Positions 1 through 37,249 of a stretch of 37,249 bases of DNA are shown here, in pieces. How positions within the stretch are numbered: the stretch's first letter is position 1; the number at the start of each line of letters is the position of its first letter. The notes beneath the pieces are model-generated. The model searched no databases. It worked only from the letters and a program-made list of their open reading frames with translations, and was not told the origin of the DNA. The translations under genes were made by a program, and so were the position numbers. Origin of the DNA: a virus; IMG/VR virus record IMGVR_UViG_3300037042_001387, positions 1 through 37,249 of that record. One strand, 5' to 3'.

Positions 1-177
1 CAAATGTACCTGAGCCAACTACTGAAGAACTTGAAGCTGAGATTCCTCAATATCAACGACAATTTGACGTTGAGACATTTAAAAAAGACATTGATACCAA
101 GGTATCAGCTTTATTGAATAGCACAGCTCAAAGCCGTGGATACAGTGACTCACAAAGCATTGTTAGCTATGTAAACT
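1..177. repeat. Terminal direct repeat, left copy
   Basis: Bases 1-177 match bases 37073-37249 except at position 128 (T) versus 37200 (C). The change is silent within an alanine codon (GCT/GCC). This means the molecule is circular or circularly permuted, and the sequence was cut inside a gene. The repeat may be real terminal redundancy or an assembly overlap. The single difference would then be a population variant or a sequencing error. Confidence 0.95.
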
Positions 178-344
178 CATCTAACACACAATGGCAAGCA
201 GAGGCACAAGCGTTTGTTGCATGGCGTGACCAAGTTTGGGAACGCATATACATTGAGTACATGTCAATTGATGCAGGTGGCAGTATTCCAAATGAAGATG
301 AATATATCGCATCTTTACCTCAAATTACATGGCCAGGAGCATAA
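1..344 (+). CDS. Tail-fibre-associated/assembly-type protein, 3' part (gene crosses the circle junction)
   Basis: This is the C-terminal part of a 152-residue protein that starts at 36958 and runs through the end of the window; joined over the repeat the frame is open and ends at TAA 342-344. The C-terminal half has the pattern AFVAWRDQVWERIY followed by a segment ending LPQITWPGA. That is typical of small phage proteins encoded right after tail fibres, which are often called tail fibre assembly or chaperone proteins. The family assignment rests on this pattern and on position; no catalytic motif is visible. The next fibre gene begins two bases after the stop, so the two are probably translated together. 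Confidence 0.7.
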   Translation, partial: NVPEPTTEELEAEIPQYQRQFDVETFKKDIDTKVSALLNSTAQSRGYSDSQSIVSYVNSSNTQWQAEAQAFVAWRDQVWERIYIEYMSIDAGGSIPNEDEYIASLPQITWPGA

Positions 345-345
345 C

Positions 346-888
346 ATGTCACAAGGATTTACATCACAACTACCAGTTCCACTACCTACAGCGCAAGGCG
401 GTACTGGATTAACATCTACTACAGCGTATGCGGTATTATGCGGTGGCACAACAAGCACAGGCAATTTACAAAGCATTGCAGGTGTAGGAACATCTGGGCA
501 AGTGCTTACTAGTAACGGCGCAGGGGCTTTGCCGACTTTCCAGGCCAATGCAGCTAGTACTGGAGCAGCTAAAGCATGGGTGAACTTTAATGGGACTGGT
601 ACTGTGGCAATAAATACTTCATTCAATGTTACGTCAATCACAGATAACAATACTGGAGATTATACAGTAAATTTTACTACTGCTTTTAGTTCAGCTAATT
701 ATTCTGTTTCTGGTGCTTGTGCAGATACAGCAGCGTCAAGAATATTACTAGCGTATGGGAGTAATGTTGCAGGAACTTGGGCTTATACAGCGCCAACAAC
801 AACCGCATTAAGAATAGGTGTTACTTCATTTGCTGGGATTTTTGCAGATGCATCAATCGTCAATGTGGCGTGTTTTGGCAACCAATAA
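346..888 (+). CDS. Tail fibre protein
   Basis: 180 residues, starting at ATG 346 behind GGAG at 334-337; a longer in-frame start at 214 would overlap the upstream gene and was not used. The N-terminal half (residues 1-65) holds a Gly/Thr-rich fibre repeat with GGTGLTSTTAYAVLCGGTTS and SGQVLTSNGAGALP, found in almost the same form near the end of the fibre gene at 35242-36057. Residues ~75-180 begin KAWVNFNGTG and have the DNNTGDYTVNFTTAF pattern common in phage fibre tips. It probably forms a trimeric distal fibre piece that contacts the host surface. The receptor cannot be predicted. Confidence 0.82.
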   Translation: MSQGFTSQLPVPLPTAQGGTGLTSTTAYAVLCGGTTSTGNLQSIAGVGTSGQVLTSNGAGALPTFQANAASTGAAKAWVNFNGTGTVAINTSFNVTSITDNNTGDYTVNFTTAFSSANYSVSGACADTAASRILLAYGSNVAGTWAYTAPTTTALRIGVTSFAGIFADASIVNVACFGNQ

Positions 889-897
889 GGATTGATT

Positions 898-1095
898 ATG
901 AACCAAAGAATTATATATCCAAACTTAGAAGGCGGTGTATCGGTAATTATCCCTACGCCAGAAGCTTTAGAAACAATGACTATAGAAGAAATAGCAATTA
1001 AAGACGTGCCACAAGGCTTGTCGTATAAAATCATTGATGTATCAGAATTGCCATCTGATAGAACTTTTAGAAATGCATGGTCTTGGGAGGCTTAA
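898..1095 (+). CDS. Conserved small phage protein of the tail-fibre region (DRTFRNAW motif)
   Basis: 65 residues, starting at ATG 898 with AAGG at 887-890. A TTG six bases upstream is in frame but has worse spacing. The sequence opens MNQRIIYPNLEGGVSVIIP and ends DRTFRNAWSWEA. This layout recurs in small proteins encoded beside phage tail fibres and next to a partner resembling the following gene. No enzyme motif, signal peptide or membrane segment is visible. The gene ends directly against the start of the next one (TAA then ATG), so the pair is translationally coupled. Its function is unknown; a role in fibre assembly is a guess from position. Confidence 0.72.
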   Translation: MNQRIIYPNLEGGVSVIIPTPEALETMTIEEIAIKDVPQGLSYKIIDVSELPSDRTFRNAWSWEA

Positions 1096-1341
1096 ATGAG
1101 TATTGTTATCAATTTAGACAAGGCAAAAGAAATCACTAACGCTAAACGCAAAGAAGTGAGAGCAGAAGAGTTTAAACCATTTGATGCAGTTATTGCACTA
1201 CAAATTCCGGGTGATGACCATAATGCAGCAGAATCAGAACGTGTGAAGATTCGTGAGAAGTATGCAGTTATTAAATCTGATATCAATGCGTGTGCTGATA
1301 TAGATTCGTTAAAAGCGATTCATGACCAATTAGGTGCATAA
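1096..1341 (+). CDS. Conserved small helical phage protein
   Basis: 81 residues, starting immediately after the previous stop. The sequence is charged and looks helical: an N-terminal INLDKAKEITNAKRKEVRAE segment, then EFKPFDAVIALQIPG, then a helix ending in a Leu-Gly-Ala tail. This pattern is seen in small proteins that accompany the DRTFRNAW protein in many phages. No known domain or catalytic residues can be pointed to. It overlaps the next gene by one base (TAATG), so it belongs to the same coupled set at the end of the fibre cluster. Function unknown. Confidence 0.7.
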   Translation: MSIVINLDKAKEITNAKRKEVRAEEFKPFDAVIALQIPGDDHNAAESERVKIREKYAVIKSDINACADIDSLKAIHDQLGA

Positions 1342-1610
1342 TGAAAAAGAAACCGTCCGTTGTAATGACTAAAAAAGACAAGAATCCTAGTGGAGGACTT
1401 TCTAGTGCTGGGAGAGCGAAATACAACAGAGCTACGGGCGGAAACCTTCAAGCCCCAGTAAGTGCAGAGCAAGCTAAGAAATCACCAAAAGCAGCAGCTC
1501 GCAGGTCATCTTTTTGCTCAAGAATGTCTGGCGTTAAAGGAGCCATGAAAGATGAAAAAGGTAGGCCCACACGCAAAGCTTTGGCTCTTAAGAAATGGGA
1601 TTGCAAATGA
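1341..1610 (+). CDS. Small basic protein, DUF6321-like
   Basis: 89 residues, very rich in Lys and Arg. Visible blocks are KNPSGGLSSAGRAKYNRATG, KSPKAAARRSSFCSRMSGVKG and KGRPTRKALALKKWDC. These match my memory of a DUF6321-type family of small phage proteins; the family name is from memory and was not searched. The start at ATG 1341 overlaps the previous stop (TAATG), and the end overlaps the next start (ATGA). The charge suggests nucleic-acid or capsid-interior binding, but this is inference. One of several lysine-rich small genes in the late operon. Confidence 0.7.
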   Translation: MKKKPSVVMTKKDKNPSGGLSSAGRAKYNRATGGNLQAPVSAEQAKKSPKAAARRSSFCSRMSGVKGAMKDEKGRPTRKALALKKWDCK

Positions 1611-1774
1611 CACAAAAAGAAATTTGGGATAAGCCTAGACCCGCAAAATTAGGCAAACCTAAACCACTATCACCAAAAAAGAAAACGGCTGCTAAGGCTG
1701 CTGCAAAAGCTGCGGGCAGAAAGTACCCGAATTTGGTTGATAACCTCCGTATGGCGCGCAAAAAAGGAAAATAA
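1607..1774 (+). CDS. Very small lysine/alanine-rich basic protein
   Basis: 55 residues, starting at ATG 1607 in an ATGA overlap with the stop of the previous gene and ending TAA 1772-1774, four bases before the next start. It begins MTQKEIWDKPRPAKLGKPKP, continues with a Lys/Ala-rich helix-like stretch and closes with RKYPNLVDNLRMARKKGK. The tight coupling on both sides and the ordered Pro-rich/basic/YPNLVDN layout argue that it is real despite its size. No function is known; the high positive charge is consistent with DNA or RNA binding. Confidence 0.68.
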   Translation: MTQKEIWDKPRPAKLGKPKPLSPKKKTAAKAAAKAAGRKYPNLVDNLRMARKKGK

Positions 1775-1777
1775 ATC

Positions 1778-2464
1778 ATGGCAATTTTAAACATTGTAAC
1801 ATCTGTAACAGGTTTAGTAGGCGTTACTCCTCGTATCGTTTACATTGAAACAAATGACACTCTAGCAACTGTTACCACTGCTGGCTACTTAAACAAAGTA
1901 CAGCAAGAAGGTGCTAGTTTTAAAGAATCTGACATGGCATTAGTTACCATCAAGTCTTCTCCCTCTGCAACAAGCGTACAAGTTGCATGGCTTGAAATTA
2001 GCTACAGTTCTGGTAATTGGAGTTTGGTTGCTTCTAGCACCACATTGCCTTTGGCTACTGCTAATATTTTAGTGGGAAACGCGGCGGGAGTAGCGACAGC
2101 AGTTTCAATGTCTGGGGATGCCACAATAGCATCATCGGGCGCACTAACAATTGCAGCTAACGCGGTTACTACTACTAAAATCATTAATGCTGCTGTAACT
2201 AAAGCAAAATTAGAAACTGCATTACAACCCGCTGCTGTTGTGAAATATGCAAACAAGCACAACGAGGCTGGCGGCTCTGCAACTGTTACAATTACAGCAA
2301 CTGGTGCGGCTGCTACAGATTTAGCATTTGTTGCGATTCAATCTAGTGCTAATGCTGTATCAATTCAAAAAGTAACGCCAACCGCTAATACCATTACTGT
2401 TTTATGCTCTGGCGACCCAGGGGTTTCAGTATTTGCTTGGCAAGCATTGACATTAACGCCATAA
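1778..2464 (+). CDS. Phage tail/fibre-like structural protein
   Basis: 228 residues, small-residue and Thr-rich, with no cysteine-based or catalytic motifs. The middle (residues ~95-125) carries the repeat ILVGNAAGVATAVSMSGDAT followed by IASSGALTIA, a typical beta-helical fibre motif. The C-terminal part alternates short beta-strand-like segments. It starts at ATG 1778 just after the basic small gene, behind AAAAGGA (1761-1767). It is the last gene before a terminator hairpin, so it closes the fibre region. It could instead be a capsid decoration protein; fibre or appendage is favoured by the motif. Confidence 0.72.
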   Translation: MAILNIVTSVTGLVGVTPRIVYIETNDTLATVTTAGYLNKVQQEGASFKESDMALVTIKSSPSATSVQVAWLEISYSSGNWSLVASSTTLPLATANILVGNAAGVATAVSMSGDATIASSGALTIAANAVTTTKIINAAVTKAKLETALQPAAVVKYANKHNEAGGSATVTITATGAAATDLAFVAIQSSANAVSIQKVTPTANTITVLCSGDPGVSVFAWQALTLTP

Positions 2465-2467
2465 TAA

Positions 2468-2490
2468 AAAGCCCGTCATGGGCTTTAATT
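2468..2490 (+). terminator. Rho-independent terminator-like hairpin after fibre region
   Basis: A perfect 7-bp inverted repeat AAAGCCC/GGGCTTT (2468-2474 and 2480-2486) with a 5-base loop, followed by AATTTAA. It begins three bases after a stop codon and lies ahead of the lysis genes. The T run is short, so read-through into the lysis genes is likely. Confidence 0.65.
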
Positions 2491-2502
2491 TAAGGTTATA
2501 AA

Positions 2503-3027
2503 ATGTCTAAACTAAAAAATGCTATAATATTATTAATTGGGTTTTGCATTATCGCATACTTCGGTTGTGCAATGATGTTTCAAGAAATAGAAACTTATGA
2601 AGTTGATGTGATTGAAAAAAGCCCATTATTCCCCTATCAAGAATATGATTATTTAACTACTGAAGATACTATTTATAATATCAACAAAGAATCAAGTGTT
2701 GTTCCTGCTTTCTACCGCACAGATTTTGCAAGTATACCAAAAGTGCTGTGGTTTATTGATGCACCATATAAATCATCGTTTGTATATCCATCTATTTGGC
2801 ATGACTATAATTACAGTTGTCCTGAAAAAAGAACAAGAAAAGAAATTGATGACATGTTTTTTTGGTTACTGCGTAATGAAGGCAATTCGTTATATTCAAG
2901 TTTAAAAATGTATATTGCAGTTCGTATATTCGGAAGCTCTCATTTTACTGAAAACAGTGTTTGTGAGGAAATTGTTGTACAAAAAGAAAAAGAATATTAC
3001 AGCAAGGAGAATAGCAATCATGGCTGA
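2503..3027 (+). CDS. DUF1353 family protein with N-terminal membrane anchor
   Basis: 174 residues. Residues ~6-24 form one hydrophobic segment after a basic start (KLKN), so the protein is probably anchored in the inner membrane; the Cys at residue 22 lacks a good lipobox. The DUF1353 signature follows: YRTDFASIP (residues 71-79), a Trp/Pro region, then SIWHDYNY with His100-Asp101. DUF1353 proteins are often encoded beside phage lysozymes but their activity is unproven; some authors suspect a peptidase-like role. The gene overlaps the endolysin start by eight bases. No separate holin is seen next to it, so this anchored protein could take part in lysis (inference). Confidence 0.8.
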   Translation: MSKLKNAIILLIGFCIIAYFGCAMMFQEIETYEVDVIEKSPLFPYQEYDYLTTEDTIYNINKESSVVPAFYRTDFASIPKVLWFIDAPYKSSFVYPSIWHDYNYSCPEKRTRKEIDDMFFWLLRNEGNSLYSSLKMYIAVRIFGSSHFTENSVCEEIVVQKEKEYYSKENSNHG

Positions 3028-3559
3028 TTTTGAGCTAGCATTTAAAAAAACAATAAAACATGAAGGCGGTTATAATGATGTTAAAGGTGATGCGGGTGGC
3101 GCTACTAACTATGGTGTTAGTTTGCGGTTTCTGCAAGATGTTTATAAGGGTTTTGACTGGGTTGACATTAATAATGATGGCAAAGTTGATGCGGCTGATA
3201 TCCGTGGCCTTACACTTGACGATGCCAAAAAAATCTATTTTGACCATTTCTGGAAAAAACAAAAATGTGACTCAATAGCTTCAAATGAACTTGCTGCAAA
3301 GTTATTTGATATGTCTGTAAACATGGGCTTGACTCAAGCGGCTAAGTTATTACAACGTGCTTGTAATGCGTGCGGGAAAAGCTTAGATGTTGATGGCAAG
3401 CTTGGCCCTGCTAGTATGATTGCTATTGATTCGTTATCAAGTGTTGAATTAATTGCTGCATTACGTTATGAGTGCGTACAGTTCTATTTAAGTCTAGTAG
3501 AAAAAAATGCTACCTTTGCAAAGTTTCTAAAAGGTTGGTTAAAAAGAGCGGTAAGTTAA
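3020..3559 (+). CDS. Endolysin, glycoside hydrolase family 108 (N-acetylmuramidase)
   Basis: 179 residues. Starts at ATG 3020 behind AAGGAGA (3004-3010). Residues 12-18 read IKHEGGY, the GH108 motif with catalytic Glu15, followed by DAGGATNYGVS. Residues 49-60 form a Ca-binding-like loop, DxNxDGxVDxxD. The C-terminal half has the FDMSVNMG and LDVDGKLGPAS patterns of the PG-binding-3 region that usually completes this family. It should cleave the MurNAc-GlcNAc glycan of the cell wall. No signal peptide is present, so release needs a membrane lesion. Part of a coupled trio with the DUF1353 gene upstream and a nuclease gene downstream. Confidence 0.93.
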   Translation: MADFELAFKKTIKHEGGYNDVKGDAGGATNYGVSLRFLQDVYKGFDWVDINNDGKVDAADIRGLTLDDAKKIYFDHFWKKQKCDSIASNELAAKLFDMSVNMGLTQAAKLLQRACNACGKSLDVDGKLGPASMIAIDSLSSVELIAALRYECVQFYLSLVEKNATFAKFLKGWLKRAVS

Positions 3560-3900
3560 TGGCTGAGCGTGACGAACAAATAAAATTGTTTAACTGGATT
3601 AACTTGCATTATGAGTTAAAAGACTTAGCCTTTAGCATACCTAATGAGGGTAAGCGCAGTTTAATTCTAGGGCGATTATACAAGCGTATGGGCTTGCGTC
3701 CTGGAACCCCTGACATATTTATACCTTATCCAACAAAAACGTACCACGGCTGTTTTATAGAGCTTAAATGGGGCAAGAATAAACCTACTCCTGCGCAAAG
3801 TAATTTTATACAACGTTTGAAAGATAAAGGTTACTATGCAGAAGTAATATGGGGCGCGGATGCAGCAATTGAGGCGATTATAAATTACCTTAAAACTTAG
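3559..3900 (+). CDS. VRR-NUC domain nuclease
   Basis: 113 residues, starting in a TAATG overlap with the endolysin stop. The fold signature of VRR-NUC (PD-D/ExK) nucleases is present: N-terminal RDEQIKLFNWI, then NEGKR (29-33), GTPDIF with Asp52, and CFIELKWGKN with Glu68 and Lys70, followed by PAQSNFIQRLKDKGY. Length is typical for the stand-alone phage form. Related proteins act on branched or damaged DNA. Here it could resolve replication/recombination intermediates before packaging, although it lies in the late lysis segment rather than with the recombinase genes. Last gene of the rightward operon. Confidence 0.88.
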   Translation: MAERDEQIKLFNWINLHYELKDLAFSIPNEGKRSLILGRLYKRMGLRPGTPDIFIPYPTKTYHGCFIELKWGKNKPTPAQSNFIQRLKDKGYYAEVIWGADAAIEAIINYLKT

Positions 3901-3903
3901 ACA

Positions 3904-3928
3904 CTACCCGTGAGGAGTGCACGGGTAG
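3904..3928. terminator. Hairpin between convergent late and recombination operons
   Basis: A perfect 9-bp inverted repeat, CTACCCGTG/CACGGGTAG, with a 7-base loop, placed just after the nuclease stop and before the convergent end of the ssb gene. There is no long T tract on either side. It probably acts as a bidirectional terminator or RNA end-protecting hairpin. Confidence 0.55.
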
Positions 3929-3947
3929 CTTAGGGACGATTTAACTA

Positions 3948-4358
3948 TTACCAGGGGATGTCGTCATTAAAACTTTCAATTTCTGGCGCTTTTACATTAC
4001 CACGATTTTCAACATCTTGGGAAGAACCACGCTGACTTTTTGGCGTTAAGTTTTTATATTCATTAATGACAATGTTTGTGATGTTATGCTCAACACCGTT
4101 TTTATCTGTGTACTTGTTTTGTTGCAACTTGCCTCTAATGTAAACCAAATTGCCTTTTGTTGTTTGCTCTGCGATGATTTCAGCAACCTTTTTATAAGCT
4201 TGCGCACCGAACCATGTTGTTTTGTCCTGCCAAGTGCCTTGTTTATCTTGCCAATTGTCACGCACTGCAATTGATAGTTTAGTCATTGCTGAGCCACTGG
4301 GTAGAGTTTTAACCTCGATAGTTCCAACGTGACCGATAATTGTTGCTTCGTTTAACAT
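3948..4358 (-). CDS. ssb: Single-stranded DNA-binding protein
   Basis: 136 residues with a full OB-fold SSB core: an N-terminal NEATIIGHVG strand, LSIAVRDNW, TTWFGAQAYKKVAE and GNLVYIRGKLQQNKY. The C-terminal tail is hydrophilic and ends in DDIPW, equivalent to the acidic DDIPF tip that recruits partner proteins in bacterial SSBs. It coats single strands during replication and recombination. It is the third and last gene of the leftward exo-bet-ssb operon, 44 bases downstream of bet. The Shine-Dalgarno (GGAA) is modest. The complete acidic tip suggests that it interacts with host or phage repair proteins. Confidence 0.95.
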   Translation of the reverse strand: MLNEATIIGHVGTIEVKTLPSGSAMTKLSIAVRDNWQDKQGTWQDKTTWFGAQAYKKVAEIIAEQTTKGNLVYIRGKLQQNKYTDKNGVEHNITNIVINEYKNLTPKSQRGSSQDVENRGNVKAPEIESFNDDIPW

Positions 4359-4402
4359 AAGTAAGTTCCGTTATTTTAATTAATATGATTATTTTTTTTA
4401 TT

Positions 4403-5302
4403 TCAATTTTGACCCATTTCTTCGGTGTCCTGGCTTTCATCTGCTGATGCGTGAGTATGTTCAACAACGCTTTTAACATCATTATTCTGAGAAAGCTCAT
4501 TCTGAACCCTTTTTTCTAATCTTGTTATAAAGTTATCAGCCTCAAATGCAGTTAAATCAGACAACGCATCTTTTTTATAAAACCTTTTAATTGCGTCCGT
4601 AATACGTTCATATGATATATCGCCAAGCATCATTAAGTCATCAATTTTTGTAACTTGTTCTTCGGTAATCATTACCGCTTCAAACTTAGTTTCTTTAGGC
4701 ACCACTTCGAACTTAATTTCTTTAGGTTTACTTTCTTTTGGGCTTTCGTCCGTCATTTCTTCAGGTAATTCATCTTTATCATAAGTACCAGCAAATACAG
4801 CTTGAAATGCCATGCGCAACGCATGTGCCTCGGCAACTTTTTTAATCATGGTTGCTGGTTTGCTTGTCCACAAATTTTGTTTTAAATTATATTCTTTAAA
4901 TTCAACGTAAACATACATAGACTTGCTTGATGATTTACGTTTAACCGTACAATAGGCGCCTATAATCTGCCCTCTATCAGTTAGTTGGTATTCATGTTCA
5001 ACCTCGCTATGAATAACTCTGAATTTATCATTTGCGTAAACCGCGTCAGTTTGATGGTAATCGTATTCTGCTTCACGTTGCGCAACTTTTCTATAACCAT
5101 CACGAGCAATAATTATTTGCATTCTAGCGCCATTTTTTAAACAATAAATTTCTTTTGTAAATGGATTAAGATTCATTGTGCGACAGGTATTAATAAATGT
5201 ATTGAATTCTGTGTCTGTAAGCTTGGGGTGGTGTTCGCCCATAACTCGTATGTCAGATAGAACCTGTGCATCATCCCAATCTAAAACCGGTTTTATACTC
5301 AT
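4403..5302 (-). CDS. bet: Single-strand annealing protein, Bet/RecT family
   Basis: 299 residues. The core (residues ~1-180) matches phage Bet recombinases: LTDTEFNTFINTCRTMNLNPFTKEIYC, a RMQIIIARDGYRKVA segment and a MIKKVAEAHALRMAFQ helix. The Lys/Glu-rich C-terminal third is divergent and ends in an acidic tail. It anneals complementary strands after resection by the neighbouring exonuclease. The start overlaps the translation signals of the exo stop: only two bases separate exo's TAA from ATG, and AAGGG lies inside the exo end. Exo, Bet and SSB together form a complete Red-like system. Confidence 0.93.
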   Translation of the reverse strand: MSIKPVLDWDDAQVLSDIRVMGEHHPKLTDTEFNTFINTCRTMNLNPFTKEIYCLKNGARMQIIIARDGYRKVAQREAEYDYHQTDAVYANDKFRVIHSEVEHEYQLTDRGQIIGAYCTVKRKSSSKSMYVYVEFKEYNLKQNLWTSKPATMIKKVAEAHALRMAFQAVFAGTYDKDELPEEMTDESPKESKPKEIKFEVVPKETKFEAVMITEEQVTKIDDLMMLGDISYERITDAIKRFYKKDALSDLTAFEADNFITRLEKRVQNELSQNNDVKSVVEHTHASADESQDTEEMGQN

Positions 5303-5304
5303 AA

Positions 5305-6129
5305 TTATTCACCCTTTACTAAAAATGTTCGTCCACGTTTACCAGCCTTCCAGCTTACCAATACTTTGCCGTCCAAGTCGGTTAAATATTCAGCATCTTT
5401 CATGTAATCCATAATATTAAACTTTGTGATTTCCTCTGCTTTATCTAATAATGTTCGCTGTACTTTAATATCTCGCAATGTCTTAAGTTTTTCAAAATGC
5501 TCACCTTGCATAACAATACTTTTATCGGTATCGCCTTTGTACAAGTACTTCATATCTGCGTATTGTGCCGCAGGTTGCTCACCTGATTGCACGCAGTTCC
5601 AAAATTTATGACAAGCCTCAAGTATCTCATCTTCAAGCCATTCATCACGCACATATTCATACTCACGATAGTCTTGTCCACCGATTAAAACCGCACAGTA
5701 AGCCTTAGAAGCGTTTTTAACCATACAATAAAAAGCTATCTGCAATAGATACCTATGTGGAATTCCGGTACCATCCTGCCCCCACTCGTGACTCATGAAC
5801 TGATTGCAAGTCTTGACCTCAAGCACAGCATCAAGCTCTGGTATATAGCCATCTAAGTTACCTCGCAGATACTCATATTTAGTATGTATAATAGTGTCGG
5901 GTTGCTCTACTGTTACGTTGTTGCGTTTAACATACTCTTGTCTAACTAAATCCTCTAGTATACTACCCCAATAAGCTTGCGGACTTTGCGTGTCATCAAG
6001 CTCTAGTTCACCACGTTTTTGTAGCCACAATTGAACCGGTGTCATGAAACTTGATTGCCCCATGATGATAGGCACGTCAGAACCGCCTATACCAAGTTTT
6101 CTGTCTATACGCTGTTGTTCAGTTAGCAT
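5305..6129 (-). CDS. exo: YqaJ/lambda-exonuclease family 5'-3' exonuclease
   Basis: 274 residues. PD-(D/E)xK motifs in order: the IGGSD motif (14-18), Glu59 in WGSILED, Asp93 in LRGNLDGY, and Glu104/Lys106 in LEVKT, followed by HRYLLQIAFY, typical of the YqaJ family. It is expected to degrade one strand of linear duplex DNA so that Bet can anneal the exposed strand. Strong Shine-Dalgarno AAGGAG seven bases before ATG 6129. First gene of the leftward operon under the promoter at 6158-6185. Its length is close to that of other phage YqaJ proteins, and all key residues are present. Confidence 0.93.
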   Translation of the reverse strand: MLTEQQRIDRKLGIGGSDVPIIMGQSSFMTPVQLWLQKRGELELDDTQSPQAYWGSILEDLVRQEYVKRNNVTVEQPDTIIHTKYEYLRGNLDGYIPELDAVLEVKTCNQFMSHEWGQDGTGIPHRYLLQIAFYCMVKNASKAYCAVLIGGQDYREYEYVRDEWLEDEILEACHKFWNCVQSGEQPAAQYADMKYLYKGDTDKSIVMQGEHFEKLKTLRDIKVQRTLLDKAEEITKFNIMDYMKDAEYLTDLDGKVLVSWKAGKRGRTFLVKGE

Positions 6130-6157
6130 TTTTTACTCCTTTTTAATAGTTAAAATA

Positions 6158-6210
6158 ATTTTATCATATCTATTGTAAAAGTAAATTTATTTTACTACTA
6201 TTGTTAGTAA
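6158..6210. promoter_or_regulatory. Divergent promoter/operator region (leftward recombination, rightward replication)
   Basis: Rightward: TTGTAA (6173-6178), 17 bases, TACTAT (6196-6201). Leftward: TTTACT (complement of 6180-6185), 16 bases, TAAAAT (complement of 6158-6163). A palindrome AGTAAA-N5-TTTACT (6180-6196) lies within the rightward spacer and on the leftward -35. A second, TTACTA-N7-TAGTAA (6192-6210), covers the rightward -10. Both half-sites share TTACT. The Cro-like gene just downstream is the natural candidate to bind here. Promoter assignment is by eye. Confidence 0.65.
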
Positions 6211-6224
6211 CGGAGGATTAAAAA

Positions 6225-6503
6225 ATGACATTAGAAGAAGCAAAACAGCACTTTAAGACATATTATAAGATGGCAAAAACTTTAAATATAACGCCACAAG
6301 CAATACAGTTTTGGCGCAAACAGGGTTATATACCATACCTGCACCAACTCAATCTTGAAAGGTTAACAGAAGGGGAATTATTGGCGGACGAAGAAAACAC
6401 GCACAGCAAATTTTATAAAAGCAGATTAAATAAAAACAATAACAATAACACAGGGAGTAAAGATGATAAGAGCATTAGCGTGGGCATTGAGACAGCATCC
6501 TGA
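6225..6503 (+). CDS. Cro-like helix-turn-helix regulator
   Basis: 92 residues with a strong GGAGG eight bases upstream. Residues ~3-50 form a small helix-turn-helix domain like P22 Cro/YdaS proteins: EEAKQHFKTYYKMAKTLNIT, then PQAIQFWRKQGYIP, then LNLERLTEGEL. The C-terminal tail is hydrophilic and Asn-rich (a run of four Asn). It probably represses the divergent early promoters directly upstream. No partner cI-type repressor gene was found in the window, so classical lysogeny control is not supported. The 3' end overlaps the next gene by 41 bases, suggesting coupled expression. Confidence 0.75.
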   Translation: MTLEEAKQHFKTYYKMAKTLNITPQAIQFWRKQGYIPYLHQLNLERLTEGELLADEENTHSKFYKSRLNKNNNNNTGSKDDKSISVGIETAS

Positions 6504-6732
6504 CACGATTACAACACATGAAAAGTTAATTTTAATTGGATTGGCTGACATGAGTGATGATGAGCAAATAGTGCGTGTATCAAGCATTAAACTATCAAAG
6601 TTCACTGGCCTTGATGGTGATGCTGTAACTGAAGCAATAGGCAATTTATCAGCGAAAGGATTTATTAAGTGTCTTGATGATGACTTAGACACTGATTATA
6701 TGCAGTCTTACAAGCTGATAGTGACACGATGA
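6463..6732 (+). CDS. Winged-helix (HTH_36-like) DNA-binding protein
   Basis: 89 residues, starting at ATG 6463 behind GGGAG within the end of the Cro-like gene. The sequence MIRALAWALRQH, EKLILIGLADMSDD, RVSSIKLSKFTGLDGDAVTE and GNLSAKGFIK follows the order of winged-helix domains in phage replication proteins and regulators. There is no C-terminal extension, so it is only the DNA-binding part. It might assist the initiator or regulate early genes. Its stop overlaps the next start (ATGA). Confidence is good for the fold and low for the exact role. Confidence 0.7.
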   Translation: MIRALAWALRQHPDTITTHEKLILIGLADMSDDEQIVRVSSIKLSKFTGLDGDAVTEAIGNLSAKGFIKCLDDDLDTDYMQSYKLIVTR

Positions 6733-7028
6733 GCTGCGAGTACATGATAACCTATGGATTTATGCAATTATTGCGTTATAACGCTGATAAGCCTTATGTG
6801 TACTTTTGTCCAAAATGTGGTTACAAGTGTTTTAAATCATTCGGTGATTTATATGCTTGCTCTTATTGTGACTTGGAGTATGGGTATACAGGAAAAGCAG
6901 AAAACTATGGTAAATGGAAAAAAAACAGCATTGAAACGCTGCGAAAAGGCAAATTAAGAATGGCTGATGTTTGTGAAGACAAGCGTTGTAAAACATGTTA
7001 TGCACAAGATAAATCTATGATTATGTGA
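6729..7028 (+). CDS. Small zinc-ribbon-like protein
   Basis: 99 residues, translationally coupled to the previous gene by ATGA. The centre has a clear four-cysteine ribbon, Cys27-Pro-Lys-Cys30 and Cys44-Ser-Tyr-Cys47, with an extra Cys34. The C-terminus adds CEDKRCKTCYAQD, three more cysteines that could form a second metal site. The chain is otherwise aromatic-rich. Such small Zn ribbons in early phage operons can bind nucleic acid or host proteins, but no family was recognised. It ends just before a candidate promoter and structured leader. Confidence 0.6.
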   Translation: MSCEYMITYGFMQLLRYNADKPYVYFCPKCGYKCFKSFGDLYACSYCDLEYGYTGKAENYGKWKKNSIETLRKGKLRMADVCEDKRCKTCYAQDKSMIM

Positions 7029-7037
7029 TTGTTTTAA

Positions 7038-7204
7038 TATAATTTGTACTGTAAGATGAGGTTAGTTAAGAGTTCGCAGCTCCTAGCTAACCTTGGCTTA
7101 GGCCATTGAATACTTTAACTAGAAGTTTGCAAGCAGTTAAAGTATGGGTAAATTATAACCATACTATTCTTGTCTGTAAACCTCCAGTTAAAGTTTTTTT
7201 TAAC
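7038..7204 (+). promoter_or_regulatory. Candidate promoter and multi-hairpin structured leader RNA
   Basis: TATAAT at 7038-7043 could start a transcript, but the -35 is poor. Downstream are: hairpin I (7060-7072/7080-7092, 13 positions with one G-U and one A-C); a small TGGC/GCCA hairpin (7094-7105); hairpin III (ATACTTTAACT 7110-7120/AGTTAAAGTAT 7135-7145, perfect 11 bp); and hairpin IV (AGTATGG 7141-7147/CCATACT 7159-7165). III and IV share bases 7141-7145, so they exclude each other. A second AGTTAAAGT copy (7186-7194) runs into seven to eight Ts and can fold as GTTAAA/TTTAAC. The loops of I and III both contain AGTTYGCA. This looks like a regulatory leader or small RNA. Confidence 0.55.
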
Positions 7205-7220
7205 AATAGGAGAAAACAAA

Positions 7221-7808
7221 ATGATTTATTCTTTTGAAATAATGCATTCAGAAAAAAACTATAAATTTTATTTTAATGGCAGCACCGTTTTTGCACCAAT
7301 TATTTCTAAAAACGAAGACCTTAATTGTTTCGATTTAGAAGAAATAAAAGGATTTTTAGAAGATAAAAGTTTTTTTGCATTAGCTTTTTTCGCAAGCAAT
7401 CCTTATCTTCATGAAGATGCGCACTTTGCCTTAAAGGATTGGATAAAATATAGCTCAAAAGAAGATTTAGACCAAGCAGAGCTGCTTGCTAAAATACTAA
7501 TCAACTCAAAATGGGAAGGCGGTGCAACAAATAAAGCTCAATTATTTTTAAATATATTGAATGGTAACTTGCCTGATTGGATGAAAGAAAAAGAAAAAAC
7601 ACTTTTAGAAAAAGATAATGATAAATTCTTAAGAAAAAAATCTAAATTAAAATTGGAGTATATGCTTGAGCATGGCAAAAAATGCGAATTTTGTAATAAA
7701 ACATTTGAGCCGATTAAATTATGCTTGGTAAAAAAAGATAAACAAAAAATTGGTTATTCGTTTGATAGGGTGTTATTAATATGCAAGTCTTGTAATTCAA
7801 AAAGATAG
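7221..7808 (+). CDS. Uncharacterised protein with C-terminal treble-clef/HNH-like zinc finger
   Basis: 195 residues, starting at ATG 7221 behind AGGAGA (7208-7213); an in-frame TTG at 7170 would fall within the leader. The N-terminal part looks like a mixed alpha/beta domain with no family I recognise. Residues ~151-195 contain Cys155-x2-Cys158 and Cys188-x2-Cys191 in the setting CEFCNKTFEP and LLICKSCNSKR. That spacing and the ending resemble HNH nucleases, but the catalytic His pair expected after the first knuckle is absent. It could be a degenerate HNH or a pure nucleic-acid-binding finger. The structured leader upstream suggests post-transcriptional control. Confidence 0.6.
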   Translation: MIYSFEIMHSEKNYKFYFNGSTVFAPIISKNEDLNCFDLEEIKGFLEDKSFFALAFFASNPYLHEDAHFALKDWIKYSSKEDLDQAELLAKILINSKWEGGATNKAQLFLNILNGNLPDWMKEKEKTLLEKDNDKFLRKKSKLKLEYMLEHGKKCEFCNKTFEPIKLCLVKKDKQKIGYSFDRVLLICKSCNSKR

Positions 7809-7833
7809 GTAAATTGTAAAAATACAGCTTCCG

Positions 7834-7860
7834 TGCTTTCCCGACTGCAATCGGGGTGCA
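7834..7860 (+). terminator. Intercistronic hairpin before the replication initiator
   Basis: CCCGA/TCGGG (7840-7844 and 7851-7855) with a 6-base loop, extended by TGC/GCA (7834-7836/7858-7860) across an internal loop. No T tract follows; instead an unstructured CAACAACAATAACAAC stretch leads to the initiator's Shine-Dalgarno. It is more likely a processing or translation-insulating hairpin than a full terminator. Confidence 0.4.
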
Positions 7861-7895
7861 TCTTACAACAACAATAACAACAAAAGGATTTTACC

Positions 7896-8690
7896 ATGTC
7901 TGGACAAAAAAGCAACACAACACAATCAAAAAAATTACATAATCCTAAATCTCATGCTCCGGCAGTTTTTATTCCATGTTGGTTAATTCAAGTTCCTCAC
8001 AAACTTCTGTCATTTGGCGCAAAACTTCTCTACGGAAGATTGGCACAATGGAGCAATACTAATGGTGATGTTTTTAGGTCTGCGCCTCAGTTATCCAAGG
8101 AATTGGGAATAGGAGTTCGCACTATAGAAAAATTTATCAAAGAATTAAAAAATGTTGAATTAATTGAAACTTATCATCTTCAAGCTGGTGGACAAAATTA
8201 CTTTAGATTTTTTGACCATGAATGGATGCATGATAAATTAGTTGAAGAATTAGACCCCCCGAACAACCGTGCGGTACCCCCCGAACAACCGTGCGGTACC
8301 CCCCCGAACAACCGTGCGGACATAAATATAAAAGAAATAAAAGAAATAAAAGATATTAGTGAATCTGTCGATTCACCCATCGTTAATGATATTGTTAATC
8401 AGGTACTAGATGCTTATCACGAAACGTTGCCTAATATGCCTAAAGTTATGCACGTAACGACGGAGCTGCGTAGAGCTATAAAAAAAATGGAAGCAGAGTG
8501 GCCAAGTTTACGCAATAAAGTTTTAACAAAAGAGGTTGCAAGTAGCTATTTTCAGGGTTTAAAAGAACTTACACCTTTTTTGTTACAGCCTTACAAAACT
8601 AAAGAGGGTAACATTAGGCGCAATCGTTTAATTAATTTGATTCGATTAGATACTATTAAAAAGTTTTACAACGGTGATTATGATGTTTGA
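7896..8690 (+). CDS. Replication initiator, lambda-O-like organisation
   Basis: 264 residues; AAAGGA lies eight bases before ATG 7896. Residues ~20-110 form a winged-helix domain (FIPCWLIQVPHKLLSFGAKL, SAPQLSKELGIGVRTIEKFI, RFFDHEWMHDKL). Residues ~119-143 are a low-complexity linker encoded by three GC-rich DNA repeats and then AT-rich repeats. Residues ~150-264 form a helical domain likely to contact the helicase. The arrangement, with a DNA-binding N-terminus, iterons inside the gene and a C-terminal loader part followed by a DnaB-like gene, matches lambda O and similar proteins. It should open the origin and recruit the helicase. The end overlaps the helicase start. Confidence 0.82.
   Translation: MSGQKSNTTQSKKLHNPKSHAPAVFIPCWLIQVPHKLLSFGAKLLYGRLAQWSNTNGDVFRSAPQLSKELGIGVRTIEKFIKELKNVELIETYHLQAGGQNYFRFFDHEWMHDKLVEELDPPNNRAVPPEQPCGTPPNNRADINIKEIKEIKDISESVDSPIVNDIVNQVLDAYHETLPNMPKVMHVTTELRRAIKKMEAEWPSLRNKVLTKEVASSYFQGLKELTPFLLQPYKTKEGNIRRNRLINLIRLDTIKKFYNGDYDV
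8255..8356. other. ori: Candidate origin of replication inside the initiator gene
   Basis: Three copies of CCCCCCGAACAACCGTGCGG lie at 8255-8274, 8277-8296 and 8300-8319 (period 22 then 23 bases). They are followed at once by three 9-bp AT-rich units AAAAGAAAT/AAAAGAAAT/AAAAGATAT (8330-8356), a probable unwinding element. The 22-base period is not a multiple of three, so the middle repeat is read in another frame, and an extra C before the third restores frame. Conservation is therefore at DNA level, as expected for initiator-binding iterons. No experimental evidence is available. Confidence 0.8.
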
Positions 8691-9984
8691 CTTAGAAAAA
8701 AAACTACTTATATGCTTACTAGCCGATTATGATAATCAGTATACAAAAAAAATCATACTGTCAGTCAAGAGCGATTATTTTTATAATCCAACGCATAGAG
8801 ATATTTTCAAGCTGATATTAAAACAACATGATACAAACCAGCCAACTAACTTTATTGATTTTTTGTGCGCAATACCAAAAAACGATAATGATATGTATAC
8901 GACTGTTAACAATTACTTGATTGACAGCACCAACAATGTCTATATTTTTTATGATGATGACTTAGACAAACTAAGTGCAAGTTATTACTTGCGCATTAAA
9001 TGCGAATCATTAACAAAGTTGCTACATGAAGCAAAAAATAGCACCAATCCCGAAGACACATTAAAAGGTCTTAGCACTAACCTGGCGACTATAGCGCAGT
9101 TGTCGGATGTTAAAACACAAGGATTGACACTTGCGCAAGCAGCAGAAGCGCATCACTACGATAAAACTAAGCAAGATAAAATTAAAACAATACCGCAGTT
9201 AGATAACCTAGTAGGTGGATTCAACCCAAGTTTAGCTACTTTTGCAGCTGGCGCAGGCGTGGGCAAAACTTTTTTTGCTATTTATCTTTTTGATAATATT
9301 TTGCGTAATTATACTGATTGCCAAGGTTTGTTTTTTAGTTTAGAGATGACTTATAAAGATATCATTGAGAGACAAAAAGCAGTTAGAGCTAACAAAGTTT
9401 ATAGACGCTTATCAGAGCAAGAAATGGATACTGTAACTCTAGATTTAATGCAAGCAAAAGGCAGGATTTATGACATATCAATCGCACAAAATTGCACTGA
9501 TATCGATTATATTTGCACGACAGCAAAACTAGAGCATGCGCAAACAAAAGTTAAGGTAATTGTTGTTGACTATATGACTGCAATTACTACTACTAAACGT
9601 TTTGAACGCGATGATTTAAAGTATAAGTATATTGCACAAAGACTTGCACAGTTAGCGGTAGAGTTAAATTGTCTTGTAATAAATCTGATACACATCAATC
9701 GTAATAGTAATTTACGCTCTATTGATGACCGCTGCCCGAATGCTGGTGATGAAATCGCAAGCCAAGGTAGCTATATCGTATCTGGTTATTGGTTTGGACT
9801 TGATAGACCGTATTTACACACCAATTATGACAAAGACAAGAATCGTTTTCTTTTAGCTTTAAGAAAAAATCGGTTTGGGACGTTTAGCGGGATATTAGAG
9901 ACATGTTTCAATGCCGGACTGTTTGGCGCACCTTTTGTTGAGTATGCGCCAGTAGAAAAGAAATCAAAAGATGATTATGGTTGA
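8683..9984 (+). CDS. DnaB-like replicative helicase
   Basis: 433 residues from ATG 8683; ATG 8680 and GTG 8674 are possible alternatives, and the choice is not certain. An N-terminal helical DnaB-N-like region (FDLEKKLLICLLADYD) is followed by the RecA-like core. Walker A AGAGVGKT is at residues ~189-196, FFSLEM follows, and VIVVDYMTAI is the Walker B strand. CLVINLIHINRN and LRKNRFG resemble DnaB motifs 3-4. It is expected to form a hexamer and unwind DNA ahead of the host polymerase. It lies directly after the initiator/origin gene and overlaps its end, as in lambda-like O-P modules, but the phage supplies the helicase itself. The 3' end overlaps the convergent gene by ten bases. Confidence 0.9.
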   Translation: MFDLEKKLLICLLADYDNQYTKKIILSVKSDYFYNPTHRDIFKLILKQHDTNQPTNFIDFLCAIPKNDNDMYTTVNNYLIDSTNNVYIFYDDDLDKLSASYYLRIKCESLTKLLHEAKNSTNPEDTLKGLSTNLATIAQLSDVKTQGLTLAQAAEAHHYDKTKQDKIKTIPQLDNLVGGFNPSLATFAAGAGVGKTFFAIYLFDNILRNYTDCQGLFFSLEMTYKDIIERQKAVRANKVYRRLSEQEMDTVTLDLMQAKGRIYDISIAQNCTDIDYICTTAKLEHAQTKVKVIVVDYMTAITTTKRFERDDLKYKYIAQRLAQLAVELNCLVINLIHINRNSNLRSIDDRCPNAGDEIASQGSYIVSGYWFGLDRPYLHTNYDKDKNRFLLALRKNRFGTFSGILETCFNAGLFGAPFVEYAPVEKKSKDDYG

Positions 9985-10439
9985 TTAAAATTGATAATTT
10001 TATCGTAATAGTCAATTAGGCTGTTACGTCTTTTAAGTAGTCGTGTTATTTGCTCATCGTTTTTGTCTACGTTACGATTTATGCAACAAAAGATGTTTTC
10101 GGTCAATTCTTGCATTTGACCGAGCAAGTAACACAAATTGCGAATTTGTTGTGACAACTCCATTTTTCGCGCTTGTATAACAGATTTTGTATTTACATGC
10201 CAAGTTTTGGGCTTGACGTCAACAGGTATATTGCCACGCCTAAAAGGTATCTTATCATCGATAATCTTTGCTATAGCTTGCTTGCACAGCTCGATATCCT
10301 GTTCTTGCACGTCTTTAAGTCGTCGTAACGCTACCATTCTGTGATACTTTATTTGCATGTATTGCGCTATAAGTGTCGCTGTCATCCCCGACTCAACAAC
10401 TAGCTTATCAATTGGTGAACGATAATATTGTTCTGTCAT
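9975..10439 (-). CDS. Uncharacterised helical early protein
   Basis: 154 residues; AAGGA lies seven bases ahead of ATG 10439. The N-terminal third (VVESGMTATLIAQYMQIKYH) could be a helix-turn-helix. The rest is strongly helical and charged, with a likely coiled-coil at residues ~100-150 (LSQQIRNLCYLLGQMQELTE, KRRNSLIDYYDKI). No family was recognised. It is the last gene of the leftward early block, behind a terminator-like hairpin at 10458-10485, so it may be expressed at a lower level. Convergent with the helicase gene. Confidence 0.6.
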   Translation of the reverse strand: MTEQYYRSPIDKLVVESGMTATLIAQYMQIKYHRMVALRRLKDVQEQDIELCKQAIAKIIDDKIPFRRGNIPVDVKPKTWHVNTKSVIQARKMELSQQIRNLCYLLGQMQELTENIFCCINRNVDKNDEQITRLLKRRNSLIDYYDKIINFNQP

Positions 10440-10457
10440 TATAAATCCTTAGTAAAA

Positions 10458-10485
10458 TACCCTCTAAAACGAATTTTAAAGGGTA
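10458..10485 (-). terminator. Attenuator/terminator hairpin, leftward
   Basis: TACCCT/AGGGTA (10458-10463, 10480-10485) continues inward across one C/A mismatch into TAAAA/TTTTA with a CGAA loop. Read leftward it is followed by TTTTACT, a short U run. It sits between two leftward genes and could reduce expression of the last one. Confidence 0.6.
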
Positions 10486-10531
10486 TAGATTGCATTTAAT
10501 TAGTTAAGCAGTACAAAGTATGCGGGTTACT

Positions 10532-10750
10532 TTAAAAACACGCTATATCATCGCTAGAATCGTTTTCTTGATTAACCTGCAATTCCTTGATAACTTGCTC
10601 GTGCGATAAGATATAAATCATTTCCTTGTGTACGATAACTTTTTGCAAGTGCGCATCGTGATGCGTATATAACAAGCGTGCCATGTCTTGACACTTTGAT
10701 TCATACGCAAATTCTAAACGTTCAGCACGATTTACTATCAATATATACAT
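10532..10750 (-). CDS. Small uncharacterised early protein
   Basis: 72 residues. ATG 10750 was chosen because GAGG lies seven bases upstream and the gene carries the shared TTTAACAAACAATC leader (complement of 10762-10775). An upstream in-frame ATG at 10798 lacks a ribosome site and would overlap the neighbour. The sequence starts MYILIVNRAERLEFAYES, has an MARLLYTHHDAHLQKVIV core and ends in an acidic/polar tail (NDSSDDIACF). No motif or family was recognised. The hairpin at 10458-10485 lies downstream. Probably a host-takeover or accessory factor, without direct evidence. Confidence 0.6.
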   Translation of the reverse strand: MYILIVNRAERLEFAYESKCQDMARLLYTHHDAHLQKVIVHKEMIYILSHEQVIKELQVNQENDSSDDIACF

Positions 10751-10770
10751 TTTGTTACCTCGATTGTTTG

Positions 10771-10962
10771 TTAAATTTTTGACCTGTTGTGCAACCATGT
10801 TAAATATTTTTCATCATCAATAAGTATTCTTCCACCATCTCGAATCAATGCGCCTGATTCAGCCAAGCCGTTGCGATTGCGGTTAAATACTTTCCAACGT
10901 AGCCCACCAAAGCTTTCGAATGGGTAGACTTTTACAAATTGTTTAATTGTGTAAAGTGTCAT
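10771..10962 (-). CDS. Excisionase/AlpA-like winged-helix DNA-binding protein
   Basis: 63 residues. The whole protein follows a compact MerR/AlpA-like pattern seen in many small phage and mobile-element proteins: YTIKQFVKVYPFESFGGLRW, then VFNRNRNGLAESGALIRDGG, then RILIDDEKYLTWL. The last part corresponds to a wing and second recognition element. Despite its likeness to excisionases there is no integrase in the genome, so it probably acts as a transcription factor. It overlaps its upstream neighbour by four bases (ATGA) and is translated with it. Confidence 0.75.
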   Translation of the reverse strand: MTLYTIKQFVKVYPFESFGGLRWKVFNRNRNGLAESGALIRDGGRILIDDEKYLTWLHNRSKI

Positions 10963-11156
10963 TCTTTGCCCTCTAGTTCTGTAATGTCCATTTTTATTTT
11001 GATAAGTTCCCTAGCCGATAACTTGACGAATTCTTTAACATGAGCAACGCTTTTCTTGCTGTACGTGTCTTCTGTTTCAAGAATGTTAAAGCAGCCTTGC
11101 AAGTAAGTGAGCTGGTTTAACATGTAGTCAATTAATGTTTCATTGTAGTTTTTCAT
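10959..11156 (-). CDS. Small helical early protein
   Basis: 65 residues; AGGA is placed upstream of ATG 11156, overlapping the end region of the preceding gene. The sequence is helical throughout (NETLIDYMLNQLTYLQGCFN, VKEFVKLSARELIKIKMDI), with a predicted coiled-coil-like C-terminal half and a single Cys at residue 22. No known domain. Its stop overlaps the next start by four bases, so expression is linked to the AlpA-like regulator, and the two could form a small regulatory pair (inference). Confidence 0.6.
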   Translation of the reverse strand: MKNYNETLIDYMLNQLTYLQGCFNILETEDTYSKKSVAHVKEFVKLSARELIKIKMDITELEGKE

Positions 11157-11159
11157 TTA

Positions 11160-11390
11160 TTATTCCTCATTTTCATCATAAAAATTGTATGTGTAACAGT
11201 CGTCACCATCGCTATCAGTTGACACAACAACATTTCTATCTTGCATGTAATTACTGATTTTGTCGTCATAGTGTTTTGGATACTCCTTGAGTATGATTGA
11301 AGCAGGTATAACTAGCTCATCAAGAACAAACGGCTCATAAATGCCGTCAATGTAGCTGTCAAAGTCCTCGATGATTTCGTCAAGTGTCAT
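11160..11390 (-). CDS. Small, very acidic early protein
   Basis: 76 residues, rich in Asp and Glu with few Lys or Arg. It opens MTLDEIIEDFDSYIDG and closes with STDSDGDDCYTYNFYDENEE. AGGGGA lies six bases ahead of ATG 11390, behind an AAACAATC leader. No recognised family. Strong negative charge in a small early phage protein is compatible with DNA mimicry or an anti-defence role, but charge alone does not prove it. It begins the AlpA-like/helical/acidic trio controlled by the candidate promoter at 11416-11443. Confidence 0.6.
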   Translation of the reverse strand: MTLDEIIEDFDSYIDGIYEPFVLDELVIPASIILKEYPKHYDDKISNYMQDRNVVVSTDSDGDDCYTYNFYDENEE

Positions 11391-11415
11391 AATTTTCCCC
11401 TAGATTGTTTATGTG

Positions 11416-11443
11416 ATTGTATTATATGATAATTGATTGTAAT
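11416..11443 (-). promoter_or_regulatory. Candidate leftward promoter for the acidic/AlpA-like trio
   Basis: Read leftward: ATTACA (complement of 11438-11443), 16 bases, TACAAT (complement of 11416-11421). The -35 overlaps the recurrent 10-mer TTGATTGTAA (11433-11442), also found at the other early promoters. Spacing equals that of the candidate promoter at 12116-12143. Confidence 0.5.
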
Positions 11444-11446
11444 AAG

Positions 11447-11503
11447 TTATACTTTAAGCCAAATTAAAAAAACTAATATTAGTATCCATTGTGTTGTTGT
11501 CAT
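11447..11503 (-). CDS. Candidate 18-residue hydrophobic peptide
   Basis: An ATG at 11503 opens an 18-codon frame (MTTTQWILILVFLIWLKV) ending TAA. The Shine-Dalgarno AAGGGG has ideal spacing, and the leader AACAATCTAAGGGGTTAATC nearly matches the leader of the gene at 14228 (AACAATCAAAGGGGTTAATC). Residues 5-17 form a single hydrophobic stretch with a Lys near the end, so it would insert in membranes. The translation signal is stronger than chance would predict, but a frame this short could still be a leader peptide or a decayed gene. Confidence 0.45.
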   Translation of the reverse strand: MTTTQWILILVFLIWLKV

Positions 11504-11527
11504 GATTAACCCCTTAGATTGTTTGTA

Positions 11528-11544
11528 TGTGGGCTATGCCCACA
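11528..11544. terminator. Perfect GTGGGC/GCCCAC hairpin, copy 1
   Basis: TGTGGGC-TAT-GCCCACA forms a 7-bp stem with a 3-base loop. Its core 15-mer is the exact reverse complement of the hairpin core at 12858-12872. It lies between the hexamer repeat and the 18-residue peptide leader. There is no T tract on the leftward side, so it may stabilise RNA rather than end transcription. Confidence 0.5.
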
Positions 11545-11596
11545 GGTAAAATTATAAATATCTTTTGATTGTTTCGTGTCCGTTTTGCTCTTATTT

Positions 11597-11776
11597 CGAC
11601 CCCGACCTCGACCTCAACCACGACCTCAACAACGACCCCGACCTCGACCTCAACCACGACATCGACCTCAACCACGACCTCGACCTCAACAACGACCTCG
11701 ACCTCGACCCTGACCCCGACCTCGACCCTGACCCCGACCCTGACCCCGACCTCGACCTCGACCTCGACATCGACCG
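11597..11776. repeat. Hexanucleotide tandem repeat, exactly 30 units
   Basis: 180 bases built from 6-base units in constant phase: mostly CGACCT and CGACCC, with TGACCC, CAACCA, CAACAA and CGACAT variants, ending CGACCG. The tract is GC-rich in an AT-rich genome and G-poor on the plus strand except at unit position 2. It would encode Asp-x dipeptides or Ser/Thr or Arg/Ser runs in different frames, but none of these frames has a ribosome site. It lies in the gap after the gene at 11803-12087 and is probably a non-coding repeat. Confidence 0.9.
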
Positions 11777-11802
11777 AAAATATTCATTCAATTTTAAAAT
11801 AA

Positions 11803-12087
11803 TCATTTTTGCACACAAGGCAACGCATGCATCCAACGCGTGCAATCGATTAAACTCTGTCTATTAACGAGCACATCATTAACAAAAGGCTCTATTTCAT
11901 CAAAATTTCCATCTCTCAATGCATCATGAAACCTGCCTGTATCTGCAATCCATGAGCATTTTTTTAACAAAATTTCGTCGGAATTTATTTCTTTGAGCTC
12001 GCCCACCAAACTCATAGTAACTGTGCGCATAAAGTATGATTTTCCAATTTGCCAAAATGTTGAATTTGTTGACTCTATTAATTTCAT
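11803..12087 (-). CDS. Conserved phage protein of unknown function (FWQIGKSYFMRTVT type)
   Basis: 94 residues; GAGGA lies upstream of ATG 12087 after a TTTTAACAAAACGAGG leader. The pattern FWQIGKSYFMRTVTMSLVGE, CSWIADTGRFHDAL, GNFDEIEPF and SLIDCTRWMHALP is shared by a group of small phage and mobile-element proteins that I recognise by pattern but whose function is not known. No signal peptide or metal site. It has its own candidate promoter (12116-12143). Downstream comes the hexamer tract, so any read-through RNA carries a long G-rich repeat. Confidence 0.68.
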   Translation of the reverse strand: MKLIESTNSTFWQIGKSYFMRTVTMSLVGELKEINSDEILLKKCSWIADTGRFHDALRDGNFDEIEPFVNDVLVNRQSLIDCTRWMHALPCVQK

Positions 12088-12115
12088 TTTTATTTCCTCG
12101 TTTTGTTAAAATTAT

Positions 12116-12143
12116 ATTATATAGTATTGTATTTGATTGTAAA
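12116..12143 (-). promoter_or_regulatory. Candidate leftward promoter
   Basis: Read leftward: TTTACA (complement of 12138-12143), 16 bases, TATAAT (complement of 12116-12121). It contains the TTGATTGTAA 10-mer at 12133-12142. The start point would fall just upstream of the gene beginning at 12087. Confidence 0.65.
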
Positions 12144-12154
12144 GTGTTAATCGA

Positions 12155-12337
12155 TTAACTAGCTGTATCAAACATATCGTCACATGCTGCTTCAATAACA
12201 TTCCAATTTATGCCAACCGTAGCATCGTGATGTTTTTTAAGATGCATGAGTACATTACCGGCTTGTTCTCTGTTTAAGCTTGGTCTGACACTCAAAACAT
12301 CATCTATAGACCATGTAATATTTATTTCTGTGAGCAC
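12155..12337 (-). CDS. Small conserved phage protein (ITWSIDDVLSVRP type)
   Basis: 60 residues with a GTG start at 12337, supported by GGGAGA about six bases upstream. The run ITWSIDDVLSVRPSLNREQA, then VLMHLKKHHDATVGINWNVI, is a common pattern in small proteins of phages and plasmids; it looks all-helical. Function unknown. The preceding gene ends 13 bases upstream, so the two are co-transcribed. No in-frame ATG would give a comparable protein, which supports the GTG. Confidence 0.68.
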   Translation of the reverse strand: MLTEINITWSIDDVLSVRPSLNREQAGNVLMHLKKHHDATVGINWNVIEAACDDMFDTAS

Positions 12338-12349
12338 TCTTTTCTCCCG

Positions 12350-12823
12350 TTAATCAATAAATTTTGGCGTCAATCGCCCCTCTTCATCTTCGTTGTAGTC
12401 GTCTAAATTATCTGTATATATATTAAAATCAATATAGTCGCTAAGCTGTGGCACGTTATCACGCAAGACTTCCCAAACTTCATAGATTTTGTCTACAGTA
12501 TCCAAACCTGGGCAAAGCTCTTGTATTGCTTCAACTGTTTCCTGAATGTCTTCTAAATCATTTTCAAAATCGTTTTGATAAATGCTATCAATTAAATATA
12601 AAAGCTCGCTTGTACTATAATCTGTTAATTGTAAATCGTTTGACGGACAAAAATAGAAAAGACTTATATTGCCTGTTTGATAGCATGCTGTATGTTCTAC
12701 ACCATCTATAATAATAGAATTGTAAGCAGTAGCTTCATGATAAATGTAATAGCCCAGTGTTGAATTTCCTGCTAATTCTGAATAATGATGTTCGAATTCG
12801 AATGCTGTTGTTTTGATTTTCAT
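12350..12823 (-). CDS. Acidic early protein of unknown function
   Basis: 157 residues, strongly acidic, especially residues ~85-157 (NDFENDLEDIQETVEAIQE and NLDDYNEDEEGRLTP). The N-terminal half is aromatic and beta-rich (LGYYIYHEATAYNSIIIDG). No motif was recognised. Transcribed leftward after the hairpin at 12858-12872, with the TTTAACAAACAATC leader and AGAGAGAA ahead of ATG 12823. Size and charge resemble known anti-restriction or DNA-mimic proteins only in a general way; a structural comparison would be needed to go further. Confidence 0.62.
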   Translation of the reverse strand: MKIKTTAFEFEHHYSELAGNSTLGYYIYHEATAYNSIIIDGVEHTACYQTGNISLFYFCPSNDLQLTDYSTSELLYLIDSIYQNDFENDLEDIQETVEAIQELCPGLDTVDKIYEVWEVLRDNVPQLSDYIDFNIYTDNLDDYNEDEEGRLTPKFID

Positions 12824-12849
12824 TTTTATATTCTCTCTGATTGTTTGTT

Positions 12850-12872
12850 AAAAAATTGTGGGCATAGCCCAC
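12850..12872 (-). terminator. Leftward terminator-like hairpin, copy 2 of GTGGGC/GCCCAC
   Basis: GTGGGC-ATA-GCCCAC at 12858-12872, immediately after the stop of the gene at 12878-13129. Read leftward it is followed by AATTTTTT. This is the most terminator-like of the two inverted copies and probably works as an attenuator between the first and second early genes. Confidence 0.65.
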
Positions 12873-12877
12873 GGTTA

Positions 12878-13129
12878 CTACTCTTCCCACGTAAATGAAA
12901 ATTTATCGTCATGCATCACGAAAACTTTATCGTTATTGGGTAATGTACCGCCGTAAAAAAAATCGAACCAGCCAAGTTTTTCAGCTAGCTTTCTAGCTGC
13001 ATCAATGTAACCTAGCTCTTCGTACTCATGATTAAAAAGGGTTGTAACAGAGCCAGCTTTACAAAAAGCTTTAAGTCGTGACGGTTTAGTGTCTGTTGCG
13101 GGTAGATATTTAACTTGTATTGCTTGCAT
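12878..13129 (-). CDS. Small conserved early protein (MQAIQVKYL type)
   Basis: 83 residues. The opening MQAIQVKYLPATDTKPSRLK, the AARKLAEKLGW segment and the late FYGGTLPNNDKVFVMH pattern recur in small proteins carried by many proteobacterial phages and mobile elements. No function has been assigned that I know of. It is the first gene after the consensus promoter at 13159-13187, so it should be among the most strongly expressed early proteins. The Shine-Dalgarno (ACGAGA) is modest and follows the shared AACAAACAAT leader. Confidence 0.72.
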   Translation of the reverse strand: MQAIQVKYLPATDTKPSRLKAFCKAGSVTTLFNHEYEELGYIDAARKLAEKLGWFDFFYGGTLPNNDKVFVMHDDKFSFTWEE

Positions 13130-13158
13130 AATAATCTCGTATTGTTTGTTAAAATTAG

Positions 13159-13187
13159 ATTATAGTAAAGTTAACTTTATATGTCAA
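13159..13187 (-). promoter_or_regulatory. Perfect consensus sigma-70 promoter with palindromic operator
   Basis: Read leftward: TTGACA (complement of 13182-13187), 17 bases, TATAAT (complement of 13159-13164), all six bases right in both boxes. Nearly the whole spacer is the 14-base perfect palindrome TAAAGTTAACTTTA (13166-13179). It should be a very strong early promoter that a dimeric repressor can shut off. Confidence 0.88.
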
Positions 13188-13229
13188 CATGTTACAATCA
13201 AATATACAAGATTATTTGCGTAAGTAGCG

Positions 13230-13243
13230 GTTTACTTGTAAAC
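13230..13243. promoter_or_regulatory. Inverted repeat GTTTAC-TT-GTAAAC
   Basis: Perfect 6-bp arms around a 2-base centre, in the gap between the strong leftward promoter and the rightward DnaJ-Zn-finger/terS genes. It is a possible operator; no convincing rightward promoter was found in 13188-13352. Confidence 0.4.
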
Positions 13244-13352
13244 TGTAGGTTATAAAGCAGATAGTACAAAAGTTATCAGATTAAGACATTATTGATTTTA
13301 TGATGTATATTTGACTTGATAACAAACTTATAAACAGATTTTGTGGGTAACT

Positions 13353-13544
13353 ATGTTTACTAGATGTCATGTGTGTCGTGGGCAGAAAAAAGCTGTGGGT
13401 CTAGGGTGTATCATTAAAAAGTGTGCTGCGTGTAACGGTACTGGTTACATAGAACAAGATGAACAAAGTGTACAAAAAGTAGATGAAGGGCTAGATGTAG
13501 CTAAGACAAAACGAAAATCGCATTGGAGTAAGAAAGATGCTTAA
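13353..13544 (+). CDS. DnaJ-type zinc-finger protein
   Basis: 63 residues from ATG 13353; a longer in-frame TTG at 13341 is possible, and the ribosome site is weak (GTGGG). Two CxxC knuckles, Cys5-x2-Cys8 in CHVCRGQKK and Cys24-x2-Cys27 in CAACNGTGY, match half of the DnaJ cysteine-rich CxxCxGxG repeat; the tail is Lys-rich (KRKSHWSKK). Single-repeat versions occur in many phages, function unknown. It overlaps the terminase small subunit start by eight bases, so it may be coupled to packaging. Confidence 0.72.
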   Translation: MFTRCHVCRGQKKAVGLGCIIKKCAACNGTGYIEQDEQSVQKVDEGLDVAKTKRKSHWSKKDA

Positions 13545-13959
13545 GTATGAGTTATCAGAGTTTCAGCAAGATTTAGCAGATAAAATTTGCTCAATTGTTG
13601 CAACTCATACGGAAAGTTTAGAAGATTTGGTAAAGTTGTATGAATTACCTCCTGTTAGAACAATTTATGACTGGTTGTATAGAAATGACGCATTCTCGCA
13701 TAACTACGCGAAAGCAAAACAAATACAAGCTAGCAGAATGATTGAGGAACTAGATAAGATAGCACAAGATAAATTGTATTATGAGGATGACAAAGGAAAT
13801 CAGAGGGTTGATGCTGGATATACTGCTTCACAAAGGTTAATGGCTGATACACGAAAGTTTATTGCATCAAAACTGATTCCAAAAGTCTACGGCGATAAGC
13901 AGCAAATAGAGCAAACAGTGACGGTTAAGCATGAAGATGCACTAAAAGACTTAGAATAG
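13537..13959 (+). CDS. terS: Terminase small subunit
   Basis: 140 residues; GGAG lies eight bases before ATG 13537. The N-terminal half has an HTH-like segment (LEDLVKLYELPPVRTIYDWL, then YRNDAFSHNYAKAKQIQASR). The C-terminal half carries the signature QRLMADTRKFIASKLIPKVY followed by GDK, typical of a phage small-terminase family. It should recognise the packaging start in concatemer DNA and position the large subunit. Unusually, the large subunit is about 2.8 kb away, with an oppositely oriented operon in between. A strong terminator follows at 13999-14020. Confidence 0.85.
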   Translation: MLKYELSEFQQDLADKICSIVATHTESLEDLVKLYELPPVRTIYDWLYRNDAFSHNYAKAKQIQASRMIEELDKIAQDKLYYEDDKGNQRVDAGYTASQRLMADTRKFIASKLIPKVYGDKQQIEQTVTVKHEDALKDLE

Positions 13960-13998
13960 CTTACAAATAGTAATAATGTAGCACAACGAATGACACAG

Positions 13999-14020
13999 AA
14001 GCCCATCACGGGCTTTTTTT
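13999..14020 (+). terminator. Rho-independent terminator after terS
   Basis: AAGCCC/GGGCTT stem with an ATCAC loop (core 14001-14013), followed by seven Ts. It ends the DnaJ-finger/terS transcript. Confidence 0.88.
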
Positions 14021-14146
14021 GTTTCTGGAACAAATGTATTACCTAGCATGAGAACGTGGCTTGTAGGGCTTGTATGGAGCTCGGATATTTAAGCATGTCA
14101 TTTTTAGCATTTAATAACATTTATTATATTAATTGATTGTAATTGC

Positions 14147-14176
14147 TTGACATAGTATGTAATAAGCTATACTATG
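14147..14176 (+). promoter_or_regulatory. Rightward promoter with 8-bp inverted-repeat operator
   Basis: TTGACA at 14147-14152, then either TATACT (15-base spacer) or TACTAT at 14170-14175 (17-base spacer, same -10 as the Cro-like promoter). CATAGTAT (14151-14158) and ATACTATG (14169-14176) are perfect inverted repeats 10 bases apart, from the -35 to the -10. The TTGATTGTAA 10-mer lies just upstream (14133-14142). Confidence 0.78.
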
Positions 14177-14227
14177 CACACATAGACACAAGATGTCATG
14201 TTAATTAAACAATCAAAGGGGTTAATC

Positions 14228-14470
14228 ATGCAGATAGCTAAACACGTATACGATTCATGTATAGACAGCGCATTTGAGATGTACATGTATGCACAGGCAC
14301 AGGGTGCTAGAAGGCAGCTAGTGATGGCATGGCGAGGCGATTATGAGTATCCGGTGATGCAGTTTACCGATGGTTCAATCATTGAGTTTACGTTGCGCAA
14401 GGGCTTCCCAGTGGCTGCAAAGCGAGCAAAGAAACAAGAATATGTAGAATCAAATCTAATGGGGGAATAA
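14228..14470 (+). CDS. Small uncharacterised protein behind a strong regulated promoter
   Basis: 80 residues, starting at ATG 14228 with AAAGGGG six bases upstream; an ATG at 14198 in the same frame has no ribosome site. Features: MQIAKHVYDSCIDSAFEMYM helix, RRQLVMAWRGDYEYPVMQFT beta-rich centre with DGSIIEFTLR, and a basic tail (KRAKKQEY). No family recognised. The gene is monocistronic: it has its own promoter and a terminator that overlaps its stop codon. That isolation and the operator suggest a dedicated, switchable role. Confidence 0.68.
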   Translation: MQIAKHVYDSCIDSAFEMYMYAQAQGARRQLVMAWRGDYEYPVMQFTDGSIIEFTLRKGFPVAAKRAKKQEYVESNLMGE

Positions 14471-14481
14471 TTCCCCTTTTT
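14462..14481 (+). terminator. Terminator overlapping the stop codon
   Basis: GGGGAAT-A-ATTCCCC (14462-14476), able to fold as GGGGA/TCCCC with a 5-base loop, then five Ts. The stem includes the TAA stop at 14468-14470, so a terminating ribosome would compete with hairpin formation. Confidence 0.85.
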
Positions 14482-14858
14482 GTATAAAATTTAAATTAAT
14501 TTGACAGAAATATGACTAAATGGAAATGTCTGTAAAAAAACGGTTGCCCCGCCAAAATAAAAATATATATCTATAGTACCCCTCCCCACACTACAATATA
14601 AAAATTCTAATATCAAAACAATGTCCAAATAATTATCACAAATGCATAGTACCCCCCCTCACAGCCCAACATCTATTTTCAATCATCAAAACATTGTTCA
14701 AATATTAAACTTAATCACAACCTGTATTATTACCCCACCAATACCTCCCACCATAATCTTATATATTCATCACCCTTATAATATCTAGTACAGGATGTAT
14801 ACCATCTATAGTATCTAGTCTACAATGTATATTTTAACGGGTTTGCGGGTTTACTAGT
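14482..14858. other. Gene-free, G-poor region with direct repeats (candidate packaging or control region)
   Basis: About 380 bases with no credible frame. From ~14576 to 14780 the plus strand has only about ten Gs but many C runs (CCCCTCCCC, CCCCCCCTC, TACCCCACC). TAGTACCCC occurs at ~14574 and ~14648. TATCTAGT-ACA-ATGTATA-like direct repeats lie 30 bases apart (14782-14801 and 14812-14831). The place, between the two terminase genes, fits a pac/cos-type or origin-type site, but nothing proves it. Confidence 0.55.
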
Positions 14859-15026
14859 ATGTTAGACAAGACTAAGTTGGCAGAAGATAGTAAGGTGCTG
14901 GACACAGTAACACAGCCTGGTTGGCCTAAGAATTGTGATTATCCTACATGGTGGGGATATTTGCCGTACCGTGATGACACAGTTGAAAAGTTAGATAGAG
15001 AGTACTTTGCGGCTAGACCTAAGTAA
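14859..15026 (+). CDS. Candidate small protein, 55 residues
   Basis: A frame from ATG 14859 to TAA 15026 encodes a balanced sequence with TQPGWPKNCDYPTWWGYLPY in the centre, unusually rich in Trp, Pro and Tyr, and a charged N-terminus (LDKTKLAEDSK). The Shine-Dalgarno is weak (GGGT far upstream). A good terminator hairpin follows 20 bases after the stop, which supports rightward transcription and a real gene. No family is recognised. Confidence 0.5.
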   Translation: MLDKTKLAEDSKVLDTVTQPGWPKNCDYPTWWGYLPYRDDTVEKLDREYFAARPK

Positions 15027-15046
15027 ACACTAGAAGATTGTGGGGC

Positions 15047-15083
15047 GGGAAGCAAGAAGCGATATAACTTGCCTCCCTATTTT
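15047..15083 (+). terminator. Terminator-like hairpin
   Basis: GGGAAGCAAG (15047-15056) pairs with CTTGCCTCCC (15068-15077), with one A-C mismatch and an 11-base loop, followed by TATTTT. It stands between the rightward small gene and the convergent thymidine kinase operon. The stretch 15084-15167 shows nothing further. Confidence 0.65.
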
Positions 15084-15167
15084 GCTGCATTGCATTATGT
15101 CTAAAAAACGTTAATTAATCAACACGATTTTATTATATGTCGATACTATAGCTATATGTCATTATTT

Positions 15168-15287
15168 TCATTGTTTCAGCATTCCATTTTTATGTAAATA
15201 AATTACGGCGACCGCATAGCCTATAAACTGGCCAAACATAGTTGACAGCCCGATGACGCCAATTAACTCAAATTTAGTTAGTGTCAT
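15168..15287 (-). CDS. Candidate 39-residue single-span membrane protein
   Basis: ATG 15287 to TGA 15168; AGG lies nine bases upstream in a leader identical to that of the next gene. After MTLTKFE, residues ~8-31 are hydrophobic (LIGVIGLSTMFGQFIGYAVA, VIYL), followed by the polar/basic end HKNGMLKQ. That is a single membrane span with a charged C-terminus. It overlaps the gene at 15274-15507 by 14 bases and is the last member of the leftward thymidine kinase operon. It might be a holin-like or host-membrane-modifying peptide, unproven. Confidence 0.5.
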   Translation of the reverse strand: MTLTKFELIGVIGLSTMFGQFIGYAVAVIYLHKNGMLKQ

Positions 15288-15507
15288 TTAACATTACCTG
15301 TAATGCAGAATTCTCACGTTTAGTTAATTCTTCGTTCCAGTATTTAATTTGCGCAACAATCATTGATTCAGTAGGCTCGCAATAGTTATTAATCATGGAT
15401 TGTATTTTTTTTGTCAATTCTAAGCCTGAACGAAACCCGTTGAAATAACAACCATCCTGATAACCTTTTAAGAGTTCTTCTAACTCTTTTTTTGTAAAAT
15501 AAGTCAT
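15274..15507 (-). CDS. Small uncharacterised protein
   Basis: 77 residues; GAGG lies nine bases before ATG 15507. The sequence is charged and helical (TKKELEELLKGYQDGCYFNG, RSGLELTKKIQSMINNY, YWNEELTKRENSALQ). A Gly/Phe-rich segment, GCYFNGFRSG, interrupts the helices. No domain recognised. It lies in the thymidine kinase operon, between tdk and the membrane peptide. Its start lies in a 17-base repeat (15503-15519) that recurs at the start of the next gene (15283-15299). Confidence 0.6.
   Translation of the reverse strand: MTYFTKKELEELLKGYQDGCYFNGFRSGLELTKKIQSMINNYCEPTESMIVAQIKYWNEELTKRENSALQVMLNDTN
15283..15299 (-). repeat. 17-bp direct repeat over a start codon, copy 1
   Basis: GTCATTTAACATTACCT here is identical to 15503-15519. 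Read leftward, each copy carries the ribosome site AGG and the ATG of a small gene. A 12-base part, ATTTAACATTAC, occurs a third time at 15542-15553. This probably reflects duplication of a translation-start cassette. Confidence 0.75.
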
Positions 15508-15519
15508 TTAACATTACCT
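15503..15519 (-). repeat. 17-bp direct repeat over a start codon, copy 2
   Basis: Identical to 15283-15299; it covers the ribosome site and ATG of the 77-residue gene, with 220 bases between the two copies. Confidence 0.75.
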
Positions 15520-15549
15520 CGTGTGCTTGTATTTCAGCAAGATTTAACA

Positions 15550-16119
15550 TTACTTCATATGTTCTTTGTGATGCAATCTGCACATAGATGTATATGACTC
15601 ATTCCCACCTATAACAATTTGGTCGCCATCTTTTATAGCATTACCGTTTTTATCTACACGTAATGTCATAGTAGCTTTGCTTCCACAAAAGCATATGGTT
15701 TTAATCTCCTGTAACTTGTCAGCTAACCCTAACAAATACTGGCTACCTTCAAACACCTCACCTTTGAAATCTGTACGCAAACCATAACAAAGCACCGGTA
15801 TATTCATGTAATCAACAATGTCTGCTAACTCAAATACCTGTTGTTTAGTTAAGAATTGCGCTTCATCTATATGTATACAGTCAATTGGCCCTGTCTTGAT
15901 TAACAGCTTTATATAAGTGCAAAGGTCGGTGTCTTTGTTAAACACAATTGCTTTGAGCATTAATCCTAAACGTGATTTGATGTTGTCTTCACCATTTCCC
16001 AAATTAGGCATTAACCATACAGGCCTAAGTTTGTTTTCTATGTAATTGTGTACAGATTGCAATAAAGCTGTGCTTTTACCTGCATTCATAGCAGCATAAT
16101 AGAAGTATAATTTAGCCAT
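15550..16119 (-). CDS. tdk: Thymidine kinase
   Basis: 189 residues from ATG 16119. Type II kinase features: P-loop AMNAGKST (residues 10-17), HIDEAQFL as the Walker B/catalytic Glu region, YGLRTDFKGEVFEGS as the lasso/nucleoside pocket start, and a zinc lobe with ICFCGSKATMTLR and CRLHH, close to the E. coli Tdk pattern. It phosphorylates thymidine to dTMP, feeding dTTP synthesis in the infected cell. Chosen over an in-frame GTG at 16125 because AAGG is better spaced. It overlaps the preceding gene end by eight bases; the operon runs leftward. All key residues are present. Confidence 0.95.
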   Translation of the reverse strand: MAKLYFYYAAMNAGKSTALLQSVHNYIENKLRPVWLMPNLGNGEDNIKSRLGLMLKAIVFNKDTDLCTYIKLLIKTGPIDCIHIDEAQFLTKQQVFELADIVDYMNIPVLCYGLRTDFKGEVFEGSQYLLGLADKLQEIKTICFCGSKATMTLRVDKNGNAIKDGDQIVIGGNESYTSMCRLHHKEHMK

Positions 16120-16375
16120 TATCACATGCCTTGATTAAACAATTTATCCAATACTTGGCTTGCATTTCTGCTAGTTCACGCAATGTATTGGCGACTTGAT
16201 TTGCAGGTACTGACGTATACCCTTCGAAAGTGTAAAAATAATCTAAACCATCTTTAGTATGTAAATGGGTAATGCTATGTACTGGTAACTGCAATGGCCC
16301 ATGTCGTGACGCAATAAACACAATGTCACCAGGCTTATGCAATGGTTGGTTGTATTCTTGATTAGTGTTGTTCAT
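16112..16375 (-). CDS. Small uncharacterised protein of the tdk operon
   Basis: 87 residues from ATG 16375, with GAGG six bases upstream. The first half looks like a small beta-barrel (PLHKPGDIVFIASRHGPLQL, PVHSITHLHTKDGLDYFYTF), followed by an amphipathic helix (ANTLRELAEMQAKYWINCLI). No recognised motif. The start overlaps the end of the upstream gene by 14 bases and its end overlaps the tdk start, so translation is linked. Probably accessory to nucleotide metabolism or unrelated early functions; not resolvable here. Confidence 0.62.
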   Translation of the reverse strand: MNNTNQEYNQPLHKPGDIVFIASRHGPLQLPVHSITHLHTKDGLDYFYTFEGYTSVPANQVANTLRELAEMQAKYWINCLIKACDNG

Positions 16376-16643
16376 TATTAACCTCACATTTATCAAAATA
16401 ATCGCAAGAAGTGCTTTTAATCATATGTATTACAGAATCAACAGCGTTATCATAAGATTGTGGCTGAACATATAGTTTAATACCTCTAAGGATTAACAAA
16501 ATGGCGGTTTTTTCTATTATATCGAATACTAACTCTGAAGGCTCATCAACATCTTGTTTTTTAACCTTGTTGTGTATTTCTTGTAATATTTTGTAAGATA
16601 AATCAATAATATATTTTTTATGCTCAACACTATAATCAGTCAT
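16362..16643 (-). CDS. Uncharacterised helical protein, first gene of the tdk operon
   Basis: 93 residues from ATG 16643 (GGA eight bases upstream); a start at 16655 lacks a ribosome site. Contents: MTDYSVEHKKYIIDLSYKIL, then a Lys/Asp region, then VFDIIEKTAILLILRGIKLY as the most hydrophobic helix, then SVIHMIKSTSC. No family recognised. It is divergent from the terminase large subunit gene, with about 78 bases between the starts that must hold both promoters; no strong consensus was found there. Confidence 0.58.
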   Translation of the reverse strand: MTDYSVEHKKYIIDLSYKILQEIHNKVKKQDVDEPSELVFDIIEKTAILLILRGIKLYVQPQSYDNAVDSVIHMIKSTSCDYFDKCEVNNEQH

Positions 16644-16721
16644 TGTTTTTTCCATAGAATAATTTAAACAACAGCAGTATACTAAAAGATACAATCAAAT
16701 AACAGGAGTTATAAAGATATT

Positions 16722-18296
16722 ATGGCTATATCAGACAAAGAACGTGCTATACGTCAAAAATTAAAGGACGATTTTGTTCATTTTGCCAATAAATGTTTAA
16801 AAATACGCAGCAAGGATGGACAAATACAACCGTTAACCCTCAATAGAGCGCAACTATATATACATGCAAAACTTGAAGAACAACGGCAACGCACGGGCAA
16901 AGTACGAGCTGTAATTTTAAAAGGCCGTCAACAAGGATGTAGTACACTAGTAGGAGCAAGATTTTATCATCAGGTAATACATCGTTTTGGCACACAAGCT
17001 TTTATATTAACCCATGCTATGGATGCCACACAAAACCTGTATAAAATGGCGCAAAGGTATTATGAAAACACTCCAGCCCTGATTAAACCAGAAGTTACAA
17101 CATCTAATGCTAAAGAACTTATATTTGGTAAACTAGACAGTGGTTATAAGCTAGGTACAGCAGAAAACCAAGCAACTGGTAGGTCTAGCACCATACAATT
17201 GCTGCATGGCTCTGAGGTTGCGTTTTGGGCACACGCTAGTGAACATGCAAAAGGAATTTTTCAGGCTGTACCCAATTCACCAAACACTGAAATTATATTA
17301 GAATCTACAGCTAATGGCGTAGGAAATTTCTTTCATCAAACTTGGCAAAAAGCAGAAGCTGGCGAATCTGAATTTATAGCAATCTTTGTGCCATGGTTCT
17401 GGCAAGAAGAATACGTTTCTACGCCTGATAACAACTTCACAATGACAAGTGACGAAGAACGTCTTGCCGAACAATATAATCTTTCTAAAGAACAAATTGC
17501 TTGGCGCAGATACAAAATAACCGAATTTAGCGTTAATGGGATAGATGGTGAGCGTTCATTCATGCAAGAATATCCATGCAATAGCGCAGAAGCGTTTCAG
17601 CTTAGCGGTGAAGATACGTTTATTGATACTCAACTGGTTATGGAAGCACGAAAAACACTTTATAACGATTCTTTCGGTCCTTTACTCATCGGGGTTGACC
17701 CAGCTCGTTTTGGTGCTGACCGTACAGCTATTATCCGAAGGAAAGGCCGGGTTGCTTTTGGTTTGGAAACACATATTAAAAAAGACACTATGGAAATAAC
17801 AGGGCTTGTACATAGAATTATTGTTAACGAAAAACCTGTTAAAGTATTTATTGATGTTGGTGGCTTAGGTGCTGGAATTGTTGACCGTTTGAAAGAATTA
17901 GGTTACGGTGAAATAATAGTCGGTGTTAATGCAGGTAGTACAGCATTAGACCAGTATAAATATAGGAACAAACGCGCAGAAATGTGGGCGGAACTAAAAA
18001 ATTGGTTAAATGATAAGCCTTGTAAGATTCCTGATAGTGATGAGCTTCATAGCGATATTTGCGGCATACGTTATAGGATAGATAGCAATTCGCGTCTCAC
18101 CATGGAAAAAAAAGAAGAAATGAAGAAGCGTGGGTTACGTTCATCGGATACAGCAGACTCGCTATGTTTAACGTTTGCACAGCCTGTTAGTGCAATAATA
18201 AATAACTCACAAAGCAACCAGATTGCTGTTACAATTTTACAATCACAGTTATTACAAATACAGGCTAAAGGAATATTCTATGGTACAGGTGAATAA
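16722..18296 (+). CDS. terL: Terminase large subunit
   Basis: 524 residues. ATPase half: Walker A-like KGRQQGCST (residues ~67-75), the LLHGSEVAFW Walker B-type strand (~165) and LESTANG as coupling motif. Nuclease half: GVDPARFGADRTA (~323), an FIDVGGLGAGIVDRL segment and SSDTADSLCLTFA near the end, giving the acidic RNase-H-like residues. It powers DNA translocation into the prohead and cuts concatemers. The start ATG 16722 lies unusually far (about 13 bases) from AGGAG; ACAATCAAAT lies 22 bases upstream of the start. Its partner terS is 2.8 kb upstream. It overlaps the portal gene by 17 bases. Confidence 0.95.
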   Translation: MAISDKERAIRQKLKDDFVHFANKCLKIRSKDGQIQPLTLNRAQLYIHAKLEEQRQRTGKVRAVILKGRQQGCSTLVGARFYHQVIHRFGTQAFILTHAMDATQNLYKMAQRYYENTPALIKPEVTTSNAKELIFGKLDSGYKLGTAENQATGRSSTIQLLHGSEVAFWAHASEHAKGIFQAVPNSPNTEIILESTANGVGNFFHQTWQKAEAGESEFIAIFVPWFWQEEYVSTPDNNFTMTSDEERLAEQYNLSKEQIAWRRYKITEFSVNGIDGERSFMQEYPCNSAEAFQLSGEDTFIDTQLVMEARKTLYNDSFGPLLIGVDPARFGADRTAIIRRKGRVAFGLETHIKKDTMEITGLVHRIIVNEKPVKVFIDVGGLGAGIVDRLKELGYGEIIVGVNAGSTALDQYKYRNKRAEMWAELKNWLNDKPCKIPDSDELHSDICGIRYRIDSNSRLTMEKKEEMKKRGLRSSDTADSLCLTFAQPVSAIINNSQSNQIAVTILQSQLLQIQAKGIFYGTGE

Positions 18297-20427
18297 GACA
18301 GCGCAAGACAACTTGCAGCGCATTAAGGAAAACGTTAGTGACGCTTACAAGTACTTTGAAGATAACTATAAACGTTATCACGAGTTCCGTAATTATATTT
18401 TTAACAAGTCTATTGATGAGCGTAAACGTGCAGCATTAAACCAATTACAACGCCCTGCATTAGAATTTAATATACTAGAAGCATACATCTCTAGGTTATT
18501 AGGAGAGTTTGCCAATCAAGAGCCTAGCATTATAGTTTCACCTGCTGAGGGCGTACCAATATCACCTGATTTATTACAACTTATTGAAGACCATGTTAGA
18601 CATATTTATTATACGGCTAACAAAGATAGTTTTAGCTATAGTATATATAAAGACTGTTTAGGTGGCGGATTTAGTGTAGGCAAGGTTTACACTGATTACG
18701 CAAGCCCTATGAGCTTTCATCAACAGATTTACTTAAGCCGTGTGTTTGACCCAACATTGTGCGGATTTGACCCTTCAGCTAGAACACCACATAAAGGTGA
18801 TGGCCAGTATTGTTTTGAATTGTTTCCTATGACACGCAAAGAGTTTGAACGTGAATACTCTGACGCAGATTTAAAAGGCATGACGTTTTTAAGAGACTTA
18901 GAAGGCTTTAACTGGTCATATTCAAACTTAGATGATGCAAAAATTGTCTTAGTATGTGATTATTTTGAAAAACGCAAATACAGAAAACGTATTGTCCAAT
19001 TAGCTGATGGCCGAACCATGACCATGAAAGACTATGAAAAAATGGCGGAGCATTGGCAAGAGCAAGGGTACATTGAACAATTGCCTATAGTGGTAGGTAA
19101 ACCACGCTGGACAAACTTAGAAAAGATTGTGCGTTATAGATTAATCGAAAACCAAGTATTAGAGTATGAAGAAACTGATTATACTTATTTGCCGTATGTG
19201 TTTTTTGATGGCAACTCTGTATTGTTAACCAAAGGTACAACCAACAATACATTTCAAATGACACGCCCTTATGTCTACCACGCAAGAGGTATTCAAGATT
19301 TAAAAAACTTTGCAGGTATATCATTAGCCAACTTTTTGGAAAACCAAATACAAGGCAAGTTTATTATTAAGAAAGAATCTATACCTAAAGAAAAAGACTA
19401 TGCTGAAGCACTTACCAATATACAACGAGCCAATACAGTTGTAGTTAACGCTTATGTTGAAAATGACCCATCTAAGCCTATACCTGAACCAATAAGAGAA
19501 ATTGTAAACGTTGGCGCACCACCAGAAATCATGAACACCTTTTCGGTTACAGACCCAACCACCCAAACTATATTAGGTAGTTATGCATCAAATGTTGGCA
19601 AGGATGAAACAAGAATATCCGGTAAAGCTGTAATTGAATCAGCAACCCAAGGCAATGCCGCAGCCATGCCATACATTGTAGGCTTTTTGCAGGGCTTAAC
19701 ACAGGTTGGTAATATCATTGTAGACCTAATGCCTAAATATTTAATTGGTAAACGCACAGTGCCTTTAATGGATAGCGCTGGAGAACAATACTATCAAGAT
19801 GTAAATGCTGAAGGGCAGCCAGTATTAAAGTATGGCGACCGCAGCATTAAAGTAAATGTTGAAGCTGGCGTATCATTCCAAGTACAAAAGAACCGTGCAT
19901 TAGAGCAAATTATTGCCTTAATGAATTCTTCACAACAGTTTGGCCAGTTTATGAATAGCCCTCAAGGCTTGAAGATTTTAGTATCTAACTTAACTATTTA
20001 TGGCGCAGATAGATTACAACAAGCAATTGAGCCTTACTTGCAAGAACAGCAGCAGCAACAACAGCAAATGATGCAAATGCAACAAGAAGCAGCTCAAAAC
20101 AATCCGCAAATGATTAGGGCGCAAGCTGAGTTGATGAAAGTACAAACACAAGCACAGCAAAACCAGATTGAAAACCAGTTTGAAATTGCACGTATTGCAA
20201 CCGAGAAAGAGCTTGCTGACGCTAAAATACTTGAGGCAGAATCTAAAGTTACGCAAGGACAAATAGATAGCGCTGTACGCCTTGAGGAAGCACAAACAAG
20301 CTTAGAGGTACACGCTTTAGAAAGTGCGGCAAAGATGGCTGAGGTACGTCAACGCGCTGAAGCCCATAATGTAGATATGCGCAAAGGAATGAAAGAGCTT
20401 ACAGGAGAGCAAAATGAAGAAATATAG
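18280..20427 (+). CDS. Portal protein, P22 type
   Basis: 715 residues from ATG 18280 (AAGGA seven bases upstream). The N-terminal region (QDNLQRIKENVSDAYKYFED, RPALEFNILEAYISRLLGEF) matches P22-like portals. The middle carries the crown/stem segments. Residues ~585-700 are a Gln-rich coiled-coil (seven-Gln run, then QMMQMQQEAA) and a long charged helix, probably the barrel that reaches into the capsid. It forms the dodecameric ring at the special vertex for DNA entry and ejection. Length and order relative to terL, scaffold and coat fit P22. Confidence 0.95.
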   Translation: MVQVNKTAQDNLQRIKENVSDAYKYFEDNYKRYHEFRNYIFNKSIDERKRAALNQLQRPALEFNILEAYISRLLGEFANQEPSIIVSPAEGVPISPDLLQLIEDHVRHIYYTANKDSFSYSIYKDCLGGGFSVGKVYTDYASPMSFHQQIYLSRVFDPTLCGFDPSARTPHKGDGQYCFELFPMTRKEFEREYSDADLKGMTFLRDLEGFNWSYSNLDDAKIVLVCDYFEKRKYRKRIVQLADGRTMTMKDYEKMAEHWQEQGYIEQLPIVVGKPRWTNLEKIVRYRLIENQVLEYEETDYTYLPYVFFDGNSVLLTKGTTNNTFQMTRPYVYHARGIQDLKNFAGISLANFLENQIQGKFIIKKESIPKEKDYAEALTNIQRANTVVVNAYVENDPSKPIPEPIREIVNVGAPPEIMNTFSVTDPTTQTILGSYASNVGKDETRISGKAVIESATQGNAAAMPYIVGFLQGLTQVGNIIVDLMPKYLIGKRTVPLMDSAGEQYYQDVNAEGQPVLKYGDRSIKVNVEAGVSFQVQKNRALEQIIALMNSSQQFGQFMNSPQGLKILVSNLTIYGADRLQQAIEPYLQEQQQQQQQMMQMQQEAAQNNPQMIRAQAELMKVQTQAQQNQIENQFEIARIATEKELADAKILEAESKVTQGQIDSAVRLEEAQTSLEVHALESAAKMAEVRQRAEAHNVDMRKGMKELTGEQNEEI

Positions 20428-20587
20428 AATTACTGAACACCACATTACTCAACAAGGTGGAATTGAAAAGTTAAAGCGTGACGGTTACACTCGAAGTGAA
20501 ATTATGCAAACTATGTATAAAGTAACAGATGGTGCAAACAAAGACCAACGCACTAAAATTGTTTCTGAGTTATTCAATAAGGGTTAA
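20414..20587 (+). CDS. Small protein downstream of portal
   Basis: 57 residues, starting in the last 14 bases of the portal gene (ATG 20414, GGAG seven bases upstream) and ending TAA 20587. Sequence: MKKYRITEHHITQQGGIEKL, KRDGYTRSEIMQTMYKV, then NKDQRTKIVSELFNKG, giving one or two helices with an HTH-like look. No family named. The overlap and good ribosome site support expression with portal. It may help portal or scaffold assembly; this is only positional. Confidence 0.68.
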   Translation: MKKYRITEHHITQQGGIEKLKRDGYTRSEIMQTMYKVTDGANKDQRTKIVSELFNKG

Positions 20588-20589
20588 TC

Positions 20590-20736
20590 ATGAAAGCAAA
20601 ATCAGGTAAACATATGGATGTAGCACAAGACAAGAAACTTATTTCTAAGATGATTAAAAAGTCTGAAAAGAAAGATGTAAAGTCAGATGCTGCTATGATG
20701 AAAAAAATGGTAAAAGGTAAAAAATCATGCCGTTAA
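20590..20736 (+). CDS. Very small lysine-rich protein A
   Basis: 48 residues from ATG 20590, directly after the previous stop. Nearly one third Lys, with many Met and few hydrophobic residues (HMDVAQDKKLISKMIKKSEK, AAMMKKMVKGKK). It ends Cys-Arg, overlapping the next gene's start by ten bases. No known fold; likely a disordered or helical nucleic-acid-binding peptide. It resembles neither neighbour closely but shares the basic nature of the genes at 1341 and 1607. Confidence 0.6.
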   Translation: MKAKSGKHMDVAQDKKLISKMIKKSEKKDVKSDAAMMKKMVKGKKSCR

Positions 20737-20861
20737 AACCTGGCAAAAGTAAAAAAATTGTTAGCGCCAACATTAAGACAGAGATGGCCGCTGGCAAGCC
20801 GCAAGCTCAAGCTGTAGCCATAGCATTGTCTAAAGCTGGTAAATCTAAAAAGAAGAAATAA
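20727..20861 (+). CDS. Very small lysine-rich protein B
   Basis: 44 residues from ATG 20727 to TAA 20861. MPLKPGKSKKIVSANIKTEM, AAGKPQAQAVAIALSKAGKS and KKKK follow a pattern repeatedly seen in tiny basic proteins of aquatic and proteobacterial phages. Function unknown. Because its frame shifts relative to the preceding gene over a ten-base overlap, both are probably made from the same RNA. High charge fits capsid-interior or DNA binding. Confidence 0.68.
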   Translation: MPLKPGKSKKIVSANIKTEMAAGKPQAQAVAIALSKAGKSKKKK

Positions 20862-20868
20862 GATTGTT

Positions 20869-21162
20869 ATGCAAGATTTAAATGAAGCTTATATGCAAAT
20901 ATTATTGCATTGCGAAAACCTTGAATATTTAAATCAATTTTCAGGGTTTTTGCGTGAAACAGAATACAGAATATTATTGATTGTATGTGGTCATACCAAA
21001 CACGGTAAAGTACCAATATCCCAAGTAAAGCCTATATTAGATGAATATTGGAAAGCTACAAATTACAAATGTCATTTGAAAAATGTTGCTTATATTTTAA
21101 CGGTGGCATTGAGAAAAATACAGAACGAAAGAATGTTTCAGTCAATGAATGCAATTAGTTAG
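20869..21162 (+). CDS. Uncharacterised helical protein before the scaffold promoter
   Basis: 97 residues from ATG 20869. The ribosome site is weak. The sequence is helical: LNEAYMQILLHCENLEYLNQ, FLRETEYRILLIVCGHTKHG, VKPILDEYWKAT and KNVAYILTVALRKIQN. Central TKHGKVPISQVKP could be a turn between two halves. No recognised family. It closes the portal-linked cluster; a candidate promoter for the scaffold/coat genes starts directly after its stop. Could be a regulator or assembly factor. Confidence 0.62.
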   Translation: MQDLNEAYMQILLHCENLEYLNQFSGFLRETEYRILLIVCGHTKHGKVPISQVKPILDEYWKATNYKCHLKNVAYILTVALRKIQNERMFQSMNAIS

Positions 21163-21165
21163 CAC

Positions 21166-21195
21166 TTGACACAAATTGTACTTATAGCGAATAAT
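21166..21195 (+). promoter_or_regulatory. Candidate internal late promoter before scaffold/coat
   Basis: TTGACA at 21166-21171, 18 bases, AATAAT at 21190-21195. It leaves about 95 bases of leader before the scaffold gene, in a 128-base gap without a gene. The leader has a short CCCA-GTACGGAAA-TGGG inverted repeat. It could boost capsid gene expression above that of the portal genes. Confidence 0.65.
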
Positions 21196-21290
21196 TGGGG
21201 TATTACGTTCCCAGTACGGAAATGGGCGCAACTTTTCAGCGACATGAATTGAATCACGGTGACACCTAACATAGTCAAATAGAGGGTTTT

Positions 21291-22028
21291 ATGGAAGATG
21301 TAGAGAATATAGTAGATACTGTAGATACTAATCCTGAAGCACAAGAGCAAGAAGTCGCTCAAGTTGACGATATGCAAGTGCCTGTGTTCAATCGTATACA
21401 GGTTGCAGATGTTGTGAAACGAGAAAAACAGAAAGCTTTTGAAAAAGGGAGAAGAGCGGCCATGCAAGAATTACAAGCGCAACAGCAGCAACAGCAGCAA
21501 GAACCACAGCAAGGCGGAAGTCTTGGGGGAATGCAGCAGTTTTCACAAGCGGATATTGAGCGCATGATTCAAGAACAAGCCACTAGAGCTACGCAAGAGC
21601 ATATTCAACAGCAATTAGCTGAAATGAAACAGCAGCAAATGGTTAATTCATTTGTTCAAAAAATGCAAGTAGCAGAACAACAGTATCCTGGTTTAGAGGA
21701 AGAGCTTAATCGCTTAAATTATAACGACCCTAGAATTCATTCATTTATCGGTTTGGTAAATGATTTTGAAAATACCGGGGATATAATGAAAGAGGTTCTC
21801 GACAATCCGTATAAGCTGTCACAAATCTTATCGGATATTCAAGAACAGCCATATTTAGCACAAAAAAACTTACAGAAACTATCTGCAAGTATTAAGCAAA
21901 ATATGTCGGCTCGCGCAGAAGAAGCTCAAGCTCGTGACCCCTACTCTCAATTAAAACCTTCGACAAGTGCCGGATTGGATAACGGTGATATGTCGGTAAG
22001 TGATTTTAAAAAGATGTTTAGAGGCTAA
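21291..22028 (+). CDS. Scaffolding protein
   Basis: 245 residues, ATG 21291 with GAGGG close upstream. Typical scaffold build: an acidic N-terminal part (EDVENIVDTVDTNPEAQEQE), a Lys/Arg-rich helix, a Gln-rich coiled region (residues ~60-125, seven-Gln run) and a C-terminal helix-turn-helix-like basic end, VSDFKKMFRG, which in P22-like scaffolds binds coat protein. No catalytic motif. It guides coat assembly around the portal and leaves before DNA packaging. Its position between portal and coat matches P22 gp8. Confidence 0.87.
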   Translation: MEDVENIVDTVDTNPEAQEQEVAQVDDMQVPVFNRIQVADVVKREKQKAFEKGRRAAMQELQAQQQQQQQEPQQGGSLGGMQQFSQADIERMIQEQATRATQEHIQQQLAEMKQQQMVNSFVQKMQVAEQQYPGLEEELNRLNYNDPRIHSFIGLVNDFENTGDIMKEVLDNPYKLSQILSDIQEQPYLAQKNLQKLSASIKQNMSARAEEAQARDPYSQLKPSTSAGLDNGDMSVSDFKKMFRG

Positions 22029-22044
22029 CCGTCCGTTGTCCTTT

Positions 22045-22071
22045 CCGGTTGAAAGATTTTATTTTAACCGG
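22045..22071 (+). promoter_or_regulatory. Hairpin adjoining the coat ribosome site
   Basis: CCGGTT (22045-22050) and AACCGG (22066-22071) pair around a 15-base A/T loop that can extend the stem with A-T pairs. The Shine-Dalgarno CGGAGAG starts in the last stem bases, so the structure could tune coat translation relative to scaffold. Confidence 0.5.
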
Positions 22072-22082
22072 AGAGCGCAATA

Positions 22083-23414
22083 ATGCCAGCTACACCAACA
22101 AACGTACTTCAAACAGTACAAACCTACCAAAAAGCAGAACTCGCATGGCTATTAAATAGCTTTTGCGGTATTTCTATGGCTAACAAAAAGTTTAAAGACT
22201 TTAACACCACAGCGCCAAGCAACTTAGGCGACACCGTGACCTTTGATACTACCCCACGATTTATTTCTTATCCTGGGCTTATTATCACTCAACAACCTTC
22301 AGTGCAACGTGTACAAAGCTTAATTTGTTCGCAAGCAGCTAACGTTTCACAAGGTTATACTGACCAACAATTTATCTTTAATGTTCGCGAATACATGGAT
22401 AGATTCGGTATGTCAGCTATGAAAGAACTAGGGACATATGTTGAATCAGACATTCTGAAAAACTTCGTTTCTGGCGTCACAATTGCTGACCCACAAAATC
22501 CTAACTTTGGACAAGCTCAGTTTAAATCAGGTCCTTTCCGTTTCTACGGCGATGGAATTAGCCCAATTAATAGCTTTACTCAATTAGCGCAATCTGTTGC
22601 TAACTTTGAAGACTTTGGTGCAGCTACTCATAAAATGATGGCAATTCTACCAGTTGCAAATATTCCTGCCATTGTTGGAAGCGGCTTGAACCAATTCGCT
22701 GTTAATCGCAACAATGAATTAGCCAACAGCTGGGAATTAGGTAAATTTGCTGGCTCTGACTGGTATCAATCAAACTTATTACCAGTTCATGTATCTGGTA
22801 GTATTGGTGAAGCTGCGGCTCCTGCTAATGTTATGACGGTAACCGCTATTGGCGACCCAACAGGCGTTAACATTATTAGCTTAACATTTAGCGTAGATGC
22901 TTCTGTGGGTAACGATGCTAACGCTGTTAAAGCTGGTGACTTATTCCAGTTTAACGATGGTGTAGCTGGTAAACCAAACTTACGCTTCTTAACCTTTATT
23001 GGCCACAAACCATGCCAACAGCCAGTACAATTCCGTGCTATTGCTGACGCGGCATCTTCTGGCAACAGTGTTACTGTGCAATTACAAACCATCAATGATG
23101 TTGGTTTAGTATCAGCAGGAAACCAGAACCAAAACTTAAATACCGCAATTCAAACTGGTATGAAAGTTACTCCAGTTGCAAGTCATCGCGCAGGTATCTT
23201 AATGTCTGGCGACCAGTTCTATTTAGCTATGCCTAAATTACCTGATGAGTCTCCATACACCACTGTTACCACTGTTGATAGTGATTCTGGTGCTTCTATC
23301 AGACATTATTTCGGTAGCCAATTCGGGCAGAACAACCGCGCGTATGTCCGTGACGTAATTTTCGGAAGTACATTGGTTGCTGAAAACTCATTACGTTATT
23401 GTTTCCCATTATAA
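22083..23414 (+). CDS. Major coat protein, P22-like HK97 fold
   Basis: 443 residues. The beginning (MPATPTNVLQTVQTYQKAEL) and the early FKDFNTTAPSNLGDTVTFDT segment match P22-type coat proteins. The middle contains an ILPVANIPAIVGSGLNQFAV helix and a beta-rich insertion around residues 235-300. The end, ENSLRYCFPL, is short. It forms the capsid lattice. It is the gene after scaffold, with a ribosome site GGAGAG, and is followed by a hairpin at 23421-23438 that separates it from the next head gene. Length is close to that of the P22 coat family. Confidence 0.92.
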   Translation: MPATPTNVLQTVQTYQKAELAWLLNSFCGISMANKKFKDFNTTAPSNLGDTVTFDTTPRFISYPGLIITQQPSVQRVQSLICSQAANVSQGYTDQQFIFNVREYMDRFGMSAMKELGTYVESDILKNFVSGVTIADPQNPNFGQAQFKSGPFRFYGDGISPINSFTQLAQSVANFEDFGAATHKMMAILPVANIPAIVGSGLNQFAVNRNNELANSWELGKFAGSDWYQSNLLPVHVSGSIGEAAAPANVMTVTAIGDPTGVNIISLTFSVDASVGNDANAVKAGDLFQFNDGVAGKPNLRFLTFIGHKPCQQPVQFRAIADAASSGNSVTVQLQTINDVGLVSAGNQNQNLNTAIQTGMKVTPVASHRAGILMSGDQFYLAMPKLPDESPYTTVTTVDSDSGASIRHYFGSQFGQNNRAYVRDVIFGSTLVAENSLRYCFPL

Positions 23415-23420
23415 GCGTAT

Positions 23421-23438
23421 AGGCGGTGAAAGCCGCCT
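23421..23438 (+). terminator. Hairpin after coat gene (partial terminator)
   Basis: AGGCGG/CCGCCT stem that can close a GAAA tetraloop through a U-G pair, followed by TTGTTAT. The U run is short, so it would attenuate rather than stop transcription and could stabilise the coat mRNA end. Confidence 0.6.
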
Positions 23439-23464
23439 TGTTATACTACAAGAGGATAAAAATC

Positions 23465-24217
23465 ATGACTGTATACAAATCGTTTAATCAAGCTTTATTC
23501 CCATACGCTTATGGCTTGGGATTAAGCAACAATGCAACAACACCTAATACTAAATTAGATGTGGCTGCTGGTAGTGTTTTAGATTCTAGCAAAACATTCC
23601 AAATTAATTTAGATGCAAGTGTAACCATCAATGCTGCTGTAAATGGCTTAAATGGCTTAGACACTGGTTCCTTAGCAGCTAGTAAATTATATTATGTTTA
23701 CTTAATCACTGGTACTTCAAGTGGCTATGTTCCAGGTGCTATGATTTCATTATCAACCGCACCTTATTTACCCTATGGTTATGATGCATATGCTTTAATT
23801 GGTTATGTTGCAACTGGTGCTGGCTCTACATTCTTGAAAGGTTACTGGACTGATGACAAGTCAAGCTGGCGTACCTTTATGTATGATGCGCCACAAGCTA
23901 CCGCTATTACTGCTGGTAACGCAACCTCTTACACCGCTATTGACTTAAGTGCCTTAGTTCCTGCTGTTGCAAATACCCCTGTATTTATTAGCTCTGCATT
24001 AACTCCAAGCGCTGCTAGTCAAACATTGAAATTACAGCCTGCCGCTGGAACTGGTGACATGGTTACAATTACTGGTCAAGTTGCTGCTGTTATTGTATCT
24101 AGCCAAGATTTAGTAGTGGCTACTTTAGCTTCTGGCGACCCTAAAGTTAACTATAAAGTTAGTGCTGGTGCTGCGGCTGCTGCAATTAACGTTGGCGGCT
24201 ATCAGTTCGCAATCTAA
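23465..24217 (+). CDS. Probable capsid decoration or head-associated structural protein
   Basis: 250 residues from ATG 23465 (AGAGGA upstream); an in-frame start at 23426 lies in the hairpin. The protein is small-residue rich (Ala, Gly, Ser, Thr), with VAAGSVLDSSKTFQINLDAS, a LYYVYLITGTSSG strand and a YGYDAYALIGYVATG motif. These features suggest beta-sandwich domains of virion surface proteins. Similar proteins follow the coat gene in relatives of this phage type. No direct homolog could be named; a head fibre or stabilising role is inferred from position. Confidence 0.68.
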   Translation: MTVYKSFNQALFPYAYGLGLSNNATTPNTKLDVAAGSVLDSSKTFQINLDASVTINAAVNGLNGLDTGSLAASKLYYVYLITGTSSGYVPGAMISLSTAPYLPYGYDAYALIGYVATGAGSTFLKGYWTDDKSSWRTFMYDAPQATAITAGNATSYTAIDLSALVPAVANTPVFISSALTPSAASQTLKLQPAAGTGDMVTITGQVAAVIVSSQDLVVATLASGDPKVNYKVSAGAAAAAINVGGYQFAI

Positions 24218-24236
24218 AATATAGGAGATAGATAAT

Positions 24237-24941
24237 ATGGCTTATACAGCTAGGATGTTGATTACAAGAGCGTATTATCTGTCTCAGATAGTTAGTAGGC
24301 AATTACAAGAAGTATCAGGAGAGCAAGTCGAAGATGGCTTGTTTCTTCTTAATGCTTTATTACAATTTAAAAGCACTGATTTGCGTGAAATACCATACTT
24401 TAAACGTGAAACATTAACGTTAACAGCTGGTGTTGGCGAGTACTTTATCGAAAGACTGCTTTATGTTGATGCCATGACATACAATATAGGTGATGTTCGT
24501 TACCCAATGACCGAACTTACACGTAAGCAATTTTTCGCTACAGGACGTGTTGATAGCATACAATCCCTACCTTTTTCTTACCGCGTAGAACGCGAAAAGG
24601 GTGGCTCAAGAATATTTTTATACTTTTTACCTCAAGGTGATTATGTATTAAAACTAAGTGGTAAATTTGGATTGACCAACGTTACCCTAGATACAGATTT
24701 AAGCACAATTTATGATGAATTTTATATTGAATTTTTAAGATACCAATTAGCTCAATATATTTGCTCTGATTATGGCGCAACGTTCCCTGATGAATCAAAA
24801 GCAAAATTAAAAGAAATGGAAGACGTTATATTGGATGTTAGTCCTCCAGATTTATCGCTTACCAGAACAACATTCTTTTCAGGACAATCGCCTTGGGATT
24901 GGCAAGCCATTAATCTCAGTAAAGGTTATTTTCCTTTTTAA
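24237..24941 (+). CDS. Head-tail connector, P22 gp4-like
   Basis: 234 residues. Pattern of gp4/tail accessory proteins: ARMLITRAYYLSQIVSRQLQ, EVSGEQVEDGLFLLNALLQF, LREIPYFKRET, then GVGEYFIERLLYVDA and the C-terminal YEFL-type helix (DEFYIEFLRYQLAQYICSDY). It should bind beneath the portal ring as the first tail adaptor and stabilise packaged DNA. GGAGATAGATAATATG gives a good start. It lies between head genes and the gp10-like gene, as in P22. Confidence 0.85.
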   Translation: MAYTARMLITRAYYLSQIVSRQLQEVSGEQVEDGLFLLNALLQFKSTDLREIPYFKRETLTLTAGVGEYFIERLLYVDAMTYNIGDVRYPMTELTRKQFFATGRVDSIQSLPFSYRVEREKGGSRIFLYFLPQGDYVLKLSGKFGLTNVTLDTDLSTIYDEFYIEFLRYQLAQYICSDYGATFPDESKAKLKEMEDVILDVSPPDLSLTRTTFFSGQSPWDWQAINLSKGYFPF

Positions 24942-24977
24942 TCATATTGTGTTGTTATTACACTATAAGAGAGTATT

Positions 24978-26603
24978 ATGCCTGCACCAAATGCCATACA
25001 ACAAGTACAAGAAATACCGTTACAAATAGTAGGCGGCTCTAATTTTGGTCGTTTTGCTAAAATCAATAATTCCCAAACATGGAATTTTATTGTTAGTGAC
25101 AATTTTTTAGTACCATACGCAGGTTATGAAACAGCTTTAATCTTAAACTCAAGCCAAAAAGGCAGAGGCATTTATACCACGTTTAATGGTGATTTAATGC
25201 TTTGCGTAATAGGCAGTAATGTTTATAAGGTGCAGCAAGCAAGCAATGGCACATTGTATTCACAATACATAGCCTCATTAGACACTTCAGAAGGCGATGT
25301 ATATATAGCGGAAAACAATAGCGCCCAAATTTGTATAACAGACAGGGTTTATGTTTATGTATACAACTGGCGTACGGGAGCTTTTAATAAACTGACAAAC
25401 GCTCAATTTGATTACACAATATATAAAAGCCCTGGTTACGTGTCTTTCCAAAACGGCAGACTTATTATTGCTTGCGAGGGAACATTTTATTGGGTGTTAT
25501 CAGGATTTAATGATGCTTTAGATTGGCCAAATACAGGGCCTGCTAAACCTGCTCAAATTGGCTCTATACAAACTAAACCCACTACTATGAAAGCCGCAAT
25601 TCCTGTACCTGGTGGCGGTAATAACCTTATTGTCATGGGTACAAACGTAGGTGAAAGCTGGCAAGATGTAGGAGCTGCTTTATTTCCTTATCAGCGCGGC
25701 ACAACCTATAATATTGACTATGGATGTTTAAATGCTTCAAGCATAGCTGAGCTGGATAACATGATTGTCTGGCTAGGTGTAAATGAGCAATCAGGCCCTG
25801 TCATTATGTACGCAACTGGCAGCACAACAAAAAGCATATCAACGGACGGTATTGACTATGTGCTTTCAAATCTTACAAACCCAGAGAATTGTACTGGATT
25901 TTTGTTTCGACAAGATGGACACATTATTTATCAGTTTTCATTTCTTGATGACAATATAAGTTATGCTTATGATTTTAACACTGGGTTGTTTTTTAACATA
26001 AGTGATGAAAATCTTAATTACCACATAGCTCGTCAAGTTGTGTTTTTTAAAAATGATTATTATTTTGTGTCATTAAATGGCGGAGATATTTATCGTTTTG
26101 GAACACAATACACAAACGCAAAGTACGGTATTGGTGAAACTGCTATTCCTAGAGAAATACCACGCATACGCATAACGCCGCCAATTAGATTACCAAGTCA
26201 AAGATACTTTGTAGCTAAAAGTCTAGGTTTTACCATAGAAAACGGCCAACAGAACATTAAAACTTTAATACCCGTAGAAACTGGCACACTAAGTCAAATT
26301 ATAGCCACAGAATCTTATGTGGACATTACAACAGAGCTTGGAAACCCAATTGGCGTAGAAGCAACCGCAGCACAAACAGAATACGTTGTTAACTACAGTG
26401 AAGCTGTAGATTTAAGTATATCTCGTGATGGTGGCGAAACATTTGGCTCTAGCTGGCGTTTAAACATGAACCCAACCGGCAAAAGAAAGTCACGTTTTAT
26501 ATACCAGCGTTTAGGAATAGTGAACGATGCTACATTTCAACTACGATTTAGCGGTTTTGGCCGTTTTGTTTGCACTGACGGAATCCTGGAGATATATCAA
26601 TGA
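24978..26603 (+). CDS. Packaged-DNA stabilisation protein, P22 gp10-like (tail nozzle)
   Basis: 541 residues. Repeated beta strands typical of the gp10 propeller-like fold, with segments such as GRFAKINNSQTWNFIVSDNF, IVSFQNG-type turns (PGYVSFQNGRLIIAC), FNDALDWP and IRIRITPP-like strands; SRDGGETFGSSWRLNM and KRKSRFIYQRLG lie near the end. gp10-type proteins bind gp4 and close the tail channel. Weak AGAGAG start signal. The end overlaps the next gene by four bases (ATGA). Length agrees with the family. Confidence 0.9.
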   Translation: MPAPNAIQQVQEIPLQIVGGSNFGRFAKINNSQTWNFIVSDNFLVPYAGYETALILNSSQKGRGIYTTFNGDLMLCVIGSNVYKVQQASNGTLYSQYIASLDTSEGDVYIAENNSAQICITDRVYVYVYNWRTGAFNKLTNAQFDYTIYKSPGYVSFQNGRLIIACEGTFYWVLSGFNDALDWPNTGPAKPAQIGSIQTKPTTMKAAIPVPGGGNNLIVMGTNVGESWQDVGAALFPYQRGTTYNIDYGCLNASSIAELDNMIVWLGVNEQSGPVIMYATGSTTKSISTDGIDYVLSNLTNPENCTGFLFRQDGHIIYQFSFLDDNISYAYDFNTGLFFNISDENLNYHIARQVVFFKNDYYFVSLNGGDIYRFGTQYTNAKYGIGETAIPREIPRIRITPPIRLPSQRYFVAKSLGFTIENGQQNIKTLIPVETGTLSQIIATESYVDITTELGNPIGVEATAAQTEYVVNYSEAVDLSISRDGGETFGSSWRLNMNPTGKRKSRFIYQRLGIVNDATFQLRFSGFGRFVCTDGILEIYQ

Positions 26604-26974
26604 CAACCGTAAGTGATAGAAGTGTAACACGTATACCAAATTTACCCATGGGAAGAATTGTAGATGAAAAAGGCTTTCCCACTGATGACGAATTAACCTT
26701 TCGTCAAGTTTTGTTAGCTAATTTACAACGACTAATGGGTAACGAAGGGCTTGTGCTGCCCTCTTTGTTTTACGCAGATATTGTTAAGGTTGTTAATAAC
26801 ACGCAAATATTAGGCGGCATTACAAGCTATACTTGTGCTTTTGGCACTATGTTTTACAGCAAGGGCTTGCCTGCGCCTAATGGTACGGAGCCAAATGGGG
26901 GCAAAGTTTGGGTGACTGTTGAAGACCCTGCCAATCCTGGCGTACCATTATTAAAACAAGTGGATTTAATTTAA
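26600..26974 (+). CDS. Small tail-associated protein
   Basis: 124 residues, coupled to the gp10-like gene by ATGA. It starts with a flexible segment, then SVTRIPNLPMGRIVDEKGFP and LTFRQVLLANLQRLMGNEG as a helix, followed by a beta-rich C-terminal half (GTMFYSKGLPAPNGTEPNGG, VWVTVEDPANPG). In P22 this place is taken by the tail needle gp26 or gp14, but no needle coiled-coil is visible here. Role unknown; probably a minor tail or ejection component. Confidence 0.65.
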   Translation: MTTVSDRSVTRIPNLPMGRIVDEKGFPTDDELTFRQVLLANLQRLMGNEGLVLPSLFYADIVKVVNNTQILGGITSYTCAFGTMFYSKGLPAPNGTEPNGGKVWVTVEDPANPGVPLLKQVDLI

Positions 26975-26983
26975 GGAATTATT

Positions 26984-27694
26984 ATGGCACAAAACACAAT
27001 GTCAGACGGACAAATGAACAATTTACTAAGTATGCTTGGATATGGTGCAGGAGCCGCTGGCATTGGTGGTGGTTTATATAATTTATTTGGCCCAAGCTCT
27101 GGCATATCAAGAGAAGCAAACAAATATTTAAACCAGATTCCAGGCGCAATGCAACCATATTACCAGCCCTATATGGGAGCAGGGCAAAATGCTCTTGGTC
27201 AGTTAATGGGTCAATATGGACAGCTTACAGGTTCAACTGGTGATGTTTATAATAAACTAGCTGGCGGTTATCAAGAAAGCCCTGGGTTCCAACAAGCCTT
27301 ACAAAAAGCCATGGGCGCTGTAGGCAATCAAGCAGCAGCAGGTGGTATGTTGGGTACACCTCAAGCACAACTACAGTCTGCGGACGTTGCAGGAGGCTTA
27401 GCGCAAAAAGATTTTGGCGATTACATGGGTCGCATGATGGGGTTATATGGCACAGGCTTACAAGGGTTGGGTAATATTAACCAAATGGGTTATGACGCTA
27501 GCACAGGTTACGGTAATATGTTAGGTAGTGTACTTGGTCAACAAGCACAATATGGCGCATTAGAGCGTAGCATGCGTAACCAGCAACGTGGGCAAGGCAT
27601 GGGCCAATTATTTGGCGGTATAGGTACTTTAGCAGGTGGCCCTTTAGGTGGTTTCTTTGGTTCAATGTTAGGTAATGCAGTAGGGGGTAGATAA
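26984..27694 (+). CDS. DNA ejection protein 1 (P22 gp7-like position)
   Basis: 236 residues, Gly-, Met-, Gln- and Ala-rich with many GxxxG-like segments (LGYGAGAAGIGGGLYNLFG, GPLGGFFGSMLGNAVGG at the end). A central region, GDVYNKLAGGYQESPGFQQA, is repeat-like. Such low-complexity glycine-rich proteins form part of the ejectosome or transmembrane channel of podoviruses. First of three consecutive genes in the position of P22 gp7, gp20 and gp16. AAGGA precedes ATG 26984, and the stop overlaps the next start by one base. Confidence 0.8.
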   Translation: MAQNTMSDGQMNNLLSMLGYGAGAAGIGGGLYNLFGPSSGISREANKYLNQIPGAMQPYYQPYMGAGQNALGQLMGQYGQLTGSTGDVYNKLAGGYQESPGFQQALQKAMGAVGNQAAAGGMLGTPQAQLQSADVAGGLAQKDFGDYMGRMMGLYGTGLQGLGNINQMGYDASTGYGNMLGSVLGQQAQYGALERSMRNQQRGQGMGQLFGGIGTLAGGPLGGFFGSMLGNAVGGR

Positions 27695-29094
27695 TGGCTA
27701 TTGGATTTAATTTACCAGGCATACCAGGCCAAATACGCGGAACACCTGAAGAAGCAGGTGCTGTACCTGACTTGGGTCAAGCAATGATGCAGGGGTTTAG
27801 AAGTAACGTAGAAAACGTACAAGGTTACCCTAGGTTACTAGCGCAACAACTTGTGTCTAATCAACTTGCTAATACTATTAATCGAGCTAAAGCTAAATAT
27901 GCCGAGCCTATTGCTGAGACAGATTATCAAAAATCTTTAATGGAACTCAAATACATGCCTCAAGAAAAGCAAATGGCATTAGGTATGCAGGGGTTGCAGC
28001 AGCAATTATTAAAAAAACAATTAGAAAAATCAGCATTAGACGCACAAATGAGACGAAATTTTGCAGACATGATTATCGGCAAACAGCCAACATATCCAGC
28101 AAATTTACAACCAGTGTTTCAGCAACCTCAAATGCAACAAGAAAATCCTATTGTTAAAGCGCAAGAAGAATTTCAAGGATTACCATATAAGCTGCCAGAA
28201 CAACAAGCACAAAAACAACAAATTAATTTGCCGCAACAAATTCAACAAGGCATCGAATCACCTAATCAAAAAATATTAAATCCAGGAAATCCACAATTTT
28301 ACAATATTGATGCAGCCTATGATTCAAATCCATTGTTTCATAAGTATTTTAAAGAAATGGGTTTGACAAAAAACATAAAAATAGCCACTAACCCAAAAAC
28401 AAATGAGGCTGTGATACAAACTATTCATCCAAGCGGAAAAATTACAATTGAAGCGGTTCCGATAGGAAAAACACCTGGTGATGTAAGATTTGAAGAAGAA
28501 ACCGCAAAATCTCGAGCTAAGTTTTTAGATGAATCAGCTCCAAGTATAATTGCTTTAGAATCTTCTCAAGAAAATTTAGATAACATATCAAATTTACTTA
28601 ATGAGAAAGCCGAATCTATTAATGCCGTTGGGAGAATGAATAAGCCATTTGTTGAGCTTTTTGGCTCTCAAGAGCAACAAGATATTTTAGGGACTTTAAA
28701 AACACAAACAGGCACAGTCTTGATGGATGCAGCCAAAAATATTAAAGGTGCATTCACAGGCAGAGACATGAACTTTATTAATGATATGAAGCCAAACGCC
28801 ACAGACCCTTATTATATGTTTGTAGCAAAAGCAGCAAGTATGCAAGCTTTAAATAAAATGGCGCTAGGTAGGCTCAATTTAATTACAGAATTGGTGCAAA
28901 ACGGCATGACTCCTGTTAATGCTGCAAAAATTGCCGCCAAAAAAGTATCATTAGAACCTTTAATGAAACAATATCATGAACAATTAAAGAGCGCTAAACA
29001 AAGAACAACTTCATTAGCTAAAGCAACGCCCGAACAAAATGCTTATGTTAAATCATTGTCTGATGAAGAATTAATGAGCATGATTAATCAATGA
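27694..29094 (+). CDS. DNA ejection protein 2 (P22 gp20-like position)
   Basis: 466 residues in TAATG overlap with the previous gene. Residues ~80-190 are Gln- and Lys-rich helices (LGMQGLQQQLLKKQLEKSAL, QQPQMQQENPIVKAQEEFQG, LPQQIQQGIESP). The C-terminal half has long charged helices (SIIALESSQENLDNISNLLN, MNFINDMKPNATDPYYMFVA). No enzymatic motif. It probably leaves the virion to line a channel across the cell envelope during DNA entry. Assignment rests on gene order and composition. Confidence 0.8.
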   Translation: MAIGFNLPGIPGQIRGTPEEAGAVPDLGQAMMQGFRSNVENVQGYPRLLAQQLVSNQLANTINRAKAKYAEPIAETDYQKSLMELKYMPQEKQMALGMQGLQQQLLKKQLEKSALDAQMRRNFADMIIGKQPTYPANLQPVFQQPQMQQENPIVKAQEEFQGLPYKLPEQQAQKQQINLPQQIQQGIESPNQKILNPGNPQFYNIDAAYDSNPLFHKYFKEMGLTKNIKIATNPKTNEAVIQTIHPSGKITIEAVPIGKTPGDVRFEEETAKSRAKFLDESAPSIIALESSQENLDNISNLLNEKAESINAVGRMNKPFVELFGSQEQQDILGTLKTQTGTVLMDAAKNIKGAFTGRDMNFINDMKPNATDPYYMFVAKAASMQALNKMALGRLNLITELVQNGMTPVNAAKIAAKKVSLEPLMKQYHEQLKSAKQRTTSLAKATPEQNAYVKSLSDEELMSMINQ

Positions 29095-29101
29095 GGTTAA
29101 A

Positions 29102-30316
29102 ATGAATACTCAAATACCGAAAGAAGTATTAATACAAGAAGCTAGAAATAGAGGATTAATACAAGGCGGCCCATCTAATATGCCGGGAATAGGTGAATTA
29201 TTGAAATCCAGTTTAGCAGGGTCTATTAAAGGATTAGAGCAAACTGGAGTTAATATATTAAATGCACCAGGAGCTTTATTAAACCAATTTGCAGGCACTA
29301 ATTTTCAGCCTATGCAAGTGCCTGAATCGATTGACCCTATAAAACAAATGTCTTTAAGTCAGCATCCTTTTGCCTTAGCTGCACAAAAAATACCAGAAAC
29401 TTTAATGCCATATGCTACAAATTTGGCTCTTCAGCATTTAACTGCCACAAGATTACCAGCAACCGCAGGTATCCCAACAAGAGCTGTAGCTGCTGGCTTA
29501 ACAGGTTATGCAACAAGCCCTGGAATGGAAAAAGAAAAAACATTGACTGGATTGGGTTCTGCTGCAATACCAGTTATTGGGGGTTTAACAGAAACAGGCA
29601 TTGGGAGACGTATAACAGGTTTAAGTAAACAGCAGCATGAAGTTTATAATCAAAAATACAGTCAATTATTTTCTCAAGCTGAAAATTTACCTGGAAAAAA
29701 AGAATTGAGATTGCCTTCTGCGCTACAGTCAACTGAAGGTATGCAAGATTTAAAGGGTATGGAGCCAAAGTATAAAGAATCATTGAAACGATTTATGGCA
29801 AATCCAACATTAAAAAATGCTCATGACGCTCAAAGTGATATAAATGCAGGCGTTAGAGCAATAAAAAATAAAAGAAAAGAAGGAATTGCTACAACAAGGC
29901 AAGAAAATTTTGCTGCTGATACAGGTCAAGATTATATCGCTAGAATACGCGGTGAAATAATGAGGCACTTTACTGAAAAAGGCGTTCCAGAATTAGCAGA
30001 GCATTATGGAACATTAACGCGAGGTTATAGCGCAGAAGTTGCCCCTTTAAAATTTAAAGAAGCTGAAAAAGCAAGAATTGGTAAAGAAAAAATAAGCAAA
30101 TCAAAAGTTGGAAGAGCGGCTTTAAATAAACAAGAGCAATTAGAAAAATCTGGTGTAGCTGAAAAAATACCTGGCTATAGAATGCGACAAAGATTAGAAC
30201 CTGCCATGCCTTTAATTAAAAAATCAGCTGGAGGTGCTGCAACACTTGGGGCAATTGGGATTGGAGCGCCTTATATACCGTCTTACGTTTATCAGCTACT
30301 TAATAGTATACGCTAA
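29102..30316 (+). CDS. DNA ejection protein 3 (P22 gp16-like position)
   Basis: 404 residues. The N-terminal half contains hydrophobic, Gly/Ala-rich helices able to enter membranes (LLKSSLAGSIKGLEQTG, VAAGLTGYATSP, SAAIPVIGGLTETGIG). The centre is long, charged and helical (AHDAQSDINAGVRAIKNKRK). The C-terminal end is again apolar (GGAATLGAIGIGAPYIPSYV). It would form the envelope-spanning part of the ejection complex. No lytic transglycosylase motif was found. Starts after a short gap with AGG; ends before a 56-base gap with no clear signal. Confidence 0.78.
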   Translation: MNTQIPKEVLIQEARNRGLIQGGPSNMPGIGELLKSSLAGSIKGLEQTGVNILNAPGALLNQFAGTNFQPMQVPESIDPIKQMSLSQHPFALAAQKIPETLMPYATNLALQHLTATRLPATAGIPTRAVAAGLTGYATSPGMEKEKTLTGLGSAAIPVIGGLTETGIGRRITGLSKQQHEVYNQKYSQLFSQAENLPGKKELRLPSALQSTEGMQDLKGMEPKYKESLKRFMANPTLKNAHDAQSDINAGVRAIKNKRKEGIATTRQENFAADTGQDYIARIRGEIMRHFTEKGVPELAEHYGTLTRGYSAEVAPLKFKEAEKARIGKEKISKSKVGRAALNKQEQLEKSGVAEKIPGYRMRQRLEPAMPLIKKSAGGAATLGAIGIGAPYIPSYVYQLLNSIR

Positions 30317-30372
30317 ATAATTGTATTATCGATGAACTAATAGCATAATGTTGTATTAAAAAAGGACTAAAA

Positions 30373-32577
30373 ATGGCATCACCAAATCCGTTGTATATTG
30401 CTTGCTTCCCACTGCAAGAATATTTTGTTAACAAGGACACTGGCTTTCCATTAGCAAATGGTTATGTCGAGTTCTTTAGTGACCCTGCATTTACAGTTCC
30501 TAAAGATGTTTATCAGCAGTCTTATGTTGCAGCTCCTTTTGAAACCTATACTTACACAAGTCTTGGTTCAGTGTTGCAATTATCAGGCGTAGGAACATTT
30601 CAGGATGCTAATGGTGCTGACATAATTCCATTTTTGTTCCCTTATACTGGAACACCGCAATCACCAGGAAAGGTACAACTATATTGGATTCGAGTATGGA
30701 GTGGCAATCCTAGCGTTCAAGGCTCTGTGTTGCAATTTACAAGAGCTGCTTGGCCGCCTAATTTAATACAAGGCTCAAGCCCTACTGATGTATTTGAAAG
30801 CTCACAAAATTTATTCACTAACCCTGAGTTTGCTATTGTGGATTTTGTACCAGACTCTGGTCAAACTTTCTTCACAATTACTGTTTCAGGTGTTAGCTCT
30901 ATGCAAATTGCACCAGGTTGGTCATTGAGCTGGGCAGGCGCTGGCACAATTAAACTTACCCAAGTGGCAATAGTTGACGCGGCGTTGGTGCAGACCAACC
31001 CATCCTATGCCTTAACAATAGAAGTAAGTGCTGGCGTAACTAACGTACAACTTACACAGAGATTGTATCAATCACCTAGAGTGTTTGATGAAAGATTTTT
31101 AAGTGTTGCAGCTTTTGTGCGAAGTGATAGCGGTACAGCAGACACTATACAGATGTTTTATGTGGCAAGTAATGCTGTTAGTCGTGAAGTATTAAACGGT
31201 GTTACAACGACAAATAATCAGTTTAATTTACTGGCTGGAGTTGGTAGCGCACCAGCGTTTATTACACAAACAGGCAATGCTGATTCACCATTAGTAGGTT
31301 ATGTAGATTTTACTTTGCAAGTCCCTTCTAGCAGAACCACAACATTTACAAGCTTCTTTGGTGTAACAGTACAAAATGCTTCATCATTAGTAACTAACGT
31401 GCAACAGACAAACGCACAACAAACCAATGCTACTTTCTGGTATTACAAAGACCAATTAGCATACAAACCTATACCAAGTTATACACTAGGTTGGGACTTT
31501 GCAATGAACCCATTTCAAGCACAAGGCATTGCGGGCTTTTTATACAATCCAACAAGCCCTGGAAAATCAGCTTATGTTGCTGACCAAACTCTTTTGTTTC
31601 AAAGCACTGTAAATACTACCACTGTTTCACAAGTTGATAACCGGGCAATTAAGTTAGCTGTAGCAACAAATGCTAGCTCATTAGCGCTTATACAATACCT
31701 AGGGCCAAGGGAAGCACAAGAGTTACTGAATAACCCTGTTTGCTCTCAGATAAGAGCCAAGGTCAGCACCGGTACACTCAAGGGGCAAATAAAATTATAC
31801 TATACGACGGTTAATACGACTTTGCCGGTGATGACAGCTAATCCAGCCACAGGTGGATATACATTAGTGTCCGCTGTAGATAATACAACCGGTGCACCAA
31901 CAGTTGGCGGCGGTGGCAATCATGGCACATGGATTGAAGTAACAAGAGACACGTTAGGTGCTGCAAACTTTACCCTTTCTACAACAATGTCTAATAACAG
32001 CTTTGCAGGTTGGAATGAATCAGCGGTAGCAGGCATAAGTAGTGCTAAGTTCTTTGCAATTGTGGTAAGTTTTGCACAAGTGCCGGTTAGCACAAACATT
32101 GAAATTGAGCATATTAGTTTGCAAAAGGGTTATATCCCAACCGCACCTGCGGCCATGAGCTTTGGCGAAACTCTAGCTGGTTTACAGCAGTATTATGAAT
32201 CTAGCTATAACATTGGCACGATTCCAGGTGCAATAACAGGTTCTCCGCCTTATACAACAGGCACTTATTCATTTGTAAGCGTGTCAACCTCTGCATCCTC
32301 ATATGGAATTGTTGTGCCTTTTAAACAAACTAAAAGAAAATCACCGACATGGGATAGCGGCACTCCAATATATAATTTGAATATTTACGACCCTTTAGTT
32401 GGCAGCACTACGGCTAATCGAATTTTGGAAACAGGCGGTACAGCTAGAGCTGTGACAGCCGCGTACCCATCAGAAAATAATTTCTATTTTTTATGGAATG
32501 CAAGTGCAGGAACCCCATTAACGACAATAATGTATTTTGATTGGGTTGCAGACGCTCGTTTTGGTATACAAAATTAA
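30373..32577 (+). CDS. Large tail fibre/tailspike-type protein
   Basis: 734 residues, AAGGA before ATG 30373. The N-terminal ~120 residues (LPLQEYF-like FPLQEYFVNKDTGFPLANGY, VEFFSDPAF, IRVWSGNPSVQGSV) form the virion-binding head seen in some podovirus fibres. The long middle is a beta-rich shaft with domains such as LFTNPEFAIVDFVPDSGQTF and IEVSAGVTNVQLTQRLYQSP, resembling carbohydrate-binding modules. It is the first and longest of the fibre cluster and should attach the others to the tail. No catalytic depolymerase site could be identified by eye. Confidence 0.83.
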   Translation: MASPNPLYIACFPLQEYFVNKDTGFPLANGYVEFFSDPAFTVPKDVYQQSYVAAPFETYTYTSLGSVLQLSGVGTFQDANGADIIPFLFPYTGTPQSPGKVQLYWIRVWSGNPSVQGSVLQFTRAAWPPNLIQGSSPTDVFESSQNLFTNPEFAIVDFVPDSGQTFFTITVSGVSSMQIAPGWSLSWAGAGTIKLTQVAIVDAALVQTNPSYALTIEVSAGVTNVQLTQRLYQSPRVFDERFLSVAAFVRSDSGTADTIQMFYVASNAVSREVLNGVTTTNNQFNLLAGVGSAPAFITQTGNADSPLVGYVDFTLQVPSSRTTTFTSFFGVTVQNASSLVTNVQQTNAQQTNATFWYYKDQLAYKPIPSYTLGWDFAMNPFQAQGIAGFLYNPTSPGKSAYVADQTLLFQSTVNTTTVSQVDNRAIKLAVATNASSLALIQYLGPREAQELLNNPVCSQIRAKVSTGTLKGQIKLYYTTVNTTLPVMTANPATGGYTLVSAVDNTTGAPTVGGGGNHGTWIEVTRDTLGAANFTLSTTMSNNSFAGWNESAVAGISSAKFFAIVVSFAQVPVSTNIEIEHISLQKGYIPTAPAAMSFGETLAGLQQYYESSYNIGTIPGAITGSPPYTTGTYSFVSVSTSASSYGIVVPFKQTKRKSPTWDSGTPIYNLNIYDPLVGSTTANRILETGGTARAVTAAYPSENNFYFLWNASAGTPLTTIMYFDWVADARFGIQN

Positions 32578-32586
32578 GGAATCAAC

Positions 32587-32955
32587 ATGTCAACAAAATA
32601 TAATGTTATAAGAGATATTAACGGCAGTGTAACTGGCATCAATGGCTTTGGTTTGCAATTCAGTGATGATATTCAAAATGGTTTACTAGCCGCAACTGTT
32701 GCGCAAAGCATTACTGTTCCTGACAATTATCAAAAATGGATTGCAATTTTTAGCTACCAATCCGGCAAAAATGTGTTTGTCAGTACCAAAACAACTGCCG
32801 CGGTTCCTGCTGGGGCTTTTGGAGCTGCATCATCCTTGCTTAATCCACCAGCTCTGCAAGTTAATGCAGGTGATACTATCAGTTTGATTACAAATGATAC
32901 TGGCGGAGCGTTAGTTTCCGTTCAATTCCAAGTCATACAAAACTATCAAAACTAG
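32587..32955 (+). CDS. Small fibre-cluster structural protein
   Basis: 122 residues; AAGGA lies six bases ahead of ATG 32587. Beta-rich and mostly neutral: SVTGINGFGLQFSDDIQNGL, YQKWIAIFSYQSGKNVFVST, then AGDTISLITNDTGGALVSVQ. This looks like one jelly-roll domain, common in fibre adaptors and tips. Lies between two large fibre genes and is co-transcribed with them. It is similar in size and composition to the protein at 36059-36388, which could be a distant relative. Receptor or adaptor role unproven. Confidence 0.7.
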   Translation: MSTKYNVIRDINGSVTGINGFGLQFSDDIQNGLLAATVAQSITVPDNYQKWIAIFSYQSGKNVFVSTKTTAAVPAGAFGAASSLLNPPALQVNAGDTISLITNDTGGALVSVQFQVIQNYQN

Positions 32956-32965
32956 GCGGTGAGAC

Positions 32966-34723
32966 ATGTCGATTCCTATTAGTCAACTTACAGCAGGAGG
33001 TTTGCCGAACGGTAATATCGAAATACCTGCCACCAATCCATTGAATACATCGCAATCAATAAACGGCACAACTTTGAAATATATTTTGGCCGACATTCTG
33101 CAATATATTTTGATTGCTCAAGGCTTTACCACTTATACAAGTTGTCGTTTAGCAACCGTTACGCCATTAACCGCAACTTATGCAAATGGCGTTGCAGGTG
33201 TTGGAGCTACGCTTACAAACTTAGGTGCGCAAACTGCATTAAGCATTGATGGTGTAGCTGTAGTTTTAAATGACAGAGTCTTGATAAAAGACCAAGTGGC
33301 ATCATTACAAAACGGCATTTACGTGGTTAGCAATATTGGTAGCTTAACTACAAACTGGGTGCTAACTAGAGCTACAGATTACAATGAGCCTGCTGAAATA
33401 ACTTATTTAGGTGTTGTTGCAATTACACAGGGAACACAAAACGCAAGCCTTGTGTTTCAAGAAAACTCACCTGGCCCATTCGTTATTGGCACAAGTCCTA
33501 TCACGTTTCAGCAGCTTCAAATTGATATCACGCTATTACCCTCTGCGACACCTGCTAACAAGATTTTACGCAGTGATGGAACATACTGGGTGCAAAGCAC
33601 AAACGCGTCATTAGATTCCTCTGATAAGCTTTATAACTTATCTGAGTTACAGGTTGATAATATCAATATTAATGGTAACTCTATTACCTCTACTAACGTT
33701 GGTGGCAACATTGTTATCACGCCTAACACGGTAGGAAGTATTGTATTAGATGGTTTAAACTGGCCGCAAGTTGACGGTACAGCTAACCAAGCATTAGTTA
33801 CTAATGGCGCTGGACAATTAGGATGGGCAAGCTTTGGCGCACCTTTTACACCTGCCGCTCTTACGGAAGTTGATGATGCTAACGTAACTATGACTTTAGG
33901 TGGAACACCTAATACAGCATTATTGCAAGCAGTTTCAATGACTTTAGGCTGGACTGGGCAATTAAGTATTGCTAGAGGTGGTACAAATAACTCTGTACTT
34001 GGTGCAAGTGGTACATTAGCGCAGTCAGATGGTACTAAGTATACATTTACAACAGCTACCTACCCAAGCACTGCAACGGCTACAGGAACCATTCTTAGAG
34101 CTGACGGCACAAACTGGGTGGCAACCACAGCAACATATCCTGCAACGACTACAATTAATCAGATTCTTTATAGTTCTGCTAACAATGTAATTGGTGGAAT
34201 TACTACAGCAAATAGCGCAACACTGGTAACTAATGCGTCTGGCGTTCCAGCTTGGACTAGTTCAATGACCAATGGTCAAGTATTAATTGGTTCTACAGGT
34301 GCAACCCCAGTCCTAGCAACAATTACAGGAACTGCAGGAATCACAGTAACAAATGCTGCTGGGTCAATTACCATTAGCGGTGGCGGTGGTGGATATACCT
34401 GGACTGAAGTTACAGGCGTAAGCCAGGCTATGGCTGCTAATAATGGGTATATTACAAATAATCCCGCCCTTGTTACTTTAACACTACCTGCAACGGCTGC
34501 TTTAGGCACAACAATATCAATTGCAGGTAAAGGCGCTGGTGGTTGGAAAATTGCTCAGAATGCAGGCCAAGAAATATTCTTTGGAATAGTTGCTACCACT
34601 ATTGGTGTTACTGGGTATCTACAAAGTACACAACAGTTTGATAGTATTGAATTATTGTGTATTACAGCGGACACTCAGTGGACTGTTATTACAGGGCCTC
34701 AGGGCGTTGTGACTTACAATTAA
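32966..34723 (+). CDS. Second large tail fibre protein
   Basis: 585 residues. Contains a frequent fibre domain, ALSIDGVAVVLNDRVLIKDQ, NGIYVVSNIGSLTTNWVLTR and ATDYNEPAEI (residues ~90-150), followed by a repetitive Ser/Thr/Gly shaft with TATGTILRADGTNWVATTA, LSIARGGTNNSVLGASGTLA and ASGVPAW. The C-terminal ~100 residues after a Gly-rich linker (SGGGGGYTW) form a separate tip domain with SQAMAANNGYITNNPALVTL. Good GGTGAG start. It probably makes the host-binding fibre; several of its repeat motifs recur in the genes at 346, 35242 and 36398. Confidence 0.83.
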   Translation: MSIPISQLTAGGLPNGNIEIPATNPLNTSQSINGTTLKYILADILQYILIAQGFTTYTSCRLATVTPLTATYANGVAGVGATLTNLGAQTALSIDGVAVVLNDRVLIKDQVASLQNGIYVVSNIGSLTTNWVLTRATDYNEPAEITYLGVVAITQGTQNASLVFQENSPGPFVIGTSPITFQQLQIDITLLPSATPANKILRSDGTYWVQSTNASLDSSDKLYNLSELQVDNININGNSITSTNVGGNIVITPNTVGSIVLDGLNWPQVDGTANQALVTNGAGQLGWASFGAPFTPAALTEVDDANVTMTLGGTPNTALLQAVSMTLGWTGQLSIARGGTNNSVLGASGTLAQSDGTKYTFTTATYPSTATATGTILRADGTNWVATTATYPATTTINQILYSSANNVIGGITTANSATLVTNASGVPAWTSSMTNGQVLIGSTGATPVLATITGTAGITVTNAAGSITISGGGGGYTWTEVTGVSQAMAANNGYITNNPALVTLTLPATAALGTTISIAGKGAGGWKIAQNAGQEIFFGIVATTIGVTGYLQSTQQFDSIELLCITADTQWTVITGPQGVVTYN

Positions 34724-34778
34724 GGTCGTATTATTAGTTGGCATAAGGTAAAATCTTTTTATTTAATAAGGGGATTTT

Positions 34779-35252
34779 ATGGTGACAAGAGGCTCAAAAG
34801 CTCATAAAGAATGGATAAAAGCGGTTAAAGAAAAAGGAGGTCATTTATGTGCGTGGTGTCATGTGACCGATAATTTAACTGCTCATCATATAAAAGAATG
34901 GGATGAATATCCTGATTTAAGAGTTGAACTTTCGAACGGAATTGTGTTGTGTCGCAGTTGTCATATGAGGCACCATAAAAATAAAAAAGGCACAGCACAG
35001 GTGCCGTGGAATAAAGGAAAAAAAACAGGCAAAGGCGGCCCAAAAAAAGGTACTAAGTTTACTGAAGAACATAAATTAAAACTTAGAATTCAGAAGCTTG
35101 GGAAAACAACTTGGAATAAAGGGATACCTATGAAAGAAACCACTAAAGAACTACAAGTCAAAAGATATGAAGGAAAAACGTGGGTCTTTGATACAAAACT
35201 TAACAAAAGAGTATGGCTAGATAATAATCAAGGTGGTCAAAATGTCGACTAA
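34779..35252 (+). CDS. HNH homing-type endonuclease with NUMOD3-like tail
   Basis: 157 residues; AAGGGG lies before ATG 34779. HNH core: Cys24/Cys27 knuckle, His36-His37 (AHHIKEW), Asn53, Cys58/Cys61 and His62 (VLCRSCHMRHHKN), all zinc and catalytic residues present. It is followed by DNA-binding modules of NUMOD3 type: PWNKGKK, GTKFTEEHKLKLRIQKLG and TTWNKGIP. Such free-standing enzymes cut relatives lacking the gene and spread by recombination. It sits between two fibre genes and overlaps the next fibre start, so it is a mobile insertion in the most variable part of the genome. No intron is evident. Confidence 0.9.
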   Translation: MVTRGSKAHKEWIKAVKEKGGHLCAWCHVTDNLTAHHIKEWDEYPDLRVELSNGIVLCRSCHMRHHKNKKGTAQVPWNKGKKTGKGGPKKGTKFTEEHKLKLRIQKLGKTTWNKGIPMKETTKELQVKRYEGKTWVFDTKLNKRVWLDNNQGGQNVD

Positions 35253-36057
35253 TAATGCAGTAAATACAAGTCTAGCAGGCCAAACCGGCACAGGGAAGTT
35301 TGTTGGTGATACCGCTCCGACTATGACTAACGTAACAATTAATGATATTAACATTAATACAGACACCATCAGCACTATTACAACCAATGGCAATTTATAC
35401 TTAGAGCCAAATGGAACAGGCCATGTTGATGTTGGAGACCCTGGTCTTGAGGTAGGTAATATTCTAATCGATGGCGTGGCATTTAATTCGAGATTTAGAG
35501 TCAATGACATTGGCAATATCGCCCCTGCAATGGTTACAATTCATAAGCATTCAACCACACAGGAACCATTACAGATTGCAGCTAGAAGCAATTCCAATAC
35601 TTCTGCTCACGCCACTGTTACTGCAAACATGCCATTGTATAGCATGTATGCCACTGGTTGGTTAAATTCTTACTACGGTATTTTTGGTCAAATTCGTTTC
35701 AGCGCTGATAGTACCGGAACTTTGGCCGATGGCTCAGCGCCAGGTAAACTAGAATTGATGGTTACACCTAATGGCGCGTTGATTCCTGTCACAGCTTTAA
35801 GCATTAGTAATGCCGGTGTCACAACACTTGCAAACGCTTTGCCTGTTGGTTCGGGAGGTTCAGGTAGAACTACAGCCACAGCTTATGCGGTAATTTGTGG
35901 TGGAACGACATCAACTGGCGCACAACAATCAGTAGCTAGCGTTGGCACAGCAGGACAAGTTTTAACTAGTAACGGAGCTGGCGCATTACCTAGTTTCCAA
36001 AATGCTGCTGCTGGTGGTGCTGATGCAGCTTTCTCTTTCCTTTTGATGGGTGGTTAA
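35242..36057 (+). CDS. Tail fibre protein with duplicated tip module
   Basis: 271 residues from ATG 35242 (AAGGTGG seven bases upstream), overlapping the HNH gene's last codons. Beginning STNNAVNTSLAGQTGTGKFV is a fibre-start motif; the middle has TNGNLYLEPNGTGHVDVG and a GWLNSYYGIFGQIRFSADST domain. The last ~70 residues carry GSGGSGRTTATAYAVICGGT, followed by VGTAGQVLTSNGAGALPSF, nearly the same peptide as residues ~15-65 of the fibre at 346-888. DNA similarity there is much lower than protein similarity, so the duplication is old. It probably forms part of the same fibre complex. Confidence 0.8.
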   Translation: MSTNNAVNTSLAGQTGTGKFVGDTAPTMTNVTINDININTDTISTITTNGNLYLEPNGTGHVDVGDPGLEVGNILIDGVAFNSRFRVNDIGNIAPAMVTIHKHSTTQEPLQIAARSNSNTSAHATVTANMPLYSMYATGWLNSYYGIFGQIRFSADSTGTLADGSAPGKLELMVTPNGALIPVTALSISNAGVTTLANALPVGSGGSGRTTATAYAVICGGTTSTGAQQSVASVGTAGQVLTSNGAGALPSFQNAAAGGADAAFSFLLMGG

Positions 36058-36058
36058 A

Positions 36059-36388
36059 ATGGCAACAACTTACAAAATATTAGGGCAGTCTAAACCAAGT
36101 GCTGCAAGTTTATCAGATGCTTACACAGTACCAGCACTGACAACTGCAACGGTATCAACAATCACAGTTGCTAATCAATCTGCTACAGCAACTAGTTTTA
36201 GGGTTAGCGTGGCTGTAAATGGTGCAGCAGATACAGCGTCACAGTATTTGTACTACGATATTGCAATACCTGGTAACAACACGTTTGCAACCACAATCGG
36301 GATTACCCTTGGAGCTGGTGATGTTGTGAGAGTATACAATACTTTAGCAACTTGCTCATTTAATATTTTTGGCGTACAAAATACTTAA
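36059..36388 (+). CDS. Small virion appendage protein
   Basis: 109 residues from ATG 36059, one base after the previous stop region (TAAAATG), with GGTGG as a weak ribosome site. Sequence MATTYKILGQSKPSAASLSD, AYTVPALTTATVSTITVANQ and GAADTASQYLYYDIAIPGNN suggests a single beta-sandwich domain, often found in decoration, adaptor or fibre-tip proteins next to fibres. No Cys or catalytic motif. It is co-translated with the flanking fibres. Confidence 0.7.
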   Translation: MATTYKILGQSKPSAASLSDAYTVPALTTATVSTITVANQSATATSFRVSVAVNGAADTASQYLYYDIAIPGNNTFATTIGITLGAGDVVRVYNTLATCSFNIFGVQNT

Positions 36389-36397
36389 GGGGATATT

Positions 36398-36958
36398 ATG
36401 TCACAAGGTTTTGTAAATCTACAAACAATTACGCTGCCTCTACCTGTTAGTGATGGCGGTACAGGTGTTACAACTAGTACAGGAACAGGAAGCGTTGTTT
36501 TAAATACAGCACCAACACTTTCACAAATAACCTTTAGCACTACGTCAGGTATAATTGGTACTACAACAAATAATGATGCAGCAGCAGGTAGTGTAGGTGA
36601 AACAATTACTTCTGCAGTTACAACTTACACCGGAGGCATAACAAACGGTGTTATTTTTAATGCTACAAGTATAACAATTACGGCTGGAGATTGGGATGTT
36701 AGTGGCTCCTCCGTTGTTAGTAGTTCGGGTGCACCTTACACGTGTATAACGGCAGTAAATAGCACTTCTGCAACTTTACCAGCAGAAGCATATAACTCCG
36801 GCATTTACGCAGTGGGAGCATCATATAATGCTTATGGTGTAGCACCAACAAGAAGATTTTCTGTAAGTACAAATACGACAATATATTTAGTTGTGAGTCC
36901 CGCCTTTACAGGGACTGGGTCTTATCAAGGCCAAATTATCGCAAGGAGAGTGAGATAA
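36398..36958 (+). CDS. Tail fibre protein, paralogue-like
   Basis: 186 residues. It starts MSQGFVNLQTITLPLPVSDG and GTGVTTSTGTGS, the same opening plan as the fibre at 346-888 (MSQGFTSQLPVPLPTAQGG), indicating common descent. The rest differs: TTSGIIGTTTNNDAAAGSVG then ITAGDWDVSGSSVV and a C-terminal NTTIYLVVSPAFTGTGSYQG domain, which is widespread in phage tip proteins. AAGGGG lies ahead of the ATG at 36398. Its stop overlaps the next gene's ATG (TAATG). Two alternative tips on a shared base may broaden host range. Confidence 0.82.
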   Translation: MSQGFVNLQTITLPLPVSDGGTGVTTSTGTGSVVLNTAPTLSQITFSTTSGIIGTTTNNDAAAGSVGETITSAVTTYTGGITNGVIFNATSITITAGDWDVSGSSVVSSSGAPYTCITAVNSTSATLPAEAYNSGIYAVGASYNAYGVAPTRRFSVSTNTTIYLVVSPAFTGTGSYQGQIIARRVR

Positions 36959-37249
36959 TGAATATTGTTGATGTTTGTAAAATAAAATACCCTGGCATGG
37001 TTGAATTAATGCATATCATGTTTGGTCAAGATACGATTCCTGGTCCAATATTAATAAAATACTGGGATGTGCCAAATGTACCTGAGCCAACTACTGAAGA
37101 ACTTGAAGCTGAGATTCCTCAATATCAACGACAATTTGACGTTGAGACATTTAAAAAAGACATTGATACCAAGGTATCAGCTTTATTGAATAGCACAGCC
37201 CAAAGCCGTGGATACAGTGACTCACAAAGCATTGTTAGCTATGTAAACT
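36958..37249 (+). CDS. Tail-fibre-associated/assembly-type protein, 5' part
   Basis: Starts at ATG 36958 in a TAATG overlap with the fibre stop, with AAGGAGAGTG upstream, and reads open to the window end (97 residues plus one base). From 37073 it repeats the window's left end, and the complete 152-residue protein is obtained on joining to 1-344. The N-terminal part, VDVCKIKYPGMVELMHIMFG and PILIKYWDVPNVPEPTTEEL, is typical of small proteins after tail fibres. The function is probably fibre folding or attachment. Confidence 0.72.
   Translation, partial: MNIVDVCKIKYPGMVELMHIMFGQDTIPGPILIKYWDVPNVPEPTTEELEAEIPQYQRQFDVETFKKDIDTKVSALLNSTAQSRGYSDSQSIVSYVN
37073..37249. repeat. Terminal direct repeat, right copy
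   Basis: Copy of bases 1-177 with C at 37200 in place of T at 128. It gives the closure point of the circle; subtract it once to obtain 37,072 unique bases. Confidence 0.95.

Follow-up and report, generated by a model that had tools for sequence, protein, structure and literature searches.

A theta replication origin of the lambda/P22 type very probably lies inside the initiator gene of a 37,249-bp phage genome, the entire IMG/VR virus record IMGVR_UViG_3300037042_001387 (hereafter, the window). The layout resembles those of lambda and P22: three iterons separate the segments for the DNA-binding and C-terminal parts, followed by an AT-rich tract of about 40 bp, an inverted repeat and, as in P22, the helicase gene. 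An earlier note on this DNA had proposed a lambda-like origin within the initiator gene, with a repeat sequence of its own, and the gene identities, the iterons, the AT tract and comparison with relatives all support this proposal. Its claim of novelty for the frame-shifted repeat fails, and the site is a further good example of an established design, not a new one.

The genome has a GC content of 37.9% and carries genes for RecT, terminase, portal and major head protein, as recognized by Pfam and PHROG profile matches. The initiator gene (7896–8690, plus strand; 264 aa) matches HTH_36 (PF13730) with a score of 26.1 bits, above the curated cutoff of 25 (E 7e-6); its best PHROG match is phrog_270, replication initiation protein (E 4e-11), and matches to the O-like families phrog_345 (E 8e-7) and phrog_678 (E 2e-4) are weaker. 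A Pfam search up to E 1 revealed no RepA_N domain, and sequence searches of the PDB and of plasmids with the initiator protein returned no match. The protein comprises an N-terminal arm, a winged helix, the iteron-encoded linker and a helical C-terminal domain. In the AlphaFold2 model, which is of low confidence overall (mean pLDDT 54.8) and from which the domain layout alone was taken, helices and a wing form the putative DNA-binding domain (residues 28–105, approximately; 7977–8210, plus strand; HTH_36 match at 38–85) with pLDDT of about 60–83, compared to 25–35 in the linker; residues 120–158, which cover the iteron-encoded residues, are predicted to be disordered, and the C-terminal part helical. 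The model has no PDB fold match at E<=0.001; the top matches, N-terminal domains of RepA_N plasmid initiators with 4pql, 4pta and 5kbj among them, are weak (E about 1e-3 to 1e-2). The conserved C-terminal domain (8357–8687, plus strand), presumed to recruit the helicase, is followed by the gene for a phage DnaB-type replicative helicase (8683–9984, plus strand; DnaB_C E 4e-22, DnaB N-terminal domain E 7e-10, phrog_19 E 1.5e-42), whose start at 8683 overlaps the initiator gene end at 8690.

Three copies of the 20-mer CCCCCCGAACAACCGTGCGG, with 0 mismatches, occupy positions 8255–8274, 8277–8296 and 8300–8319 of the plus strand, their starts 22 and 23 bp apart; counted from the initiator ATG at 7896, they lie in frames 2, 0 and 2 and encode, in order, PPNNRA, PPEQPC and PPNNRA. 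The exact repeats, their periods and the displaced middle copy are as the earlier note described them, and so is the GC richness of the repeat in an AT-rich genome (70.8% GC in the array vs 37.9%). The array is the second-strongest tandem locus of the record (Tandem Repeats Finder score 123), and 15-mers present in three tandem copies spaced 15–30 bp number six in the real sequence and zero in 50 dinucleotide shuffles. With up to two mismatches allowed, the 37,249-bp record contains no further copy of the 20-mer, and no exact match occurs among the viral contigs searched; a search with the iteron junction pattern gave a single match, in an unrelated GC-rich phage (L011), which was set aside as chance. 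A dyad within a single window iteron does not exceed chance (10/16 positions, p 0.26), whereas the lambda iteron does so in the identical test (p 0.0015). The strongest tandem array of the record lies elsewhere, at 11596–11775 between minus-strand genes: its 12/18-bp TCGACC repeats are open in several frames on both strands, reading DLDLNHDLDL on the plus strand and RSRSGSGS on the minus strand.

Directly 3' of the iterons is an AT-rich tract (8320–8358, plus strand), the presumed duplex-unwinding element. The first 37 bp after the iterons (8320–8356) have 10.8% GC, and the AT-rich units reported earlier at this place were recovered by Tandem Repeats Finder as 2.9 copies of ATAAAAGAA at 8328–8353. 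The least stable 38-mer of the initiator reading frame is 8322–8359, and among the 37,212 of the genome, the one at 8320–8357 is about the 33rd least stable. GC skew tracks the direction of the genes and points to no origin in the record.

The 3' end of the tract adjoins an element absent from the earlier account, the perfect inverted repeat GTGAATC-TGTC-GATTCAC (8359–8376; p 0.005–0.015 against shuffles), which begins 39 bp past the last iteron, an offset that, like those below, is uncertain by a few bases at the iteron end. The p values given for the individual phages measure rarity in shuffles of each phage's own region, 0.015 for the window. Among the two distinct relatives compared, both metagenomic virus contigs, L020 has GTGAATC-TGAC-GATTCAC at 38 bp (p 0.032), not independent of the window repeat, and L006 has GCGTTTC-ATCC-GAAACGC at 40 bp (p 0.006), with the arm sequence changed and the pairing complete. 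In lambda, GTCAGAGAATTC-TGGC-GAATCCTCTGAC, with one mismatch, lies at 43 bp (p <0.001) and presumably corresponds to the 28-bp palindrome of the lambda origin; in P22, CCCCCTT and AAGGGGG flank an 8-nt loop at 42 bp (p 0.002). The element is not universal, since no significant inverted repeat occurs at the corresponding place in the Streptococcus phages Javan94 and Javan637. The window repeat also scores as a minus-strand terminator-like site because the AT tract provides a T run, and it may act in replication or in stopping leftward transcripts. An inverted repeat beside lambda-type origins has been little discussed; five phages support it, with the position kept and the pairing kept despite sequence change.

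The anatomy of the lambda origin has been described previously (PMC5043065; PMC7466680). As in the window, lambda ori is located in gene O, with iterons between the DNA-binding and C-terminal parts and an adjacent AT-rich tract of about 40 bp (PMC5043065); the inverted repeat with a 4-nt loop and the occurrence of iterons in several reading frames are also common to both. Unlike lambda, the window has three iterons of unrelated sequence, not four, a single one of which has no clear dyad; its initiator is related to O only at a weak profile level and is followed by a phage DnaB in place of the loader P. P22 resembles the window in that initiator gene 18 precedes an overlapping gene 12 for the phage's own DnaB, and iterons, AT-rich direct repeat and then inverted repeat all lie inside the initiator gene, but its iteron, AT-unit and inverted-repeat sequences differ, as does the iteron spacing (20, 24). 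The HTH_36-type initiators of Javan94 and Javan637 have an N-terminal domain alignable to that of the window (30–31% identity) and intragenic iterons at the corresponding place, followed by AT-rich direct repeats; the iteron sequence, the C-terminal domain and the downstream genes are different. Outside phages, the staphylococcal plasmids pSK41 and pPR9, from Firmicutes, also encode a winged-helix initiator with the origin inside its gene, although the pSK41 protein belongs to RepA_N, the domain undetected in the window initiator.

Comparison of these phages removes the grounds for regarding the shifted frame as an unusual dual-coding solution, or the 22/23 alternation as unusual in itself. 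The annotated lambda iterons start at 39034, 39054, 39078 and 39101 (spacing 20, 24, 23) and fall in frames 0, 2, 2 and 1 of O; the P22 iterons (20, 24) fall in frames 0, 2 and 2; those of Javan94 and Javan637, of sequence unrelated to the window's, are spaced 23, 22, 23 in frames 2, 1, 2 and 1; the L006 iterons, spaced 22, 22, occupy three different frames; and the L020 iterons, spaced 21, 21, are all in one frame. Across these sequences, the iteron reading frame is neither kept nor avoided, and this indifference is in keeping with a linker in which almost any sequence is tolerated. The idea that a single added C restores the frame holds insofar as 22+23=45 bp, or 15 codons, but an open reading frame demands no set spacing between copies. 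In lambdoid phages of the Stx type, O is 13 residues (39 bp) longer owing to two additional iterons (PMC7466680); together with the window and Javan spacings (22+23=45), these few cases suggest that iterons are gained in frame-preserving pairs, although the 20+24 spacing of both lambda and P22 departs from a 45-bp pair. In Javan637 (L015 1770–1859), a unit of two iterons has been duplicated exactly, over 45 bp, which captures array growth at a frame-preserving step.

Recent tandem duplication, neutral in a linker that tolerates it and with no role in replication, would account for copies that are 100% identical including the spacer and common to no relative, and for a 45-bp step that preserves the frame, as does the exact duplication in Javan637. 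Such an origin of the repeats is nevertheless quite improbable: independent, unrelated arrays of three or four copies occupy the same site beside an AT tract in L020, L006, Javan94, Javan637, lambda and P22, and the inverted repeat is near-identically placed in five phages. Recent duplication could still explain part of the perfect identity of the window iterons, because no close relative has them. For the same reason, the earlier assertion that selection acts on the DNA and not on the peptide is plausible, given copies identical at the DNA level, yet falls short of proof. It is highly improbable that the repeats are instead an operator through which the initiator or helicase gene is autoregulated: binding of a winged helix to its own gene is conceivable, and plasmid iterons often serve both autoregulation and the origin, but the repeats are located mid-gene and joined to a strongly destabilised tract, and promoter-like sites in the region are at chance level (4 found, 4.3 expected). 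That the repeat is kept for a proline-rich peptide is scarcely credible, for although copies 1 and 3 both encode PPNNRA with a regular 15-aa period, the middle copy reads PPEQPC in another frame, the linker is predicted to be disordered, relatives have entirely different linker peptides, and pSK41 Rep still functions in trans after deletion of its ori-encoded linker, which is thus dispensable as protein (PMC5703833).

The origin reading is supported by the two relatives, in which gene order and the initiator C-terminal domain are as in the window (L006 stands for a group with the near-copies L001/L005; L007 and L008 are identical). C-terminal identity to the window is 55% in L020 and 49.5% in L006, compared to N-terminal identities of 25% and 19%. 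At the iteron site, L006 has three copies of a AGGGCACATCGATATGT-type unit and L020 three copies of a GTGCATGA..TGCATGACC unit. Nucleotide matches between the window and L020 cover 7823–7945, the leader and the N-terminal arm, and resume from 8354, with none between; therefore, as judged from this alignment, the exchanged unit comprises the winged helix, the iterons and the AT tract, between a conserved leader and the inverted repeat. This exchange was absent from the earlier account, which had named relatives that keep the peptide but lose the DNA repeat as contrary evidence; no such pattern is seen, and L006 and L020 change both together, their linker peptides being wholly unlike that of the window. 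A published parallel exists in the staphylococcal plasmid pPR9, in which the N-terminal domain and the origin have been exchanged and the incoming domain is also PF13730 (PMC5703833). A broader proposal, that members of this phage group swap the origin half (winged helix, iterons and AT tract) as a self-contained cassette with the leader and the inverted repeat as fixed borders, and that the 22/23 alternation, present in unrelated phages, reflects iterons working and duplicating in 45-bp (15-codon) pairs, is tentative and, taken whole, rather unlikely; if true, 45-bp pairs would keep helical spacing and reading frame at once.

A scan of genome contigs with the whole initiator protein found no relative, and one with a DnaB alignment found distant DnaB homologues only (23–26% identity; L023–L035), not the phage module. 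The initiator N-terminal alignment is too diverged for a pattern scan, and scanning with lambda O returned 80 near-identical loci, which had no comparative value. Gingerbug-type actinophage initiators were rejected as comparators: they have mainly the C-terminal part in common, and arrays are rare among them.

The leader upstream of the initiator start (7814–7869, plus strand) contains a hairpin, CCCGA-CTGCAA-TCGGG, inside an outer TTGTAA/TTACAA pair. It is 82% identical to L006 (1954–2010) over 57 bp and homologous to L020 (about 1651–1700) within a 75% match that continues into the N-terminal arm; its predicted fold is weak (z -1.0 in the window, -2.0 in L006), and a search of Rfam gave no match. 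The leader is conserved although the downstream protein domain is unrelated between the phages, and it may regulate as an RNA, be associated with the origin or mark a border of recombination. Farther upstream, all three phages encode a stand-alone 89-aa winged-helix protein (window 6463–6732, L006 1534–1803, L020 961–1230) that resembles the N-terminal domain of O-like initiators (phrog_391, phrog_1032) and may be a regulator or the remnant of a different initiator. The gene directly upstream of the window initiator (7170–7808) encodes a 212-aa protein with a zinc-finger-like C-terminus and a weak match to endonuclease VII (phrog_1035, E 0.01); in L006 and L020, no such protein was seen in the ORF lists for the interval from the small winged-helix gene to the initiator.

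At a lambda/P22-type origin of this composition, the winged-helix N-terminal domain would bind the three iterons, which are spaced about two helical turns apart. By analogy to lambda, binding would bend and strain the DNA, opening the adjacent 39-bp AT-rich tract. The inverted repeat closes the origin at its 3' end, a position it also has in lambda and P22. The conserved C-terminal domain would then recruit the phage's own DnaB, encoded by the next gene in an arrangement evident from the gene order. The iteron-encoded segment, predicted to be disordered, would serve as a tether whose sequence matters little, as demonstrated for the analogous pSK41 Rep, and the iterons can therefore sit in any frame. 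The comparison of the three phages shows that winged helix, iterons and AT tract pass between phages as one piece.

An uncultured phage thus gains a precisely located candidate origin with a matching initiator and helicase. The window, L020 and L006 together constitute a natural experiment, in which the helicase side is kept and the DNA-binding domain and the iterons are replaced together; each domain would therefore predict its own iteron.
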